From positions 1-64,000 of the forward strand of contig SUWU01000008.1 in the NCBI GenBank assembly GCA_015061295.1: a stretch of 64,000 nt of DNA. Reading direction: 5' to 3'. The notes beneath the pieces are model-generated. The model saw nothing but the letters and a program-made list of their open reading frames with translations, searched no databases and had not been told where the DNA came from. The position numbers and the translations under genes are program-made. This DNA is from Lentimicrobiaceae bacterium. GTDB lineage: Bacteria > Bacteroidota > Bacteroidia > Bacteroidales > F082. Below, one piece after another: positions 1-64,000 of this stretch (position 1 is the first letter of the stretch; each line of letters opens with the position of its first letter).

Positions 1-249
1 AAAAATGAAGAACGTTACTGCTTGCCTTATCTTCAACAACTTAGAAGAAACGGCATCAACGCAGAGATTTATCCCGACTCAGCTAAGATTCAGAAACAGA
101 TGAAATACGCCGACCAACGCGGAATACCGGTAGTCGTCATGGCTGGCGAAGACGAGATGAATAACAAGACCTTCACCGTGAAATGGATGAAAGAAGGAAG
201 ACAGGAGAATGTCAGCGCAGAGGAACTGTTAAATAGAATTAACAATTAA
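1..249 (+). CDS. hisS: Histidyl-tRNA synthetase, C-terminal fragment (5' end outside window)
   Basis: The frame is open from base 1 and ends at TAA 247-249, so only the last 82 residues are seen. They match the C-terminal anticodon-binding domain of class II HisRS: an N-terminal helix (LPYLQQLRRNGINAEIY), then QMKYADQRGIPVVVMAG and the closing VKWMKEGRQENVSAEELL. The enzyme charges tRNA-His with histidine in the cytoplasm; the catalytic core lies upstream of the window. The last codons (RINN, stop) run into a spacer built of AATTAACAATT repeats, so repeat DNA seems to supply the natural end of the gene. A histidine-catabolic gene (hutH) follows 32 bases later on the same strand. The TTG at base 22 is internal, not a start. 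Confidence 0.85.
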   Translation, partial: KNEERYCLPYLQQLRRNGINAEIYPDSAKIQKQMKYADQRGIPVVVMAGEDEMNNKTFTVKWMKEGRQENVSAEELLNRINN

Positions 250-277
250 CAATTGACAATTAACAAAACAAACATAC
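238..277. repeat. AATTAACAATT-type short repeat between hisS and hutH
   Basis: AATTAACAATTAACAATTGACAATT-type units run from the last hisS codons through most of the 32-base spacer. The same unit family (caatgtacaatt, aattaacaat, gttaatagtt) recurs near 6103, 18872, 35499 and 44845. Confidence 0.7.
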
Positions 278-281
278 AAAC

Positions 282-1775
282 ATGAACACTCATTATATTT
301 CAGCAGAGACATTAACATTTGCAAGAGTTAATGAAATCGTAACAAAAGGTTATAAACTTGCTTTATCAGACGACGCTAAGGCTCGTATCCAGAAATGCCG
401 TGATTATTTAGACAAGAAAATGGAGACACAGACAACTCCAATCTACGGTATCACAACGGGTTTCGGTTCTTTGTGTAATCATAATATCTCAAAAGAAGAT
501 TTAAGTACTCTTCAAAAGAACTTGGTGATGTCGCACGCTTGTGGCACTGGCGAACTCGTCCCTAAAGAGATAATCCGCATCATGATTTTATTGAAGGTTC
601 AAAGTCTTTCATACGGCAACTCTGGCGTGCAAGTCGTTACAGTACAACGTCTCATCGACTTCTTCAACAACGACGTGCTTCCTGTGGTATATAACCAAGG
701 TTCACTCGGAGCATCGGGCGACTTAGCACCATTGGCTAACTTGATGTTACCTTTGCTCGGTCTCGGCGAAGTTCATTACAAAGGCGAAATAGTTCCTGCC
801 GAGGTGGTGATGAAAGAATTTGGCTGGGAGCCTATCACACTTCAATCTAAAGAAGGTCTGGCACTTCTCAACGGAACACAGTTCATGAGCTCATACGGAA
901 CATACGTTTTGTTAAAGGCATTCCGTCTCTCATATCTCGCCGACCTCATCGGTGCTGTCTCATTAGACGCCTTCGACGGTCGCATCGAGCCTTTCTTCGA
1001 TCAAGTACATCAAATCCGTCATCATAAAGGACAAATCAAGACTGCTGAGCGTTTCCGTAATTTCTTAAAGGGCAGTGAATTGATTGCACGCGAGAAGAAA
1101 CACGTACAAGATCCTTATTCATTCCGTTGCATACCTCAGGTTCACGGCGCATCAAAAGATGCTATCGACTATGTAGCTTCAGTATTTTTGAATGAGATTA
1201 ACGCTGTTACCGACAACCCTACAATTTTCCCTGACGAGGATTTAGTCATCTCAGCAGGTAACTTCCACGGACAGCCTCTCGCCATTACTTTAGATTTCTT
1301 GGCAATAGCAATGGCAGAACTCGGCAACATCAGTGAAAGAAGAGTCTATCAACTTATCTCTGGCAAACGCGAGCTTCCTTCATTCTTAGTAGCAGAGCCA
1401 GGTCTCAACTCAGGATTTATGATTCCTCAATACGCAGCAGCTTCTATCGTAAGTCAAAGCAAACAATTATGTTCTCCAGCATCTGTCGATAGCATCGAGT
1501 CGTCACAAGGACAAGAAGATCACGTCAGTATGGGAGCCAACGCAGCAACAAAAGCATTACGCGTAGCCGATAACTTGGAAAGAGTTTTAGCGATAGAGTT
1601 GTTCAACGCAGCACAGGCATTAGACTTCAGAAGACCATTGAAATCGTCAGAGATTATCGAGAATTTCGTGGCAGAATATCGCAAAGAAGTAGAGTTTGTC
1701 AAGACTGATAAGGTCATGTACACTGAAATAGCAAAATCAGTGAACTTTTTACAAAAATATAATGTTGAACTTTAA
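282..1775 (+). CDS. hutH: Histidine ammonia-lyase (histidase)
   Basis: Converts L-histidine to trans-urocanate and ammonia, the first step of histidine degradation, in the cytoplasm. The 497-residue length is normal for the family. Ala144-Ser145-Gly146 inside GSLGASGDLAPLANL form the MIO electrophile; YGITTGFGS (about 55-63) carries the catalytic Tyr, and NGTQ (about 198) and the QEDHVSMG segment (about 411-418) are other conserved active-site stretches. The ATG at 282 fits the family N-terminus; there is no clear Shine-Dalgarno, as usual in Bacteroidota. The next enzyme, urocanate hydratase, is 20 kb away on the other strand, so the hut genes are scattered here. A pair-forming repeat block follows the stop codon. 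Confidence 0.95.
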   Translation: MNTHYISAETLTFARVNEIVTKGYKLALSDDAKARIQKCRDYLDKKMETQTTPIYGITTGFGSLCNHNISKEDLSTLQKNLVMSHACGTGELVPKEIIRIMILLKVQSLSYGNSGVQVVTVQRLIDFFNNDVLPVVYNQGSLGASGDLAPLANLMLPLLGLGEVHYKGEIVPAEVVMKEFGWEPITLQSKEGLALLNGTQFMSSYGTYVLLKAFRLSYLADLIGAVSLDAFDGRIEPFFDQVHQIRHHKGQIKTAERFRNFLKGSELIAREKKHVQDPYSFRCIPQVHGASKDAIDYVASVFLNEINAVTDNPTIFPDEDLVISAGNFHGQPLAITLDFLAIAMAELGNISERRVYQLISGKRELPSFLVAEPGLNSGFMIPQYAAASIVSQSKQLCSPASVDSIESSQGQEDHVSMGANAATKALRVADNLERVLAIELFNAAQALDFRRPLKSSEIIENFVAEYRKEVEFVKTDKVMYTEIAKSVNFLQKYNVEL

Positions 1776-1776
1776 A

Positions 1777-1848
1777 AGAGATACTAAGATGCTGAGATGC
1801 TAAGTTACTCAGTATCTTAGCATCTTAGCAACTCAGTATCTTAGAAGA
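1777..1848. repeat. Palindromic array of AAGATGCTnAG units
   Basis: The spacer after hutH is built of units such as aagatgctgag, agatgctaag and their complements cttagcatctt and ctcagtatctt. The left half can pair with the right half, giving a long imperfect hairpin. A second, longer copy of the same design lies at 36785-36895 between clpX and clpP. It may act as a terminator or mRNA stabiliser, but no typical T-run follows. Confidence 0.75.
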
Positions 1849-1857
1849 CTTATAATC

Positions 1858-2361
1858 ATGGAATATCAAGAAGATTATAACATAGAGCAGGAAGAACCTA
1901 AGAAGCGTCCGGAGATGCTGACGGTTCTGTGTATTTTGTCGTTCATCAATGCGGTATGGAATGGCTTGTCAAATCTTATATCGTTTGTTTTTTACGATAT
2001 GTTTCAGAGTGTTTTCAATCAGATGAGCGAAGGCGAAGGAATGTTTGAGGATATGGCAGAGCAGATGGGTGACAGCTGGGAGATGATGGTAGAAGCGTCG
2101 GCGATGGCGTTCTCCATAAGTAGAGGATATTATTTCTTTGAAATGGTATTGTATATTGCATCATTTGTTGGCGTCATGATGATGTGGAAGTTACAGAAGA
2201 GAGGCTTCCATGTTTACACCATCGTTCAGATTTTGATGCTCATAGCCACCTCAGTTTTCGTGACATCTAAAATAGGCGGAGGTTTCCCATTTGGATCTAT
2301 CTTCTGGGCAGCCCTCTTTGTGTTTATGTATTATCCACATTATAAGAAAGAAATGAAATAA
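1858..2361 (+). CDS. Small membrane protein of unknown function
   Basis: I do not recognise the family. The 167-residue protein has a charged, Glu-rich cytoplasmic N-terminus (about 1-19), then hydrophobic segments near 20-46, 88-110, 122-138 and 142-158, with an acidic stretch (SEGEGMFEDMAEQMGDSWE) between the first and second. This suggests a four-helix inner-membrane protein. The stop overlaps the next start (TAATG), so it is translationally coupled to the following membrane protein. The two may act together. No catalytic motif is visible. Confidence 0.75.
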   Translation: MEYQEDYNIEQEEPKKRPEMLTVLCILSFINAVWNGLSNLISFVFYDMFQSVFNQMSEGEGMFEDMAEQMGDSWEMMVEASAMAFSISRGYYFFEMVLYIASFVGVMMMWKLQKRGFHVYTIVQILMLIATSVFVTSKIGGGFPFGSIFWAALFVFMYYPHYKKEMK

Positions 2362-2831
2362 TGGGAAAGAAGCAAAATATAACGGATATTTTTGTCAGAG
2401 GAAGGAAGTTGACATTAGGTATTAAACTCGTCGGTACCTTTGCGATAACATATTATTCGGTATATTTTGTTCTTCTTAGCGTCTTTGGATTTTATTACAG
2501 AAGCGTTTATGACCCTGTATATTCTGGTGAGACCTTGTTTCAAACGATGCTGATGTCGGCAATACTATGGTTTATAGTCGGAATGTTGGTCGTTAGTCTG
2601 ATTCTGTTATTTAGAAGAAAAAGATATGGTAAATATCTGTTTATGATTTTTACGGTGATACTCCTGGCTTATCAGCTCATCACCGCTGAAAATCATATCT
2701 GGTTCATTTATTTCCTTGAGCTTATGATGGTGCTTGTTATGGCGCCTTTGAGAGTGTTTGTCACCATCAATAAGAATATTACTCATAAGATTATGGAAGA
2801 AGTGACAGATATTACTAATGTTGAAGAATGA
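2361..2831 (+). CDS. Small membrane protein of unknown function, coupled to upstream gene
   Basis: The family is not recognised. The 156 residues include four hydrophobic segments (about 22-44, 64-85, 91-107 and 111-133) and basic loops, which fit an integral inner-membrane protein. The start ATG overlaps the upstream TAA by one base, and the downstream kinase-like gene begins 18 bases after the stop, so the three genes probably form one transcript. A soluble tail (about 135-156) ends in an acidic stretch. No function can be assigned from sequence. Confidence 0.7.
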   Translation: MGKKQNITDIFVRGRKLTLGIKLVGTFAITYYSVYFVLLSVFGFYYRSVYDPVYSGETLFQTMLMSAILWFIVGMLVVSLILLFRRKRYGKYLFMIFTVILLAYQLITAENHIWFIYFLELMMVLVMAPLRVFVTINKNITHKIMEEVTDITNVEE

Positions 2832-2848
2832 TAAAAAAATAAAATAAG

Positions 2849-3583
2849 ATGATAAATATTACAATAGCAGGTGAACTCGGTAGTGGAAAGAGCACAGTCG
2901 CCAACCATTTGATTAACAATATAAATTATAGGATAGAATCAGCAGGATTGATATTCAGACGCTTGGCAGAACAGCATGGAATGACAGCGAAAGAGTTTAA
3001 CCAGTTTATAGAAAGTAATCCTAAGTATGACAATATGGTTGACGATGCCATCAAGGAGATGGGAGAGAAGGAAGAAAATATCATCTTCGACTCACGCTTA
3101 GCTTGGCATTTCGTACCTAAGTCATTCAAAATCTATATGTATGTCGATGTAGATACGGCAACGCAAAGAATCTTCAACGACAAAGGACGTGTTAGCGAGT
3201 CTTATTCTGATATGGCAACAGCCAAGAAAGAGATAATCGAGCGACGTCAAAGTGAGGTGTTGAGATATAAGACATTCTATAATGTAGATATTGACAATTA
3301 CAGCAACTACGATTTCATCATCGACACGAGTCATGCTACTAAAGAACAAGTCAATGAGCTTGTTTTGAAGAGTTTCTTCGCTTTTGAACAAGGCAGAGAG
3401 TATGACAAGGTGTGGCTATCACCCAAAAATCTCATCATAGAAGAAAATAGTGTCAATAATTCGGAAGAAGATATAGAAATTGAGAAGAGAGATGGCAAAT
3501 TCTATGTCGTCAAAGGTTCTGATAAAGTAAGAGCAGCATTAGAAAAAGGAGATAGTTTAGTTGCGGTGAAGATAAAATATTGA
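2849..3583 (+). CDS. Cytidylate-kinase-like P-loop protein with extra C-terminal domain
   Basis: The N-terminal 170 residues follow the Cmk-like (AAA_26/cytidylate kinase-like) fold: a P-loop GELGSGKST at about 8-16, the segment IIFDSRLAWHFVP near 79-91 (nucleotide-binding strand and acceptor region), and a lid with R105-V-S and ERRQSEV near 122-128. The likely activity is phosphoryl transfer to a nucleoside monophosphate or related small molecule. It differs from the housekeeping Cmk by a tail of about 70 residues; its end (GKFYVVKGSDKVRAAL) resembles the dGkyyvvdGhHRvrAa motif of ParB/sulfiredoxin-type folds, but with the His-Arg replaced. The tail assignment is an inference. It is the last gene of a run of three on the plus strand. 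Confidence 0.75.
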   Translation: MINITIAGELGSGKSTVANHLINNINYRIESAGLIFRRLAEQHGMTAKEFNQFIESNPKYDNMVDDAIKEMGEKEENIIFDSRLAWHFVPKSFKIYMYVDVDTATQRIFNDKGRVSESYSDMATAKKEIIERRQSEVLRYKTFYNVDIDNYSNYDFIIDTSHATKEQVNELVLKSFFAFEQGREYDKVWLSPKNLIIEENSVNNSEEDIEIEKRDGKFYVVKGSDKVRAALEKGDSLVAVKIKY

Positions 3584-3628
3584 AATTGAAAAAAATCATA
3601 TTTTGTAAAACACTTAAACATTAATTTT

Positions 3629-4921
3629 ATGAAAGGAAACTATTCAAGTAAAATTGTAAAATCAATTCTGATGACAGTGTTTTTGAGTCTTACATTGTCG
3701 TCTCATGCGCAGACATGGGAAATGATTAATGCTCTGCCAGCAACTAATGCTTTTCATGTTACCAAGAGCGGTAATTTGCTTATGGCTGATTATCTCTTTG
3801 AGATGAATGGTGGAATTTATGTCTCTACCGATAAAGGTCAAAATTGGGAGAAGACTGCAGTAGATGATTTTAACTATAACTATTTTGTAGAGAATGAGAA
3901 GTATGTCTTTGCTGCTGGCGCTGCTACTAATATAGCTCGTTCCGCTGATGAAGGTCTTACATGGGAACTCGTCGGTTATTCTGATGCTGTCATAGATCAG
4001 CTTGGATATGAGATAGAATATACAGTATGTTATGCCATGACATTCCACGATGGAAAATTGTTCGTTGGTGACTTCAGCGGAGGTGGTGTTGTTTATTCTG
4101 AAGATGACGGTGCGACATGGGTGGCAACAGACATCGACGCTTTGTCATTCGAGATTGATGGTAAGCCAAGTGTTGAGAATATCTATAACCTCATGTCTTA
4201 TAACGGCGACCTTTATGCCTTTGGCGTTTACTTAATCTTCAAGTATTTGCCAGAGACAGATTCATGGGAGGTGGTACGTGATGATAGTAACTTCATGGCT
4301 GTCGGTACCATCTATCAGAATAAGATGTGCGCAGGACGCTGTGTGCCTGATGAGAATACCGACAATCCTTTTATTACCACACTTGATGAAAATGGTGAGT
4401 GGGGAGAGCTTCCTCGTCCAGAAGGAACTATAGATAACAATATCAGAGCTATCTATGCTGATGGTAACTGCCTCTTTGTTGGAATGCAACAGTCGGCTAC
4501 CTATTATACCGATAATGCTGGTCTCACTTGGTACACCATCAATGATGGTTTGCCATATTCAACAGCTTATTATTTCACACCTATGTTCTTCGACTCTGAT
4601 GACGAATATATCTATCTCGCAGCATATGAGCCTCCATATTCTACCACAAAGAATAGCGGCCTTTATCGCCTCGCTAAAAAAGACTTGCCAACATATGATG
4701 GAGTAGAGCAACAGCAACTTCCTGCTAAAGTGACCTTCAACGGTAAGCAACTCGTCTTCGAAGATGTTGTAGAATATATCGCTATCTACGACATCAGCGG
4801 TCGCAGATTAGATAATGAAATATCAGGTAATATAGTAGATGTCGAGGATTTACGACAAGGCATCTATCTCTATAATGCAATAGTCAACGGAACAGAGTTA
4901 TCTGGCAAATTTGTGAAGTAA
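3629..4921 (+). CDS. Secreted Asp-box beta-propeller protein with T9SS sorting domain
   Basis: The protein has 430 residues. An N-terminal signal peptide (about 1-27, hydrophobic core ILMTVFLSLTLSS, end at SHAQ) sends it through Sec. The body holds repeated Asp-box motifs of the sialidase/BNR/VPS10 type: STDKGQNW, SADEGLTW, SEDDGATW and TDNAGLTW. It is therefore probably a beta-propeller. The last 70 residues (VVEYIAIYDISGRRL, then LRQGIYLYNAIVNG and SGKFVK at the end) form a type A type IX secretion C-terminal sorting domain, so it is likely exported across the outer membrane and anchored or released. No sialidase FRIP motif is seen, so an enzyme role is not supported. It is convergent with the M23 lipoprotein. 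Confidence 0.85.
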   Translation: MKGNYSSKIVKSILMTVFLSLTLSSHAQTWEMINALPATNAFHVTKSGNLLMADYLFEMNGGIYVSTDKGQNWEKTAVDDFNYNYFVENEKYVFAAGAATNIARSADEGLTWELVGYSDAVIDQLGYEIEYTVCYAMTFHDGKLFVGDFSGGGVVYSEDDGATWVATDIDALSFEIDGKPSVENIYNLMSYNGDLYAFGVYLIFKYLPETDSWEVVRDDSNFMAVGTIYQNKMCAGRCVPDENTDNPFITTLDENGEWGELPRPEGTIDNNIRAIYADGNCLFVGMQQSATYYTDNAGLTWYTINDGLPYSTAYYFTPMFFDSDDEYIYLAAYEPPYSTTKNSGLYRLAKKDLPTYDGVEQQQLPAKVTFNGKQLVFEDVVEYIAIYDISGRRLDNEISGNIVDVEDLRQGIYLYNAIVNGTELSGKFVK

Positions 4922-4929
4922 CGCCTGAT

Positions 4930-6162
4930 TTAAAATAATTCGTTAAATCCGTTAACCTTCTCTTCAAAAGCACCCTTATTGTCGTTGCTGATAGGTTCAG
5001 CCGATGGTGACTCGAAGGTTAGCGGATTTATATATTTCCCGTTTTTATTTAGTCTGAAATCTAAGTGTGGTCCCGTTGACATTCCTGTACTTCCTACGTA
5101 ACCAATCAACTGACCTTGTTTGACTCTATCACCCTTCTTTATCCCTTTGGCAAAACCATTTAAGTGCATGTATGTCGTTGTATATGTGCTGTTATGTTTT
5201 ATCTTGATGTAATTACCTCCACCTTTTTTGTCCCATCCTTTCTCTATCACGGTGCCATCGCCGACGGTGACGACAGGGGTGCCTGTGGGAGCGGCATAAT
5301 CTACTCCATGATGCGGACGAACCACTTTTGTCACAGGGTGTTTTCTCGCGTTAGAGAAATGTGAACTTATCCTGCGGTAGTTTAACGGTGCTTTAAGAAA
5401 TGCTTTGCGAAGATTGGCACCTTCTTCATCGAAATATTCACCTTTGCCATTCTGTTCAAAATAATAGGCATAATGTGGTGAACCTGCGTTGTTGAGATAC
5501 GATGCGAGAATCTTACCCATGCCGATACATTCATCTTTGATATATCTGTTCTCATAAACGACTTTAAAAGTGTCGCCAGGCTGTATGCCAAAGAAATCTA
5601 CTGTCCATGAGTATATGTCCGACAATTCCATCGTGATATTCTGGTCGCCACCAGCTGCCGCCATGGCATTCCATAATGAAGATTCTATGACACCCTCAAT
5701 ATATTCTACTTTCGTCTCTACTTCTTTCTCTCCCGTCCATGCGGTGAGCGAATCGGTGAGGCTGAAAACAGCGTAGTTAATCTTGTCGATCTCATAAATC
5801 CAGAATGCTGGCATAGGAACACTGTCGCGACTTATCAAAAAAGTGTGCTTTTGTCCTGGCTTTATCTTTCTAATGTCGAAAACATTACGATGTTTCTTTT
5901 CAATATGTGTGATGGTGTTGTAATCGACATTTTCTTTTAACATTATGTTTGAAAGAAACTCGTTCTTTCTTATGGTATCAACTTTAACATCATAATTGTC
6001 GATGCATATGCCGTAAAGATATTCTGGTTCTTTAACTTTCTTGCTTTCCTTTTTATTGTTGTTATCGGAACTGTTGCAAGAGAAGAGGAAGAAACTTGAT
6101 ATAATTAACAATGTACAATTAACAATTAACAATGATTTGTGGAATATATTACGGAATTTCAT
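4930..6162 (-). CDS. M23 family metallopeptidase lipoprotein
   Basis: 410 residues. It has a lipoprotein signal peptide with lipobox LFSC (Cys29), so the mature protein is membrane-anchored in the envelope. The C-terminal third is an M23 (LytM/lysostaphin-like) peptidoglycan endopeptidase domain with complete zinc ligands: HHGVDYAAPTGTP (His and Asp of HxxxD), a GGGNYIKIKH strand, TYMHL, and the HLDF motif (HxD form of the usual HxH) after STGMSTGPH. It probably cleaves peptide cross-links during growth or division. The middle part has no recognised family. The signal peptide core (SLLIVNCTLLI) is encoded by AATTAACAAT/GTACAATT spacer-type repeats (see findings). Convergent with the T9SS protein and downstream of iorAB. 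Confidence 0.9.
   Translation of the reverse strand: MKFRNIFHKSLLIVNCTLLIISSFFLFSCNSSDNNNKKESKKVKEPEYLYGICIDNYDVKVDTIRKNEFLSNIMLKENVDYNTITHIEKKHRNVFDIRKIKPGQKHTFLISRDSVPMPAFWIYEIDKINYAVFSLTDSLTAWTGEKEVETKVEYIEGVIESSLWNAMAAAGGDQNITMELSDIYSWTVDFFGIQPGDTFKVVYENRYIKDECIGMGKILASYLNNAGSPHYAYYFEQNGKGEYFDEEGANLRKAFLKAPLNYRRISSHFSNARKHPVTKVVRPHHGVDYAAPTGTPVVTVGDGTVIEKGWDKKGGGNYIKIKHNSTYTTTYMHLNGFAKGIKKGDRVKQGQLIGYVGSTGMSTGPHLDFRLNKNGKYINPLTFESPSAEPISNDNKGAFEEKVNGFNELF
6103..6137. repeat. Spacer-type AATTAACAAT repeat inside a signal-peptide coding region
   Basis: Units aattaacaatgtac, aattaacaattaacaatg match the intergenic repeats at 238 and 35499, but here they encode residues about 11-20 of the M23 lipoprotein. 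Confidence 0.75.
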
Positions 6163-6204
6163 GACTATTAACGATTAACTAAGAACTAAGTGTCACATCA
6201 AAAT

Positions 6205-6253
6205 ACGAAAAATCTGAGAAACCGATACTATCACTTCTCAGTCTCTCAGATTC
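6205..6253 (-). terminator. Probable terminator after iorB
   Basis: AATCTGAGA at 6210-6218 is the exact complement of TCTCAGATT at 6244-6252. Read on the minus strand the stem is followed by TTTTTCG, which fits a factor-independent terminator for iorAB. The inner arm contains further ctcag-type units. Confidence 0.5.
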
Positions 6254-6268
6254 TCAGTTTTTCATATT

Positions 6269-6844
6269 TTATTTATTTAGCGCTTGTTTGTAACCAGCTT
6301 CAACGGCTTTGAGGTTGAGGTTTACGACTTCTTCGCCTTTTCTGCCGAATTGTTCGCGGATACTGTTTTCTATTGTCTCCATCTCGAATCCTAAGAAAGG
6401 AACGGCGGCGCCGAATATCACCATGTTAGCAGCGCGTACGTTGCCGCATTCTTTTGCCAACTCATCGGCATCGATGATGATGGCGTTATGTTTTTTCAAC
6501 TCAGCATAAACGTCATCAACGTTTGGATAGTTGTCGATGTTGATGAAAGGAGCCTTTGCTGTGATGATGACGCCGTCTTTAGCGAGCATCGGAAGATAAC
6601 GAAGAGCTTCCATTGGTTCTACCGAGATGATGAGGTCGGCTTTGCCTTCAGCGATGAGGTCTGATGCTATCTCGTTTGATGAGAGACGAAGGTGTGACTG
6701 AACGTCGCCACCTCTTTGGCTCATGCCGTGAACCTCAGCTTGTTTGAGATACATGTTTTTCTCAACAGCAGCGATACCTATACAAGAAGCGATACTGAGG
6801 ATACCTTGACCGCCGACACCTGCTAATATAATATCTTTTTTCAT
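6269..6844 (-). CDS. iorB: Indolepyruvate:ferredoxin oxidoreductase, beta subunit
   Basis: 191 residues, the gamma-type (catalytic partner) domain of 2-oxoacid:acceptor oxidoreductases. The N-terminus DIILAGVGGQGILSIASCIG is the family signature, and VHGMSQRGGDVQSHLRL follows. With IorA it oxidises aryl-2-oxoacids (from Trp, Phe and Tyr transamination) to aryl-acetyl-CoA, passing electrons to ferredoxin, in the cytoplasm of anaerobes. It begins 22 bases after iorA on the same strand, so the two form an operon; a hairpin terminator candidate follows. Confidence 0.93.
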   Translation of the reverse strand: MKKDIILAGVGGQGILSIASCIGIAAVEKNMYLKQAEVHGMSQRGGDVQSHLRLSSNEIASDLIAEGKADLIISVEPMEALRYLPMLAKDGVIITAKAPFINIDNYPNVDDVYAELKKHNAIIIDADELAKECGNVRAANMVIFGAAVPFLGFEMETIENSIREQFGRKGEEVVNLNLKAVEAGYKQALNK

Positions 6845-6866
6845 GATTGTCTGTTATTTAAGTTTG

Positions 6867-8477
6867 TTATTTGTTTTCTGCTGCTTTCTTTGCACGCATC
6901 TTTCTGCTTAATGTCTGGATACATTCACGACGTGGAATGATGACTGATACGCCATTGTATGCCAACTCTTCTTTAATGACTTGTACGTTAGTCTCGTGTT
7001 GGTTTGGCAATGGTTTGATGACTCTTACGTGATCAGGGTCGACGCCTAAACCTTTACAGATGCTTTCCAAACGACCCTCTGCCGATGACTTCTGACCGCC
7101 TGTCATACCTGTTGTTGAGTTGTCGAGAATCATGACTACGATATTGTTATTGTTGTTTACAGCATCGAGTAAGCCTGTCATACCTGAGTGAGTGAATGTC
7201 GAGTCGCCGATACAAGCTACAGCTGGGTAGATGCCTGCTTCTGAGGCGCCGATAGCCATGGTGATACTTGCGCCCATGTCGACAGTACTATTGATAGAGT
7301 TGAGTGGAGGAGTAGCGCTGAGTGTGTAGCAGCCGATGTCACCGAATACTTTGCCAGGACCGAAGTCTGCCATGGCTTCGTTGAGAGCTCTGAAAGAATC
7401 CCAGTGAGGACATCCATCACACAATTTTGGAGGACGAGCCTTGACTAACTCAGGAATAGGAGCGCCGACTTCAAATGGTCTGCCTAATGCTTTGGCAACG
7501 ATGTTAGGATTGAGTTCGCCATCGCGTGGCAAGGTGCCGTCTAAACGTCCGTGGATTGGCTTGCCTGTTGCTAAGAGACCTTTTAACAATTCTTCAACGA
7601 TTGGATAACCTTCTTCCATGACTAAGATTTCATCGCATTCATCATAGATCTTCTGAATCATAGCGATAGGAAGTGGATATTGACTTATCTTAAGAACTGG
7701 ATATGGAATAGTCTCGTTGTTGTAATTCTCTTTCAAATAGTTATATGCGAGACCGCAAGCTATGATACCTAATTTTTTATCTGTACCTTCAAAGTATTTG
7801 TTGAAACCGCTTTCGTTGCTATCTTGTTCCATGACAGCTTGTTTTGCAAGCAAGTCTTTATATTGTTTTCTTGCTATTGCTGGAAGCAAAACAAATTGAC
7901 GTAAGTTTGAAGGGAGAGCTAACTCATTCTGTTGACGTTTGTCGGTGCAAACTACGCCAGCGCGTGAGTGAGCCAAACGTGTAGTGACGCGCAACATGAC
8001 TGGTGTTCCAACTTTCTCTGAAAGATCGAAAGCGTAACGTGCCATGTCGTAAGCCTCTTGTTGATTTGATGGCTCAAGCAATGGGATGAGAGCGAATTTG
8101 GCGTAAGTACGTGAGTCTTGCTCGTTTTGTGATGAGTGCATCGATGGGTCGTCGGCAGCGAGAACTACCATACCGCCGTTTACACCTGTGATAGCTGAGT
8201 TGATGAATGGGTCGGCAGCGACGTTAACACCAACGTGTTTCATACATACTAATGAACGTTTGCCTGCGTATGACATACCGATAGCGCTTTCCATAGCTGT
8301 CTTTTCGTTAGCTGACCATAATGCGCGGATGCCTAATTCTTTAGCTTCTTTTGAGCCTTGGATGAACTCCATGATTTCTGTCGATGGTGTGCCTGGATAA
8401 GCGTAAACACCTGAAAGACCAGCGTCGATGGCGCCTTGTGCAATGGCTTCATCTCCAAGTAATAAAATCTTCTTCAT
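6867..8477 (-). CDS. iorA: Indolepyruvate:ferredoxin oxidoreductase, alpha subunit (short form)
   Basis: 536 residues. The N-terminal pyrimidine-binding domain starts LLGDEAIAQGAIDAGLSGVY, and the AYPGTPSTEI motif follows. The TPP-binding C-terminal half has KLCDGCPHWDSF (a CxxC), DIGCYTL and the GDSTFTHSG to DNSTTGMTGGQ segment that binds TPP-Mg. The enzyme makes aryl-acetyl-CoA from arylpyruvates. Archaeal IorA proteins usually carry a C-terminal 2x[4Fe-4S] ferredoxin domain; here the protein stops soon after RRECIQTL, with no CxxCxxC clusters, so electrons must leave another way. I believe Bacteroidales commonly have this short form, which is from memory. A good promoter sits 45-75 bases upstream. 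Confidence 0.93.
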   Translation of the reverse strand: MKKILLLGDEAIAQGAIDAGLSGVYAYPGTPSTEIMEFIQGSKEAKELGIRALWSANEKTAMESAIGMSYAGKRSLVCMKHVGVNVAADPFINSAITGVNGGMVVLAADDPSMHSSQNEQDSRTYAKFALIPLLEPSNQQEAYDMARYAFDLSEKVGTPVMLRVTTRLAHSRAGVVCTDKRQQNELALPSNLRQFVLLPAIARKQYKDLLAKQAVMEQDSNESGFNKYFEGTDKKLGIIACGLAYNYLKENYNNETIPYPVLKISQYPLPIAMIQKIYDECDEILVMEEGYPIVEELLKGLLATGKPIHGRLDGTLPRDGELNPNIVAKALGRPFEVGAPIPELVKARPPKLCDGCPHWDSFRALNEAMADFGPGKVFGDIGCYTLSATPPLNSINSTVDMGASITMAIGASEAGIYPAVACIGDSTFTHSGMTGLLDAVNNNNNIVVMILDNSTTGMTGGQKSSAEGRLESICKGLGVDPDHVRVIKPLPNQHETNVQVIKEELAYNGVSVIIPRRECIQTLSRKMRAKKAAENK

Positions 8478-8521
8478 TATTATTTGATTTTGTTATTAAA
8501 TTTACGAAAATTATACGTTTG

Positions 8522-8551
8522 CAAATGTAACAAAATCTTTTGGTATTTCAA
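8522..8551 (-). promoter_or_regulatory. Promoter of iorAB
   Basis: On the minus strand: TTG (8549-8551), 19 bases, TACATTTG (8522-8529). This matches the Bacteroidota pattern TTTG-N19-TAnnTTTG. Confidence 0.65.
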
Positions 8552-8570
8552 TGGATATTTTTGAAAAAAA

Positions 8571-8612
8571 ACTTTGACGCTGACAATGACGCTGACAATG
8601 ACACTGACTCGT
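8571..8612. repeat. GACGCTGACAAT 12-base tandem repeat
   Basis: gacgctgacaat, gacgctgacaat, gacactgac: about three copies between iorA and the PspC remnant. It resembles the gacaatgacgat units at 31281. Confidence 0.75.
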
Positions 8613-8673
8613 TGGCTAATTTATTCTGAAAAACATTTCTAAATTTCATGTTCTTAATTCTAAACTTTTTTTG

Positions 8674-8681
8674 TATTTTTG
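8674..8681 (+). promoter_or_regulatory. -7 box upstream of the broken PspC gene
   Basis: TATTTTTG matches TAnnTTTG, 34 bases before the ATG at 8716. No convincing -33 box is seen. Confidence 0.4.
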
Positions 8682-8715
8682 ATGTTGATTTTTTTTAGAT
8701 GAAAATAGTTCTATT

Positions 8716-8919
8716 ATGAATGATTATAAGAGATTTAGACGTAATGCTTTGAATAAAGTCATCGGCGGTGTTTGCTCCTGATTGGCTGATTATTTTAATA
8801 TTGATGTAGTTTTGGTAAGAATAATCTTTGCTGCTTCGTTCTTGTTTGCAGGAGTAGGATTGGGATTGTATCTTCTTTTGTGGATATTGGTGCCTGCTGA
8901 CAATTACATTAATTATTGA
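8716..8919 (+). pseudogene. PspC-domain membrane protein interrupted by one in-frame TGA
   Basis: The frame from ATG 8716 to TGA 8917-8919 encodes a classic small PspC protein: KRFRRNALNKVIGGVCS, stop, LADYFNIDVVLVRIIFAAS and then a hydrophobic helix ending LLLWILVPAD. The only defect is TGA at 8779-8781, where the family has a conserved Gly (GGVCSGLADYF). GGA to TGA is one base change. Everything after the stop stays in frame and family-like, so the mutation is recent, a sequencing error, or is read through. Other genes here end in TGA, so a genome-wide UGA reassignment is not supported. PspC proteins act in envelope stress responses and may work as transcriptional partners. The CbpA-like gene lies 135 bases downstream. 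Confidence 0.8.
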
Positions 8920-8973
8920 TGAATTGATAAAACAAAAACGACAGTCTGTTGTTATACAGAAAAATATTGACAC

Positions 8974-9013
8974 ATTGAATGTGTTTGTTCAGAATGGAAT
9001 GAACACATTCGGT
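8974..9013. repeat. Inverted repeat upstream of the DnaJ-like gene
   Basis: GAATGTGTTTGTTC (8977-8990) faces GAATGAACACATTC (8997-9010), a 14-base arm with two mismatches and a six-base loop. It could be an operator or a weak terminator; no T-run follows. Confidence 0.5.
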
Positions 9014-9054
9014 GCGTCCCCACTCAACTTGTTGATTCATAGACTTAAAAAGGT

Positions 9055-9951
9055 ATGGAATACAAAGATTACTATAAGATATTAGGCGTGGAGCGCTCGG
9101 CTTCGCAAGATGAAATAAAGAAGGCTTATCGTAAGTTAGCAGTGAAATATCACCCCGACAAGAATCCTGATGACAAGGTGGCTGAAGAGAAGTTTAAAGA
9201 AATCTCGGAGGCGTATCAGGTGTTGGGCAATGCCGACTCTCGTAAGAAATATGATGAGCTTGGCGCTAACTGGAAACAATATGAGAATGCTGGATTTAAC
9301 GGCTTCGGTGGCGGACAAGGCTTCAGCGCGAGCGGCTTCTCCGACTTCTTCGATATGTTCTTCGGCGGTCAGGGCGGGGGAGCAGGCTTCGACATAAGAG
9401 ACTTTATGGGCGGGGGCCGTAGGTCGTCACGACCAGCTAAAGGCAACGACCTCAACGCTAATATCAGTATGACTCTTCTGGAGGCTTACCAAGGCTCGCA
9501 ACGTATGCTCGACCTTAACGGTAACACAATAAAAATCACTATAAAACCTGGAGTACGCGACGGACAAGTGCTGCGTATCAAAGGTAAAGGTAATCCAGGA
9601 CGTAACGGAGGCGACAACGGCGACCTTCTTATAAAAGTGTCTATCATGAACGACCATGTCTATCAACGTGATGGCGATGACCTTATAAGAAATATCAACA
9701 TCGACATATATACCGCAATACTCGGTGGTAAGATAACGGTCAATACACTTAAAGGCGACGTCAATGTGCCTATAAAACCACAGACTCAGAATAATAGCAC
9801 CCTGCGACTTAAAGGTCTCGGAATGCCTCATTACGGTAAAGAAGGAGCGGGAGCCATGCTGCTGAAAGTGCAGATTTTGTTGCCAGAACACTTCTCACAA
9901 AAAGAATTAGAACTCATAAAAGAAGCACAACAGTTGACAATGAATAATTAG
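9055..9951 (+). CDS. CbpA-like DnaJ co-chaperone without zinc finger
   Basis: 298 residues. A J domain occupies 1-70 ([21 protein letters not shown], with the HPD motif in [11 protein letters not shown]). Then comes a Gly/Phe-rich linker (about 82-120, [11 protein letters not shown] and similar) and a DnaJ C-terminal peptide-binding domain ([18 protein letters not shown] onward, with [17 protein letters not shown]). The four CxxCxGxG repeats are absent, as in CbpA rather than DnaJ. It should stimulate Hsp70 (DnaK) ATPase and deliver substrates in the cytoplasm. The ATG at 9055 begins the [11 protein letters not shown] family N-terminus. The last codons (QLTMNN, stop) are made of gacaatgaataatta, a spacer-repeat sequence, and a second repeat type follows directly. 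Confidence 0.92.
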
Positions 9952-9998
9952 CTTTTAGCCATTAGCTCTTAGCCAATAGCCAACAGCCAATAGCTAAA
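9952..9998. repeat. AGCCAATAGCCAACAG repeat array
   Basis: Seven-base-like units (ttagccat, tagctctt, agccaat, agccaac, agccaat, agctaaaa). The ends TTAGCCATTAGC and GCCAATAGCTAA are nearly complementary, so the array can fold into a hairpin followed by A-rich DNA. The same unit occurs inside the amylase gene at 15636-15664. Confidence 0.75.
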
Positions 9999-10040
9999 AA
10001 AAAGTCATCGTAATTGTTATAAGTAAGTGTGTTTTTTCAT

Positions 10041-10048
10041 TAAATTTG
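10041..10048 (+). promoter_or_regulatory. -7 box of the TonB receptor gene
   Basis: TAAATTTG matches TAnnTTTG, 25 bases before ATG 10073. It supports the later ATG over the TTG at 10046, which lies inside this box. Confidence 0.5.
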
Positions 10049-10072
10049 CAAAGTCATGAAATTTATATATTG

Positions 10073-12397
10073 ATGAAAAATAAATCCTTACTTATATTTG
10101 TTATATCATTATTTATAAGCACTTTCGCTCATGCTCAAGGCGATAATAGTCTCAGAGGCTTCATATATGAAAAATCTACCGGCGAACCAATGATGTTCTG
10201 TAATGTGACTCTCAAAGGTACGACTTACGGAGCTTCTACCGACCTTAACGGATATTTCAATATAACCAGAGTGCCCGACGGACAATATGATGTATATGTG
10301 ACAAGTCTCGGTTATGATACTATCTCGGATAATGTCACACTTCGCAACAATCAAGTCATTAACAAGAAATATTATCTTGAAGAAGCGTCGATGGTGCTTG
10401 AAGCTATCAATATAACAGCTGATAAGATAGAGGCGAGGACAGAGACGAAAACCTCTGTTATCAACATCACGCCTAAGGTTATCACTAAGATTCCTACCAT
10501 GGGAGGTCAACCTGACTTGGCTCAATATCTTCAAGTCATTCCTGGAGTGGTCTTTACTGGCGATCAGGGTGGTCAGTTGTATATCAGAGGCGGCTCGCCG
10601 ATTCAAAACAAGGTGCTCCTCGACGGCATGGTGATATATAATCCTTTCCATTCCATAGGACTCTTCTCGGTCTTCGATACCGACATTATCAGAAATGCCG
10701 ACATATACACAGGAGGCTTCGGCGCGGAATATGGCGGTCGTATCTCCTCGGTGATGGACATCACTACACGTGATGGTAACAAAAAAAGACTCTCCGGTAA
10801 GGTGGGTGCTACTACCTTCGGAGCTAAGGTCATGATAGAAGGCCCTATCAAAAAAGCTAAAGACGACGATGATATGAGTATGTCATTTATCTTGTCGGCG
10901 AAGAACTCTTACCTCGAACAAACGAGTCAGTCGGTTTATAAGCAGATCCTTGACGGTGAGACCTTGCCATATAACTATAGAGACGTTTATGGTAAGCTGT
11001 CGCTTAACGCCCCTAACGGTAGTAAGATTAACTTCTTCGGTTTTAACTTCGTCGATGATGTAAATAATTATAAGACAATATCTAATTTCGGTTGGGACTC
11101 ATATGGCGCTGGTACCAACTTCGTCATTATTCCAGGTAAGTCGCCGGTGTTGATAGAAGGTAGCGTGGCGTTTTCCGATTATGAGGCTACCCTGAAAGAG
11201 AAGAATAACCCAGATAGAAAGAGTTCTATCAACGGCTTTAATGCAGGCTTTGCCTTCACTTATTTCTTGGGTAAGAACTCGTTGAAGTACGGCGTGGAGA
11301 TGCTTGGTTTTAATACAGTCTTCGACTATATCAAGTCGAATGGCATTAAGATGTTGCAAGAGGATAACACTACAGAGTTGGGAGCTTATGTGAAGTATAA
11401 GGCGCAGCTCAACAATCTCATCCTTGAGCCAAGTTTTAGGTTGCAGGCCTACGCCTCATTGTCGGAGGTGTCTCCAGAACCTCGTCTCGCCATAAAATAT
11501 AACGTCACCGACTGGTTCCGTGTCAAAGCTGCTGGAGGCTTCTATACCCAGAATCTCATTGCAGCCAATAGCGACCGCGACGTGGTGAATCTTTTCTACG
11601 GCTTCTTGTCGGGACAAGATGACATACCTTCAAAATTCGATGGTGAAGAGGTGACGTCAAAACTACAGAAAGCTATACATTATATCTTGGGAACAGAGTT
11701 CGATGTCTTTTATGATGTGACTCTTAACATTGAAGGATATTACAAAGACTTTCGTCTGTTGACAAGCATGAATAGAAATCAGATGTACACCGATGAGAAC
11801 GCTCCTAACGGCACTCCTGAGATAGAGAAGAAAGACTTTATGGTGGAGACAGGCGATGCCTATGGTGTGGATGTCTCACTTAAATATGAGGATAATAGAT
11901 GGTATCTGTGGGGCGCTTATTCCTTGGCATATGTTAATAAAAATTATGAAAACGCTGATGGTAAGATAGTAAACTATCGCACTCACTACGACCGCCGTCA
12001 TAATATTAATGTCATGGCGACATATACCGCAGGACGAAAGAGACTGTTAGATGTGAGCCTGCGTTGGAACTTCGGTAGCGGATTTCCATTTACTCAGGTG
12101 TCGGGATTTTACGAGAAACTGCCTTACAACAATATATCCTTCGACCCATATACCGAGAGCGGTTATCTCGGACTGTTGTATGGCGATATTAACACAGGAC
12201 AACTGCCAAGTTATCATAGGCTCGACTTTAACGTGAAACGTAAATTTAATATAACTGAAAATATTAAACTCGAAGCCGACTTTAGCATAACGAATGTATA
12301 TAACCAACGTAACATATTCTATATAGATGTGGTATCTACAGAGTCGATATATCAACTTCCTTTTATGCCAAGTCTTGGATTAACATTATCATTCTAA
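10073..12397 (+). CDS. TonB-dependent outer-membrane receptor with carboxypeptidase-like domain
   Basis: 774 residues from ATG 10073; the upstream TTG at 10046 overlaps the promoter box. A signal peptide ends at AHAQ. Residues about 25-115 form a CarboxypepD_reg-like beta-sandwich (GFIYEKSTGEPMMFCNVTLKG). The plug domain follows (GGQPDLAQYLQVIPGVVF, LYIRGGSPIQNKVLLDGMVIYNP, then GFGAEYGGRISSVMDITTRDGN). The rest is a large beta-barrel ending in an aromatic F, typical of outer-membrane proteins. It should import a ligand by TonB energy. No SusD partner is adjacent, so a SusCD glycan system is unlikely; the substrate is unknown. An S9 peptidase gene follows seven bases later, probably in the same transcript. 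Confidence 0.9.
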   Translation: MKNKSLLIFVISLFISTFAHAQGDNSLRGFIYEKSTGEPMMFCNVTLKGTTYGASTDLNGYFNITRVPDGQYDVYVTSLGYDTISDNVTLRNNQVINKKYYLEEASMVLEAINITADKIEARTETKTSVINITPKVITKIPTMGGQPDLAQYLQVIPGVVFTGDQGGQLYIRGGSPIQNKVLLDGMVIYNPFHSIGLFSVFDTDIIRNADIYTGGFGAEYGGRISSVMDITTRDGNKKRLSGKVGATTFGAKVMIEGPIKKAKDDDDMSMSFILSAKNSYLEQTSQSVYKQILDGETLPYNYRDVYGKLSLNAPNGSKINFFGFNFVDDVNNYKTISNFGWDSYGAGTNFVIIPGKSPVLIEGSVAFSDYEATLKEKNNPDRKSSINGFNAGFAFTYFLGKNSLKYGVEMLGFNTVFDYIKSNGIKMLQEDNTTELGAYVKYKAQLNNLILEPSFRLQAYASLSEVSPEPRLAIKYNVTDWFRVKAAGGFYTQNLIAANSDRDVVNLFYGFLSGQDDIPSKFDGEEVTSKLQKAIHYILGTEFDVFYDVTLNIEGYYKDFRLLTSMNRNQMYTDENAPNGTPEIEKKDFMVETGDAYGVDVSLKYEDNRWYLWGAYSLAYVNKNYENADGKIVNYRTHYDRRHNINVMATYTAGRKRLLDVSLRWNFGSGFPFTQVSGFYEKLPYNNISFDPYTESGYLGLLYGDINTGQLPSYHRLDFNVKRKFNITENIKLEADFSITNVYNQRNIFYIDVVSTESIYQLPFMPSLGLTLSF

Positions 12398-12404
12398 AAT
12401 CAAT

Positions 12405-14450
12405 ATGAAAAAACCTTCAGCAAAAATATGTCCCCGTGAACTTAATGCTCATGGGGATATTCGTATCGATAATTATTATTGGCTTAACGAACGCGAGAAC
12501 CCAGAAGTGATAGCTTATCTCGAAGAGGAGAATCTTTATCAAGAGACTATGATGAAAGATACAGAGCCTCTGCAACAGCAGCTATACGATGAGATAGTGG
12601 GACGCATTAAACAAGATGATGTCTCTTATCCTACAAAAAGAAACGGCTACTATTACTACTCACGCTACGAAGAAGGTAAAGAATATCCTATCTATTGCCG
12701 TAGAAAAGATAATATGGAAAATCCGGAGCAGATACTCCTCGATGGAAATAAAATGGCTGAAGGTTATCATTACTTCGACATCGGAGCTTATTCTGTGAGC
12801 CCTGATAATAAGATGCTCGCCTATAGCGTCGATACCGTGAGCCGCCGTCAATATGACATTTGTTTTAAAGGTATAGAGGGCTTGGAGGATGAAAGGGTGA
12901 AAGGTTTGGAGGGTGAGATTATCAAGAATACTACGGGTAATATGGTGTGGGCTAATGATAACGAGACGATATTTTATAGCGTGAAAGATGAGTCGCTGCG
13001 TTCATGTAAGATTATGCGTCATAAACTTAATACTTCTCCTGATGATGACGTACTCGTTTATTTTGAAGAAGATACAGCTTTTAATTGTTTCGTCGGTAAG
13101 TCGAAGTCGAAGAAATATATCATGATAATGTCGGAAAGTACGCTGTCGTCGGAGGTGAGATTTATTGATGCTGACAATCCTTATGGCGACTTCAAGGTCT
13201 TTCAAAAACGTCAGGATGATATGCTTTATGGAATAGGACATTATGGAGAGCATTTTTATATCTTGACTAATGCTGATGGGGCGAAGAATTTCAAGATAAT
13301 GAAGACGTCTGTCGAGATGACAGAGAAAGAGAATTGGGTAGAGATAATGTCGCATCGCGATGATGTCTTGATAGAAGACTTTGATTTATATGCTGATTAT
13401 CTCGTTATTGAAGAGCGTCATCAGGGTTTGGTGAAGATAAGAGTCATGACATGGGATTTTACTGCCGATTATTATATTGATTTTGTTGAGCCTGCTTACA
13501 CGGCATATTCCTTAGGTAATCCTGATTTCGACACGCATTTGCTGAGATATGGATATAACTCGATGACGACGCCATCGTCGCTTTATGAGTATGATATGAT
13601 AAGTCGTGAGTCGGTTTTGTTGAAGCGACAGGAGATAGTGGGAGGCTACGAGCCGTCGTGTTATGTCACTGAGCGACATTGGGCTGCTTCACACGACGGC
13701 GTGATGGTGCCTATTTCTTTGGTATATAAAAAAGGAATGAAACGCGATGGCAGTAACTCTTTGGTACTTTATGGCTACGGCTCCTACGGCAGTAGCATGG
13801 ACGCTTATTTCTCATCGGCGCGACTGAGTCTCTTAGATAGAGGCTTCATCTGGGCTATAGCTCATGTGAGAGGCGGCGAAGAATTAGGACGCCATTGGTA
13901 TGAAGATGGAAAAATGCTGAACAAGAGAAATTCTTTCCTCGATTTTATCTATTGTGGAAAATATCTCGTGAAAGAAGGTTTTACTTGTCATGACAGGATG
14001 TTCGCTATGGGCGGTAGTGCTGGCGGACTGCTCGTAGGTGCTGTCGCTAATATGGCACCAGAGATGTGGCGTGGCATCATAGCACAGGTGCCTTTCGTCG
14101 ATGTGGTGACAACGATGCTCGATGAGTCGATACCTCTTACAACAGGAGAATATGACGAGTGGGGTAACCCTAACATTAAAGAGTATTATGATTATATGAA
14201 GTCGTATTCGCCTTACGATAACGTGGAGAGAAAAGATTATCCTGCTATGCTCGTTACTACAGGACTTCACGATAGTCAGGTACAATATTGGGAGCCTGCG
14301 AAATGGGTCGCTAAGCTGCGGGAGATGAAGACTGACGATAATCCGTTATATCTAAAGACAAATATGGACTTCGGTCACGGTGGAGCTTCAGGACGTTTCG
14401 AAGGAATAAAAGAAATAGCCCTCGAATACGCCTTCCTTTTGAGTCTATAA
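12405..14450 (+). CDS. ptrB: S9 family oligopeptidase (oligopeptidase B type)
   Basis: 681 residues without a signal peptide, so probably cytoplasmic. The N-terminal beta-propeller part (about 70-410) begins after RIDNYYWLNERENPEV, a motif typical of oligopeptidase B. The catalytic alpha/beta-hydrolase domain has YGYGSYGSSMDAYF, AHVRGGEELGRHWYEDGK, the nucleophile elbow GGSAGGLL, a late Asp (TTGLHDSQVQYWEP) and the His in FGHGGASGRF. It should cut peptides, typically after basic residues in this family. It follows the TonB receptor by 7 bases. The stretch GLEDERVKGLEGE near 161-173 has slightly repetitive DNA. Confidence 0.9.
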   Translation: MKKPSAKICPRELNAHGDIRIDNYYWLNERENPEVIAYLEEENLYQETMMKDTEPLQQQLYDEIVGRIKQDDVSYPTKRNGYYYYSRYEEGKEYPIYCRRKDNMENPEQILLDGNKMAEGYHYFDIGAYSVSPDNKMLAYSVDTVSRRQYDICFKGIEGLEDERVKGLEGEIIKNTTGNMVWANDNETIFYSVKDESLRSCKIMRHKLNTSPDDDVLVYFEEDTAFNCFVGKSKSKKYIMIMSESTLSSEVRFIDADNPYGDFKVFQKRQDDMLYGIGHYGEHFYILTNADGAKNFKIMKTSVEMTEKENWVEIMSHRDDVLIEDFDLYADYLVIEERHQGLVKIRVMTWDFTADYYIDFVEPAYTAYSLGNPDFDTHLLRYGYNSMTTPSSLYEYDMISRESVLLKRQEIVGGYEPSCYVTERHWAASHDGVMVPISLVYKKGMKRDGSNSLVLYGYGSYGSSMDAYFSSARLSLLDRGFIWAIAHVRGGEELGRHWYEDGKMLNKRNSFLDFIYCGKYLVKEGFTCHDRMFAMGGSAGGLLVGAVANMAPEMWRGIIAQVPFVDVVTTMLDESIPLTTGEYDEWGNPNIKEYYDYMKSYSPYDNVERKDYPAMLVTTGLHDSQVQYWEPAKWVAKLREMKTDDNPLYLKTNMDFGHGGASGRFEGIKEIALEYAFLLSL

Positions 14451-14458
14451 GTCAATAA

Positions 14459-14510
14459 GTAGAGACGTATCAATGATACCTGCATCATAAATAAACATTG
14501 ATGCGTCTTA
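14459..14510. repeat. 53-bp palindromic element, copy 1
   Basis: Starts gtagagacgtatcaatgat and ends cattgatgcgtctta, with complementary outer arms AGACGyATCAATG/CATTGATrCGTCT. It lies between the convergent S9 peptidase and NDK-like genes. Related copies are at 44260, 45523 and 47530, and a half copy at 31366. Confidence 0.85.
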
Positions 14511-14525
14511 ATAAGACAATGAGTT

Positions 14526-14969
14526 TTAGTGTTGATTGAAAAAGGTCTCCGCTTCGTGAAGCGCGCTTTGATAGCTGTCGGAGCAGTGCATCACGTTGCG
14601 TGTCTTGTCGATACTATAACGCTTTCTGTATTTGCTCTTTATCTGTAGAAGAACCTCCGTAGCATGATACTTGTCGCTGAATGGAGATAATAAAATCATT
14701 CCGATGCAAGGACCACTCGTCATATATTCTACTAACTCATCAAAGAAAGGCTTGCCTTTGTGACAACTGTATATTGTCTCCGCTTCTTCTCTCGTTAAAG
14801 TTTTCTCCTCTGCTTCGATGATGATAAAATCATGACGATGTAAGTCTTTGATAATCTCGTCGGTGTATCTTAAAAACTTGGGTTTTATAATGATGAAACT
14901 GTCATAATCGGCTAACATCGTTGAGTTATAGCCAAACCCATCTTCTTGTATGTCTGATGTAGATCTCAT
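14526..14969 (-). CDS. Nucleoside-diphosphate-kinase-like protein lacking the usual loop
   Basis: 147 residues from the ATG at 14969; the longer frame to 15053 adds an implausible N-terminus. The fold of NDK is clear: DSFIIIKPKFLR (catalytic-site Lys), LTREEAETIYSCHKGKPFFDELVEYMTSGP (the family's strongest signature, with Tyr), and NVMHCSDSYQSALHEAETFF, which keeps the phospho-His of the NxxHxSDS motif. However, the segment between GMILLSP and SIDKTRN is short and lacks the GATDP and GTIRG motifs that bind nucleotide phosphates and form the loop. It may be a divergent kinase or a protein that only keeps the His. It is divergent from the amylase and convergent with ptrB. Confidence 0.75.
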   Translation of the reverse strand: MRSTSDIQEDGFGYNSTMLADYDSFIIIKPKFLRYTDEIIKDLHRHDFIIIEAEEKTLTREEAETIYSCHKGKPFFDELVEYMTSGPCIGMILLSPFSDKYHATEVLLQIKSKYRKRYSIDKTRNVMHCSDSYQSALHEAETFFNQH

Positions 14970-14991
14970 ATGTTGTTGTTTTTTAACATAT
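14968..14991 (-). promoter_or_regulatory. Inverted repeat over the start codon of the NDK-like gene
   Basis: ATATGTT (14968-14974) and AACATAT (14985-14991) are exact complements with a ten-base T-rich loop. In the mRNA this would place the ATG in a stem, suggesting translational control or an operator. Confidence 0.4.
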
Positions 14992-15042
14992 AACAATGAA
15001 ATCTTAAGAAATGTTTGAAAACAATTTTTAAGAATTTTATCC

Positions 15043-15073
15043 TTTGAAAACAAGGAACAAATTCATATCTTTG
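15043..15073 (+). promoter_or_regulatory. Promoter of the amylase-branching enzyme operon
   Basis: TTTG (15043-15046), 19 bases, TATCTTTG (15066-15073). This is a full match to the Bacteroidota consensus, 35 bases before ATG 15108. Confidence 0.8.
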
Positions 15074-15107
15074 CATAAATTAACATATAAACTCGTTGAC
15101 CTAAATA

Positions 15108-16871
15108 ATGAACATATATCAACTTTTTGTAAGGACATTTGGAAATAAAAATATATCGCCTGTCTTTGATGGCGATAAGTCGCAGAATGGCTGTGGCACA
15201 TTTGCCAATATCAACGATAGGGCGTTAGATGCTCTTAAATCGTTAGGTATCACGCATATCTGGCTTACAGGTGTTATACGTCATTCTTCATCGACATCGT
15301 ATCCTGAGATTGGGATAAAATCGACAAATCCGCATATTACTAAAGGTAAAGCAGGCTCTCCGTATTCTATCATGGATTATTATGATATTGATCCTGACCT
15401 CGCTGTCAATCCTAACAACAGATATGAAGAATTTGATGATGTGGTGAATCGTATTCATGAGAAGGGTATGAAAGTGATAATAGACTTTGTTCCAAATCAT
15501 TTAGCGAGGGAGTATAAGTCAATGAGTAAGCCTTTTGACGTGGAAGAGTTTGGCGCTCACGATAATAAAGATGTTGCCTTCGCAAGAGATAATAACTTTT
15601 ATTATTGTCCAGGACAGGAACTGATAGTCCCAGAGCCAACAGCCAATAGCCAACAGCCAACAGTCTATAAGGAATTTCCAGCGAAAGCATCGGGTAACGA
15701 TGTCTTCTCACCGACACCTTCTGTCAACGATTGGTATGATACGATAAAATTAAATTATGGCGTCGATTATCAGAATGGAGCCAGATGTTTTGAGCCTATC
15801 CCTGATACGTGGTATAAGATGTTGAATATTATGATGTATTGGAGAGGTAGAGGCGTCGATGGCTTCCGTGTCGATATGGCGGAGATGGTGCCAATAGTGT
15901 TTTGGCGTTGGTCTATATTTCTGTTGCGAGAGACTTATGATGTTATCATGATTGCTGAGATATATCAGCCTCATATGTATAAGGAATATGTCAATGCAGG
16001 CTTTGATTATCTATACGATAAGGTTGGCCTTTATAATACATTGGAGAATATCTATCGTCATGGATGTCGCGCTGAGACTATCACTTCTGTATGGAATAGC
16101 TTGCAAGGCTTAGGTGATGCTATGCTTCGTTTTATGGAGAATCATGATGAGCCTCGATTAGCATCGAAACATTTTGTAGGTGATGCTTTTAAGTCGTTAC
16201 CTGCTGTCGTGATGTCGGCTCTCATGAACAGAGGTCCTTTTATGATTTATAACGGACAGGAGAGTGGGGAAGATGCGTGTGGCGCTGTGGGCTTCAGTGG
16301 TGACGATGGGCGTACTTCAATCTTCGACTATGCCGTGATGCCTAAACATCAAAAGTGGATGTCTGATGGAAAATTCGATGGCAGCGGATTCTCTGTAGAA
16401 CAAAAGAGATTGTATGACTTCTATTCTAAACTGTTGAATTTCCGACTTACTAACGATGCTATCAATAAAGGCGCGTTCTATGACTTGATGTGGGTTAACC
16501 CTTGGTATTCTAACTTCGACCCTCAATATCTTTATGCTTTTCTCCGTTATCACGATGAGGAACGACTGCTCGTTGTAATTAATTTTAATATGAATGAGAG
16601 TCGCTACTGTGAGGTGAAGATACCGCAAGATGCCTTGGAGTATATGAGACTACAAAGCAACGAGTCAACGAGTCAACAGAACAATGAGACTCAAAGTCAG
16701 TGTCAGAGTCAAAGTCAGAGTCAAAGTCAGAGTCAGAGTCAGAGTCAGAGTTCAAAGGTCGCAACCGAAGTCTTTACGGGTGAGAAGATAGAATATGATT
16801 TAGATGATGTCAGCAGTCGTGGCATCGCGATGACTCTTGAACCTGCAAGTTTTAAAATATTTAAGTTATGA
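15108..16871 (+). CDS. GH13 alpha-amylase family enzyme, cytoplasmic
   Basis: 587 residues, no signal peptide. The (beta/alpha)8 barrel shows the GH13 regions: VIIDFVPNH (region I), GFRVDMAEM with the nucleophile Asp, IMIAEIYQP with the acid/base Glu, and FMENHDEPR with the transition-state Asp. It should cleave or transfer alpha-1,4-glucan, probably in glycogen or maltodextrin metabolism. It overlaps glgB by four bases (ATGA), so the two act together. Two odd insertions are built of spacer-type repeats: residues about 177-185 (PTANSQQPT) and a Gln/Ser run at about 527-548. Both lie outside the catalytic motifs. Confidence 0.93.
   Translation: MNIYQLFVRTFGNKNISPVFDGDKSQNGCGTFANINDRALDALKSLGITHIWLTGVIRHSSSTSYPEIGIKSTNPHITKGKAGSPYSIMDYYDIDPDLAVNPNNRYEEFDDVVNRIHEKGMKVIIDFVPNHLAREYKSMSKPFDVEEFGAHDNKDVAFARDNNFYYCPGQELIVPEPTANSQQPTVYKEFPAKASGNDVFSPTPSVNDWYDTIKLNYGVDYQNGARCFEPIPDTWYKMLNIMMYWRGRGVDGFRVDMAEMVPIVFWRWSIFLLRETYDVIMIAEIYQPHMYKEYVNAGFDYLYDKVGLYNTLENIYRHGCRAETITSVWNSLQGLGDAMLRFMENHDEPRLASKHFVGDAFKSLPAVVMSALMNRGPFMIYNGQESGEDACGAVGFSGDDGRTSIFDYAVMPKHQKWMSDGKFDGSGFSVEQKRLYDFYSKLLNFRLTNDAINKGAFYDLMWVNPWYSNFDPQYLYAFLRYHDEERLLVVINFNMNESRYCEVKIPQDALEYMRLQSNESTSQQNNETQSQCQSQSQSQSQSQSQSQSSKVATEVFTGEKIEYDLDDVSSRGIAMTLEPASFKIFKL
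15636..15664. repeat. AGCCAACAGCCAATAG repeat inside the amylase gene
   Basis: agccaacagccaatagccaac and following units, the same 7-base family as the intergenic array at 9952-9998, here read in frame as ANSQQP. Confidence 0.8.
16655..16753. repeat. AGTCAA/AGTCAG hexamer array inside the amylase gene
   Basis: gagtcaacgagtcaacag is followed by about ten copies of cagagt/caaagt, read as Ser-Gln repeats in a surface segment near the C-terminus. The related array at 17342-17390 is read in another frame. Confidence 0.85.
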
Positions 16872-18892
16872 TGAAATTAGTAGAAAAAGACTCTTGGTTG
16901 GAGCCTGTGGCAGAAAAGGTTCAGGCTCGTTATGATAAGTATAAATCGTTGCTGACTTATATAGAGAGCAGATACGGAAGTTTAAAGTCTTTCGCTTCTG
17001 CACATGAGTTCTTCGGTTTTCATTATGATAAGATAAGACATGGCTGGTGGTATCGCGAGTGGGCTCCTGCAGCTCATTATCTCTCCTTGTTCGGCGACTT
17101 TAATAATTGGGATAGATATGCTAATCCTCTTGAAAGAGAAGAGGATGGCGTGTGGAGCGTCTTCCTCCCTGATGCACAATATAGAGATAAATTAATTCAT
17201 GGAAGTCTGCTGAAAGTCTTGGTGCAGTCGAGTATAGGAGAACAAGAACGCATTCCAGTTTATATCAACAGAGTACTTCAGAACGAAGATAATAAAGACT
17301 TCGCAGGACAGTTTTGGAATGGAAGTCAACGACTAGAGCCGCATAGTCATAAAGTCGCAAAGTCAAAGTCAGTGTCAAAGTCAAAGTCGTTATTCATCTA
17401 CGAATCTCATATTGGCATGGCGCAAGAGAAAGAAGGTGTTGGTACGTATAAAGAGTTTAAGGATAATATCTTGCATAGAATAAAAGATGCTGGTTATAAC
17501 GCGATACAACTGATGGCGATAGCGGAACATCCTTATTATGGGTCTTTCGGTTATCATGTGTCGAACTTCTTCGCTGCAAGTTCTCGCTTCGGTACTCCAG
17601 AAGAGTTGAAAGACTTGATAGATACAGCTCACGCGATGGGTATCAAAGTCATTATGGATTTGGTACATTCTCATACGGTGAAGAATACTTATGAGGGCAT
17701 AAATCTTTTTGATGGCACAGAAGATCAATATCTTGTGGGAGGTCATGCTGGCTATCACCCGCAATGGGATTCTAAACTGTTTAATTATGGAAAGATTGAG
17801 ACACTGAGATTGTTGCTTTCTAACGTGCGTTATTGGTTGGAAGAATATAATTTCGATGGTTTTAGATTCGATGGCGTGACCTCGATGTTATATCACAATC
17901 ATGGAATAGGAGTGGACTTTGGAAGCCAGGAAGATTATTTCGGTGATAATGTCAATAATGATGCAGTGACATATCTGCAACTTGCTAACACCTTGATACA
18001 TCAGTTGAATGAAGACAATATCACTATTGCTGAAGATGTCAGCGGTATGCCTGGTATATGTGCTTCGATAGAAGATGGAGGTATTGGCTTCGACTATCGT
18101 CTCGGTATGGGCTTGCCCGACTTCTGGATAAAAGTCCTTAAAGACCAGAGAGATGAAGAGTGGAATATGCACGAGTTCTTCTTTACTATGACTAATAGAC
18201 TGTATGATGTGAAGACAATAGCATATGCAGAGTCGCACGATCAGGCATTGGTGGGAGATAAGACGTTGGCGTTTAGACTTATGGATAAGGAGATGTACAC
18301 CTCTATGTCGAAGTTTACACCGAATATGATTGTTGATAGAGGTATCGCCCTTCATAAAATGATACGACTTTTTACGATAAGTCTCGGCGGTAATGCGTGG
18401 CTTAACTTCATGGGTAATGAGTTCGGTCATCCAGAGTGGATCGATTTTCCGCGTCTTGAGAATGAATGGAGTTATAAACATGCTCGCCGCCAATGGTCGT
18501 TAGTCGATGATAAAAATCTTAAGTATCATTGGCTTAATGATTTCGATAGAGAGATGCTGAAATTTATCAAGGAAAATGATATAATGAACGCGGAGCCAGC
18601 ATGGCTGATGAATGCCGATGAAGAGAAGAAGACCATCGTCTTTGAACGTAATAATCTTATATTTGTCTTTAATTGGGGAAATGAGTCGATTCCTGATTAT
18701 GAGATAAATGTTAAACAGACGGGAGATTATGAAGTCGTCTTTACAACAGATGAGAGTGACTTCGGAGGATATGATAATATCGATAAGACAACGAAGTTTC
18801 CTACAGAACAAAGAGGCGATAAAGTCTTTATGAAAATATATAATGTTAGTAGAACGGCTGTGGTTTATCAATGTACAATGAATAATGTATAA
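16868..18892 (+). CDS. glgB: 1,4-alpha-glucan branching enzyme, eukaryotic-type (GH13_8)
   Basis: 674 residues. Residues about 20-140 form a CBM48-like N-terminal domain (HEFFGFHYDK, WWYREWAPAAHYLSLFGDFNNW). The catalytic barrel has VIMDLVHSH, GFRFDGVTSM with the nucleophile Asp, ITIAEDVSGMPG with the Glu, and YAESHDQALVGDKT with the third acid. It ends with a C-terminal beta domain. It creates alpha-1,6 branches in glycogen. The start ATG overlaps the amylase stop. Residues about 158-175 (KVAKSKSVSKSKS) are a Lys/Ser run made of the same hexamer DNA as in the amylase, and the last residues (QCTMNNV) are written by spacer-type repeats. Confidence 0.95.
   Translation: MMKLVEKDSWLEPVAEKVQARYDKYKSLLTYIESRYGSLKSFASAHEFFGFHYDKIRHGWWYREWAPAAHYLSLFGDFNNWDRYANPLEREEDGVWSVFLPDAQYRDKLIHGSLLKVLVQSSIGEQERIPVYINRVLQNEDNKDFAGQFWNGSQRLEPHSHKVAKSKSVSKSKSLFIYESHIGMAQEKEGVGTYKEFKDNILHRIKDAGYNAIQLMAIAEHPYYGSFGYHVSNFFAASSRFGTPEELKDLIDTAHAMGIKVIMDLVHSHTVKNTYEGINLFDGTEDQYLVGGHAGYHPQWDSKLFNYGKIETLRLLLSNVRYWLEEYNFDGFRFDGVTSMLYHNHGIGVDFGSQEDYFGDNVNNDAVTYLQLANTLIHQLNEDNITIAEDVSGMPGICASIEDGGIGFDYRLGMGLPDFWIKVLKDQRDEEWNMHEFFFTMTNRLYDVKTIAYAESHDQALVGDKTLAFRLMDKEMYTSMSKFTPNMIVDRGIALHKMIRLFTISLGGNAWLNFMGNEFGHPEWIDFPRLENEWSYKHARRQWSLVDDKNLKYHWLNDFDREMLKFIKENDIMNAEPAWLMNADEEKKTIVFERNNLIFVFNWGNESIPDYEINVKQTGDYEVVFTTDESDFGGYDNIDKTTKFPTEQRGDKVFMKIYNVSRTAVVYQCTMNNV
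17342..17390. repeat. AAAGTC hexamer array inside glgB
   Basis: agtcataaagtcgcaaagtc and further aagtca units, read as Lys-Ser here but as Ser-Gln in the amylase, so the DNA motif rather than the peptide is conserved. Confidence 0.85.
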
Positions 18893-18908
18893 TGTACAAT
18901 GAATGATG
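18872..18908. repeat. CAATGTACAATGAATAATG repeats across the end of glgB
   Basis: Units caatgtacaatgaataatg and taatgtacaatgaatgatg. The glgB stop codon lies inside this repeat. Confidence 0.75.
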
Positions 18909-18968
18909 AAGATAGACCTGTTATAAAAAAAAGTTGAAAAAGTTTTATAAAAAGAGATTTTTTTTGTT

Positions 18969-18976
18969 TATCTTTG
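18969..18976 (+). promoter_or_regulatory. -7 box upstream of the zapA operon
   Basis: TATCTTTG, 28 bases before ATG 19004. The -33 region is T-rich without a clear TTTG. Confidence 0.55.
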
Positions 18977-19003
18977 TAGCAAATTCTGAAGAATACTATA
19001 AAG

Positions 19004-19297
19004 ATGGCTGATTTAGGTGTAACACTTTCTGAGATAGAATTAAAGTTGAGAAAGCTGATATCGCTAAAGAATCAGTTACAGGAAGAGAATAGTAGGCTTA
19101 TTCAAAGGAATGAGGATCTTCAATTGGAGCTGGAGATACTCATGACGGAGAATGCAGAATTGAAGGAAAAAATAAATAAATTAGTTATTGTTAACGTACT
19201 CGAAAACGAGAAAGAGATAGAAGAAAGTAGGCAGTTAATAAAGGCACTTGTGAAGGAAATAGATAATTGTGTCTCAATGTTGAATGCTGAGCAGTGA
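19004..19297 (+). CDS. Coiled-coil protein upstream of zapA, possibly ZapB-like
   Basis: 97 residues, almost fully alpha-helical by composition, with heptad-like spacing of Leu/Ile (IELKLRKLISLKNQLQEEN, LQLELEILMTENAELKEKI). It has no signal or membrane segment. Its position directly before zapA (11-base gap) and its short coiled-coil nature suggest a division-site partner comparable to ZapB, but sequence identity cannot be judged by eye. It is expressed from a good -7 box. Confidence 0.75.
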   Translation: MADLGVTLSEIELKLRKLISLKNQLQEENSRLIQRNEDLQLELEILMTENAELKEKINKLVIVNVLENEKEIEESRQLIKALVKEIDNCVSMLNAEQ

Positions 19298-19308
19298 TAT
19301 AAAATCAA

Positions 19309-19614
19309 ATGGAAATGAACGAGACTGACGAAATAAAGATCAATGTAGTCATAGCAGAGCGTAATTTTCGTTTGACTATAAAAAAAGCTGATGAGGATAA
19401 AGTCATTAAAGCTGCAGAGATGCTCAATGAAAGAGTGAAGTCGTATAAGCAGACATATAATTATAGAGATTATCAAGATTTATTGTCTATGATTAGTTTG
19501 CAGATAGCGACTCTTAATGTGAAATATGAAAATGATGCAGCATACAAAGATCAATTCCTTGAGCAGAAACTCGATGAGATAAGTGTCTTGTTAAGTGAAA
19601 ACATAGATTCTTAA
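19309..19614 (+). CDS. zapA: Cell division protein ZapA
   Basis: 101 residues. The N-terminal head (EIKINVVIAERNFRLTI) and the following DKVIKAAEMLNERVKSYKQTY helix match the ZapA family, and a C-terminal coiled coil follows (DLLSMISLQIATLNVKYEN). ZapA binds and bundles FtsZ at the division ring in the cytoplasm. It follows the coiled-coil gene and is followed by a 6S RNA, an arrangement known also in Proteobacteria (zapA-ssrS). The ATG at 19309 fits; an ATG six bases later is also possible. Confidence 0.88.
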   Translation: MEMNETDEIKINVVIAERNFRLTIKKADEDKVIKAAEMLNERVKSYKQTYNYRDYQDLLSMISLQIATLNVKYENDAAYKDQFLEQKLDEISVLLSENIDS

Positions 19615-19629
19615 GTGAAGTTCTTTGAA

Positions 19630-19818
19630 AGATTTATCTGTCTGTTCGTCGCATGATGTAAACCTAACAATTATTAACCATAATCTCGGTTTGCTCATTG
19701 TTACAAAAACAGGCCTCAACCTGCAAAGGTGCTTTAACGCCAGTGGACGTTTGCGTATCGTGGCAGCCACAAACGTGACTTTTGGGGTTTACTATCCCAG
19801 GACAGACAGATTTTTTTT
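19630..19818 (+). ncRNA. ssrS: 6S RNA
   Basis: The 189 bases between zapA and rny fold like 6S RNA. The closing stem is ATCTGTCTGT (19636-19645) with ACAGACAGAT (19802-19811); then GTAAACC pairs with GGTTTAC; a large open central part contains the small hairpin CAGG-CCTCAA-CCTG; the inner stem ACGTTTG/CAAACGT holds a GTGG/CCAC tip. The T-run after the closing stem (19811-19818) serves as a terminator. 6S RNA mimics an open promoter and binds the housekeeping RNA polymerase. Position between zapA and rny supports the call. Exact ends are estimates. Confidence 0.8.
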
Positions 19819-19852
19819 CTCTCCCGTTAATAGAGTAAAATTGATTAAAAAA

Positions 19853-21424
19853 ATGATTTTACTTAGTTTACCTCCAGCAGTGGTCAGTTTAATCGTGTGT
19901 GTGGCCGGGTTAGTAGTAGGTCTCGGTATCGGTATCTTATTGTCATCAACAGTGATGCGTAACGCACTTACAAAGAAGAGTTCCCAATTGTTAGAAGAAG
20001 CAAAAGAAAAGGCAGAAGTTATCAAAAAAGATAAGATACTTCAAGCTAAAGAGCGATTCCTACAAATGAAGGCTGACTACGAAAAAGAAACAAATGAGAA
20101 GAAACGTGAGATTCAAAAGATAGAGTCTCGCATCCAACAGCAGCAGCAACAAGCTAATCAACGTGACGAAGAGATCAAGAAGAGAGTTAATGAACTTAAG
20201 AGTATGCAACAAAGCATAGCAGCTCAGCAGGAAAATGTGAACAAACGTCAGGCTGAGTTGGATAAGATACAGGACGAACAAAAGAAACTCCTTGAATCAA
20301 TATCGGGACTCTCAGCTTCGGAAGCAAAAGAACAGCTTAAAGAGATGATGAAAGACGAAGCTGTCTCAGAAGCGATGATAATATCACGTGACATCGTTGA
20401 AGAAGCAAAGATGTCTGCTAACCAAGAAGCTAAAAAAATTATCCTTGAGACAATACAACGCACGGCGGCAGAACATGCTATCGAAAATACAGTGTCGGTA
20501 TTTAATATAGAAAACGACGAGATTAAAGGTCGTATCATAGGTCGTGAAGGAAGAAACATCCGTGCCCTCGAATCTCTCACCGGAGTGGAGATAATAATAG
20601 ACGATAGTCCAGATGCAATCTTACTCTCAGGCTTCGACCCAATACGTCGCGAAGTGGCTCGCTTGTCTCTTCAAAAACTCGTCACCGACGGTCGTATCCA
20701 CCCAGCTCGTATCGAAGAGGTAGTGAAAAAAGTAGAGAAACAGGTAGAACAAGAAATCATAGAGACAGGTAAACGTACTGTTATCGATCTTGGAATACAT
20801 AATTTAAGTCCAGAACTTATCAGAATGATAGGTCGTATGAAATATCGTTCATCATACGGACAGAACCTGCTCCAACACTCTATAGAGGTGGCTAAACTCT
20901 GTGCTTCTATGGCTGCAGAACTCGGACTGAACCCTAAGACAGCAAAACGCGCTGGTCTGCTTCATGACATCGGTAAGGTGGCCGAGAATGACGAAGAATT
21001 GCCACACGCAATACTCGGTATGAAGACAGCTGAGAAATACAAAGAGAAACCAGATGTATGCAACGCCATCGGTGCTCACCACGATGAGATAGAGATGGAA
21101 ACTCTTATCGCTCCTATAGTACAGGTGTGCGACGCTATCTCAGGCGCTCGTCCAGGCGCTCGTCGCGAAGTGGTCGAGGCTTACATACAGCGTCTTAACA
21201 AACTCGAAGAAATGGCTATGTCGTATCCTGGCGTTATCAAGACTTACGCTATCCAAGCTGGTCGTGAACTTCGCGTCATAGTAGCAGCCGATAAGGTGAG
21301 CGATGCCGATGCCGACCGCATCTCATTCGACCTCTCTAAACAAATCCAAACAGAGATGACTTATCCTGGTCAAATCAAAATCACTGTCATTAGAGAGACA
21401 AGAGCTGTCAGCTTCGCAAAGTAA
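19853..21424 (+). CDS. rny: Ribonuclease Y
   Basis: 523 residues from ATG 19853. The frame is open further upstream (to TTG 19625), but that part is the 6S RNA and its translation is not family-like. The N-terminus is one membrane helix ([21 protein letters not shown]), followed by a long coiled coil (about 40-200), a KH domain ([20 protein letters not shown]) and an HD domain with HSIEVAKLC and LLHDIGKV, then AHHDEIE. It starts mRNA decay at the membrane as a metal-dependent endonuclease. Length and domain order are normal. A strong hairpin terminator follows the stop. Confidence 0.96.
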
Positions 21425-21459
21425 AAGATAATGAGACAATAGTCTGTAAGACTATAAGT

Positions 21460-21495
21460 AAAGACGTCACTTTAAAATGTGGCGTCTTTTTTTTT
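21460..21495 (+). terminator. Terminator after rny
   Basis: AAAGACGTCAC (21460-21470) pairs with GTGGCGTCTTT (21479-21489) with one G-T pair, followed by a T-run. Confidence 0.85.
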
Positions 21496-21496
21496 G

Positions 21497-21569
21497 TTAT
21501 TGTTTCGTTGTTTCGTTGTTTCGTTGTTTCATTGACTCGTTGACTTGTAGTCTTGTAGATTCGTTGACT
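21497..21569. repeat. TTGTTTCG tandem repeat
   Basis: gttgtttcgttgtttcgttg continues as degenerate ttgtttcattgactcgttgac units. Similar gttgtctcgttgtctc units occur at 43160 and 47583. Confidence 0.75.
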
Positions 21570-21570
21570 C

Positions 21571-21607
21571 AAAAAAAAGAGCATCCCATTTAAATAGGAC
21601 GCTCTTA
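21571..21607 (-). terminator. Terminator of the T9SS cargo gene
   Basis: On the minus strand AAGAGCGTCC pairs with GGATGCTCTT, followed by a T-run (the A-run at 21571-21578 of the plus strand). Confidence 0.8.
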
Positions 21608-21626
21608 AACTTGTTGACTTGTGGTC

Positions 21627-22370
21627 TTATTTAGAAACCACGAGTTTATTTGTCTTTACAGCTTGGTTGTTAACGATTAAGCTATAGAAATAGACACCGT
21701 CTGCTAAGTCGCTTACGTTGACATCTAATCTTGAACCACCAATGTTAAGGTCTTGTTTCAAGACTTCTTGTCCCATCATGTTATAGATTGCTACAGAAGC
21801 TGTCTGAACATCATTAGGCATGTTATAATCGAAGCTGACCATGTTCTTTGCTGGGTTAGGATAAGCGTTGCTGAAGATCTTGTTGTCGGTATAGTCATTT
21901 ACAGATACATCATCGCAGATGAATTTTACTGTGAAAACAACAGGTTCGTCGTCGATGTTTTCGAAGAAACTGAGTTCTACTGTCATTGAAGAACCGTAAA
22001 TAGGTTTTGTAAAATCATCATTGAAAAGAGGTACGAAATGTGCGCTAAATTCTTCAGAAGCACCTGATGCTATATCAGCATCTAATCTTTCTGTATAAGG
22101 TCCCCCACATAATTCACCGAAGCACATGGTGAACGATGTTCCTTCACTTTGTTCTGTTATAGTTCTAACGCATGTTACGTTGATAGGTGCACCTGAGTTG
22201 TTTGTAATATCAACTATAAATTGCATGTCCCATGTGTTATAGTCAATGTCGCCTACGACTTCGTAATAACCAGGCTCAATGGTTTCTCCATTGTGTTCAA
22301 ATGTGAATGACTGTGCAGAGACGTATCCTGCAAAAGCCATCATGATGAGTGAAAGTAAAAATTTCTTCAT
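21627..22370 (-). CDS. Secreted protein with type IX secretion sorting domain
   Basis: 247 residues. A signal peptide (about 1-19, ends VSAQ) is followed by a beta-rich body of about 140 residues that I do not recognise, and a C-terminal type A sorting domain from about 168: NAYPNPAKNMVSFDY, VAIYNMMGQEVLKQDL, and the closing LADGVYFYSLIVNN. It is thus probably carried through the outer membrane by the T9SS and attached to the surface. The unknown body may be the only functional part, as the protein is short for a T9SS cargo. It is monocistronic, with its own terminator. Confidence 0.85.
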   Translation of the reverse strand: MKKFLLSLIMMAFAGYVSAQSFTFEHNGETIEPGYYEVVGDIDYNTWDMQFIVDITNNSGAPINVTCVRTITEQSEGTSFTMCFGELCGGPYTERLDADIASGASEEFSAHFVPLFNDDFTKPIYGSSMTVELSFFENIDDEPVVFTVKFICDDVSVNDYTDNKIFSNAYPNPAKNMVSFDYNMPNDVQTASVAIYNMMGQEVLKQDLNIGGSRLDVNVSDLADGVYFYSLIVNNQAVKTNKLVVSK

Positions 22371-22469
22371 TGTAATTTAATTTTTTAAGTTAATAATTTA
22401 TCTAATTTTATGTCAATTTACTAACAAATATTATGCAATAAATGCTGTGAATTTTGTATGAAATAAATG

Positions 22470-24464
22470 TTATTTAACGATGTTATTTATCAATTCATCG
22501 TCAGCGAAGTTTGGCATTGTCACTTTGAGACGAGGCTCCACTTCCATGGCGCGTTTTATTGCGAACATAGCAGGTTCGTTTCTTGCCCAGCTTCTACGAG
22601 CGATGCCGTTGTTGACGTCCCAATGTAACATTGAATGTAATCTTCTGTCGGCGTCGTCGCTACCATCGAGTACCATGCCGAAGCCACCGTTGATAACTTC
22701 TCCCCAGCCTACGCCGCCGCCGTTGTGGATGCTGACCCATGTGGCGCCTCTGAAACCGTCGCCTATGACGTTATGGATTGCCATGTCGGCTGTGAATGAA
22801 GAGCCGTCGTAGATATTAGATGTCTCACGGAATGGAGAGTCGGTGCCAGATACGTCGTGGTGGTCTCTACCTAAAACGACAGGTGCTGAGAGACGACCGT
22901 CGGCGATAGCCTTGTTAAACTCAGCGGCGATCTTGGTACGTCCTTCACAGTCGGCGTATAAGATACGTGCTTGAGAACCGACGACCAATTTATTGGCACG
23001 AGCGCCTTTGATCCATTGTATGTTGTCGCGCATCTGCTGTTGAATCTCGACAGGAGAGTTTTTAGCTATTTCTTCAAGAACGTTGCAAGCTATCTCATCG
23101 GTGACAGCGAGGTCTTCTTCTTTGCCTGAAGTACATACCCAACGGAATGGACCGAAGCCGTAGTCGAAATACATAGGTCCCATGATGTCTTGTACGTAAG
23201 AAGGATAACGGAACTTACCGTCAGCGTTGAGGATGTCGGCACCAGCGCGGCTGCTCTCTAACAAGAAGGCGTTGCCATAGTCGAAGAAGTACATTCCTTT
23301 AGCCGTGAGTTTGTTGACGGCTGCAACATGACGACGCAACGAAGCATAGACGGCGTCTTTGAATTTCTCTGGTTGTTCTGCCATCATCTGTTTCGATTCT
23401 TCGAAAGAATAACCTACAGGATAGTAGCCGCCAGCGAATGGGTTGTGTAATGATGTCTGGTCTGAACCGAGATCTACTTGGATGTCGTGTTCGGCAGCAT
23501 ATTCCCAAAGATCTACGACATTGCCTTGATAAGCGAAAGAACGTGCTACTTTATTTTCACGAGCTTCGTTTACTTTGGCGAACAACTCGTCTAAGTCGCT
23601 GTAAACCTCATCGACCCAGCCTTGGCTGTGACGTTTGTCTGTCGCACTTGGATTTATTTCTGCTGTGATAGACACGACGCCAGCGATGTTACCAGCTTTA
23701 GGTTGAGCGCCCGACATACCGCCGAGACCAGCAGTGATGAATAACTTACCAGCAGGAGTGCCGCCTTGTTTTCTTGAAGCGTTCAATACTGTGATTGTTG
23801 TTCCGTGTACTATGCCTTGAGGTCCGATGTACATATAAGAACCAGCTGTCATCTGTCCGTATTGTGTCACACCCATAGCGTTGAAGCGCTCCCAATCGTC
23901 TGGCTTGGAGTAGTTAGGAATCATCATGCCGTTGGTGACGATGACGCGTGGAGCGTCTTTATGTGATGGGAACAATCCCATTGGGTGACCCGAATACATA
24001 ACGAGGGTTTGTTCTTCTGTCATGTTAGCAAGATATTGCATGACGAGACGATATTGAGCCCAGTTTTGGAATACAGCGCCGTTGCCGCCGTATGTTATGA
24101 GTTCGTGAGGATGTTGTGCTACAGCATGGTCGAGGTTGTTTTGAATCATGAGCATGATAGCTGCTGCTTGACGCGATTTTGCTGGATACTCTTCTATTGG
24201 ACGAGCATAAATCTTGTAAGAAGGACGGAAACGATACATGTAGATACGTCCGTATTTCTCCAATTCTTCTGCAAACTCAGGAGCTAAGACAGCGTGATGT
24301 TTGGCAGGAAAATAACGAAGAGCGTTTCTTAAGGCTAATTTCTTCTCTTCTTTTGTTAAAATATCTTTACGTTTTGGAGCATGATTTACTGTTAAATCAT
24401 ATTCTTTTACGCATGGTAACTCGTCGGGGATACCCGCAAGTATTTCTTTTTGAAAGTCGTTCAT
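22470..24464 (-). CDS. hutU: Urocanate hydratase
   Basis: 664 residues, the longer form found in Bacteroidota (the common form has about 555). It adds water to urocanate to give imidazolonepropionate with NAD+ as an electrophile, the second step of histidine degradation, in the cytoplasm. Typical segments include LVMYSGHPMGLFPS, VTNGMMIPNYSKPDDWE, MTAGSYMYIGPQGIVHGTT, TAGLGGMSGAQPKAGNIAG, and, near the end, GRDHHDVSGTDSPFRET and the Gly-rich SIHNGGGVGWGEVINGGFG. It stands alone, opposite in strand to hutH. Confidence 0.95.
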   Translation of the reverse strand: MNDFQKEILAGIPDELPCVKEYDLTVNHAPKRKDILTKEEKKLALRNALRYFPAKHHAVLAPEFAEELEKYGRIYMYRFRPSYKIYARPIEEYPAKSRQAAAIMLMIQNNLDHAVAQHPHELITYGGNGAVFQNWAQYRLVMQYLANMTEEQTLVMYSGHPMGLFPSHKDAPRVIVTNGMMIPNYSKPDDWERFNAMGVTQYGQMTAGSYMYIGPQGIVHGTTITVLNASRKQGGTPAGKLFITAGLGGMSGAQPKAGNIAGVVSITAEINPSATDKRHSQGWVDEVYSDLDELFAKVNEARENKVARSFAYQGNVVDLWEYAAEHDIQVDLGSDQTSLHNPFAGGYYPVGYSFEESKQMMAEQPEKFKDAVYASLRRHVAAVNKLTAKGMYFFDYGNAFLLESSRAGADILNADGKFRYPSYVQDIMGPMYFDYGFGPFRWVCTSGKEEDLAVTDEIACNVLEEIAKNSPVEIQQQMRDNIQWIKGARANKLVVGSQARILYADCEGRTKIAAEFNKAIADGRLSAPVVLGRDHHDVSGTDSPFRETSNIYDGSSFTADMAIHNVIGDGFRGATWVSIHNGGGVGWGEVINGGFGMVLDGSDDADRRLHSMLHWDVNNGIARRSWARNEPAMFAIKRAMEVEPRLKVTMPNFADDELINNIVK

Positions 24465-24502
24465 ATATCTGTGATTTTATTTATAAACTTATTAATAATA
24501 TG

Positions 24503-24510
24503 CAAATATA
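24503..24510 (-). promoter_or_regulatory. -7 box of hutU
   Basis: TATATTTG on the minus strand (CAAATATA on plus), 39 bases before the start. A GACGAAAGATTTTT repeat lies just upstream. Confidence 0.55.
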
Positions 24511-24552
24511 TAAAAAGTCTAAAGACAAAAGACGAAAGACGAAAGATTTTTA
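24511..24552. repeat. AAAGACGAAAGA repeat, copy 1
   Basis: agtctaaagacaaaagacga and aagacgaaagattttt units. A close relative lies at 42776-42813; both sit directly upstream of a minus-strand -7 box. Confidence 0.75.
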
Positions 24553-24556
24553 CATC

Positions 24557-25717
24557 TCACCATCCTTTGGGTTTGAAGAAAGTGCTCCACATTCCTAAGA
24601 TTGTAGTGAAAAGCATGAAGAAACAGTCGTATAATGGAGTGAATGCCAGAGCTAAGTGCTTCTCACCTAATTGTTTCGCCGATTTATGATAGATGACAAA
24701 CATCGTGATATAATGAATCAAAGCGAAAAATCCTAATGTGATATAGTAATAAATATTTCCTAAAGATATGTTAAAGGCGTGAGGCATGATAAACAATGCT
24801 ATCAATGCAGGATAATATAACAAACGGCTGCAAAGTAACATTCCTAAGATGAAGTTTATCTGAGGTTTATATTTTGTGCCAGTAGAATAATGACGTTTCT
24901 TTTGACGTACCCATGTCGCCCAAGTCTTCTTAGGCTCCGACTCTATTCTGTTGATGGCATCAATGGCAACTCGCGTATTTTTTTTGTTAGCTACTTGGCT
25001 GATAAACAAATCATCATCGCCAGAAGGAATGTTGTAATGAGACGTGAAACCTTTGTTTTTGATGAATGTGTTTTTTCTGTATGACAGATTTCGTCCCACG
25101 CCCATATATGGTTTCTTTGCCAATGCTAACGACATATATTGCATGGCGATGTATAATGTGTCGAACCTGATGAGTTTGTTTAACAAACCTTTGCGTTCGA
25201 AATACGGTCCGTATCCTACAACAATCTCAGTGTCTTTTCTGTAAGTGCCAACCATCTCCTTGATCCACTGGTTGGTGTTGGGGAGACAATCGGCATCGGT
25301 TAATAGAAGTAAATCGTGTTTCGCCGATTTGATTCCCATGCTGAGTGGGAATTTTTTACCATGAAAGAAGTTGAGACTTTGTGTGAGGTTGACTAAACTT
25401 ATCTTAGGGTTGTTTCTTGCCATGTCTTTAAGATATTCTTCGGTGTTATCTTGAGAACAATCGTTGACGATGACAATTTCATAGTCGGGATAGTCTTGTG
25501 ATAATAGTGTAGGTATTAAATCGATGAGATATTCTTGTGCGTCGCGGGCGCATACTATGACGGAAACAGCTTCATAGTTGGTGTTTTTTTCTTCTTTTTT
25601 ATGAAAAGCTAAACGGCTGAAAAGTCCCCAATGATACATCATCTGTATCAGCCATGCTACGATGAAAAGTATTAATATTATGAAACTCAGTTGATTTATG
25701 TTAAAGACTATTTCCAC
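24557..25717 (-). CDS. Membrane-bound family 2 glycosyltransferase
   Basis: 386 residues. One N-terminal membrane helix (about 9-30, SFIILILFIVAWLIQMMYHWG) is followed by a GT-A domain: VSVIVCARDAQEYLIDLIPTL, DYEIVIVNDCSQDNTEEYL, and the metal-binding LLLTDADCLP. The QxxRW-like acceptor site appears as TWVRQKKRHYS. Three helices follow in the C-terminal part (about 285-375). It should transfer a sugar from a nucleotide donor onto a lipid or envelope glycan at the inner membrane; the acceptor is unknown. It is divergent from tgt. Confidence 0.88.
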   Translation of the reverse strand: MEIVFNINQLSFIILILFIVAWLIQMMYHWGLFSRLAFHKKEEKNTNYEAVSVIVCARDAQEYLIDLIPTLLSQDYPDYEIVIVNDCSQDNTEEYLKDMARNNPKISLVNLTQSLNFFHGKKFPLSMGIKSAKHDLLLLTDADCLPNTNQWIKEMVGTYRKDTEIVVGYGPYFERKGLLNKLIRFDTLYIAMQYMSLALAKKPYMGVGRNLSYRKNTFIKNKGFTSHYNIPSGDDDLFISQVANKKNTRVAIDAINRIESEPKKTWATWVRQKKRHYSTGTKYKPQINFILGMLLCSRLLYYPALIALFIMPHAFNISLGNIYYYITLGFFALIHYITMFVIYHKSAKQLGEKHLALAFTPLYDCFFMLFTTILGMWSTFFKPKGW

Positions 25718-25776
25718 GATAATTAAAGTGATAAAGTTGATAAATGTGTGTGTAAAAACGTTATTTTTTTTCCTTG

Positions 25777-25784
25777 CAAAAGTA
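25777..25784 (-). promoter_or_regulatory. -7 box of the GT2 gene
   Basis: TACTTTTG on the minus strand, 60 bases before the start; it partly shares the divergent spacer with the tgt promoter. Confidence 0.5.
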
Positions 25785-25808
25785 TGAAAATTTCATAGGA
25801 AAAAATAC

Positions 25809-25816
25809 TATCTTTG
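25809..25816 (+). promoter_or_regulatory. -7 box of tgt
   Basis: TATCTTTG, 14 bases before ATG 25830, giving a very short leader. Confidence 0.6.
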
Positions 25817-25829
25817 CCCAAAAAATATT

Positions 25830-26960
25830 ATGAAATTTTCCTTAACCAAAAATGATACTTTGAGCAATGCTCGTGCTGGTGTTTTGACTACTGATCATGG
25901 TCAGATAGAGATTCCTATCTTCATGCCCGTAGGTACTGTGGGCAGTGTTAAGGCTTCTCATGTGAGGGACTTGGAAGAGGAAATAAAGGCTCAGATTATC
26001 TTAGGTAACACATATCACCTGTATCTTCGTCCTGGCTTAGATGTCATCAAGGCTGCTGGCGGTCTGCATAAATTCAATGGATGGAAGCGCCCTATACTGA
26101 CCGACAGCGGGGGATTTCAGGTTTTTTCGTTGACCGACATTAGGAAGATGAAAGAAGAAGGCGTGGTGTTTAAGTCGCATATCGATGGCTCGAAGCATAT
26201 CTTCACTCCAGAGAATGTGATGGATATAGAACGAACTATAGGTGCTGACATTATTATGGCTTTTGACGAATGTACTCCAGGTACAGCCGACTTCCGTTAC
26301 GCTAAAGAGTCGATGGAGAGGACGCATCGCTGGCTCGACCGCTGCTGGAAACGCTTCGACGAGACAGAGCCTATATACGATTATAATCAGTCGTTGTTCC
26401 CTATAGTGCAAGGCTGTGTGTATCCAGAACTGAGGAAACGCTCGGCAGAGTATATCACAAAACATGAAGCCGATGGCTACGCTATAGGAGGTCTCGCTGT
26501 TGGTGAGCCGACGGAACAGATGTATGAGATGATAGAAGTCGTCAATGAGATATTACCTAATGACAAACCTCGATACCTCATGGGCGTGGGGACGCCGGCG
26601 AACTTGTTGGAGGCTATCTCGCGTGGTGTTGATATGTTCGACTGTGTGATGCCGACACGTAATGGACGCAATGGAATGCTCTTTACATCAGAGGGTATTA
26701 TCAATATAAAAAATGAGAAGTGGAAATATGACTTCTCTCCGTTAGATGAGAATGGAACGACATACGTCGATAGAGATTACACAAAGGCTTATCTGCGTCA
26801 TCTTATAATCTCGAAAGAGATATTAGGTCCTATGATAGCTACAGTACATAACCTTGGCTTTTATCTGTGGCTCGTCAAAGAGGCAAGAAAACATATCATT
26901 GAAGGTGACTTTACATCGTGGCGCGATATGATGCTGCCAAAAGTGTCAAGGAGAATATAA
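25830..26960 (+). CDS. tgt: tRNA-guanine transglycosylase (queuosine)
   Basis: 376 residues. Exchanges G34 for preQ1 in GUN anticodons, a step of queuosine synthesis. The key parts are present: FMPVGTVGSVKASH, LGNTYHLYLRPG, the general-acid Asp in LTDSGGFQVFSL, MAFDECTP, GGLAVGEP and the nucleophile Asp in GVDMFDCVMPTRNGRNG. The zinc site is unusual: the expected CxCxxC before KxY-S-x-AY is replaced by NGTTYVDRDYTKAY (about 307-320), though the His of TVHNLGFYL remains. I recall that other Bacteroidota share this. It starts the tgt-lptF/G unit (gap 3 bases). Confidence 0.94.
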   Translation: MKFSLTKNDTLSNARAGVLTTDHGQIEIPIFMPVGTVGSVKASHVRDLEEEIKAQIILGNTYHLYLRPGLDVIKAAGGLHKFNGWKRPILTDSGGFQVFSLTDIRKMKEEGVVFKSHIDGSKHIFTPENVMDIERTIGADIIMAFDECTPGTADFRYAKESMERTHRWLDRCWKRFDETEPIYDYNQSLFPIVQGCVYPELRKRSAEYITKHEADGYAIGGLAVGEPTEQMYEMIEVVNEILPNDKPRYLMGVGTPANLLEAISRGVDMFDCVMPTRNGRNGMLFTSEGIINIKNEKWKYDFSPLDENGTTYVDRDYTKAYLRHLIISKEILGPMIATVHNLGFYLWLVKEARKHIIEGDFTSWRDMMLPKVSRRI

Positions 26961-26963
26961 ACG

Positions 26964-28037
26964 ATGAAGACTTTAGATTGGTATATATTTAAAAAATACA
27001 TAGGCACTTTCTTCTTCTCGATAAGTTTGCTGATACTCATCGTGATAGTCTTCGATGTGTCGGAAAATATCGATAGCTTCATAAAAAACGAGGCATCTTT
27101 TAAAGAAGTGGTGCTTCATTATTATATACCTTTCATACCTTATTTTATCAATCTTTTCATCTATCTCTTTGTCTTCATATCGGTGATATTCTTCACCTCT
27201 AAGATGGCAGGACATACCGAAATCATCGCGATATTGAGTAGCGGAATAAGTTTCAAGAGGTTCTTGCGTCCTTATATCATGGCTGCGATATTGTTGTCTA
27301 TGGTATCTTTCTATCTTGGTAACTTCTTGATTCCTAAGACTGACAGCGTGAGGAGGGAGTTTAAAGATAAATATATCGAAAGGCTGACAAAAAGCTCAGG
27401 ATCTAATATCCATGTGCAGATTGAAAAAGGCGTTTATGTTTATGTAGGTAACTTCGACATCAAAAGGAAGATAGCTTATAAATTCTCTATGGAGAAATTT
27501 GAAGGTAATACCTTGACGTATAAGGTGATGTCTGATAAAGCTGTCTATGATACTATCAACGGCACATGGACATTAGAGACATACGTGGAGCGGTTTATGT
27601 ATCCAGAAGAGACGATGATAAGAGGTAGGAGCAAAGATACTACTATCATGTTGCAGCCTCGTGACCTTTATAACATCAAAGAGGAGTTTGAAGAGATGAA
27701 CCTCTTTGAGATACGTAATCATATCAAGGACTTGGAACTGAAAGGCGCAGATAATACCTTGATGTATAGGATAGAGATGCACAAAAGGATAGCATCGCCT
27801 GTGGCTATCATAATATTGACGGTGATAGGAGCCTCGTTGTCGAGTAGGAAGGTGCGCGGAGGTATGGGACTGCATCTCGGAATAGGAATAGTAATAACAT
27901 TTTCTTATATATTGTTTATGGAGTTCTCACGCGTGTTCGCCTTGTCGGGTATGTTCTCACCCTTCATAGCAGCATGGCTGCCTAACATCATATTCTCAAT
28001 TATAGGAATTTATTTCTTGGTGAAAGCACCGAAATAA
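26964..28037 (+). CDS. LptF/LptG family permease (lipopolysaccharide export)
   Basis: 357 residues. Three N-terminal helices (about 10-33, 54-77, 98-120), a periplasmic beta-jellyroll-like domain (about 125-265), and three C-terminal helices (about 275-295, 304-322, 330-352). The family N-terminus TLDWYIFKKYIGTFFFSIS is clear, as are the first loop AGHTEIIAILSSGISF and the tail GGMGLHLGIGIVITFSYILF. It forms the membrane part of the Lpt complex that extracts LPS and feeds it to LptC/A. Whether it is F or G cannot be fixed by eye. It follows tgt by 3 bases. Confidence 0.88.
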   Translation: MKTLDWYIFKKYIGTFFFSISLLILIVIVFDVSENIDSFIKNEASFKEVVLHYYIPFIPYFINLFIYLFVFISVIFFTSKMAGHTEIIAILSSGISFKRFLRPYIMAAILLSMVSFYLGNFLIPKTDSVRREFKDKYIERLTKSSGSNIHVQIEKGVYVYVGNFDIKRKIAYKFSMEKFEGNTLTYKVMSDKAVYDTINGTWTLETYVERFMYPEETMIRGRSKDTTIMLQPRDLYNIKEEFEEMNLFEIRNHIKDLELKGADNTLMYRIEMHKRIASPVAIIILTVIGASLSSRKVRGGMGLHLGIGIVITFSYILFMEFSRVFALSGMFSPFIAAWLPNIIFSIIGIYFLVKAPK

Positions 28038-28055
28038 CACAAAAATATTTTTATT

Positions 28056-28667
28056 ATGCACATAGCTATTGCTGGAAATATTGGTTCAGGAAAGACAACG
28101 TTAACATCTCTGTTGTCGAAGCATTTTGGTTGGAAACCTCATTATGAGGAGGTTGATAATAATCCTTATCTTAGTAGTTTCTACGATGATATGCAACGTT
28201 GGTCGTTTAATCTACAGATATATTTTTTAAATAGCAGATTTAAACAGATACTTGAGATTCGCAACAGCGGCGAGAATGTGGTTCAAGATAGAACTATCTA
28301 CGAAGACGCTTATATCTTCGCTTCTAACCTATATGATATGGGACTGATGTCGGATCGTGACTATAACAACTATCGTTCTTTGTTCGAGTTAATGACTTCT
28401 TATATGCAGGCTCCCGACCTTCTTATCTACCTTAGAGCAAGTATCCCGACATTGGTGCGACAGATAGCTAAAAGAAATCGTGTCTATGAACAGTCAATAC
28501 GATTGGATTATCTTAAATCGTTGAATGATAAATATGAGACATGGATAGCCAACTACGATAAAGGTAAGGTGTTGATAATTGATAGTGACGATATAGAGTT
28601 AGAAAATCCAGAGGATCTTAGTAAAGTGATAGATAAGATCAATGCTTCTTTGAATGGACTTTTCTAA
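28056..28667 (+). CDS. Deoxynucleoside kinase
   Basis: 203 residues. Matches the dCK/dGK family: P-loop GNIGSGKTTL (about 7-16), acceptor region YEEVDNNPYLSSFYDDMQRWSFNLQIYFL, the ERS-like DRTIYEDAYIFA motif, and a lid with IAKRNRVYEQSIRLDYL. It phosphorylates a deoxynucleoside to its monophosphate in salvage. The substrate (dG, dA or dC) cannot be told from the sequence. It follows the permease by 18 bases and precedes kdsB by 50 bases. Confidence 0.9.
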   Translation: MHIAIAGNIGSGKTTLTSLLSKHFGWKPHYEEVDNNPYLSSFYDDMQRWSFNLQIYFLNSRFKQILEIRNSGENVVQDRTIYEDAYIFASNLYDMGLMSDRDYNNYRSLFELMTSYMQAPDLLIYLRASIPTLVRQIAKRNRVYEQSIRLDYLKSLNDKYETWIANYDKGKVLIIDSDDIELENPEDLSKVIDKINASLNGLF

Positions 28668-28717
28668 TTAGTAATAGATGATCGTGTTTAATCAAGATTT
28701 AAGTATTAAATTGTAAG

Positions 28718-29467
28718 ATGAGAATATTAGGAATAATACCGGCACGTTATGCCTCGACGCGCTTCCCTGGCAAGCCTCTGACAATTATCAAAGGAAAAAC
28801 GATGATACAACGTGTATATGAACAAGCTCTAAAATCTGAATACTTGTCGGATGTTGTCGTTGCAACTGATGACCAACGTATTTATGATGCCGTGGTGGAT
28901 TTTGGCGGAAAAGTGATGATGACATCAACAGAGCATAACAGTGGCACCGACAGATGCTGTGAGATAATTGAAAAGATAGGCGATAGCTACGATGCTGTTG
29001 TTAATATTCAAGGTGATGAGCCTTTTATCAATCCGGAACAGATAAATCAGATAGCAAGACTTATTTCTTCAGAAGGAAGTCAGATAGCTTCTTTATGTAA
29101 GCCTATCAAAGATGAAGGAGAACTGTTTGATAATAACGTGGTGAAAGTCGTTTTTGATATCAAAGGTGATGCATTGTATTTCAGCCGTCATACTATTCCT
29201 TTTTTGAGAAAGGTGGATAAAGATGCGAAGTCGTGGCTTGCAGCAAGAACGTTCTATAAACACATAGGTATCTACTCATATAAAGTCGATGTCTTGAAGA
29301 AAATAGCCTCTCTTGAACAATCGGAATTGGAACTCGCAGAGTGCTTGGAACAGCTTCGATGGATGGAAAATTCCTATACCATAAAGATGGGTGTTACAGA
29401 GTATGAAAGTTATTCGATTGATACTCCACAAGATGTAGAAAAATGTTTAAAATACTTCCAAGATTAG
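28718..29467 (+). CDS. kdsB: 3-deoxy-manno-octulosonate cytidylyltransferase (CMP-Kdo synthetase)
   Basis: 249 residues. Activates Kdo with CTP for lipid A core synthesis, in the cytoplasm. The N-terminal signature IIPARYASTRFPGKPL is followed by VATDDQRIYDAV, STEHNSGTDRCCE and VNIQGDEPFINPEQI. Residue count and motif order are normal. Together with the upstream LptF/G permease it points to an LPS-bearing outer membrane. The stop at 29467 is followed by a short AT-rich gap before the HU-SPOR gene. Confidence 0.95.
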   Translation: MRILGIIPARYASTRFPGKPLTIIKGKTMIQRVYEQALKSEYLSDVVVATDDQRIYDAVVDFGGKVMMTSTEHNSGTDRCCEIIEKIGDSYDAVVNIQGDEPFINPEQINQIARLISSEGSQIASLCKPIKDEGELFDNNVVKVVFDIKGDALYFSRHTIPFLRKVDKDAKSWLAARTFYKHIGIYSYKVDVLKKIASLEQSELELAECLEQLRWMENSYTIKMGVTEYESYSIDTPQDVEKCLKYFQD

Positions 29468-29535
29468 GAAAATATTAAACTATTTTTTTTAACTTCGCAA
29501 TCGAAATCAAAATAAAACTTATAATCTCTATTTGT

Positions 29536-30606
29536 ATGATAATTAAATATTTGACGGAGCTGCTCTACGATAATGAGTGTGTGATTGTTGCAGATTTTGG
29601 CGCTTTTATAACACAAAGACATTCTGCTGTAATAGATTACACAAACAACCGTTTTACACCTCCATACAAAGAGATTATCTTTAATAATAAGTTGGTTGCC
29701 GATGATGGTTTGCTCGTCGATTTCATCTCTAAAAAAGAGAACATAACAAAAGAAGAAGCAACAGAGAAAATATCTAAGTTCGTCAACCAAACGATGGCTG
29801 CCTTGGAAGTAAATTCACAGGTGGAGTTGGAGAATCTGGGTAATATCGTCATCGACTTTAAAGGTGATTATGTCTTTACTATCAATGAGAGACTAAATCT
29901 CTTATCTGACTCTTTCGGAATGGAGTCATTTGAATGTAACGCTATATATCGTACAGAGACATATCACGACCTGAAAGAGAAGATTGCAGTAGAACAAAAA
30001 CAGAAGAATACGGAATATACCGTGGCACTTGAGAGTGTTGAGCCTGCGAAAGAAGAGGTGAAGAAAAGACCAAGCGTGTTTAAGTCTGTGACTTACGTAG
30101 TTGTAGCTTTTATGTTACTTTTTGCAATTAATTGGACTACCGACAGAAGTAACTCCAACTTCGCAAGTTGGAACCCTTTCCTTTATTCGTCGCCTAACGA
30201 GTTCTTCCTCTCTGTTATGAAACCTGCATCATCGGTGATGACGGATAGAACGATGCCAGAGATCGCGATGATGGATGCGATACCTGCTCCTCTGCCTATA
30301 TCGACAGTAGCGCCAGAAACGAGGTTGACAATTACATGTTCAATGCCATCATTTATCTCAACACCGTCTATTGATGCTGCATATTTCATTATAGGAGGCT
30401 CGTTCCAAACAGAAGAAAGTGCAGAAAGATGTCGTAAGAAAATAGAGAGCCAAGGATTTGACGCAGCAGCGATATTAGAGAAAAATACTAAAGGATATTT
30501 CAGAGTATATTACGAATCGTATGTAGATAAACAAGAGGCTATTACACGTCTTGAAGAGATAAGAAGAGACTACAACGAGTCGGCATGGCTTTTATTTCAA
30601 AAATAA
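29536..30606 (+). CDS. HU/CCDC81-like and SPOR domain protein
   Basis: 356 residues. The first 150 match the two prokaryotic CCDC81-like HU domains seen in Bacteroidota: IIKYLTELLYDNECVIVADFGAFI, FNNKLVADDGLLVDFIS, and VNSQVELENLGNIVIDFKGDY. One membrane helix lies at about 180-198 (VTYVVVAFMLLFAINW). A disordered linker then leads to a C-terminal SPOR domain (about 283-356, YFIIGGSFQTEESAERCRKKI) that should bind denuded peptidoglycan at the septum. The topology places HU in the cytoplasm and SPOR in the periplasm, linking DNA or another cytoplasmic partner to the cell wall. This role is inferred. Confidence 0.85.
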   Translation: MIIKYLTELLYDNECVIVADFGAFITQRHSAVIDYTNNRFTPPYKEIIFNNKLVADDGLLVDFISKKENITKEEATEKISKFVNQTMAALEVNSQVELENLGNIVIDFKGDYVFTINERLNLLSDSFGMESFECNAIYRTETYHDLKEKIAVEQKQKNTEYTVALESVEPAKEEVKKRPSVFKSVTYVVVAFMLLFAINWTTDRSNSNFASWNPFLYSSPNEFFLSVMKPASSVMTDRTMPEIAMMDAIPAPLPISTVAPETRLTITCSMPSFISTPSIDAAYFIIGGSFQTEESAERCRKKIESQGFDAAAILEKNTKGYFRVYYESYVDKQEAITRLEEIRRDYNESAWLLFQK

Positions 30607-30612
30607 ATTAAG

Positions 30613-31281
30613 ATGAGCAGCAAGAATAAGTTGGAACGTTTTGCAGAGAATGAGACGTTTGGTAATCTTTTTCAATATTCGTTTGACAGACTTAAAGAAG
30701 AAGGCTTTCCGTTGAAAGGAAAATGGAGACAAGAGTTCTTCAAGAATGATAATCCTATAGTCTTGGAATTGGGCTGTGGCAAAGGCGAATATACAGTAGG
30801 ACTTGCTCGCGAACATAAAGATGTCAACTATATAGGCGTAGATATAAAAGGCGCTCGTATGTGGGTGGGACTCTGCTCTGCTCGTAACGAGGGCTTGACA
30901 AATGTGGCGTTTATTAGAACTCGTATAGAGATGATAGACCACTTCTTCGACAAAGATGAAGTAGATGAGATATGGGTTACCTTCCCCGACCCACAACCAT
31001 CAAAGCCAAGAAAACGTCTCACCTCACCAAACTTCTTAGAACGTTATCGTAAATTCTTGAAAGAAGATGGTGTCGTTAACCTGAAAACCGACAGCGACTT
31101 GATGTATGAGTTTACGGTGGAAACCGCTCAAGAAGCAAAATATCCTATCTATTACAATTACGACAATCTGTATAATAATGATGACGATTTAGAGGTGAAA
31201 AAGATTCGTACCTATTATGAACAGATGTGGCTCGACAAAGGACTCACTATCAAATATATCCGTTTTGGAATTAGAAGTTGA
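30613..31281 (+). CDS. trmB: tRNA (guanine-N7-)-methyltransferase
   Basis: 222 residues. Makes m7G46 in tRNA with SAM. The SAM-binding motif is VLELGCGKGEYTVGLA, then NYIGVDIKGARMW, and the tRNA-binding and catalytic WVTFPDPQPSKPRKRLTSPNFLERY motif, followed by LKTDSDLMYEFT. The start 7 bases after the HU-SPOR stop indicates one transcript. A repeat-filled spacer follows the stop codon. Length and motifs are normal. Confidence 0.94.
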   Translation: MSSKNKLERFAENETFGNLFQYSFDRLKEEGFPLKGKWRQEFFKNDNPIVLELGCGKGEYTVGLAREHKDVNYIGVDIKGARMWVGLCSARNEGLTNVAFIRTRIEMIDHFFDKDEVDEIWVTFPDPQPSKPRKRLTSPNFLERYRKFLKEDGVVNLKTDSDLMYEFTVETAQEAKYPIYYNYDNLYNNDDDLEVKKIRTYYEQMWLDKGLTIKYIRFGIRS

Positions 31282-31400
31282 CAATGACGATGACAATGAC
31301 GATGAACAATGAACAATGACGATGAACAATGAACAATGACGATGACAATGACGATGAATAATGTTGGTGTCATTGATACATCTCTACTTGTTGACTTCTT
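31279..31400. repeat. GACAATGACGAT array and half copy of the palindromic element
   Basis: From the trmB stop: gacaatgacgatgacaatg, then gatgaacaatgaacaatgac units (31281-31357), followed by gtcattgatacatctctac (31367-31385), which matches one end of the 53-bp element. It fills the spacer between the convergent trmB and pcm genes. Confidence 0.8.
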
Positions 31401-31415
31401 GCCTTGTTGCCTCTC

Positions 31416-32090
31416 TTAGTCTTCTCCTAATCCTTTAAGCATAGGGACGAACTTGAAGTCGCCATATTCTTCTCTTAATAAACTGCCGTCTTCTTGTTTG
31501 GTGAGTCTCAACATAGTCTGATGGTCTTCGTTTTCACAAAGTGGTATCACTATCATGCCACCAACTTTCAGCTGTTCTATTAATGTCTGCGGTATCTCAG
31601 GAGCGGCGGCTGTTATCAATATTCTGTCGAAAGGTCCATAAGTTGGCAGCCCTTTGTTACCGTCGCCGAGGAATGTCTTGATGCGAGAGTTTAGTTCCGA
31701 TAGTAAAGCTTTTGTTTTCATGTAGAGCTTACGTTGTCGTTCTATACTGAATACCTTTGCGCCCATCTCTGCAAGCACGCAAGCCTGATAGCCGGAGCCG
31801 GTTCCAATCTCCAAGACCTTCATGTTTTTCTTTATATCTAACAGACTCGACTGAAATGCTACAGTGTAAGGGTGAGAGATGGTCTGTCCAGAACCGATAG
31901 GGAAGGCCTTGTCTTGATAAGCAAACTCTAAAAAAGAAGAGTCTAAGAAGACGTGACGAGGCACATTGTTGATGGCAGTCAATACATTCTCATCTTTAAT
32001 GCCTTTGTTTCTAAGCTCTTCCACCATGATTCTGCGCATACCTTTGTGCCTGTAATTATCTTCTTGCATACTCGTTTTTTTATTTCGCAA
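31416..32090 (-). CDS. pcm: Protein-L-isoaspartate O-methyltransferase
   Basis: 224 residues. Methylates isoaspartyl residues in damaged proteins with SAM, in the cytoplasm. The signature PIGSGQTISHPYTVAFQ is followed by the SAM site VLEIGTGSGYQACVLAEMG, and by GDGNKGLPTYGPFDRILITAAAPEIP (written here in two family blocks) and QLKVGGMIVIP. It is divergent from the oxidoreductase gene with overlapping promoters at 32088-32119. The ATG at 32090 lies almost at the predicted transcription start; the second ATG at residue 8 or the one at 19 may be the real start. Confidence 0.92.
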   Translation of the reverse strand: MRNKKTSMQEDNYRHKGMRRIMVEELRNKGIKDENVLTAINNVPRHVFLDSSFLEFAYQDKAFPIGSGQTISHPYTVAFQSSLLDIKKNMKVLEIGTGSGYQACVLAEMGAKVFSIERQRKLYMKTKALLSELNSRIKTFLGDGNKGLPTYGPFDRILITAAAPEIPQTLIEQLKVGGMIVIPLCENEDHQTMLRLTKQEDGSLLREEYGDFKFVPMLKGLGED

Positions 32091-32095
32091 AGTTA
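32088..32095 (-). promoter_or_regulatory. -7 box for pcm
   Basis: TAACTTTG on the minus strand, with TTTCG 19 bases upstream (32115-32119). Because it touches the ATG at 32090, it favours an internal ATG of pcm. Confidence 0.5.
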
Positions 32096-32106
32096 CGAAA
32101 AAACCT

Positions 32107-32114
32107 TATATTTG
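32107..32114 (+). promoter_or_regulatory. -7 box of the oxidoreductase gene
   Basis: TATATTTG, 15 bases before ATG 32130, with TTTCG about 19 bases upstream (32083-32087). The two divergent promoters overlap, so polymerase binding may be mutually exclusive. Confidence 0.6.
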
Positions 32115-32129
32115 CGAAAATTTATAACG

Positions 32130-33122
32130 ATGTTAAAGATAGGAGTTTTGGGTGCTGGACACCTCGGAAAAATACATATCAATTGTATCAAACAATTACC
32201 TATATATGATTTCATTGGCTTTTATGATCAAGATGAAAATACAGCAAAGAGGGTCTCAGAAGATCTGCAAGTGAGATGCTTTAGCTCTATTGAAGAACTT
32301 ATCGACAAGGTCGATGTCGTCGATATAGTGACGCCAACGGTATGTCATTTTGAATGTGCTTCATTGGCATTGAAGAAAGGTAAACATGTGTTCATTGAGA
32401 AGCCTATAGTGGCGACAGTAGAAGAAGCCAACAACCTGATTAAGTTGGCAGAAGAAGTTAAGGCTAAGGTGCAGGTGGGACATGTGGAGCGTTTCAATCC
32501 TGCTTATATCTCGGCGCGCCCATATATCGACAGACCATTGTTTGTAGAGGCTCATCGCCTCGCTCTCTTTAACCCACGAGGTACCGATGTGCCTGTCGTC
32601 CTCGACCTCATGGTACACGACATCGACATTATCTTGGATATCATAAAATCTCCTATAAAAAATATCAGCGTCAGCGGTGTCTCTATAGTGAGCCCTACAC
32701 CCGACATTACAAATGCTCGCATCGAGTTTGAGAATGGCTCCGTAGCAAACCTAACAGCAAGTCGTATCTCTCTCAAAAATATGAGACGACATCGTATCTT
32801 CCAAAAAGACGCCTACATAACAGTAGATTTCCTTGAGAAGAAGACAGATATTGTGAGGATACATGACGTGAACGGAACACCCGACCCTCTCGCTATGACC
32901 TTAGACCTCGCTGATGGTTCATGTAAACAGATTACCATAGAACAACCAGAGGTGACACCGATAAATGCCATCATGAAAGAGTTGGAGAGTTTTCATAATG
33001 CTATCGTCAACAATACACAGCCTCCTGTCACAATACACGATGGTGTCCAGGCATTGAAAGTGTGTCATATGATACTTGAGGAGATAGAGAGACAACAAAG
33101 TCTTATTCAAAATAATCTCTGA
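32130..33122 (+). CDS. Gfo/Idh/MocA family oxidoreductase
   Basis: 330 residues from ATG 32130; the longer open frame to 31953 crosses the promoter and pcm and is not coding. The N-terminal Rossmann fold starts KIGVLGAGHLGKIHINCI, then VDVVDIVTPTVCHFECA and the EKP motif in HVFIEKPIVATVEEA. The C-terminal domain has QVGHVERFNPAY and VHDIDIILDI, where His and Asp fit the catalytic positions of the family. It uses NAD(P) to oxidise or reduce a sugar or similar substrate. The downstream lipoprotein and sugar transferase suggest an envelope polysaccharide context, but the substrate is unknown. Confidence 0.9.
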   Translation: MLKIGVLGAGHLGKIHINCIKQLPIYDFIGFYDQDENTAKRVSEDLQVRCFSSIEELIDKVDVVDIVTPTVCHFECASLALKKGKHVFIEKPIVATVEEANNLIKLAEEVKAKVQVGHVERFNPAYISARPYIDRPLFVEAHRLALFNPRGTDVPVVLDLMVHDIDIILDIIKSPIKNISVSGVSIVSPTPDITNARIEFENGSVANLTASRISLKNMRRHRIFQKDAYITVDFLEKKTDIVRIHDVNGTPDPLAMTLDLADGSCKQITIEQPEVTPINAIMKELESFHNAIVNNTQPPVTIHDGVQALKVCHMILEEIERQQSLIQNNL

Positions 33123-33168
33123 TATACAATATATGTAAACTATTTTCGTTCCGTAAAAAAAGATAAGT

Positions 33169-34074
33169 ATGAAAAGAAATCATAGCTTTCTCGTTTTTTT
33201 TATGATGACATTCGTTGTCATGACGGCTTTTATGTCATGTAATAAATTCGAGGGCGATCAAGAGATACCAGCATATATACATGTAGATACTTTTATGTTC
33301 ACAACAGACTATGCCTTTGAAGGTGCTGCTTCTCATAAGATTACTGATGTTTGGTTATATATCGATGGTAACCTACAAGGCTGTTATGAGATGCCTGCAA
33401 CAATTCCTGTGTTGAAAAGAGGTGAGCATAGTCTGATGCTGATACCTGGCATTAAACTTAACGGCAATAGTTCTACAAGAACCATAAATCCATTCTATAA
33501 GCCTTATGAGATAGAGTCTTTCAATTTGGAAGAAGGCGTTATTGATACTATCTTACCAACGACACGATATTACAGTAAGGAAGAGTCAACGATAGAATTT
33601 GCTTTCATTGAAGACTTTGAGAGAGGTACTAATTTAGAGAAAACTGATGTCAGCGATACAACAGTAATACTCACTGATAGAGACGCTCCTGATGCTTGGC
33701 AAGATGCTGAAGGTAACTCGCATCACTCTGGTTATGTATGGATTGGTGATACGATAGACTTCTTCTGCATAAAATCGGCTGAAGAGTTTAGTAACCTTCC
33801 GAACCAAGGTGACTATATCTTCCTTGAGATAGATTATAAATGTACCAATATTTTTAAGGTTGGATTGTTGGCAAGGACAGGTGGAATAGAACAGATAGAC
33901 CTTATCTACGTCAATCCTTCTCCTAAATGGAATAAGATTTATGTTAACTTAGGACCTAATATCACAGATTATCAAGAAGCTCAATATTTCGAGTTTTTTA
34001 TAGCAGGTAATCTTGATGGTGCTACAGAAGCAGAATATTATTTCGATAATATAAAACTTGTATATCGTGACTAA
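33169..34074 (+). CDS. Putative lipoprotein of unknown function
   Basis: 301 residues. A lipoprotein signal peptide with lipobox FMSC (Cys24) shows an envelope location. The rest is beta-rich: after the PEGA-like start (ITDVWLYIDGNLQGCYEMP) comes a segment of jelly-roll type (YIFLEIDYKCTNIFKVGLLA, EYYFDNIKLVYRD at the end) that resembles carbohydrate-binding sandwich folds. I do not recognise a named family. It overlaps the sugar transferase gene by a few bases, which suggests co-expression with polysaccharide synthesis. Confidence 0.8.
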   Translation: MKRNHSFLVFFMMTFVVMTAFMSCNKFEGDQEIPAYIHVDTFMFTTDYAFEGAASHKITDVWLYIDGNLQGCYEMPATIPVLKRGEHSLMLIPGIKLNGNSSTRTINPFYKPYEIESFNLEEGVIDTILPTTRYYSKEESTIEFAFIEDFERGTNLEKTDVSDTTVILTDRDAPDAWQDAEGNSHHSGYVWIGDTIDFFCIKSAEEFSNLPNQGDYIFLEIDYKCTNIFKVGLLARTGGIEQIDLIYVNPSPKWNKIYVNLGPNITDYQEAQYFEFFIAGNLDGATEAEYYFDNIKLVYRD

Positions 34075-35494
34075 AAAAAACAATAAGGCAAAGCAGACGA
34101 TAAAATATGTCGTGGTCGATTGGCTATGCGCTTTGATAGCATGGGTGCTGTTTTTCTTCTTTAGAAAATATAATGAAGACCCATCGTTTCACGAGCATTA
34201 TCATATAGTTTTTCAAGATATTAATTTTATATTGGGAGTTATCGGCGTGCCAATATTTTGGCTTATACTCTATACAATTTCTGGATATTATAATAATGTC
34301 TTCAGTAAATCGCGACTTAAAGAATTAGGACAGACATTCTTCGTGGTTCTTATCGGTGTCGTGATTTTATTTTTTGTTACCATAATAGATGATGTGATAG
34401 TATCTTATAAGTCGTATTATGTCTCATTTTCAGTCTTATTTGGGTTACAGTTTGTATTGACTTATTTCTGTAGATTGATAATTACCACGAGAATAGCGAG
34501 GAAAATACATAGAAAAGAGATTGGCTTCAACACTTTGATAGTTGGAAGTAATGGTAATGCTTGTGCAATATATGAGGAGTTAGAGAATCAGATGTATTCG
34601 TCAGGCAATATCATCGTTGGTTTTGTCAATGTCTTTGATAAGAAAGAATATAAGGTTGAGAAATATATCCCACATCTTGGTTTTTATAAAGACGCAGCTC
34701 AGGTTATTAAAGATTATGATATCGAGGAAGTTATCATAGCTATTGAACGTTCGGAGATAGAGACAATAGATAAGATTTTAGTTATCTTGGAGAGCTTGGA
34801 TGTCGTTGTTAAGATTATCCCTATCATGCAGGATATTATTTTCGGCACTGTCAAGCAGGAGGCGATATGGCATGCTCCTCTCATCAGAGTCACTCCGCAG
34901 TTGATGCCTGTGTGGCAAAGGGTAGTGAAGCGAGTCTTCGACATAGTGGCTTCTCTCATGGTGATAATAATATTCTCTCCGGTATATGTGTTTACCGCTA
35001 TCATGGTGAAACTGTCGTCGCCAGGTCCTATTTTTTACAAGCAAGAACGTATAGGAAAACATGGCGAGCCGTTTAATATGCTGAAGTTTAGAAGTATGTA
35101 TATCGATGCCGAGAGTATGGGCCCTCAACTTTCTAAAGACAATGATCCACGTATCACGCCGTGGGGGCGTTTTATGCGTAAGACGCGTCTCGATGAGATA
35201 CCGCAATTTTTTACTGTACTTGGAGGTAAGATGTCGATAGTTGGCTATCGCCCTGAACGTCAGTTCTACATAGATCAGATAGTGCAGAGAGCCCCTCATT
35301 ATCTAATGCTTCTAAAGATAAAACCAGGTATCACAAGCTGGGGCGAGGTGAAATTCGGATACGCCTCTAATGTTGATGAGATGGTGGAACGACTGAGATA
35401 CGACATACTCTACATCGAGAATATGAACCTCGCACTCGATATTAAGATATTAATCTATACTGTATTGATAGTAATACAAGGAAGAGGAAAGTAA
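34067..35494 (+). CDS. Polyprenyl-phosphate sugar-1-phosphate transferase (WbaP/EpsL-like)
   Basis: 475 residues from GTG 34067 (TTG 34058 is the alternative; there is no ATG near). Five hydrophobic segments span about 15-150, a CoA-binding-like Rossmann domain follows (FNTLIVGSNGNACAIYEEL), and the catalytic domain is bacterial sugar transferase: KRVFDIVASLMVIIIFSPVY, GPIFYKQERIGKHGEPF, the KFRSM motif, and TRLDEIPQFFTVLGGKMSIVG with YRPER. It starts lipid-linked exopolysaccharide units by loading a sugar phosphate on undecaprenyl phosphate. It ends at a spacer of repeats shared with clpX. Confidence 0.9.
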   Translation: MTKKNNKAKQTIKYVVVDWLCALIAWVLFFFFRKYNEDPSFHEHYHIVFQDINFILGVIGVPIFWLILYTISGYYNNVFSKSRLKELGQTFFVVLIGVVILFFVTIIDDVIVSYKSYYVSFSVLFGLQFVLTYFCRLIITTRIARKIHRKEIGFNTLIVGSNGNACAIYEELENQMYSSGNIIVGFVNVFDKKEYKVEKYIPHLGFYKDAAQVIKDYDIEEVIIAIERSEIETIDKILVILESLDVVVKIIPIMQDIIFGTVKQEAIWHAPLIRVTPQLMPVWQRVVKRVFDIVASLMVIIIFSPVYVFTAIMVKLSSPGPIFYKQERIGKHGEPFNMLKFRSMYIDAESMGPQLSKDNDPRITPWGRFMRKTRLDEIPQFFTVLGGKMSIVGYRPERQFYIDQIVQRAPHYLMLLKIKPGITSWGEVKFGYASNVDEMVERLRYDILYIENMNLALDIKILIYTVLIVIQGRGK

Positions 35495-35498
35495 TTTG

Positions 35499-35573
35499 CA
35501 ATGTACAATTTACAATTTACAATTTACAATGTACAATGTATAATGTGCAGTTAATAGTTAATAGTTTGCTTAT
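35499..35573. repeat. CAATTTACAATGTACAATG and GTTAATAGTTAATAG repeat
   Basis: caatgtacaatttacaattt, then acaatgtacaatgtataatg and gttaatagttaatagtt. It fills the 56-base spacer between convergent genes and reaches into the clpX 3' end, where it encodes the last residues TINY and the stop. Confidence 0.8.
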
Positions 35574-36765
35574 TTATTTGTTTTTCTGCGTATTTTACAT
35601 CGACGACTAATTTCTTCTTGTTGCTTGATGGCATCTCGTACATAGCCTCATTTAATATTGCTTCGACTATTGCTCTCAATCCACGAGCTCCGAGTTTTGA
35701 CTCTAAACTCTTGTCAACGATATACTCTAAGACTTCTTCTTTAATCTCTAACTTGATGTCGTCCATTTCAAACAATTTGGTAAATTGTTTTATCAAGGCG
35801 TTCTTTGGCTCTTTCAAGATTCGTATTAAAGTCTCTTTGTCCAAAGGATTGAGGAATGTTAATATAGGGAAACGACCTACTATCTCAGGGATGAGTCCAA
35901 ATCTCTTAATGTCGGCAGGTGTTATATATTGTAACAGATTATCTTTGTCAATTTGTTTCTTGTTGTCGTTGCCGTATCCTATGGCATTACTTCCCACTCT
36001 GTTGGCGATAATCTTATCTATTCCGTCGAAGGCTCCTCCAGCAATGAACAATATGTTTTTGGTGTTGACTTGAATCATCTTCTGTTCAGGGTGTTTGCGT
36101 CCGCCTTGTGGTGGCACGTTGACGATAGTGCCTTCAAGGAGTTTCAACATAGCTTGTTGCACGCCTTCGCCTGATACGTCACGTGTGATACTCGGGTTGT
36201 CGCTCTTACGTGCTATCTTGTCAATCTCGTCGATGAAGACGATGCCTCTCTCAGCAGCTGCTACGTCATAGTCTGCTGCTTGTAACAACTTAACTAAGAT
36301 ATTCTCTACGTCCTCTCCAACATAACCTGCTTCTGTCAAAACAGTGGCATCGGCTATCGCGAAAGGAACATTTAACATCTTGGCGATGGAGCGGGCGAGG
36401 AGCGTCTTGCCTGTTCCTGTCTCACCAACTAATATGATATTCGATTTCTCAATCTCGACCTCGTCAGCACTCTGCTCTTGGTTGATTCTCTTATAATGAT
36501 TATATACGGCAACGGCAAGAATCTTCTTTGCCTCATCTTGTCCTATAACATATTGGTCTAAGAAAGACTTTATCTCTATAGGCTTCAGGAGTTTGAAATC
36601 GGGAGTGTTGGCTTTCTTTAGATGCTTGAGTTCTTCCTGCACCACTATATGACCGCGTTCGATACATTCGTCGCAGATGAAACCATACATCCCCGATAGA
36701 AGCAACGTAGCTTCTTTATCGCTTTTACCACAAAATGAACAGAAGTTTTCTTGTTTCTTTGCCAT
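35551..36765 (-). CDS. clpX: ATP-dependent Clp protease ATP-binding subunit ClpX
   Basis: 404 residues. Unfolds tagged proteins and feeds them to ClpP. The N-terminal zinc domain has [11 protein letters not shown] and ICDECIERG (four Cys). The AAA+ domain has Walker A GETGTGKT, Walker [13 protein letters not shown], and the pore loop GYVGEDVE. The ClpP-binding loop is IGYGN, in place of the usual IGFG form. Downstream of clpP on the same strand, with a palindromic array between them. The C-terminal TINY is written by a spacer repeat. Confidence 0.96.
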
Positions 36766-36784
36766 ACCTTTTTTTTAGTTATTA

Positions 36785-36896
36785 ACTTGAGATGCTAAGT
36801 TTCTAAGATGCTAAGATGCTAAGTTTCTAAGTTTCTAAGATGCTAAGTGTACTGAGTATCTCAGCAACTCAGCAACTCAGCAACTCAGCATCTTAT
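36785..36896. repeat. Palindromic AAGATGCTAAG array, copy 2
   Basis: Left half of agatgctaagtttctaag units, right half of ctcagcaactcagcatct units; the halves are roughly complementary. It separates clpP from clpX, so it would lie inside a clpP-clpX transcript. Confidence 0.8.
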
Positions 36897-36898
36897 AT

Positions 36899-37567
36899 TT
36901 ACACTTTTTTAATAAGGACCTCGTCAATCATGCCGTAGTCTTTAGCTTCTTGCGATGTCATCCAATAGTCGCGGTCAGAATCTGCCCATACTTTGTCGAA
37001 AGGTTGGCCAGAATGTGTAGCGATGATGTCGTAGAGCTCTTTCTTAAGTTTCAATATCTCGCGTGCTGTGATTTCAATATCTGATGCTTGACCTTGCATT
37101 CCACCCATAGGTTGGTGTATCATGATGCGTGAGTGCTTCAATGCTGAGCGTTTGCCTTTAGCACCAGCACATAATAATACTGCTGCCATCGATGCTGCTA
37201 TACCTGTGCAGATAGTCGCTACGTCAGGACTTATGAATTGCATGGTGTCGTATATTCCTAAGCCTGCATATACAGAGCCGCCAGGTGAGTTGACGTAAAT
37301 CTGAATGTCTCTCTTAGGATCTGATGATTCTAAGAAAAGCAATTGTGCTTGAATGATATTGGCAACATAATCGTTGATTTCATCGCCTAAGAATATGATA
37401 CGATCCATCATAAGACGAGAGAAGACATCCATTTGTGCTACGTTGAGCTGACGTTCCTCGATGATAGTAGGAGAAATGTAATTAGTAACTGTTGAGGTGT
37501 ATTTCTCTAATGCTAAACTGTTGATGCCACAGTGTTTAGTAGCATATTTATAAAATTCGTTGTTCAT
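36899..37567 (-). CDS. clpP: ATP-dependent Clp protease proteolytic subunit
   Basis: 222 residues. Serine protease of the ClpXP machine. The catalytic Ser lies in CTGIAASMAAVLL (about 123-135), the His in RIMIHQPMGG (about 147-156), and the Asp in the DRDYWMTSQEAKDYG segment near 197. The N-terminal part (about 1-35, up to RQLNVAQMDVFSRLMMDRI) may contain a short propeptide. The promoter box TATCTTTG lies 27 bases upstream. The order tig-clpP-clpX on one strand is widely conserved. Confidence 0.95.
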   Translation of the reverse strand: MNNEFYKYATKHCGINSLALEKYTSTVTNYISPTIIEERQLNVAQMDVFSRLMMDRIIFLGDEINDYVANIIQAQLLFLESSDPKRDIQIYVNSPGGSVYAGLGIYDTMQFISPDVATICTGIAASMAAVLLCAGAKGKRSALKHSRIMIHQPMGGMQGQASDIEITAREILKLKKELYDIIATHSGQPFDKVWADSDRDYWMTSQEAKDYGMIDEVLIKKV

Positions 37568-37593
37568 TGTAATTCTCTTTTTAAGTTATAAAC

Positions 37594-37601
37594 CAAAGAT
37601 A
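37594..37601 (-). promoter_or_regulatory. -7 box of clpP
   Basis: TATCTTTG on the minus strand, 27 bases before the clpP start. Confidence 0.6.
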
Positions 37602-37717
37602 GTGTATTTTGTTTCAGGATAGATTTTTTTTATCGTTATTTTATGAACAAAGGCTACTGAACTAATATAATCGATAGCTTTAGTTCAATAGCCTTAGCAC
37701 AACAGCTTTATTTGAAA

Positions 37718-38848
37718 TTATTCTGCTGTTTCTTCTTTAGAAGCCTTCTTTGCTTTTGACTTCTTAGGTTTTTCTTCGCCAGCAAGCTCCACTTGTGGAA
37801 GAACGGCTTTTACGAAACCTTCATAATCTGTATCAACCATTGTAACTGACATGTTCTCTTTTAAATAAGCTGTGAGTTTCTTGTCAGCCAACTGATTGTT
37901 AATGTTTTGACGTTGATTGTCGTCTTTGATAATAGCATCGATGATGTCGTCTAAACGTTTCTTGGTCTCTTCGTCTAATGTCTCTATATCCATGTGACCG
38001 AAGTACATGCTTCTTACGAAGTCGCGAACTTCTTGTTCTTTGATGACTAACTCAGGGCTTTGTTTTACGAGAGCTTCTTCGATGAGTTGCCATCTGAGAG
38101 ACTTAACATAACCGTTTTCGTAGTTCTTCTCTACATCTTCAGCGCTGATTTTGCCTTCGCTGTTTTCAACAATCCAACGTTTGAGGAATGTGTCAGGTAA
38201 ATCAAATTTTATTTCTTCAACTAATTGATCGACAGCTTTGTTGTAGAACATTCTCTCAGCTTCAAGGACGTATTGTTTTTCCATCTCGACAGCCACCTTG
38301 CTACGGAATGTTTCAACGTCTTTTACTTCTTGTCCTGGGAAAATTTTTCCGAAGAGTTCTTCGTTGAGTTCAGCTTCTTTATCTTCAACTTTATTGTTTT
38401 CTTGGATGCTCTTTATAGTTCTGTCGATTTCTTCCTCAGAAGCTTTGATGTTGAAATCGTTGATTTTATGGTCTTTAAGAGCGACTTTGATTTCTGGTTT
38501 GAGAGCTGCTTCAAAGTAGAAATTCAACTCTTCTTGATTATCTAAATCATTAGGTTGTGACTGTTCCATGTCAGGAAGAGGATAACCTATGACATCTAAT
38601 TTATTTTCAATGATGTGGTTGTTGAGACCTTCAGAGACTTTTTGATTTATCTTTTCTAAAAGGACAGCTTGTCCGTACATCTTCTTGATCATTCCAAATG
38701 GGACTTTGCCCTGACGGAAGCCAGGCATCGTTGCCTTGTGTTGATAATCTTTTAAAGCCTTTGTTACTTCTGCTTCGTAATCAGCTTTAACCAAAGTCAC
38801 TTGAATGCCAGCGAGAAGTTCGCCTTTTGTTGTTTGTGTAGTCTTCAT
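37718..38848 (-). CDS. tig: Trigger factor without PPIase domain
   Basis: 376 residues from the ATG at 38848; the frame runs upstream into tRNA-Leu, which is not coding. The N-terminal ribosome-binding domain is clear (TLVKADYEAEVTKALKDY, the signature MPGFRQGKVPFGMIKKMYG). After ASEEEIDRTIKSIQENN the protein jumps straight to EAELNEELFGKIF and VETFRSKVAVEMEKQ, which normally follow the FKBP-like PPIase domain, so about 90 residues are missing cleanly. The C-terminal chaperone arms are present. Trigger factor meets nascent chains at the ribosome exit. A Lys-rich tail ends the protein. Length is about 60-75 residues under the usual size. Confidence 0.9.
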   Translation of the reverse strand: MKTTQTTKGELLAGIQVTLVKADYEAEVTKALKDYQHKATMPGFRQGKVPFGMIKKMYGQAVLLEKINQKVSEGLNNHIIENKLDVIGYPLPDMEQSQPNDLDNQEELNFYFEAALKPEIKVALKDHKINDFNIKASEEEIDRTIKSIQENNKVEDKEAELNEELFGKIFPGQEVKDVETFRSKVAVEMEKQYVLEAERMFYNKAVDQLVEEIKFDLPDTFLKRWIVENSEGKISAEDVEKNYENGYVKSLRWQLIEEALVKQSPELVIKEQEVRDFVRSMYFGHMDIETLDEETKKRLDDIIDAIIKDDNQRQNINNQLADKKLTAYLKENMSVTMVDTDYEGFVKAVLPQVELAGEEKPKKSKAKKASKEETAE

Positions 38849-38875
38849 TTCTTGATAATAAAATTTTAAAAAAAG

Positions 38876-38957
38876 TGCGGATGAAGGGACTCGAACCCCC
38901 ACGCCTCTCGGCACCAGATCCTAAGTCTGGCGCGGCTACCAATTACGCCACATCCGC
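38876..38957 (-). tRNA. tRNA-Leu (anticodon UAG)
   Basis: On the minus strand GCGGATG pairs with CATCCGC as the acceptor stem, the anticodon stem is CCAGA/TCTGG around CTTAGGA, so the anticodon is UAG. The T arm contains GGTTCGAGTCC. A-73 follows; CCA is not encoded. It has a TAATTTTG promoter box and precedes tig by 27 bases. Confidence 0.93.
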
Positions 38958-38974
38958 CGCTTCATTAGGAGGTG

Positions 38975-38982
38975 CAAAATTA
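38975..38982 (-). promoter_or_regulatory. -7 box of tRNA-Leu and probably tig
   Basis: TAATTTTG on the minus strand, 18 bases before the tRNA 5' end. Confidence 0.5.
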
Positions 38983-39066
38983 CAATTTTTTTTGAATTAA
39001 AATATACTTTAATAAAAAAATATTCAACTTGAATTTATTATCAAATCAACTTAATGTCAAATGTGT

Positions 39067-39074
39067 TATCTTTG
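39067..39074 (+). promoter_or_regulatory. -7 box upstream of the outer-membrane protein gene
   Basis: TATCTTTG, 24 bases before ATG 39098. Confidence 0.55.
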
Positions 39075-39097
39075 TCGTGTTTTAATTTTATTTTATC

Positions 39098-40579
39098 ATG
39101 TTGTATAAGCGCATATCTTTATCTCTTTTATTTTTATTTTTGTTATTTAATGGAGCTACAGCTCAATCTTTTATCGGTTCTCAGAGTAATTATGCAGGCT
39201 CTAATGCGTTGAGAATGAATCCTGCTTCGATGACGACTTCTAACCTTTACTTTGATGTCAGTCTCTTCCAATTTGGCGTGATGGCTTATAATGACTACGC
39301 TTATCTCATGAGTAAAGACGTGATGAAGGTGGCTCTTACATTAGGCGAATATGTACCATCGTATGACGTAAATGGTGTGAAAAAAGACTTTTTAGTTTAT
39401 GATCAATATGGACATCGCTCAAGAAATCTTTATGAGTCGTTGGATCTTAATATTTTGAATATGATGTATGATATTGATGGCCGTCAAGCAGTGGGATTTT
39501 CTTTTAATACAAGGGTATATACCAATGCGAAAAATATTCCTTGGGAGATACCTGTAATATGTATCAATGGTACCGATGATTCTACATTGTACGATCGGTA
39601 TCAGTCTAAGGGTGCAAAGGTGGCTACAATGGAATGGGCAGAAGTGGCTCTCTCGTATTCTAATACCGTCTATGAAAGATATAATCATAAGTTTGATGTA
39701 GGCGTTACGGCCAAGTATCTTATCGGTTATTCTGCAGCTGTGGCTAATGTCAATGAATTGGATTATAATATCATAGGAGATGAGGATGTTAATGTTAATC
39801 TTATTGATATGGATGTGGCTTATGCCTTGCCTCTTAATTATGATGAGCCTTTTACTTCTGATAATCTTTTTAATGATGACGTCCAAAGAGGTGGAGGCTT
39901 CGCAACAGATCTTGGTTTCTTCTACACTCGTAAGTCTGATTCTAAGACCTTAAGAAAGTCAAGGGGCAACTATAATATTTCTAAGGTGGATTATATATGG
40001 CGTGTGGGAGCGTCGCTCATGGATGTGGGCTTTATTAATTTCAGTGATAACGCATTAGAACATCATTTCTTTGCCGACAATAATATGAAATTTGACGTTG
40101 ATGGCTTAAATAACGTTAAGACTATGAATGAACTATCGAGCTTTATTAGCGCTAATTATTATAATGGTGATTTAACAAAGTCGTTGGTGGGAAATAGTTT
40201 CCTTGTAGGTCTGCCTACAACATTGCGTGTGCAGTTCGATTATAATATGTATAGGAATTTCTTTGTCAACGCCACATTAATCCAGCCTGTTAGATTGTTT
40301 AAATATTCTGTTATGGCAGCGCCTCGTGTTATGGTTGAGCCTCGTTATGAGTCAGAATATTTCGACTTCGCTTTACCTGTCTCTTTGTATGATTATGAAT
40401 TTATACATATAGGAGCATCATTCAGATTGGCTTATCTGACTGTGGGGACAGAGAATATAGCTAATTATCTTGGTCTTGGAAAAATGAGAGGTATGGACCT
40501 TTATGTATCTTTGAAATTCAATCTTAGCAAGGCTTCTAAGATGGCTAACAGACGTGACGCTTGTTGGACTGCGTTTTAA
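39098..40579 (+). CDS. Predicted outer-membrane beta-barrel protein (DUF5723-like)
   Basis: 493 residues. A signal peptide (about 1-22, ends ATAQ) is followed by SNYAGSNALRMNPASM, a motif shared by a group of Bacteroidota surface proteins that I think is DUF5723, and by many alternating beta strands (YFDVSLFQFGVMAYNDYAYL, VGVTAKYLIGYSAAVANV, SFRLAYLTVGTENI). A barrel in the outer membrane is likely, as in the FadL-like/PorP-like superfamily, but no role is known. It is monocistronic, convergent with the ABC permease with no gap. Confidence 0.8.
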   Translation: MLYKRISLSLLFLFLLFNGATAQSFIGSQSNYAGSNALRMNPASMTTSNLYFDVSLFQFGVMAYNDYAYLMSKDVMKVALTLGEYVPSYDVNGVKKDFLVYDQYGHRSRNLYESLDLNILNMMYDIDGRQAVGFSFNTRVYTNAKNIPWEIPVICINGTDDSTLYDRYQSKGAKVATMEWAEVALSYSNTVYERYNHKFDVGVTAKYLIGYSAAVANVNELDYNIIGDEDVNVNLIDMDVAYALPLNYDEPFTSDNLFNDDVQRGGGFATDLGFFYTRKSDSKTLRKSRGNYNISKVDYIWRVGASLMDVGFINFSDNALEHHFFADNNMKFDVDGLNNVKTMNELSSFISANYYNGDLTKSLVGNSFLVGLPTTLRVQFDYNMYRNFFVNATLIQPVRLFKYSVMAAPRVMVEPRYESEYFDFALPVSLYDYEFIHIGASFRLAYLTVGTENIANYLGLGKMRGMDLYVSLKFNLSKASKMANRRDACWTAF

Positions 40580-41719
40580 TCATTTCTTTACGTCTAAAGC
40601 ATCACGTAAGGCGTTGCCAAACAGCATAAATGCTAATACTAATATCATTATGGCGATGCCTGGTAATATGGCTAAATATGCGTCGTTTAAAATGATATAG
40701 GCATAATTCTCTTTTATCATGCTTCCCCACGATGGCATGGGCGGCTGTACTCCAATTCCTAAGAAACTTAATCCCGCTTCTAATAATATGGCAGATGCAA
40801 AATTGGCTGCCGAAATCACGATGATAGGGTTTATGATATTGGGAATTATATGTCGTGAAATTATCCTCACGTTCTTAAATCCTAAGGCTCTGCCAGCCTC
40901 CACATACGTCATCTCTCTTACGGATAAAATCTGTCCTCGCGTCACACGTGCCACCTCGACCCACATCGTCAAGCCGACAGCGATGAAGACTTGAACGACG
41001 CCTTTGCCAAGTACAAAAGTGATGGCGATGACAATCAACAATGTCGGTATCGACCATACCACATTGATGAGCCATACCATGACATCATCGACCCAGCCTC
41101 GGAAGAAACCGCCGAGACTGCCTATCAATATACCTATTAATATACTCATGAAGACAGCGATGAAACCTACTGAGAAACTGATCCTCGTTCCTAAAAGCAG
41201 TCGGCTCAGGAAGTCTCTTCCAAACTGATCGGTGCCGAGAATAAATTTCCTGTGCTTGACGCAGTGGCTATTAATATAATGTGTAGCATCTTCGTCATTG
41301 CTGAAAATCTTATTTGGCTCGATTTCTATATTTGGAATTATCACGGCATCGTTCTGGCAATTTCCGTCAGGATTATACACGAAGACGGTAGTCTTGTCCT
41401 TATCAATTTTTATTGAATCGAAGGGAATTTGTCGATAAGGAGAAGGCTTTCCGTTGAGAAGTTGTGAGAAAAAATTAGGTTTTTCGACGATGTTTTGTTT
41501 TGGCACGAGAAGCATATCGACTTCAAATCCCGGTTTTTGTGTGCTTATTTCGAGTATCTGGTTGTTGGCGTAAGGCGTCTTATCTGGGATGATGAAATAT
41601 GCAAATAAGGCGATGAATCCACATAAGATGATGAAAGCTAAGGATATTACACCAGTAACGTTTTTCTTAAAACGTTGAACAGCAATTTGATTTGGCGACA
41701 ATATCTTGTTATCTTTCAT
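40580..41719 (-). CDS. ABC transporter permease, DppC/OppC family
   Basis: 379 residues. The N-terminal OppC_N region (NQIAVQRFKKNVTGVISLAFI) includes the first helix, followed by a periplasmic part of about 110 residues, larger than usual. The BPD_transp_1 domain has the expected start HKFILGTDQFGRDFLSRLLLGTR-like block and the EAA loop in VEAGRALGFKNVRIISRHIIPN, which contacts the ATPase. It should form half of a peptide or nickel importer pore in the inner membrane. No partner permease, ATPase or binding protein is adjacent, so it pairs with genes elsewhere. It is 31 bases from a TATTTTTG box. Confidence 0.9.
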   Translation of the reverse strand: MKDNKILSPNQIAVQRFKKNVTGVISLAFIILCGFIALFAYFIIPDKTPYANNQILEISTQKPGFEVDMLLVPKQNIVEKPNFFSQLLNGKPSPYRQIPFDSIKIDKDKTTVFVYNPDGNCQNDAVIIPNIEIEPNKIFSNDEDATHYINSHCVKHRKFILGTDQFGRDFLSRLLLGTRISFSVGFIAVFMSILIGILIGSLGGFFRGWVDDVMVWLINVVWSIPTLLIVIAITFVLGKGVVQVFIAVGLTMWVEVARVTRGQILSVREMTYVEAGRALGFKNVRIISRHIIPNIINPIIVISAANFASAILLEAGLSFLGIGVQPPMPSWGSMIKENYAYIILNDAYLAILPGIAIMILVLAFMLFGNALRDALDVKK

Positions 41720-41739
41720 CTTAATTTTCTTAGGAAAAA

Positions 41740-41747
41740 CAAAAATA
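41740..41747 (-). promoter_or_regulatory. -7 box of the ABC permease gene
   Basis: TATTTTTG on the minus strand, 21 bases before the start. Confidence 0.45.
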
Positions 41748-41790
41748 AAAAAAAATGTTATTGGACTTAATTTATGAAAGAAAAAAGTTG

Positions 41791-41798
41791 TATATTTG
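41791..41798 (+). promoter_or_regulatory. -7 box of tRNA-His
   Basis: TATATTTG, 16 bases before the tRNA. Confidence 0.6.
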
Positions 41799-41813
41799 CA
41801 CTCGCAAACAGAC

Positions 41814-41888
41814 GGTGGATGTAGCTCAGTTGGTTAGAGTACCGGATTGTGGTTCCGTGGGTCGTGGGTTCGAGTCCCATCTTCCACC
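41814..41888 (+). tRNA. tRNA-His (anticodon GUG)
   Basis: The extra 5' G (41814) faces C73 (41888), as typical for tRNA-His. The acceptor stem is GTGGATG/CTTCCAC with one T-T mismatch, the anticodon loop TTGTGGT gives GUG, and GGTTCGAGTCC is the T arm. CCA is not fully encoded. An open frame through this region is an artefact. Confidence 0.93.
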
Positions 41889-41891
41889 CAG

Positions 41892-41928
41892 AAAAAAAGA
41901 GACGTCAATTGACGTCTCTTTTTTTATT
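41892..41928. terminator. Bidirectional terminator between tRNA-His and dapD
   Basis: AAAGAGACGTCAATTGACGTCTCTTT is a perfect palindrome (AAAAGAGACGTCAA and its complement) with an A-run before and a T-run after, so it can end transcripts from both strands. Confidence 0.9.
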
Positions 41929-41930
41929 TC

Positions 41931-42746
41931 TCATATCGAAACGCCAAAGTCTCTCAGTGCGTCGTTTAATGAAGTTTTCTTATCTGTTGATTCTTTTCTC
42001 TTTCCGATAATTAAAGCGCAGCTCACTTGATAGTCGCCGGCTGGGAAATGTTTGGTGTATGAACCTGGTATCACGACGGAACGTGCTGGTACAAATCCTT
42101 TGTATTCCTTAGGTTCGCTGCCACTGACATCGATAATCTTTGTCGAGGCTGTGATGACAGTGTTGGCTCCGAGTACGGCTTCTTCTTCAACTCTGACGCC
42201 TTCCACCACTATACATCTCGAACCGATGAAACAGTTGTCTTCTATGATGACAGGCGCAGCTTGTACCGGCTCTAAGACTCCGCCGATGCCGACACCGCCG
42301 CTGAGATGTACGTTCTTGCCAATCTGTGCGCAGGAACCTACAGTAGCCCATGTATCGACCATCGTCCCGCTATCGACGTAAGCTCCGATGTTGACATAGG
42401 AAGGCATCAAGATCACACCTTTATTAATAAAGGCTCCGTAACGAGCTGTCGCTGGAGGCACTACGCGCACGCCCGCTTCTTCAAAACCGCGTTTCAACGG
42501 TATCTTGTCGTAGTATTCAAAGATGCCGCTCTCTTGAACTTCCATATTGTTAATCGGGAAATACATCAAGACGGCTTTCTTGAGCCACTCGTTGATAACC
42601 CATTCGCCTTCAATCTTCTCGGCGATACGGACTACGCCCTTGTCTAACTTCTCAATAACTTCGCATATCGCATTACGAACCTCTTCCTTGTCCAATAACG
42701 AACGCTCGTTCCAAGCATTTTCTATGATATTCTTTAGGTTTTCCAT
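41931..42746 (-). CDS. dapD: Tetrahydrodipicolinate N-succinyltransferase
   Basis: 271 residues. Uses succinyl-CoA to make N-succinyl-2-amino-6-ketopimelate in lysine and meso-DAP synthesis. The left-handed parallel beta-helix shows hexapeptide steps: AFINKGVILMPSYVNIGAYVD, GSCAQIGKNVHLSGGVGIGG, FIGSRCIVVEGVRVEEEAVLG. The family end RSVVIPGSYTKHFPAG is present. With the DNPR motif in MurE it supports meso-DAP in the cell wall. Promoter box TATCTTTG lies 19 bases upstream. Confidence 0.95.
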   Translation of the reverse strand: MENLKNIIENAWNERSLLDKEEVRNAICEVIEKLDKGVVRIAEKIEGEWVINEWLKKAVLMYFPINNMEVQESGIFEYYDKIPLKRGFEEAGVRVVPPATARYGAFINKGVILMPSYVNIGAYVDSGTMVDTWATVGSCAQIGKNVHLSGGVGIGGVLEPVQAAPVIIEDNCFIGSRCIVVEGVRVEEEAVLGANTVITASTKIIDVSGSEPKEYKGFVPARSVVIPGSYTKHFPAGDYQVSCALIIGKRKESTDKKTSLNDALRDFGVSI

Positions 42747-42764
42747 GATGATAATTAATTTTTA

Positions 42765-42772
42765 CAAAGATA
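42765..42772 (-). promoter_or_regulatory. -7 box of dapD
   Basis: TATCTTTG on the minus strand, 19 bases before the start. Confidence 0.6.
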
Positions 42773-42775
42773 ATA

Positions 42776-42813
42776 AAAGGCTAAAGATGAAAGGCTAAAG
42801 ACGAAAGATTTTT
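42776..42813. repeat. AAAGACGAAAGA repeat, copy 2
   Basis: aaaaggctaaagatgaaagg and ctaaagacgaaagattttttt units, close to the array at 24511-24552. Confidence 0.75.
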
Positions 42814-42824
42814 TTAGGACAATA

Positions 42825-42890
42825 AGTAAATGAGCCCAGTAAGGGCGACAGTCTGTAGATAGGTGTGGAGTGAAACGGAACGCCCAAAGA
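42825..42890. repeat. Possible dispersed structured element
   Basis: GCCC-AGTAA-GGGC (42833-42846) is a short hairpin; GGGCG (42843-42847) can also pair with CGCCC (42881-42885). The stretch between contains tagataggtgtggagtgaaa, a pattern I recall from spacers of other Bacteroidota. The identity is from memory and unsure. Confidence 0.35.
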
Positions 42891-42953
42891 ATTAGAGACG
42901 ATAAGTTTTTCGGAAAATATATTTGAAGAAAACCTGTTTTATAAAAAGAAAAA

Positions 42954-43148
42954 GTGAAGTTATATGGATATAAAAAAACAGTTGTATGGAATGTGTTGTT
43001 TGTTATCTTCGTGATATTCCAAAGCATAACGTTTGTCGCATCTGTTATTGATGGTGATTGTGTGTTTATAATTAGCAGTCTGTTATTTGTCTATATTTTA
43101 TTGTCGCTTCGTGCTGGCAAAATAAATTATGCTAACATAAATTCCTAA
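42954..43148 (+). CDS. Possible small two-helix membrane protein
   Basis: 64 residues from a GTG. Two hydrophobic stretches (about 11-31, VVWNVLFVIFVIFQSITFVAS, shown here as one helix, and about 35-51) suggest a membrane hairpin. No family is recognised, no promoter box is clear, and the start codon is not ATG, so it may be a remnant or not coding. Confidence 0.35.
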   Translation: MKLYGYKKTVVWNVLFVIFVIFQSITFVASVIDGDCVFIISSLLFVYILLSLRAGKINYANINS

Positions 43149-43166
43149 TTAATGAACTTATAGTCT

Positions 43167-43197
43167 CGTTGTCTCGTTGTCTTTTTTCTTATATTTG
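43167..43197 (+). promoter_or_regulatory. Promoter of ruvX
   Basis: GTTG (43168-43171), 18 bases, TATATTTG (43190-43197), 18 bases before ATG 43215. The -33 box lies in a GTTGTCTC repeat. Confidence 0.6.
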
Positions 43198-43214
43198 CAA
43201 ACAAAAATTAAGAT

Positions 43215-43646
43215 ATGGCGAGAATAATGGCGATTGATTATGGAAGGAAGCGCTGCGGTATAGCAGTGACGGACCCTTTGCAGATTATTGCTAATTCATT
43301 GACGACGGTGGCGACGAAAGATTTGCTGACTTTCATTTTAGATTATGTGAAGAAGGAAAATGTGGAGACCATCGTGATAGGAGAACCGAAAGATATGCAA
43401 AATAATCCATCTGAATCAAGTCGTTATATTGAGCCTTTCATCGGACAGCTGAAGAAGGCGCTTCCGGAGATGACAATAAAACGTCATGACGAGCGTTTCA
43501 CTTCCAAGATGGCGTTTCAAACTATGATAGATGCGGGGCTTGGTAAGAAACAACGTCAGAACAAGTCGCTTGTCGATACCATCAGCGCGACCATTATCCT
43601 GCAGTCGTATATGGAAGCGGAAGCGATAAAGAAAAACAGATTTTAA
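43215..43646 (+). CDS. ruvX: Putative pre-16S rRNA nuclease RuvX (YqgF)
   Basis: 143 residues. RNase H fold with the first catalytic Asp in MAIDYGRKRCGIAVTD, IVIGEPKDMQNNPSE, the Glu in HDERFTSKMA, and the last Asp in LVDTISATIILQSY. It matures the 5' end of 16S rRNA and was earlier called a Holliday junction resolvase. It lies 22 bases before def, so the two likely form an operon. Confidence 0.93.
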   Translation: MARIMAIDYGRKRCGIAVTDPLQIIANSLTTVATKDLLTFILDYVKKENVETIVIGEPKDMQNNPSESSRYIEPFIGQLKKALPEMTIKRHDERFTSKMAFQTMIDAGLGKKQRQNKSLVDTISATIILQSYMEAEAIKKNRF

Positions 43647-43668
43647 TAAATTTTAACAATTATATAAG

Positions 43669-44235
43669 ATGATATTACCAGTCGTAGCTTACGGTCACCC
43701 TGTGTTAAAACGCGTGGCGGAAGATATAGAACCAGATTATCCAAATTTACAACAACTTATAGCCGACATGTTCGAGACGATGTATCATTCGGAAGGTGTC
43801 GGTCTCGCAGCGCCTCAAATCAACAAATCGATAAGACTTTTCGTAATTGATGCAGATCCTTTTCATGAGACATATCCAGAAGCCAAAGGTTTTAAGAAAG
43901 TCTTTATCAATCCAGAAATTGTTGAAGTCTCCGAAGAGACATGGACATTCCGTGAAGGATGCTTGAGTCTTCCAGATATGAATGAGGAAGTGGTACGCCC
44001 AAGTAAGATAGTTGTCAATTATTTAGATGAGAATTTTGTCGAACATGAAGAAGAGTTTGACGGAATAAAGGCACGCGTCATTCAACATGAATACGACCAT
44101 CTCGAAGGAAAAGTCTATGTCGATAGAGTGGCTCCTATGCGTAAGATGATGCTCAAAAACAAACTGCGTAACATCTCCGAAGGTAACGTTTATACCGAAT
44201 ATAAGATGATATTCCCAGCGAAAAGGAGAAGGTAA
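43669..44235 (+). CDS. def: Peptide deformylase
   Basis: 188 residues. Removes the formyl group from nascent proteins. All three family motifs are present: GVGLAAPQI (1), EGCLSLPD with the metal Cys (2), and QHEYDHLEGKVYVD with the HExxH-type ligands (3). It follows ruvX. A copy of the 53-bp palindrome follows the stop. Confidence 0.96.
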   Translation: MILPVVAYGHPVLKRVAEDIEPDYPNLQQLIADMFETMYHSEGVGLAAPQINKSIRLFVIDADPFHETYPEAKGFKKVFINPEIVEVSEETWTFREGCLSLPDMNEEVVRPSKIVVNYLDENFVEHEEEFDGIKARVIQHEYDHLEGKVYVDRVAPMRKMMLKNKLRNISEGNVYTEYKMIFPAKRRR

Positions 44236-44259
44236 TTAATAATTAACTTATTGTCTTAA

Positions 44260-44312
44260 TCAGACGTATCAATGTGTGTTTATTTTCATTGGTATCATTG
44301 ATGCGTCTCTAC
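44260..44312. repeat. 53-bp palindromic element, copy 2
   Basis: Reverse complement of 45523-45575 without a single difference. It lies between def and the TPR lipoprotein gene. Confidence 0.9.
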
Positions 44313-44337
44313 TCGGTGACTTAAAAAAATAAATTGT

Positions 44338-44841
44338 ATGAAAAAGATACTCTTAATATTATCTCTCGCATTGATGATGGCATCATGCGGACAGAAGATG
44401 ACGGTTGAAGAAATCAATAAGTTAGAATCGCAGGTGTTTGGTGTTGGAGCCTCGCCTGAAAAGGAAAACATCGTTAAGCTCGTTGACGCTTACGTTCTTT
44501 ATGCGAAACAAAATCCTGATGATATAAAGTCGCCGGAGTATTTATTCAAGGCTTTGGATGTGGCTGTAGGTATTAATGCAGAAGGTCCGCAGAAGGCAAT
44601 CGATATTGCTGATGTTATGATAGAGCAATATCCGGACTTCGAGATGACTCCAATGGCTATGTTCCTCAAAGGCTTCGTCTATGAAAACATGATGAACGAT
44701 AATGACAAGGCTCTCGATACTTATCATCAGTTCTTGGAGAAATATCCAAATAGTCCTTTAGTTAACGATGTGAAATCGACGATAGAAAATATAGGACTCA
44801 CTCCAGAGGAATTGATAAAGAAATTCGAAGGGAATGAATGA
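44338..44841 (+). CDS. TPR-repeat lipoprotein
   Basis: 167 residues. A signal peptide with lipobox MASC (Cys17) anchors it to a membrane. Helical TPR-like repeats follow: YLFKALDVAVGINAEGPQKAI and FLKGFVYENMMNDNDKALDTY, then QFLEKYPNSPLVNDV, as in YfiO/YbgF-type envelope scaffolds. A role in protein-protein contact in the envelope is likely; the partner is unknown. It is framed by two inverted copies of the 53-bp palindrome together with engB. Confidence 0.85.
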   Translation: MKKILLILSLALMMASCGQKMTVEEINKLESQVFGVGASPEKENIVKLVDAYVLYAKQNPDDIKSPEYLFKALDVAVGINAEGPQKAIDIADVMIEQYPDFEMTPMAMFLKGFVYENMMNDNDKALDTYHQFLEKYPNSPLVNDVKSTIENIGLTPEELIKKFEGNE

Positions 44842-44844
44842 TTT

Positions 44845-44885
44845 GTAATGTACAATGTATAATTAATAGTTAATAGTTAATAGTT
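44845..44885. repeat. GTTAATAGTTAATAG repeat
   Basis: aatgtacaatgtataattaa, then atagttaatagttaatagtt, related to 35499-35573. It lies between convergent genes. Confidence 0.75.
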
Positions 44886-44888
44886 GAC

Positions 44889-45500
44889 TTAAAACCTCAC
44901 ATCCTTCATTTCGTCGTTGAGGTGTTCTATATAATTCAAGACATCTTCTTTCCCTATTTCTTTTTCTGACGATGTGATGAAGATAGGAGGGAGTTCTTCC
45001 CATTCTTCGGCGAGTTTGTCTTTATAAACCTGTACGTTACGCTGAAGCTCGCTTTCTTTTATCTTATCTACTTTTGTGAATATTATACCGAAAGGCATCT
45101 GTAACTCTCCGAGATGACTGATAAACTCGAGGTCGATCTTCTGTGGCTCGATGCGGCTATCGACTAAGACGAACATGCTGATGAGGTTCTTCCTGTTTTT
45201 GATGTAATTGTCGAGCATCACTTTCCATGCTTCTCTGTCTTTCTTCGAGCGTTGAGCGAAACCGTATCCTGGCAAATCGACGAGATACCATTCGTCATTG
45301 ATGAGGAAATGATTTATAGTTATAGTCTTTCCTGGTGTCGATGATGTCTTGGCAAGCTGACGTTTGTTGGTAAGCATATTTATCAACGACGACTTGCCTA
45401 CGTTGGAGCGTCCTATGAAAGCGTATTCCGGCTTGTTTGCCACCGGCAGTTTATCTATTTTTGTGTTACTCTGTAAAAAAGTCGCAGTTCTTATTATCAT
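44889..45500 (-). CDS. engB: Ribosome biogenesis GTP-binding protein EngB (YsxC)
   Basis: 203 residues. G motifs: G1 [11 protein letters not shown]3 [11 protein letters not shown]4 TKVDK and G5 TSSEK. It is an essential GTPase that helps assemble the large ribosomal subunit. N-terminus starts [19 protein letters not shown]. Its start is 22 bases before copy 3 of the 53-bp palindrome. Confidence 0.95.
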
Positions 45501-45522
45501 TTTTAAGTCAATAAGTCAATAA

Positions 45523-45575
45523 GTAGAGACGCATCAATGATACCAATGAAAATAAACACACATTGATACGTCTGA
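45523..45575. repeat. 53-bp palindromic element, copy 3
   Basis: gtagagacgcatcaatgata at the left and cattgatacgtctga at the right; a perfect inverted partner of 44260-44312. It lies between glsB and engB. Confidence 0.9.
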
Positions 45576-45601
45576 TAATGTCAACAAGTAATTGTAGATT
45601 C

Positions 45602-46561
45602 CTAATTCTTCAAATGTTCTGGTTTCTCTTCCTTATTATATATAAGGTGTCTTTCGATTTTTTCTTGGAAAATGTCTTCGATGGTAATCAAAATAGCTGT
45701 CTCTTCCACGTTGCCGAAAGGCGCGTTCAGCGCGGTGCCGAAAGTCTTCATAGTAGATGAGAGACTCATATAAGCGTTGAACAATGGAGGAATGTTGGAG
45801 CCGTGTTCACGTACGTATTTGCTCAAAGTACGATAGCTGTTCTGGTAGTTGTCGCCGTCTAATCTTAGTTTCATGATAGCTTTTCTTGCTTTGATTTTTA
45901 TAGCTTTATCTGGATAAGGATATATGAGTTCGTCGTTATCAGGGAAGAATTTCTTCATGAAGAATAGTATCATGTCGCGGAGAGCGGGGTCGTATTGAGA
46001 ATACATTGTGACTTTACCGAAGAAATATTTTGCTGATGGAGTGTCGTTTAATATAGCGCCGAGACCGTCCCATAGGTTGTCGAGGGTGAAGATGCTTTTT
46101 CTTACGTTACCAGTCGATTGATATTTAGGTTGAATGAAAGAACGTCCTAACTCTATAGTATAAGGAAGATAGTCTTTGATGAAATCTTCTGAGTAATAGA
46201 ATAACTCTGATGTAGGAGTATCGACCTGTCCGTTATTTTTTAAAGGTAACTTGCTACAGTCGATGAAACGGTATCCGCCGAGTATCTCTTTCTCGATGGG
46301 ATCCCACACGATGAGTTGTTCAAAATAAGCCTCGTCTCTCGTGTCAAATTCATCGATGTCGATGCTCTTGCCTGTGCCGCCTCCCGATTCTCTGAAAGCC
46401 CACTCGCGCAGACGACCTATCTCACGCATGGTATTGGGCGCGTTATGAGCGTTGACAACGTAAATCTCATTGTGGCCAAAGTTGGTCTTTCTTACAAAAC
46501 GTTCTTCTGTCAACTCTTTTATGATGTCTTCTGTAGGGACAGCGTCGATAATCTTTTCCAT
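45602..46561 (-). CDS. glsB: N-acyltransferase for glycine/ornithine-type lipids (GlsB-like)
   Basis: 319 residues. GNAT-type hemolysin-like acyltransferase: NAPNTMREIGRLREWAFRESGGG, VDTPTSELFYYSEDF, and the acyl-CoA/ACP part ELGRSFIQPKYQS. In Bacteroides thetaiotaomicron the homologue GlsB makes N-acyl glycine, which GlsA then O-acylates. Here the glsA-like gene lies 3 bases upstream on the same strand, which supports the role. The product would be an N-acyl amino acid lipid of the membrane. Confidence 0.85.
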   Translation of the reverse strand: MEKIIDAVPTEDIIKELTEERFVRKTNFGHNEIYVVNAHNAPNTMREIGRLREWAFRESGGGTGKSIDIDEFDTRDEAYFEQLIVWDPIEKEILGGYRFIDCSKLPLKNNGQVDTPTSELFYYSEDFIKDYLPYTIELGRSFIQPKYQSTGNVRKSIFTLDNLWDGLGAILNDTPSAKYFFGKVTMYSQYDPALRDMILFFMKKFFPDNDELIYPYPDKAIKIKARKAIMKLRLDGDNYQNSYRTLSKYVREHGSNIPPLFNAYMSLSSTMKTFGTALNAPFGNVEETAILITIEDIFQEKIERHLIYNKEEKPEHLKN

Positions 46562-46564
46562 AAT

Positions 46565-47425
46565 TTATATTGTATAATTTTTGTCAGGGTTAAATTCTTG
46601 ATTGCAGTCGTTGGGTAAGTTATATGAGAAGTTTCTCAACTTCATTGCCCATTCGCTGTCGGTATATCTGTTGTCGAAAGTCTGCCATGGAATAGGTTTG
46701 CCAAAAGTGATGGTGAGAGTTTTGTTCTTCTGCTTGTAAAATTCATTTACTAAGAATAACATCTCGATATTGACCTTTATTCCTAAAAACTTACGAATAT
46801 TAGAAAGGTTATAGAAGAAGTTGCTGTTTCTTCCTGAGATATGTGTAGGTATTATATCACGATGATAGGTCTTGGCTTTGGTGATGAAGGTCTTCTTCCA
46901 TTCTAAGTCGATGATTTTGCCTTTTTGTTTTCTTGAACATAATCCGAAAGGATAATAGCATATTGTTCTATCGCCAGCAAAGGTGTTGTTGAGAATCTTG
47001 ATGTTGTCGGCATTGCTTCCTAACTTATTGACGGGAATAAAAAGAGGTCTTAGGTTAGGGACGAAGAGAAGGAAGTCGTTGACGGGTGTTATTACATCGG
47101 GACGAATTTTTCCTACAGTGTCTATCAAAGCTATGCCGTCTAAACCTCCAATAGGGTGGTTGGCGGCTATTATCAAACGACTGTCTTTGTCGATATGCTC
47201 GAGACCTACAGCCTTGACACCTGTGTTGAACTCCTTCATGGTTTCATCAACAAAAGGTAAACCCGATATTCCATCAGCACGTAATAATAAACCATTGATG
47301 TCATCTTGATGAAGAATCTTCTTTAACCAACGATATAAAAAAGCTGGTATTTTCTTCGCTAACTTAGGCATCTTCTGATTGAAAATATCTTCAATATCAA
47401 TTTGTAAAGTCTCTTTGTCGCTCAT
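46565..47425 (-). CDS. glsA: O-acyltransferase for glycine-type lipids (GlsA-like, PlsC family)
   Basis: 286 residues from the ATG at 47425; the frame runs further to 47542 but crosses a promoter box at 47475-47482. The PlsC motifs are present: IIAANHPIGGLDGIALI (the HxxxxD site), FIPVNKLGSN and FPFG-like CYYPFGLCSRK. It would acylate the hydroxyl group of the N-acyl lipid made by GlsB. It is the first gene of a two-gene unit. No membrane helix is evident, so it may be peripheral. Confidence 0.85.
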   Translation of the reverse strand: MSDKETLQIDIEDIFNQKMPKLAKKIPAFLYRWLKKILHQDDINGLLLRADGISGLPFVDETMKEFNTGVKAVGLEHIDKDSRLIIAANHPIGGLDGIALIDTVGKIRPDVITPVNDFLLFVPNLRPLFIPVNKLGSNADNIKILNNTFAGDRTICYYPFGLCSRKQKGKIIDLEWKKTFITKAKTYHRDIIPTHISGRNSNFFYNLSNIRKFLGIKVNIEMLFLVNEFYKQKNKTLTITFGKPIPWQTFDNRYTDSEWAMKLRNFSYNLPNDCNQEFNPDKNYTI

Positions 47426-47474
47426 TTTCTTCCGTATTATAAAGATAGGTAGAAGCAATTCTTCTTCAATTCTG

Positions 47475-47482
47475 CAAATATA
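47475..47482 (-). promoter_or_regulatory. -7 box of glsA-glsB
   Basis: TATATTTG on the minus strand, 50 bases before ATG 47425; it decides against the longer reading frame. Confidence 0.6.
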
Positions 47483-47529
47483 ATTAATTATTGTAATAAT
47501 TTGAAAAAAACTTTCTCTCGTTGTTTCAT

Positions 47530-47582
47530 TAAGACGCATCAATGTTTATTTATGTTATAGGTATCATTGATACGCCTCTACA
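47530..47582. repeat. 53-bp palindromic element, copy 4
   Basis: taagacgcatcaatgtttat at the left and ggtatcattgatacgcctc at the right, followed by GTTGTCTC repeats. It lies between divergent glsA and mraZ. Confidence 0.8.
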
Positions 47583-47667
47583 TGTTGTCTCGTTGTCTCG
47601 TTGTCTTATTTTATTGGGTGTTTATAACTATGTTGATAACTTTTTTAAAAAAATGTTGTAAAAAGTG

Positions 47668-47698
47668 GTTGAAAGTGGGAAAAAATGCACTAATTTTA
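47668..47698 (+). promoter_or_regulatory. Probable promoter of the dcw cluster
   Basis: GTTG (47668-47671), 19 bases, TAATTTTA (47691-47698), 23 bases before ATG 47722. One base from consensus. GTTG and similar G-rich repeats (gtggttgaaagtggga) around it might be MraZ operator sites. Confidence 0.5.
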
Positions 47699-47721
47699 CA
47701 GACGGAAAAAAGTAAAATGCA

Positions 47722-48186
47722 ATGGATTATCCAATAGGCGAATATTATTGTAAATTAGACAGTAAGGGGAGACTGCTTCTGCCGAGTAGTTTTAAGGAAC
47801 AGCTTGGTGATGCGTTGGAGGAGGGTTTTGTCCTTCGTCCTAGTCTTTATGATAAATGTCTTGAGCTTTTTGGTATGAGCGATTGGCGTGCCATGCAGAA
47901 TAAGTTGGGTAAGCTGAATCCTTTTAGGCAGGAGAATGTGATGTTGATACGTCGTTTTAATGCGGGGGCTCGTATGGTGAAAGTTGATGCGAGTGGACGT
48001 CTGCAGATTCCTAAAGACCTTATGGAGAAGGGTGGCTTGGTGAAAGAGGTGGTGATGACGGCTCTTACGGATAGGATGCAGATATGGGATAAGACGTTGT
48101 CGGAACAAGAGAATGAAAGATTCTCTGAGGCGGATTTGGCGAAAGCTCTCTCAGAGAAATTGGGTGCTAACGATTTTATTGATTAA
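47722..48186 (+). CDS. mraZ: Transcriptional regulator MraZ
   Basis: 154 residues. Two AbrB-like repeats with the family motifs: LDSKGRLLLPSSFKEQLGD and KVDASGRLQIPKDLMEKGG. MraZ binds DNA near its own promoter and tunes the division and wall cluster. It opens a 13-gene, same-strand cluster up to ftsZ with short gaps and overlaps, expected to be one long transcript with internal promoters. Confidence 0.95.
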   Translation: MDYPIGEYYCKLDSKGRLLLPSSFKEQLGDALEEGFVLRPSLYDKCLELFGMSDWRAMQNKLGKLNPFRQENVMLIRRFNAGARMVKVDASGRLQIPKDLMEKGGLVKEVVMTALTDRMQIWDKTLSEQENERFSEADLAKALSEKLGANDFID

Positions 48187-48197
48187 AAGATATAGAG

Positions 48198-49106
48198 ATG
48201 TATCATATTCCAGTGTTGTTAAACGAGAGTGTCGATGGCTTGAATATTAAGCCTGATGGTGTTTATGTTGATGTGACTTTTGGCGGAGGAGGTCATTCTC
48301 GTCGTATTATGGAATGTCTTGGTGAAAACGGTCGTCTTTATGCTTTTGATCAAGATGAAGATGCAGCTAAAAATGTTATTGACGATAGCCGCTTTACCTT
48401 TATTCAGCAGAATTTCAGATATATGAAAAACTTTATCCAGCTTTATTGCGGCGGTAAAGTAGATGGTATTCTTGCTGACCTTGGCGTCTCGTCATATCAA
48501 TTTGATACTCCAGAAAAAGGATTCTCTATTCGTTTTAACGGTCGTCTCGATATGAGGATGAATCAGAATGCTTCTGTCGATGCGGCTTCTGTTGTTAATA
48601 CTTACGATGTGTCGTCGCTTGCTTCGGTGCTGTCGCGTTATGGAGAGTTGAGAAATGCTATGGCGATAGCTGATGCTATTACGATGGCTCGGGAAACGAA
48701 GCCGATAGAGACTACGGATGAACTGAAAGAGGCGGTATCGCGCTTTCTTGTCAGAGGTTCGGAGAATAAGATTCTTGCTCAGATATTTCAGGCTTTACGA
48801 ATAGAGGTTAATGAAGAGATGAAGGTGCTTGAGATGTTCTTGGGTCAATGTGCTGACGTGCTGAATCCAGGTGGAAGACTTGTGATATTGTCTTATCATT
48901 CTCTCGAAGATAGATTGGTGAAGAACTTTATGAAGACAGGTAATGCTGAGGGTAACTTGGAAAAAGATTTCTTCGGTAATCAGCTGACACCATATAAACT
49001 TATCACCAATAAGCCGATAGTGCCATCGGATGAAGAGATACAATATAACAACAGGGCGAGAAGTGCTAAGTTGAGAGTGGCGGAAAGGAGGCGGTATGAT
49101 AAATAG
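48198..49106 (+). CDS. rsmH: 16S rRNA m4C1402 methyltransferase
   Basis: 302 residues. SAM-dependent; motifs HIPVLLNESVDGL, YVDVTFGGGGHSRRI, DGILADLGVSSYQFD, the FSIRFNGRLDMRM block and the C-terminal LSYHSLEDRLVKNF. It lies 11 bases after mraZ and overlaps ftsL by 11 bases. Length is normal. Confidence 0.96.
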   Translation: MYHIPVLLNESVDGLNIKPDGVYVDVTFGGGGHSRRIMECLGENGRLYAFDQDEDAAKNVIDDSRFTFIQQNFRYMKNFIQLYCGGKVDGILADLGVSSYQFDTPEKGFSIRFNGRLDMRMNQNASVDAASVVNTYDVSSLASVLSRYGELRNAMAIADAITMARETKPIETTDELKEAVSRFLVRGSENKILAQIFQALRIEVNEEMKVLEMFLGQCADVLNPGGRLVILSYHSLEDRLVKNFMKTGNAEGNLEKDFFGNQLTPYKLITNKPIVPSDEEIQYNNRARSAKLRVAERRRYDK

Positions 49107-49515
49107 TAATAAAAGGATTGTGGAAGAAGTTGTTGTTGACAACGAGGTTGAAACTCAAGAGACTCCTGAGGTTAAAGGAGCTGCCTGGATTGAGAAGCTC
49201 TCGTACGTCATGAGTGGTGCGGTGTTCTCGAAAGAGAGTGTCGTTAAACTGTTTCCTTTTATGCTGTATGTGGTGTTTCTTCTTATGATGTATATAACTA
49301 ATGTGTATGTGGCAGAAGATGTTAGTCGTGAGATAGCTCGATATAACCGTCTGACGGAAGAGCGTTATGTAGAATATATATATCTTAAATCGGAGATAAC
49401 GAGTATTACAAAACAGTCTAATTTAGCGAGATTGTTGAAAGATACAGGTATCAAAGAGTCTGTCGATCCTTTTAAGAAGATAGTGGTTGAGGAGAAAGGA
49501 GGTGGCGATGATTGA
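49096..49515 (+). CDS. ftsL: FtsL-like division protein
   Basis: 139 residues. A cytoplasmic N-terminal part of about 50 residues, one membrane helix (about 54-73, LFPFMLYVVFLLMMYITNVYV, one long helix), and a periplasmic coiled-coil-like segment (DVSREIARYNRLTEERYVEYI). Sequence is poorly conserved in this family; the call rests on position between rsmH and ftsI and on topology. FtsL forms the FtsQLB complex that activates septal synthesis. TTG is not needed: ATG 49096 overlaps rsmH. Confidence 0.85.
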   Translation: MINSNKRIVEEVVVDNEVETQETPEVKGAAWIEKLSYVMSGAVFSKESVVKLFPFMLYVVFLLMMYITNVYVAEDVSREIARYNRLTEERYVEYIYLKSEITSITKQSNLARLLKDTGIKESVDPFKKIVVEEKGGGDD

Positions 49516-51628
49516 TCCTAAAACTGATGTCCTCCGTAGAGTATATGGTCTGTATGTCTTGATTGTGATATTTGCATTGGCGATAATAGCGAATATCTTG
49601 ATAATCCAGATTAGAGATAAAGAGGAACTCGAGGAATACGCTGAGAAGAATGAGCTGAAAGTGAGGGAAGAGACTGCGTTTAGAGGTAATGTATTTTCTA
49701 ATGACGGCTCTCTCTTGGCTACTTCGGTGCCTGTTTATAACATACGCTTCGATGCTACGGCTCCTAATGAGGAACTGTTTAATAATAATGTGAAGGCGTT
49801 GGCTGATAGCCTTAGTCGTATCTTCAAGGATAAGTCGAAGAAAAACTATGAGAAGATGTTGCGTAAGGCGAGGGATAATAAACAGAAATATGTTAAAATC
49901 GCCAACAAAGTCTCGATGGGTGATTTGAAGAGATTGAAGACGTTCCCTATCTTTAAGGAAGGACAATATAAAGGTGGTATTATTGCGGAGAAAAGCTACG
50001 CCCGGAAGTTGCCTTATGGTAAGTTGGCAGCGAGGACGATAGGTTATGTGAGAGAGAGTGCTGATGTATATGTCGGTCTTGAAGGTGCTTTTAATGAAAG
50101 TCTTAAAGGTAAGCATGGACGACAGATGGTGAGGAAACTCAGCGGTGGTTATTGGATGCCAATACCTTCATCGGAGAATGTGGAGCCTAAGAATGGCGAC
50201 GATATATATACATCGATAGATATAGATATTCAAGATGTGGCTGAAAGCGCTTTGGAAAAGTGCCTGATAGATAATGATGCTTTGCAAGGTTGTGTCGTGT
50301 TGATGGATGTGAAGTCGGGATTTGTAGAAGTGATGGCGTCGCTGAGTTATAATGAGAAATCATCTGAATATGAGGAAGAATACAACTTCGCTCTGCGTCA
50401 TAATGTGGAACCTGGTTCTACATTCAAGGCTCTGACGATGATAACACTCATGGAAAATGATCCTAACTTCAACGTAGATGGAAAGCTACACCTTGGTAAG
50501 ACAGATATGAAGAAATTTTACGGACGACAGATGCGTGACTCTCATATCGTTACTGATGATAATGGATATACTACAATACGTAATGCCTTCGAACAGTCGT
50601 CGAATATAGCTTTTGCTACCTTGGTGGATGAGACGTTTAAAAATAATCCTGATAGATTTATAGAACTTATTTATCAGACTAAGATACATGAGCCTTTAAA
50701 TCTTGATATCAAAGGTGAGGCAAAGCCTGACATTAAAACGACTAAAGATAAGAGATGGTCGAAGCTGTCGCTTCCGTGGATGTCGATTGGTTATGAGGTG
50801 CTTCTTACTCCGATTCAAATCCTTACCTTGTATAATGCTATCGCCAACGATGGTGTGATGGTGAAACCTCAGTTTGTGAAAGAGATACGTCATGGTAATG
50901 AGGTGAAACAGGTATTTGATACCATAGTCATCAATGAGCGTATAGCATCGGCAGAGACAATATCAACTTTGAAATCCTTGCTCGAAGGCGTGGTGAAAAA
51001 TGGTACAGCAAAAGCTCTTAACAAACTCGGCTTCTCTGTGGCAGGAAAGACAGGAACAGCTCAGATATCACAAGGTAAGGCTGGTTATAATAAGAAGAAT
51101 TATACTGCCACTTTCGTGGGATATTTCCCTGCCGACAACCCGAAGTATTCATGTATTATAGTGGTGAGTAACCCTCGCGGCGGAAGGTATTACGGTAGCT
51201 CGGTGTCGGCTCCTGTGTTTAAAGAGATAGCAGAGAGAGTATATGCTACTAAACTGTGCTTCGATGAGGAACAGAGAGAATATCAATATGATGACAGTAC
51301 CTTTACAAAGGCGTCGATGGTATATTATGATGATTTCGTGAGCTACTGTAACGAGAACGATAGATCGTTTGTTAGCAACGCTAAAAATGAAGAATGGGTA
51401 AAGGTGTCGATAGTTAATAATGAGACGGTGCTGAATGATGTCGCCATCGAAGAGGGTGTGGTGCCAGATGTTAAAGGGATGAATGTTACAGATGCTGTCT
51501 CACTGTTGGAGACGATGGGTTGGGATGTGGATTTCAATGGATTTGGAAAGGTGAAGTCGCAGTCGGTACAAGCAGGAACAGAACTAACCAAAGGAAAGAC
51601 AATAAGATTAACACTGAGTAGAAAATGA
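49508..51628 (+). CDS. ftsI: Septal penicillin-binding protein (transpeptidase) with PASTA domain
   Basis: 706 residues from ATG 49508. That start follows GGAGAAAGGAGGTGG, one of the few good Shine-Dalgarno sites here; the TTG at 49487 lies before it. One N-terminal helix (LYVLIVIFALAIIANIL), a PBP dimer region, then the transpeptidase domain: SxxK as EPGSTFKAL, SxN as SSNIA, and KTG as AGKTGTAQ. A C-terminal PASTA domain (VPDVKGMNVTDAVSLLETMG) ends the protein, usual for Bacteroidota. It cross-links septal peptidoglycan together with FtsW. Confidence 0.95.
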   Translation: MIDPKTDVLRRVYGLYVLIVIFALAIIANILIIQIRDKEELEEYAEKNELKVREETAFRGNVFSNDGSLLATSVPVYNIRFDATAPNEELFNNNVKALADSLSRIFKDKSKKNYEKMLRKARDNKQKYVKIANKVSMGDLKRLKTFPIFKEGQYKGGIIAEKSYARKLPYGKLAARTIGYVRESADVYVGLEGAFNESLKGKHGRQMVRKLSGGYWMPIPSSENVEPKNGDDIYTSIDIDIQDVAESALEKCLIDNDALQGCVVLMDVKSGFVEVMASLSYNEKSSEYEEEYNFALRHNVEPGSTFKALTMITLMENDPNFNVDGKLHLGKTDMKKFYGRQMRDSHIVTDDNGYTTIRNAFEQSSNIAFATLVDETFKNNPDRFIELIYQTKIHEPLNLDIKGEAKPDIKTTKDKRWSKLSLPWMSIGYEVLLTPIQILTLYNAIANDGVMVKPQFVKEIRHGNEVKQVFDTIVINERIASAETISTLKSLLEGVVKNGTAKALNKLGFSVAGKTGTAQISQGKAGYNKKNYTATFVGYFPADNPKYSCIIVVSNPRGGRYYGSSVSAPVFKEIAERVYATKLCFDEEQREYQYDDSTFTKASMVYYDDFVSYCNENDRSFVSNAKNEEWVKVSIVNNETVLNDVAIEEGVVPDVKGMNVTDAVSLLETMGWDVDFNGFGKVKSQSVQAGTELTKGKTIRLTLSRK

Positions 51629-53082
51629 AGAAGATAAACGATATATTAAGGAATTGTGTCGTCACTGAAGTGGTTGGTGACAACGATAGATGTGTCTCTG
51701 CCTTGACTTTCGATTCGAGAAAGTGTGCCGACAATGTGGCGTTCTTCGCGTTGAGAGGTACGCAAGTAGATGGCCATGATTTTATCGATAAGGCTGTCGG
51801 ACTTGGAGCTAAGGTGGTGGTGTGTGAAAAGACACCAGATGTTATAAATGATGATGTCACATATTATGTCGTGGAAGATAGTGCTAAAGCCTTGGGTTAT
51901 GCTGCCTCAGAGTTTTATGATAGACCCTCGGAGAAACTACATCTTGTTGGTGTGACGGGTACTAATGGTAAGACAACGATAGCCACTCTGTTGTATCGTC
52001 TCTTCTTTAATGCAGGTTATCCATGCGGACTGCTGTCAACGATAGAGAATAGAGTTAATAACTTGGTGGTGCCTTCTACCCATACCACAGGCGATCAGTT
52101 GCAAATAAACGAGATGCTGAGTAAGATGGTTGATGCTGGTTGTGAATATGCCTTTATGGAAGTTAGTTCTCATGCAGTGGCACAAGATCGTATCGCAGGA
52201 TTACATTTTGCAGGTGGTATTTTTACTAATTTAACACACGACCATCTCGACTATCACAAGACTGTAGCGGCATATCGCGATGCAAAAAAGAAATTCTTCG
52301 ACAACCTTCCGGCTTCAGCATTCGCTCTCACTAATATCGATGATAGAAATGGAATGATGATGCTTCAAAATACTAAGGCAGCCAAGAAGACATATTCTCT
52401 ACGTACCGATGCCGACTTTAAAGGCGTGGTGTTAGAGAGTTACTTCGATGGCATGGAGTTGAAGATAAATAGAAATAACGTATCGACATTCTTAGTTGGA
52501 AAGTTTAACGTAAGTAACCTTCTCGCTATCTATGGAGCAGCCTCGCTCTTGGGAATGTCTGATGATGATCTGTTGAAGGAGATAAGTAATCTGCATAGCG
52601 CACCAGGACGTTTTCAGATGGTACATTCTAATTCTGGTATCGTCGGTATCGTGGATTATGCTCATACTCCTGATGCCTTGAAGAATGTCCTTGACACTAT
52701 CAATGAGATAAGAACTCATAATGAGACTCTCATAACAGTGGTGGGCGCTGGTGGTAACAGAGATGCTGCTAAGAGACCTGAGATGGCAGCAGTGGCAGTG
52801 TCGAAAAGTGATAGACTTATACTTACAAGCGATAATCCGCGTAACGAAGAACCAGAAGAGATAATAAGACAGATGAGAGAAGGCGTGGGTGGAGAGTATT
52901 ATAGCAGAGTGCTGAGTATAACAGATAGAAGAGAGGCGATAAGAACGGCAGTGGCACTCGCTAAGAAAGGTGATATTATCCTTGTGGCAGGAAAAGGTCA
53001 TGAAGATTATCAGGAGATAAGAGGAGTGAAATATCATTTTGATGATGTTGAAGAACTGACAAAAGCATTGAATGAGAAATAA
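51625..53082 (+). CDS. murE: UDP-MurNAc-tripeptide synthetase (meso-DAP adding)
   Basis: 485 residues. The N-terminal domain binds the nucleotide, the central domain has the P-loop GVTGTNGKTTI, MEVSSHAVAQDR and HDHLDYHKT, and the C-terminal domain has SDNPRNEEP, the signature for meso-diaminopimelate as substrate (Lys enzymes have a different motif). It overlaps ftsI by 4 bases (ATGA). It ends with GKGHEDYQ, which is normal. Confidence 0.96.
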   Translation: MKKINDILRNCVVTEVVGDNDRCVSALTFDSRKCADNVAFFALRGTQVDGHDFIDKAVGLGAKVVVCEKTPDVINDDVTYYVVEDSAKALGYAASEFYDRPSEKLHLVGVTGTNGKTTIATLLYRLFFNAGYPCGLLSTIENRVNNLVVPSTHTTGDQLQINEMLSKMVDAGCEYAFMEVSSHAVAQDRIAGLHFAGGIFTNLTHDHLDYHKTVAAYRDAKKKFFDNLPASAFALTNIDDRNGMMMLQNTKAAKKTYSLRTDADFKGVVLESYFDGMELKINRNNVSTFLVGKFNVSNLLAIYGAASLLGMSDDDLLKEISNLHSAPGRFQMVHSNSGIVGIVDYAHTPDALKNVLDTINEIRTHNETLITVVGAGGNRDAAKRPEMAAVAVSKSDRLILTSDNPRNEEPEEIIRQMREGVGGEYYSRVLSITDRREAIRTAVALAKKGDIILVAGKGHEDYQEIRGVKYHFDDVEELTKALNEK

Positions 53083-53098
53083 ATAAAAAATAATAACG

Positions 53099-54379
53099 AT
53101 GTTGTACTATTTATTTGAATATCTTGATAACTGTTGTGATGTGCCTGGCGCTGGTATGTTTACATACGTCAGTTTTAGGGCTATTTTCGCTATTATTGTA
53201 TCGTTGATAGTGTCGATATGGTTTGGTAAGCTCTTTATCAGGATGTTGAAGAGACGTAATATCTCAGAGACACAACGCGACGAAAGTATCGACCCATTTA
53301 ACACACAGAAAAAAGGCGTGCCGACGATGGGCGGCATCATAATAATAGTGTCGATACTCGTACCTTGTCTCCTCATCGGTAAACTGAAAAATACTTATAT
53401 GATACTGATGATAGTCACTACTGTAATACTCGGTGTTATAGGTTTTGCTGATGATTATATCAAGACGTTTAAGAAGAATAAAGAAGGCTTGAAGGGATGG
53501 TATAAGGTGTTTGGACAAGTGCTGCTAGGACTTATCGTTGGCTTGACGCTGCGTTTTAGTCCAGAAGTGGTGATGAATGAGAGAGTTGATATAAAGATAG
53601 AAGATAACAAGGAGGTTGTTGTCAAGACTCCTGACGTGAAATCGACGAGGACGACAATACCATTCTTTAAAAACAATAACCTGAATTACGCTGATATTTT
53701 TAACTTCCTTGGGGAACCTTATAAATATTGGGCAGGCTGGATCTTCTTCGTGATAGTCACTGTCTTTGTTGTGACAGCAGTGTCTAATGGCTCTAACCTC
53801 AACGATGGTATGGACGGCATGGCAGCAGGTAATTCGTCTATCATGGGGGTGGCTATAGGAATATTAGCTTATGTGTCGAGTAATGCAGTGATGGCTGATT
53901 ATCTCAATATTATGTTTATACCAGGAAGTGAAGAGGTCGTTGTGTTTATGTGTGCTTTCGTAGGAGCTTTGATAGGATTCCTATGGTATAACTCATATCC
54001 GGCGCAGATCTTCATGGGCGACACGGGAAGCCTCACCATAGGCGGCATCATAGCAGTGTCGGCTGTGATAATACATAAAGAACTGCTGCTGCCTGTGATA
54101 TGCGGAGTGTTCTTGTGGGAGAGTGTCTCTGTGATATTACAACGTTTCTATTATAAAATGGGAAAGAGAAAAGGTGTTAAACAACGTCTGTGGAAAAGAA
54201 CCCCGATACATGACCATTATAGAACATCGTTGTCGCAGGTACAGGAAAACTCACCGGGATGTAAGGTTATGTTCAAAGGCTCTTCTCAGCTTTATCATGA
54301 AACGAAGATAACATTCCGCTTCTGGATCGTGAGTATCATGCTCGCAGCAATAGCAATATTGACATTGAAGATTAGATGA
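53099..54379 (+). CDS. mraY: Phospho-MurNAc-pentapeptide translocase
   Basis: 426 residues, about ten membrane helices. It transfers phospho-MurNAc-pentapeptide onto undecaprenyl phosphate to give lipid I. Motifs: KKGVPTMGGIII, IGFADDYIK (the DDxxK motif), SNGSNLNDGMDGMAAG, FMGDTGSLTIGG, and RTPIHDHYR with the catalytic-site His residues. A segment of about 60 residues between helices (NERVDIKIEDNKEVVVKTPD) is typical in Bacteroidota. The gene ends 38 bases before the MurD fragment. Confidence 0.96.
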   Translation: MLYYLFEYLDNCCDVPGAGMFTYVSFRAIFAIIVSLIVSIWFGKLFIRMLKRRNISETQRDESIDPFNTQKKGVPTMGGIIIIVSILVPCLLIGKLKNTYMILMIVTTVILGVIGFADDYIKTFKKNKEGLKGWYKVFGQVLLGLIVGLTLRFSPEVVMNERVDIKIEDNKEVVVKTPDVKSTRTTIPFFKNNNLNYADIFNFLGEPYKYWAGWIFFVIVTVFVVTAVSNGSNLNDGMDGMAAGNSSIMGVAIGILAYVSSNAVMADYLNIMFIPGSEEVVVFMCAFVGALIGFLWYNSYPAQIFMGDTGSLTIGGIIAVSAVIIHKELLLPVICGVFLWESVSVILQRFYYKMGKRKGVKQRLWKRTPIHDHYRTSLSQVQENSPGCKVMFKGSSQLYHETKITFRFWIVSIMLAAIAILTLKIR

Positions 54380-54415
54380 TAAATATTTATAAATTATACG
54401 TTGAAAATTAGATTA
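54362..54415. repeat. 18-bp direct repeat around the murD truncation
   Basis: acattgaagattagatga (54362-54379, the end of mraY) and acgttgaaaattagatta (54398-54415, just before the MurD fragment) match at 15 of 18 bases. It may mark a past deletion or duplication. Confidence 0.5.
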
Positions 54416-54417
54416 TT

Positions 54418-54966
54418 ATGACATTAGAACAATTGGCAAGACAGGGTAGAAGACAAGCATCGATGACGACAGCTATGACAGTCACATCTATGATGCATCA
54501 GATTAGAAAGGAGAGTATCAAACAGGCGTTCTCCGACTTCGAGAATGTGAGATATAGATATGAACTCGTTAATGTCATAGGAGGAGTGTCGTATTACGAC
54601 GACTCTGCCGCACGCTCCAACGAGGCTACCTGGTTCTCTTTCAATAACCTCGGAGAAAATGTTATCTGGATTACTTATGCCGATAACATCGACTGTGATG
54701 AGCTTATACCTCAGGTGAAGAAATATGTCAAAGCAGTGATATGTCTCGGTAATAGAAAAGAAAGATTTCATTCGGTATATGATAACATACTGAAAGATAA
54801 TATCGTCGATTGCGATAATATAGACGACGCGGTGAGGAAAGCTTCTAAGATGGCTGTCGATGGCGATAGCGTGATGTTCTCTCCTGCTTGTAATGTGAAC
54901 GATGGATTTGTATGTTTCAACGAAAGAGGAGATTACTTTAAACAATGTGTTAAATCTTTGATGTAA
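54418..54966 (+). CDS. Stand-alone C-terminal MurD domain, probably not an active ligase
   Basis: 182 residues at the place of murD. It matches only the last third of MurD: IRKESIKQAFSDFENVRYRYELV, YYDDSAARSNEATW, then DGDSVMFSPACNVNDGFVCF and ERGDYFKQ. MurD normally has about 440-450 residues; the N-terminal UDP-MurNAc-Ala domain and the P-loop domain are absent, and only 38 bases of noncoding DNA separate it from mraY. Within what remains, the Lys of NDSKATN is Ala64 and the Ser of SPACAS is Val160, both known D-Glu/phosphate-site residues; Arg47 and Phe167 remain. The frame has no stops, so the protein is probably made. A full murD must be elsewhere. Confidence 0.85.
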   Translation: MTLEQLARQGRRQASMTTAMTVTSMMHQIRKESIKQAFSDFENVRYRYELVNVIGGVSYYDDSAARSNEATWFSFNNLGENVIWITYADNIDCDELIPQVKKYVKAVICLGNRKERFHSVYDNILKDNIVDCDNIDDAVRKASKMAVDGDSVMFSPACNVNDGFVCFNERGDYFKQCVKSLM

Positions 54967-54970
54967 TCAT

Positions 54971-56167
54971 ATGAAGACTTTTAATAAGATATTTCAAGGC
55001 GATAGAGTCATATGGATAGTGGTGGCATTCCTCTCGTTAATGTCGCTTCTCGCTGTATATAGTGCGACAGGTACTTTGGCTCAGACACGTCATGATGGAA
55101 ACAATACTTTCGTACTTCTGAGTCATGCTGCTACATTGGCTGTTGGACTTGTGGCTATGTATGTGGCACATCGCGTGAAATATACTTATTATTCTGTCTT
55201 GTTGAGATTGGCATTCTTCGTGTCGGTGCCTCTCTTGGCATATACTACGTTTAAAGGAGTGGATCTTAACAATGCGCAACGTGTCGTTGAGATCTTCGGA
55301 GTGTCATTCCAGTCGAGCGACTTGGCTAAGGTGGCTCTGATAGGCTACCTGGCACGTATGCTGACGATAAAACAAGATGAGATCAAAGACTTTAAAAATG
55401 CCTTCGTGCCACTGATGCTTCCTGTCTTGCTGATAGTGGGACTCATACTTCCAGAAAACTTATCTACCGCAGCAATATTATTCGTATGTAGTATAGCACT
55501 TCTCTTTGTAGGTAGAATCAACTTGAAATATCTAGCCATGTTTATGTTGATAGGTATATTTGCGTTGACGTTATATATTGTTATAGTGATGAATGTGGCG
55601 GAAGATACTGGTAGAACACATACGTGGATTAATCGTATAGAACGTTTTATAAGTCCTTCAGAAGAAGAGTTGGAAGAAGGCATCGTCATCACCGACGAGA
55701 ACTATCAGACGATGCACGCCAAGATTGCTGTAGCCAGCGGAGGTATCTTCGGTAAAGCTCCAGGGAGAAGCACCCAACGTAATCTGTTGCCTCACCCTTA
55801 CTCTGACTTTATCTTCGCGATAATAGTGGAAGAATATGGATTGGCAGGAGGCGTCTTCGTGATAATGATGTATCTGATATTGTTGTATAGAGCTATAGCT
55901 ATCATGGTGGCGATACCACAGTCGTTTGGTGGCTTCCTGTCGTTTGGATTGGCGTTTCTCCTCGTGATGCAGGCGATGATAAATATGGGTGTAGCGGTGG
56001 GACTGCTGCCTGTCACAGGACAGCCTCTGCCTTTGGTGAGTAAGGGCGGAACATCGATGTTGTTTACAGGAATTTCCATAGGGATAATATTAAGTGTGTC
56101 GAAAGAAGTTAACAAGATAAAAGAAAAAAGAGATGAACTCAAACCTGCAACCGAGAGTGATAGTTAG
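54971..56167 (+). CDS. ftsW: Septal peptidoglycan glycosyltransferase FtsW
   Basis: 398 residues, about ten membrane helices of the SEDS family. It polymerises lipid II into glycan strands at the septum with FtsI. Motifs: GVDLNNAQRVVEIFGVSFQSS (around the catalytic Arg-Asp region), the long periplasmic loop with KIAVASGGIFGKAPGRST, and the C-terminal GVAVGLLPVTGQPLPLVSKGGT. It starts 4 bases after the MurD fragment and overlaps murG by 35 bases. Confidence 0.95.
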   Translation: MKTFNKIFQGDRVIWIVVAFLSLMSLLAVYSATGTLAQTRHDGNNTFVLLSHAATLAVGLVAMYVAHRVKYTYYSVLLRLAFFVSVPLLAYTTFKGVDLNNAQRVVEIFGVSFQSSDLAKVALIGYLARMLTIKQDEIKDFKNAFVPLMLPVLLIVGLILPENLSTAAILFVCSIALLFVGRINLKYLAMFMLIGIFALTLYIVIVMNVAEDTGRTHTWINRIERFISPSEEELEEGIVITDENYQTMHAKIAVASGGIFGKAPGRSTQRNLLPHPYSDFIFAIIVEEYGLAGGVFVIMMYLILLYRAIAIMVAIPQSFGGFLSFGLAFLLVMQAMINMGVAVGLLPVTGQPLPLVSKGGTSMLFTGISIGIILSVSKEVNKIKEKRDELKPATESDS

Positions 56168-57251
56168 TGGCGGTGGAACAGGAGGTCATATCTTTCCTGC
56201 CATAGCTATAGCTGATGCCCTGAAGAAACGTTTTCCTCAGGCTGAGATTTTATTTGTTGGAGCCAAAGATCGTATGGAGATGGATAGGGTGCCTAAGGCT
56301 GGCTATCCAATAGAAGGACTGTGGATTAGTGGTTTTAAAAGAGAACTGTCGTTAGATAACCTCAGCTTCCCTTTTAAACTCATAAGCAGTATGTGTAAGG
56401 CAAGGAAGATATTGAAACGCTTCAAACCTGATGTGGTGATAGGTGTAGGTGGATTTGCTAGTGGACCAACAATGAAGATGGCTGCTTCGATGGGAATACC
56501 TATCGTGATACAAGAACAGAACTCTTTTCCAGGCGTGACGAATAAGATGGTGGCAAAGAAAGCCGCTAAGATATGTGTGGCATATAATAATATGGATAAG
56601 TGGTTTCCTAATGATAGGATAGTGTTGACAGGAAATCCTTTGAGAAATAATATAAAACCATTGGATGGTAAAAGAGATGAGAGTGTAGCGTTCTTTGGTC
56701 TTGACCCTAATAAAAAAGTGATACTGCTCGTGGGTGGAAGTCAAGGCGCTCTCGGAATCAACAAAGGTATATCAGCTCAGCTGAAGTCGTTCAACGATAA
56801 CGATTATCAGATGATATGGCAGACAGGAAAGTTCTATTATGATAAGGCAATGCAGGAGGTTAAAGATAACGACCTCCAAGATAGGATAAAATGTACAGTG
56901 TTCATCGATAGGATGGATCTCGCCTATGCTGCTGCTGATGTGGTGATATCACGTGCAGGAGCTATGTCTATCTCTGAGCTGTCGTTGCTTAATAAGGCTG
57001 TGGTGTTCGTGCCACTACCGACGGCGGCAGAAGACCATCAGACGAAAAATGCAATGAGTCTCGTTGATGCTGAGGCTGCTATGATAGTGAGAAATGATGA
57101 GACAGAAACGAGACTGCTTCCAACAGTGTTCAACTTGTTGACAGATGATGAGAAACAAAATAAGATGAGAGATAATATAGTGGCTTTTGCTAAACCCAAT
57201 GCGGCGGAAGATATTGTGGATCAGATAGAGTTAATCTTGAATAAAAAATAA
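56133..57251 (+). CDS. murG: Lipid II synthase MurG
   Basis: 372 residues. Adds GlcNAc from UDP-GlcNAc to lipid I at the inner face of the membrane. The Gly-rich loop VSGGGTGGHIFPAIAIA, the second IGVGGFASGPTMKMA, VIQEQNSFPGVTNK and the donor site LVGGSQGALGINKG and PLPTAAEDHQTKNA are present. The start overlaps the end of ftsW. An ATG at 56133 gives a short N-terminus of seven residues before VIVSGG, which is normal. Confidence 0.96.
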   Translation: MNSNLQPRVIVSGGGTGGHIFPAIAIADALKKRFPQAEILFVGAKDRMEMDRVPKAGYPIEGLWISGFKRELSLDNLSFPFKLISSMCKARKILKRFKPDVVIGVGGFASGPTMKMAASMGIPIVIQEQNSFPGVTNKMVAKKAAKICVAYNNMDKWFPNDRIVLTGNPLRNNIKPLDGKRDESVAFFGLDPNKKVILLVGGSQGALGINKGISAQLKSFNDNDYQMIWQTGKFYYDKAMQEVKDNDLQDRIKCTVFIDRMDLAYAAADVVISRAGAMSISELSLLNKAVVFVPLPTAAEDHQTKNAMSLVDAEAAMIVRNDETETRLLPTVFNLLTDDEKQNKMRDNIVAFAKPNAAEDIVDQIELILNKK

Positions 57252-57262
57252 ACTGATAAAAG

Positions 57263-58609
57263 ATGAATGGTTTTGTCGATAATATTTATTTCTTAGGAAT
57301 CGGTGGTATTGGAATGAGTGCCCTCGCTCGTTATTATCATCGTAAAGGTAATAAGGTGTCGGGTTATGACAAGACGCCATCGCCATTGACGAAGAGGTTG
57401 GAAGAAGAAGGCATAGCTATTCATTATGAGGATAATCCAAATCTCATCCCTGATGATATTAATATGGTGATAATAACGCCAGCAATACCATCTGACTCTC
57501 TTGAACTTAATTATCTTCGCGAGAAAGGTATTAAGATGATGAAACGCTCTGAGGTCTTGGGAGAAATATCTAATCACAATAAAAGTGTAGCTGTATCGGG
57601 AACACATGGTAAGACTACGGTGACGGCTTTGATAACACATCTGTTAAGTTATTCTAAGAGAAAGATTTCGGCTTTTGTGGGCGGTATAGCAAGAAACATC
57701 GACAGCAATGTTATTATCGGTGATGAGAACGATGAGTTTGTGGTGATGGAAGCCGATGAGTTTGACCGTTCTTTTTTGCGTCTCAGTCCTTATGTCAGCG
57801 TGGTGACTTCCATCGATGCAGATCATCTCGATATTTATGGAGATACAGCGCATCTTGAAGAAGCCTTTAATCAGTTTGTGGCAAAGACATCGTCTGATGG
57901 GGTGGTGGTGTATAATGCAGCGCTTCCAATAAAGACAGCGTGTAAGTCTATCAGTTATGGCTATGAAGATGCTGATGTGATGCCTAAGAATGTCAAGATA
58001 GAAAATGAGATGACGAAGTTCGATTTGGTGACTAAGGAGGGACTTGTTCTCGGGAGCTATGAGATGAGTCTTTATGGGCGACATAATGTGATGAACGCTA
58101 TGGCTGCTATAATAGTGTCATTGCAGTTAGGTCTCGATATTAGACAGATTAAGGAAGGTCTCGCTACTTTCCTTGGCGTGCAACGTCGTTTCGACATAAG
58201 ATATAGAGATGAGAAAGTGTGTTATATCGACGATTATGCACATCATCCAGAAGAGATAAAGGCATGTCTTAAAGCAGTGCGAGAGATATATCCAAAGAGA
58301 AAGATGACTCTCGTCTTTCAGCCACATCTCTTTACAAGAACACGCGACTTTATGGACGAATTTGCAGAGGCTCTGTCGCTCGCCGATAGCCTCCTCTTGA
58401 TGGAGATATACCCGGCTCGCGAAAAACCGCTACAAGGAATAACATCATCAGAACTGCTGAAAAAAGTGACGTGTCATGAGAAACAGATATGTCAGAAAGA
58501 TGAACTCATCGATACAATAAAAGATCTTAGACCTGAACTGATAATAACAATGGGAGCTGGCGACATCGACAGATTCGTGCCTCAGATAGAATCAATGTTG
58601 AAACAATGA
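57263..58609 (+). CDS. murC: UDP-N-acetylmuramate-L-alanine ligase
   Basis: 448 residues. Adds L-Ala to UDP-MurNAc with ATP. N-terminal FLGIGGIGMSALARYY, P-loop VAVSGTHGKTTVTAL, EADEFDRSFL, SIDADHLDIYG, then the C-terminal YIDDYAHHPEEIKACL and FQPHLFTRTRDFMDEFA. All Mur ligase domains are complete, in contrast to the MurD fragment three genes upstream. It overlaps ftsQ by 4 bases. Confidence 0.96.
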   Translation: MNGFVDNIYFLGIGGIGMSALARYYHRKGNKVSGYDKTPSPLTKRLEEEGIAIHYEDNPNLIPDDINMVIITPAIPSDSLELNYLREKGIKMMKRSEVLGEISNHNKSVAVSGTHGKTTVTALITHLLSYSKRKISAFVGGIARNIDSNVIIGDENDEFVVMEADEFDRSFLRLSPYVSVVTSIDADHLDIYGDTAHLEEAFNQFVAKTSSDGVVVYNAALPIKTACKSISYGYEDADVMPKNVKIENEMTKFDLVTKEGLVLGSYEMSLYGRHNVMNAMAAIIVSLQLGLDIRQIKEGLATFLGVQRRFDIRYRDEKVCYIDDYAHHPEEIKACLKAVREIYPKRKMTLVFQPHLFTRTRDFMDEFAEALSLADSLLLMEIYPAREKPLQGITSSELLKKVTCHEKQICQKDELIDTIKDLRPELIITMGAGDIDRFVPQIESMLKQ

Positions 58610-59382
58610 GAAAGATACTTAACATATTATTGTTGACCCTAACACTGTCGGCGCTGCTGGCTTTGTGCGGATATTATGTATATCAACATTTTACAGATAA
58701 TATCTCCGATGTGGAACTGTCGATAAGCAGAAATAATGAAAAAGGTTTTGTCGATGACATCGCTACCCGACAGGTTATCATGAATATATGTGACACCATT
58801 AATAACAACCAAATATATATGATACCCATCGACTCACTGCGAGATGTGTTGGCGGCAAATCCTTGGACTACAAATGTGGAGGCTTCTATAAATCTTAAAG
58901 GTGTGTTAGATGTTGATATTGAAGAATGTAATCCTGTAATGAGAGTCTATAATATCAATAACAAATCCATATATATTGATAAAGACGGAGGTATATATCC
59001 TGAGAACAGAAATTATACGCCCCATCTGTTGATAGCAAGCGGACACGCTAAGTTTCCTGTAGATAAGTTAGGTAATGTGAACGACTCTGTCTATGCTGAC
59101 ACAGATCTTCCTGAACTATATGAAATAATGATGTCGGTGCTGTCTGATGATTATGCAAGAAATTGCGTGAAACAAGTGTATGTTGATAGAAATAAAAATT
59201 ATATTTTTTCTCTCAATAATACAGATATTTTTGTTATCTTTGGCGATGGCAATAATGCTGATGATAAATTGTTTAAGATGAGACATTTTCTTAAGAAAAT
59301 GCTCGGTAATCCAGAAATAGACAATTATACAAGTATAAATTTAAATTTTAGTAACCAAGTAGTTTGCACCAAGAAGAAATGA
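58606..59382 (+). CDS. ftsQ: Cell division protein FtsQ
   Basis: 258 residues. One N-terminal membrane helix (about 4-26, ILLLTLTLSALLALCGYYVY), then a POTRA-like part with IDSLRDVLAANPWTTNVEASI and the beta domain with LDVDIEECNPVMRVYN. FtsQ bridges early and late division proteins in the periplasm. It overlaps murC (ATGA) and ftsA (ATGA). The sequence is divergent, as usual, so the order in the cluster supports the call. Confidence 0.9.
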   Translation: MRKILNILLLTLTLSALLALCGYYVYQHFTDNISDVELSISRNNEKGFVDDIATRQVIMNICDTINNNQIYMIPIDSLRDVLAANPWTTNVEASINLKGVLDVDIEECNPVMRVYNINNKSIYIDKDGGIYPENRNYTPHLLIASGHAKFPVDKLGNVNDSVYADTDLPELYEIMMSVLSDDYARNCVKQVYVDRNKNYIFSLNNTDIFVIFGDGNNADDKLFKMRHFLKKMLGNPEIDNYTSINLNFSNQVVCTKKK

Positions 59383-60716
59383 ATATGAGTGAACCTGTTT
59401 ATATTGTAGGCTTAGATATAGGTACGACAAAGATAGCCTGTATAGTAGGAGAGAAAATGCCTAATGGCAAGATAGAGATACGCGGTTATGGTAGAGCCGA
59501 TTCTACCGGAGTCAAGCGTGGCATGGTGTTTAATATTGACGAGACTGTCGATGCGATAAAGCGTGCTGTGGCAGAGGCATCTGAACAATCGAAAGTGGAG
59601 ATTAGGAGCGTCAATGTTGGCATAGCAGGTCATCATATCAAGAGTATTCAACATAGAGGTGTTCTCATACGCGATAATGCCGATGTAGAGATAACAGACC
59701 AGGAACTCGATAAACTGAAACAAGATATGTATAAAGTGAGTGTGACACCTGGAGAAGAGATAATAGATGTCATACCACAAGAATATATCGTCGATGATGA
59801 GCCTGGAATCCGTCATCCTAAAGGTATGTTGGGTAGCAAACTTGAAGCAAACTATCATGTTATTATAGGACAGACATCTGCAGCGAAGAACATCGTTAAA
59901 TGTATTGAACGTGCAGGTTTGGTAATGGAGAATATGATATTAGAACCTATAGCATCAGCAACGGCAGTGTTGGAAGAAGATGAGAAAGAGGCAGGCGTGG
60001 CAATAGTAGATATCGGTGGCGGCACGACAGACGTGGCAGTGTTCTACGATAAAATCATATATCATACAGCAGTCATACCGTTCGGAGGTAATATCATTAC
60101 GGAAGACATACGTCAAGGCTGCTCCATCATAAAGAAACATGCTGAAGAGATAAAAGTGAAGTTCGGTTCGGCAGTGGCAAGCGAAAGCCGTGAGGATGAG
60201 GTGGTGTCAATACCAGGATTGAGAGGACGCGAACCAAGAGAGATATCTTTTAAGAACCTCGCTAATATTATACAGGCTCGATTGGAAGAGATATTCGACC
60301 TCGTTAACTTCGAGATACAGAAAGTAAATACAGAACATAAACTCATCGCAGGTATAGTGCTTACGGGCGGTGGCGCTAATATGAAACATATATGTCAACT
60401 CGCTGAGTTTAAGACAGGTCTCGAAGTGCGTATCGGATACCCTAACGAATATCTGTCAAATGAGACGTCAAAAGAACTAGAGAGCCCAATGTATTCGACA
60501 GGTATCGGCTTGGTGTTGGAAGGAATAGCAAGATATGAAGAGGAAATGAACCGCCGACCTCACGATGATAGTAATGACAGTAAAGTCAAGGTGACAGACA
60601 AAAAAACTCCAAAACAAGGAGGCGGATTCTCACTAAAAGGTGTTGTCACAGCTTTTACAAAATATTTTAATGTTAAGTCGGAAAACTTAGATAAAGATAT
60701 CATAGATAATAAATAA
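59379..60716 (+). CDS. ftsA: Cell division protein FtsA
   Basis: 445 residues from ATG 59379, which overlaps the ftsQ stop as ATGA; ATG 59385 is also possible, and the longer frame from TTG 59364 is less likely. Actin-fold ATPase: phosphate-1 VGLDIGTTKIACIVG, the 1C domain (IEIRGYGRADSTGVKRGMV), phosphate-2 AIVDIGGGTTDVAVF, and adenosine motif VLTGGGANMKHI. The C-terminal amphipathic segment (GGGFSLKGVVTAFTKYF) should bind the membrane. It anchors FtsZ to the membrane. Confidence 0.96.
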   Translation: MNMSEPVYIVGLDIGTTKIACIVGEKMPNGKIEIRGYGRADSTGVKRGMVFNIDETVDAIKRAVAEASEQSKVEIRSVNVGIAGHHIKSIQHRGVLIRDNADVEITDQELDKLKQDMYKVSVTPGEEIIDVIPQEYIVDDEPGIRHPKGMLGSKLEANYHVIIGQTSAAKNIVKCIERAGLVMENMILEPIASATAVLEEDEKEAGVAIVDIGGGTTDVAVFYDKIIYHTAVIPFGGNIITEDIRQGCSIIKKHAEEIKVKFGSAVASESREDEVVSIPGLRGREPREISFKNLANIIQARLEEIFDLVNFEIQKVNTEHKLIAGIVLTGGGANMKHICQLAEFKTGLEVRIGYPNEYLSNETSKELESPMYSTGIGLVLEGIARYEEEMNRRPHDDSNDSKVKVTDKKTPKQGGGFSLKGVVTAFTKYFNVKSENLDKDIIDNK

Positions 60717-60726
60717 GCTTATAAAG

Positions 60727-62364
60727 ATGACGGAACTGATAAACTTCGATACTGTTGTGGAAATGCCTAATATCATTAAAGTTATAGGTGTCGGTGGCGG
60801 TGGTGGTAATGCCGTTACTCACATGTTTACTGAAGGTATTCAAGGTGTCGATTTCATATTGTGTAACACCGACAAACAGGCTTTGGAGAAAAGTCCTGTC
60901 GCTAATAAGATACATCTCGGTAAGAGATTGCTCGGCGCAGGTAATAAGCCAGAGGAAGGTCATAAGGCAGCTATTGAGACAACGGATGAACTGCGTGAAA
61001 TACTGTCTAAAGATACTAAAATGCTCTTCATTACAGCAGGTATGGGCGGCGGAACAGGTACAGGCGCAGCTCCCGTAGTGGCAGAGATAGCTCGTGAACT
61101 CGACATCCTGACAGTGGGTATAGTAACTCTCCCATTTAGCTTCGAAGGTAAAAGACGTCAACAACAAGCTCAACTCGGAATAGAAGAACTGCGTAAACAT
61201 GTCGATGCCTTGCTCGTTATAAGCAACGATAAACTTAGACAAGAACATGGTGATATGAAGTTGACACAGGCTTTTAAAAAAGCTGACGACGTTCTTAAAA
61301 CAGCAGCTAAAGGCATAGCGGAAATAATCACCGTGACAGGTTATGTCAACGTTGACTTCAAAGATGTTAATACCGTCATGCGCGATAGTGGTAAGGCTAT
61401 CATGGGTTCAGGTTATGCCGAAGGTGAAAATAGAGCTACAAAAGCAGTGGAAGAGGCTGTGCATTCTCCTCTCTTGGACGACTCCGACATAAGAGGCGCT
61501 AAAAATATTCTCGTATATATTACTTCAGGAACAGAAGAGGTGACTCTCGATGAGGTTACCGATATAACAGAATATGTACAAGAGGCAACAGGTAACTGCT
61601 CCGACGTGATATGGGGTAACGGCGAAGATATGTCATTAGGAAAAGGTCTCAATGTGACTCTCATAGCAACAGGATTTGAATACCAGGATGACTCCGTGAA
61701 AGTTCATGTCATCGAAGAGGAAAGACCTAAAAATAGACTCATGGTGGATGCCTCAGAACCACAACGTGACGAGAAAACTAATGATAACGATGACTTTGGT
61801 AGGATAGAGGTTATAAATAAAAGTGAGAATAAAGTAGAAGAGAAAGAAAGAGAGAAAGAGACAGAAAAAGAAACGTCAGGATATGTGGTACATAGTCTTT
61901 ATAATGAAGACGAAAATGATGACGAACATTATTCGGGTGATAGAAATAACAGAACTCAGGATAGAAACATCGGTAGCACAGATAGAAACATCGGCTCTGC
62001 TACATACTCTTCCAAGTCATATTCTAATCCGTTCGGTAATGATGACGATGATGATAACATAGGACTGAGATCTTATATCAAAGATAGCTCCGATGCTAAT
62101 GCAATGACGATGCAAAAACATGAGGTGAAGAGTAAAAATAATGGGCTGTCACAACAAGAACAGCTTAGACGTCAACGTCTTGCATCTCTCAATATGAATT
62201 TTAGATCGATGTCACATATCGAAGAAATGGAAAATCAACCTGCGTATAAAAGAATGGGTATCAATATATCCAATGAGGATAATGAACAATTATCACATTA
62301 TTCTTCAAAAAAAGATATGGGACTGCGCGAAGGTAATTCCTTCCTCCACGATAATGTGGATTAA
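60727..62364 (+). CDS. ftsZ: Cell division protein FtsZ with long linker
   Basis: 545 residues, longer than the about 430-460 I expect in this order. The GTPase core (about 15-325) has [17 protein letters not shown], the tubulin signature [17 protein letters not shown], and the catalytic T7 loop [11 protein letters not shown]. It polymerises into the Z ring. The linker (about 340-500) is acidic and repetitive ([15 protein letters not shown], then [13 protein letters not shown]). A C-terminal peptide [10 protein letters not shown] binds FtsA, followed by about 35 more residues, which is unusual. A hairpin terminator follows, so the dcw unit ends here. Confidence 0.96.
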
Positions 62365-62379
62365 AATTAACAAATTAAA

Positions 62380-62413
62380 GAGGGAAAGAGCTTAAAACTT
62401 TTTCCCTTTTTTG
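62380..62413 (+). terminator. Terminator after ftsZ
   Basis: AGGGAAA (62381-62387) pairs with TTTCCCT (62401-62407), followed by a T-run. It closes the dcw cluster. Confidence 0.8.
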
Positions 62414-62420
62414 TTGTTGA

Positions 62421-62441
62421 AATGTTAAAAAATATAACATT
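62421..62441. promoter_or_regulatory. Inverted repeat before the butyrate-kinase-like gene
   Basis: AATGTTA (62421-62427) and TAACATT (62435-62441), a seven-base exact inverted repeat with an A-rich loop, ending two bases before the ATG. It may be an operator or a 5' hairpin. Confidence 0.4.
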
Positions 62442-62443
62442 AT

Positions 62444-63517
62444 ATGACAACATCTATTTTATGTATCTATCCCGAAGTTTATTCTACTAAGATAGCAGTC
62501 AGTGAAGACGAGAAGATAATTTATTTCTCGGAAATTGATCATCAGAAAGAAAGTTTTATATTGCTTGAGAATATAGTAGAACAGTTGCCTTATCGCCGCG
62601 ATGCTATCATGGATAAGATGCGCGATGATAATGTCGATATTAAGTCGATACAATATGTGGTGGCAGAAGGTGGATTGCTTCGTCCCTGCGAATCGGGCGT
62701 TTATGCTATAGATAAGTTTATGGTAGGTGACCTTCTTGAAGGTGTTGGTGGTGAAGATGTTGTCAATTTAGGAGGACTCCTTGCCTTTACTATCGCCAAT
62801 ATGCTTAGAATAAAGTCATTCGTCGTTGACCCCGCTTCTGTTGATGAGCGTAACGAACTCGCAGCATTTTCTCCTCATCTGTCGTTGAGAAAGAAATCAC
62901 TTTTTCATGCTATGATAAATAAATATCTGTCAAGATGTTATGCTAAGTCTGTTAATAAAAATTATGAAAATCTTAATATAGTATTTTGTCATGTTAGCGA
63001 TAGAAATGTCTCTGTGGCTGCTCATCAGAATGGACGTGTCATCGATGTTAATCAGGCTTATCAGGGATACGGACCGATGGGTTTTTATGAGATAGGAACA
63101 GTGCCAGCATCAGATATTTTAGATCTCTTATTTAAAAAACATTATTCTAAAGATGAATTGTTAAGACTTATTAACAAAAACGCATCGTTTTATTCATATC
63201 TTGGAACTAACTCTGTTGACACAATTATCAGTATGCTGCAAAATAATGATAAGAAAGCACGGCATATAACAGAGATAATGGCATATCAAATAGCTAAAGA
63301 GATAATGTCACATTACGTTACCTTAGATGGAAAAATAGATGTTATAATTTTATCAGGAAAAATATTCTCAGACAATCGTTTTTTTAAGTATCTTTCCAAA
63401 CGAATTGAAAATCTCGCTAAGATAGAATGTTATCCAGAAGATTGTACTTTTGATGCGATGGTTTACAATGTTTTACGAGTTCTCGAGGGAGAAATAGAAC
63501 TTAAAACTTATTGTTGA
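62444..63517 (+). CDS. Butyrate kinase homologue with lost active-site motifs
   Basis: 357 residues, the full length of butyrate kinase, aligning from end to end: STKIAVSEDEK, VVAEGGLLRP, NLGGLLAFTIANML, FVVDPASVDE, FHAMINKYLSRCYAK, GRVIDVNQAY, AYQIAKEI and LEGEIELKTY. However, the phosphate-binding NPGSTSTK is YPEVYSTK (9-16), the Arg of GRGGLLKP is Glu75, HMGGGTSVG is HVSDRNVSVA (183-192), the catalytic ERSGG is YEIGT (215-219, Arg to Glu216), and LTGGI is LSGKI. These changes should stop ATP and phosphate binding. The frame is intact, so it seems a maintained pseudoenzyme rather than a decaying gene. It lies between ftsZ and purN. Confidence 0.85.
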   Translation: MTTSILCIYPEVYSTKIAVSEDEKIIYFSEIDHQKESFILLENIVEQLPYRRDAIMDKMRDDNVDIKSIQYVVAEGGLLRPCESGVYAIDKFMVGDLLEGVGGEDVVNLGGLLAFTIANMLRIKSFVVDPASVDERNELAAFSPHLSLRKKSLFHAMINKYLSRCYAKSVNKNYENLNIVFCHVSDRNVSVAAHQNGRVIDVNQAYQGYGPMGFYEIGTVPASDILDLLFKKHYSKDELLRLINKNASFYSYLGTNSVDTIISMLQNNDKKARHITEIMAYQIAKEIMSHYVTLDGKIDVIILSGKIFSDNRFFKYLSKRIENLAKIECYPEDCTFDAMVYNVLRVLEGEIELKTYC

Positions 63518-63541
63518 AAGAAATAATTTTTTTACTAAAAT

Positions 63542-64000
63542 ATGAAGAGATTATCGATTTTTGTATCAGGAGGAGGCACTAACTTACAGAGGATTGCAGA
63601 ATATTTTTCGTCAAATCCGGAAGTGGAAATTGTCAATGTGATTTGTAACAACCCTAATGCTTATGCTATCGAACGGGCGAAGAATCTGAATATACCATGT
63701 AAGATTATCAACAGAGCTGAGTTTAAAAGCGAGGACTTTGCCAAAGATCTGTTAAACCAAAACATAGATTTGATTGTACTTGCAGGTTTTTTATGGCTTG
63801 TACCACAACATCTCATTGATGCTTTCCCTAATAGAATCATAAACATTCATCCTGCATTGTTGCCCAAATACGGCGGCAAAGGTTTCTATGGAGAACATGT
63901 TCATGAGGCTGTTGTTGCTGCCAAAGAAGAATATTCTGGCATCACAATACATTATGTGAACGAACATTACGACAGCGGCGATATTATCTTCCAGGCTAAA
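63542..64000 (+). CDS. purN: Phosphoribosylglycinamide formyltransferase, 5' part (3' end outside window)
   Basis: 153 residues up to the window edge. Uses 10-formyl-THF to formylate GAR in purine synthesis. Typical parts: LSIFVSGGGTNLQRIAEYF, VLAGFLWLVP, the catalytic Asn-His motif RIINIHPALLPKYGGKGFYG, and the HYDSGDIIFQ segment holding the catalytic Asp. The gene is cut by the end of the window some 30-40 residues before its expected stop. Confidence 0.95.
   Translation, partial: MKRLSIFVSGGGTNLQRIAEYFSSNPEVEIVNVICNNPNAYAIERAKNLNIPCKIINRAEFKSEDFAKDLLNQNIDLIVLAGFLWLVPQHLIDAFPNRIINIHPALLPKYGGKGFYGEHVHEAVVAAKEEYSGITIHYVNEHYDSGDIIFQAK

Follow-up and report, generated by a model that had tools for sequence, protein, structure and literature searches.

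A C-terminal remnant of MurD recurs in the dcw cluster of Bacteroidales genomes with MurL relatives

MurD is a textbook essential enzyme and a drug target. In the dcw cluster of an uncultured gut bacterium of the order Bacteroidales, the place of murD is taken by a short gene that encodes the C-terminal part of the protein and is referred to here as the stub. The window is the whole stretch of DNA that was analysed, 64,000 nucleotides of contig SUWU01000008.1, and the genome to which it belongs has 2.10 Mb in 63 contigs and is 93.7% complete. The stub is not private to this genome and is recurrent in the order, where murD was truncated in parallel to the same piece. The piece is under purifying selection, and it co-occurs with relatives of MurL in genomes where the glutamate racemase MurI does not reach its profile cut-off. 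The explanation that we favour, with a probability of about 0.55, is that the window gene, although no longer catalytic, is a remnant of canonical MurD that still functions, the catalysis having moved to a MurD2-MurL pair and the module being kept for a putative protein-binding role.

The short murD gene of the window

The stub lies in a part of the dcw cluster that contains the following features.

51625..53082, + strand: murE (NF001126, 605.8 bits, above the cut-off)
53099..54379, + strand: mraY, the upstream neighbour, named by synteny and sequence reading
54380..54417, + strand: 38-base spacer from the mraY stop to the ATG of the stub
54418..54966, + strand: murD stub of 182 aa, the last segment of the central domain and the C-terminal domain of MurD
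54418..54555, + strand: stub residues 1-46, the retained central-domain segment, containing the conserved IRKESIK motif
54556..54963, + strand: stub residues 47-182, the C-terminal (glutamate-ligase) domain of MurD, block pLDDT mostly 83-95
54971..56167, + strand: ftsW, the downstream neighbour, named by synteny and sequence reading
56133..57251, + strand: murG, named by synteny and sequence reading
57263..58609, + strand: murC (TIGR01082, 412.7 bits, above the cut-off)

The profile search did not find in the window stub the three domains of MurD with a P-loop central domain; the match covered only positions 269-440 of the MurD profile and scored 109 bits against a cut-off of 212. Compared with full-length MurD, the UDP-binding domain and the P-loop are missing, and about 40 residues remain of the central domain. 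The C-terminal Mur ligase domain is present (PF02875, 30.7 bits against a cut-off of 28.4), and the predicted structure of the stub matched the C-terminal domain of MurD in a structure comparison, with residues 3-39 modelled as one helix at a block pLDDT of 52-68. The start of the stub is a Met that is internal in full-length MurD. A preliminary description of the window had placed the C-terminal domain of MurD alone at 54418-54966, between mraY and ftsW and behind a gap of 38 bases; the profile and structure matches bear this out with the addition of the central-domain residues, and the coordinates agree. The P-loop domain is needed for the mechanism of MurD, and no ligase activity is therefore expected without it.

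The residues of the remaining substrate site were compared with E. coli MurD, numbered with Met1 included. In the window copy His268, Lys320, Thr322, Lys349 and Ser416 have each been substituted or fall in a gap, and among the contacts to D-Glu and ATP, Lys320 has become Ala, Thr322 Arg and Ser416 Val, with a gap at Lys349; the Lys to Ala and Ser to Val replacements had already been noticed in the window sequence. Arg303 and Asp318 are retained and most substrate residues are gone, the roles of the contact residues following in part PMC8788868 and PMC4816537. Over 68 stub loci of the order, mraY was found upstream in 67 and ftsW downstream in 67, both together in 66, and the exceptions (G040 and G349) are both close to contig ends.

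The glutamate pathway and the distribution of the stub

The genome of the window contains seven places with a Mur_ligase_C domain. One of them is a MurD-like protein of 427 aa on contig C40, encoded directly downstream of a MurL-like protein of 433 aa, which matched NF041275 with an E-value of 2.5e-73 over residues 18-401 and with 247 bits against the 700-bit cut-off of the Xanthomonadales equivalog. According to PMC8788868, MurD2 of Xanthomonas adds L-Glu, which MurL epimerises with ATP, and the preference for L-Glu comes from Glu in place of Asp182 and Arg in place of Lys348 (PDB numbering). Both replacements were present in the 427-aa protein, in the motifs NVFEEHLD and GGYDRG (L005:1417-2700:-), when its residues were read by eye against that source. 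The protein was classed as MurD2-like because of its neighbour and these specificity residues. Thus, the expectation in the preliminary description of a full murD elsewhere held in part: a full-length ligase of the MurD family exists (G000:C40), but it resembles MurD2 rather than canonical MurD. The murL- and murD2-like genes are immediately followed by aroB- and aroA-like genes (L015:6105-10967, the aro names by sequence reading). In addition, apparent fusions of MurL and MurD2, seen as matches that share a contig and lie in open frames equal in length (885-922 aa), occur in five genomes of family f77 (G111, G200, G274, G331, G421) and in two of the same genus as the window genome (G024, G028).

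No TIGR00067 match for MurI was obtained in the window genome at its 93.7% completeness, and MurI was not found in any of a set of 14 genomes. The MurD2-MurL pair seems, as judged from sequence, to do the chemistry of MurD in this organism. The PF08245 search for the Mur ligase middle domain matched MurE, MurF, a MurF-like/alanine-racemase-like fusion, MurC, MurD2, an Mpl-like protein and FolC, and it gave no orphan middle domain in this genome; the fusion and the Mpl-like protein were named by sequence reading and are presumably what these names say. Of the two MurF-like genes (L010 on G000:C3 and L003 on G000:C28), one is a single MurF (TIGR01143) and the other, on C3, shares one frame with an alanine-racemase-like domain.

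The stub was found in 33 of the 36 same-genus genomes searched, the window genome included, and the three misses (G002, G003, G006) are 72, 71 and 62% complete. The genus genomes without a MurL match were G002, G003, G016 and G023. The last of these, at 97% completeness, has the stub and neither a MurL nor a MurD2 match, which fits one assembly gap. For the order, a census was made of 392 genomes at least 90% complete, many of them metagenome assemblies, with a MurL call at E <= 1e-20 and a MurI call at the TIGR00067 cut-off of 146.65 bits. MurL was called in 127 and MurI in 247 of the 392. The MurI cut-off was reached by 0 of the 127 MurL-positive genomes in the table read, and none was counted as MurI-positive because the best E-value among them (4.0e-21, G294) is far from the cut-off.

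The dcw slot of the 127 MurL-positive genomes held a full MurD in 70, a stub in 53 and neither in one, and three (G055, G156, G324) were counted as unresolved. By frame alone these slots had given 67 full, 56 short and four without a match; contig ends were then read, so that the 70 include full MurDs cut by a contig end (G085, G136, G412) and the 53 include G363, whose frame reaches one. Complete loss was considered for four MurL-positive candidates and only G109 is a clear absence. The G085 frame, 315 aa long, is a MurD that the contig end interrupts; for G055 and G156 neither mraY nor murG was matched, and their assemblies therefore probably lack the dcw region. G109 has a scattered dcw cluster, with mraY followed by another gene and murG elsewhere (L307, L309), and its lack of a stub indicates that the stub is not absolutely required. 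Of the 265 MurL-negative genomes, 155 were examined, including 80 picked mainly for weak E-values and not randomly, and they gave 150 full MurDs, one stub, two short frames that contig ends probably interrupt (G178, G392) and two slots without a match (G157, G321). The single MurL-negative stub is that of G050, where MurI was not found either. Both G023 and G050, each with a stub and no MurL match, count against the link between the stub and the pathway swap.

Canonical full MurD persists in 70 of the 127 MurL-positive genomes although none of these reaches the MurI cut-off. When 42 of these 70 proteins were examined together with 14 from MurL-negative genomes, Lys116, Glu158, Asp183, His184, His268, Asn269, Arg303, Asp318, Lys320, Thr322, Lys349 and Ser416 were kept in 42/42 and 14/14, and Asn272 in 41 of the 42, so that the main catalytic residues are intact; this table leaves out G412 and G363, whose MurD-like sequence and frame, respectively, extend to a contig end. 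The pathway swap alone therefore does not make MurD dispensable.

Parallel truncation and selection on the remaining piece

Both forms of the gene, full and stub, occur side by side in families f4, f6, f13, f27, f33, f35, f49, f69, f71, f90, f110 and f113. The history of the two forms was followed on a tree of MurE, MraY, FtsW, MurG and MurC with 100 rows, 49 of them with the stub, from which G412, ten rows less than 55% filled and eight near-duplicates had been dropped and in which G363 was kept as a stub. The full/stub label needs 16 changes on this dcw tree, all 16 forced by starred branches, the stubs form 18 separate clades, and holding all stubs together was rejected with p-AU 5.2e-68. 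An earlier FastTree of 119 rows, which included the mislabelled G412, gave 17 changes with 14 forced. The tree of the C-terminal domain (164 columns) needs 13 changes, of which its starred branches force only four. In this tree the families whose stubs stand beside their full MurD are f113, f69 (two of five stubs), f110, f6, f71, f49 and f33, and those whose stubs stand apart from it are f90 (G124), f35 (G069), f69 (the other three), f13, f27 and f4; long-branch stubs of different families cluster in it. A single ancient truncation, or one stub that spread, was ruled out by two results, the AU test for the dcw tree and the nesting within seven families.

The geometry of the truncation was measured in nine stub/full pairs, eight within families and one between families (G091/G147). 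Counted from the mraY stop, the stub ATG came after 14-94 nt and its internal counterpart in the full gene after 790-821 nt. Independent truncations to the same piece, and its preservation afterwards, suggest a second, non-catalytic job.

The dN/dS ratio (Nei-Gojobori) was 0.036-0.212 in 11 of 17 stub pairs, from families f1, f6, f69, f71 and f77, and 0.034-0.081 in five full MurD pairs, a set in which some members were used in more than one pair and dS exceeded 1 in several cases. The other six stub pairs were saturated and gave no ratio, the two of the window's own stub among them (pN 0.235 and 0.249, pS 0.803 and 0.817). The finite ratios therefore make the stub a protein under purifying selection, if somewhat relaxed, and stubs evolve faster than full MurD. 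The preliminary description had offered either a slowly decaying relic or a new role, for example as a scaffold. These ratios contradict a relic, as does the fact that the same piece was retained repeatedly and in parallel; a new or second role is supported, and its form as a scaffold is what we infer. A decaying pseudogene or an assembly deletion is very improbable: it would agree with the missing catalytic residues and with the long branches of the oldest stubs, but the ratios are low and the short open frame recurs in the same-genus genomes and in 53 genomes of the census, independent genomes that rule out a deletion made in assembly.

Twenty stub representatives were chosen from the first tree, some of which the second tree joins into its 18 clades, and the conservation counts are phylogenetically weighted no further than this choice. 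Among them, His268 was kept in 1, Asn272 in 6, Lys349 in 8, Thr322 in 14 and Lys320 in 15, whereas Asp318, Phe430 and Ile343 were kept in 20, Arg303, Trp328, Trp342 and Val364 in 19 and Arg286 in 17. The Arg-Lys helix is among the features that persist while the substrate site decays, and in the retained helix residues 26, 29, 34 and 38 are hydrophobic in 94-100% of stubs. Arg286, Trp328 and Trp342 are a candidate interface of this order because they are common to the full and short forms and differ from E. coli MurD; the conserved Trp and Asp may be structural rather than part of an interface.

Possible roles of the retained module

In the mechanism that we favour, MurD catalysis would have become dispensable and net deletions of about 700-780 nt would have removed the two N-terminal domains, separately in many lineages, each leaving the C-terminal module in place and usually with an ATG inside full-length murD as its new start. 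In Thermotoga maritima, MurD, MurE and MurF are cited as binding partners of MurG, for which a scaffold role is proposed (PMC6420597). A MurD freed from ligation could remain part of such an assembly, and the retained module may be an adapter among MraY, FtsW, MurG and the Mur ligases, acting through surfaces other than the substrate site. A protein-protein role of this kind is probable for the module.

The shared start of the stubs allows a bolder proposal, which is possible but doubtful: that Bacteroidales murD is two genes in one, a ligase and a short C-terminal protein made from an internal ATG and important in its own right for cell-wall assembly. If so, MurD2-MurL replaced the ligase and only the inner gene was needed, hence the repeated trimming to Met257. 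Met occupies position 257 (E. coli numbering, Leu in E. coli itself) in 54 of the 56 full MurDs compared in the order, and a Met aligns with it in 61 of 68 stubs and is the first of the frame in 58, the stub start sites being inferred and the most diverged stubs aligning loosely near this position. The upstream start-likeness score of Met257 in full genes averaged 1.65 in MurL-positive and -0.39 in MurL-negative genomes, as compared with 3.79 for mraY and murG starts, -1.22 for Met274, which is nearly as conserved, -2.40 for other Met of MurD and -3.82 for Met inside other genes. This signal is mostly explained by the encoded amino acids. An A-rich context matters for translation starts in this phylum; the codon-controlled excess of A at Met257 had a mean z of 0.64 (s.e. 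0.18, n=40) in MurL-positive genes and was not clear in MurL-negative ones (0.22, s.e. 0.35, n=14), with standard errors that are too small because the genes are related. The pathway swap, the parallel origins and the shared internal Met all go beyond what the preliminary description could see in one sequence.

The main rival to a protein-binding remnant, though an unlikely one, is a pseudoenzyme that senses a ligand, in which the C-domain half of the nucleotide site would regulate MurD2, MurL or another Mur ligase by the level of ATP or precursor. It owes this rank to the survival of the Arg303/Asp318 pair: Asp318, which we take to have a role at the nucleotide site, is present in 68/68 stubs, Arg or Lys at position 303 in 68/68 and His302 in 56/68. 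Arg302 (PDB numbering) contacts the alpha-phosphate of ADP in closed MurD, according to PMC4816537. However, the stub lacks the half of the ATP site contributed by the central domain, His268, Asn272, Lys320 and Lys349 are lost in many stubs, and the Arg303/Asp318 pair could be structural.

In a Mur ligase the amino acid is bound by the C domain, whose fold the predicted structure of the stub retains, and the stub might supply this domain in trans to another Mur ligase. This is improbable: the Mur ligases found in the window genome, MurD2 included, have their own C domain (the exception is the MurF-like fusion on C3, without a PF02875 match), no orphan middle domain was found there, and substrate residues are missing from old stubs, that of the window among them. 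Less probable still is a cis-acting remnant, in which the DNA or its translation would be kept to couple mraY to ftsW expression. The flanking by both genes in 66/68 loci agrees with it, but purifying selection acts on the amino acids, the stubs retain the fold and particular side chains even where identity is low, and a short leader would suffice for coupling.

No earlier report of a MurD C-terminal stub was found among the papers listed in searches of the open-access literature. The repeated loss of the catalytic domains with the C-terminal module kept in place points to a non-catalytic function, which would be hidden in organisms where both parts are fused. The stubs are natural "separation-of-function" proteins, with which a structural role of Mur ligases in the precursor-making complex is directly testable.

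The arrangement resembles that of Xanthomonas, Micromonospora and Salinispora as given in the accessible part of PMC8788868, with a MurD2-like ligase beside a MurL-like epimerase and no MurI seen. Bacteroidales are absent from the MurD2-MurL taxa listed in that part, and MurL relatives occur in about one third of the sampled genomes of the order. Unlike in those taxa, the dcw cluster here still has canonical murD or what remains of its C-terminal part. In the assemblies of Mur ligases with MurG and MreB of Thermotoga and Bordetella, MurD is cited as a partner of both MurG and MreB (PMC6420597). The Mur ligases there are full-length enzymes, unlike the stub; the non-catalytic binding of MurD in those assemblies is a property that the stub could keep.
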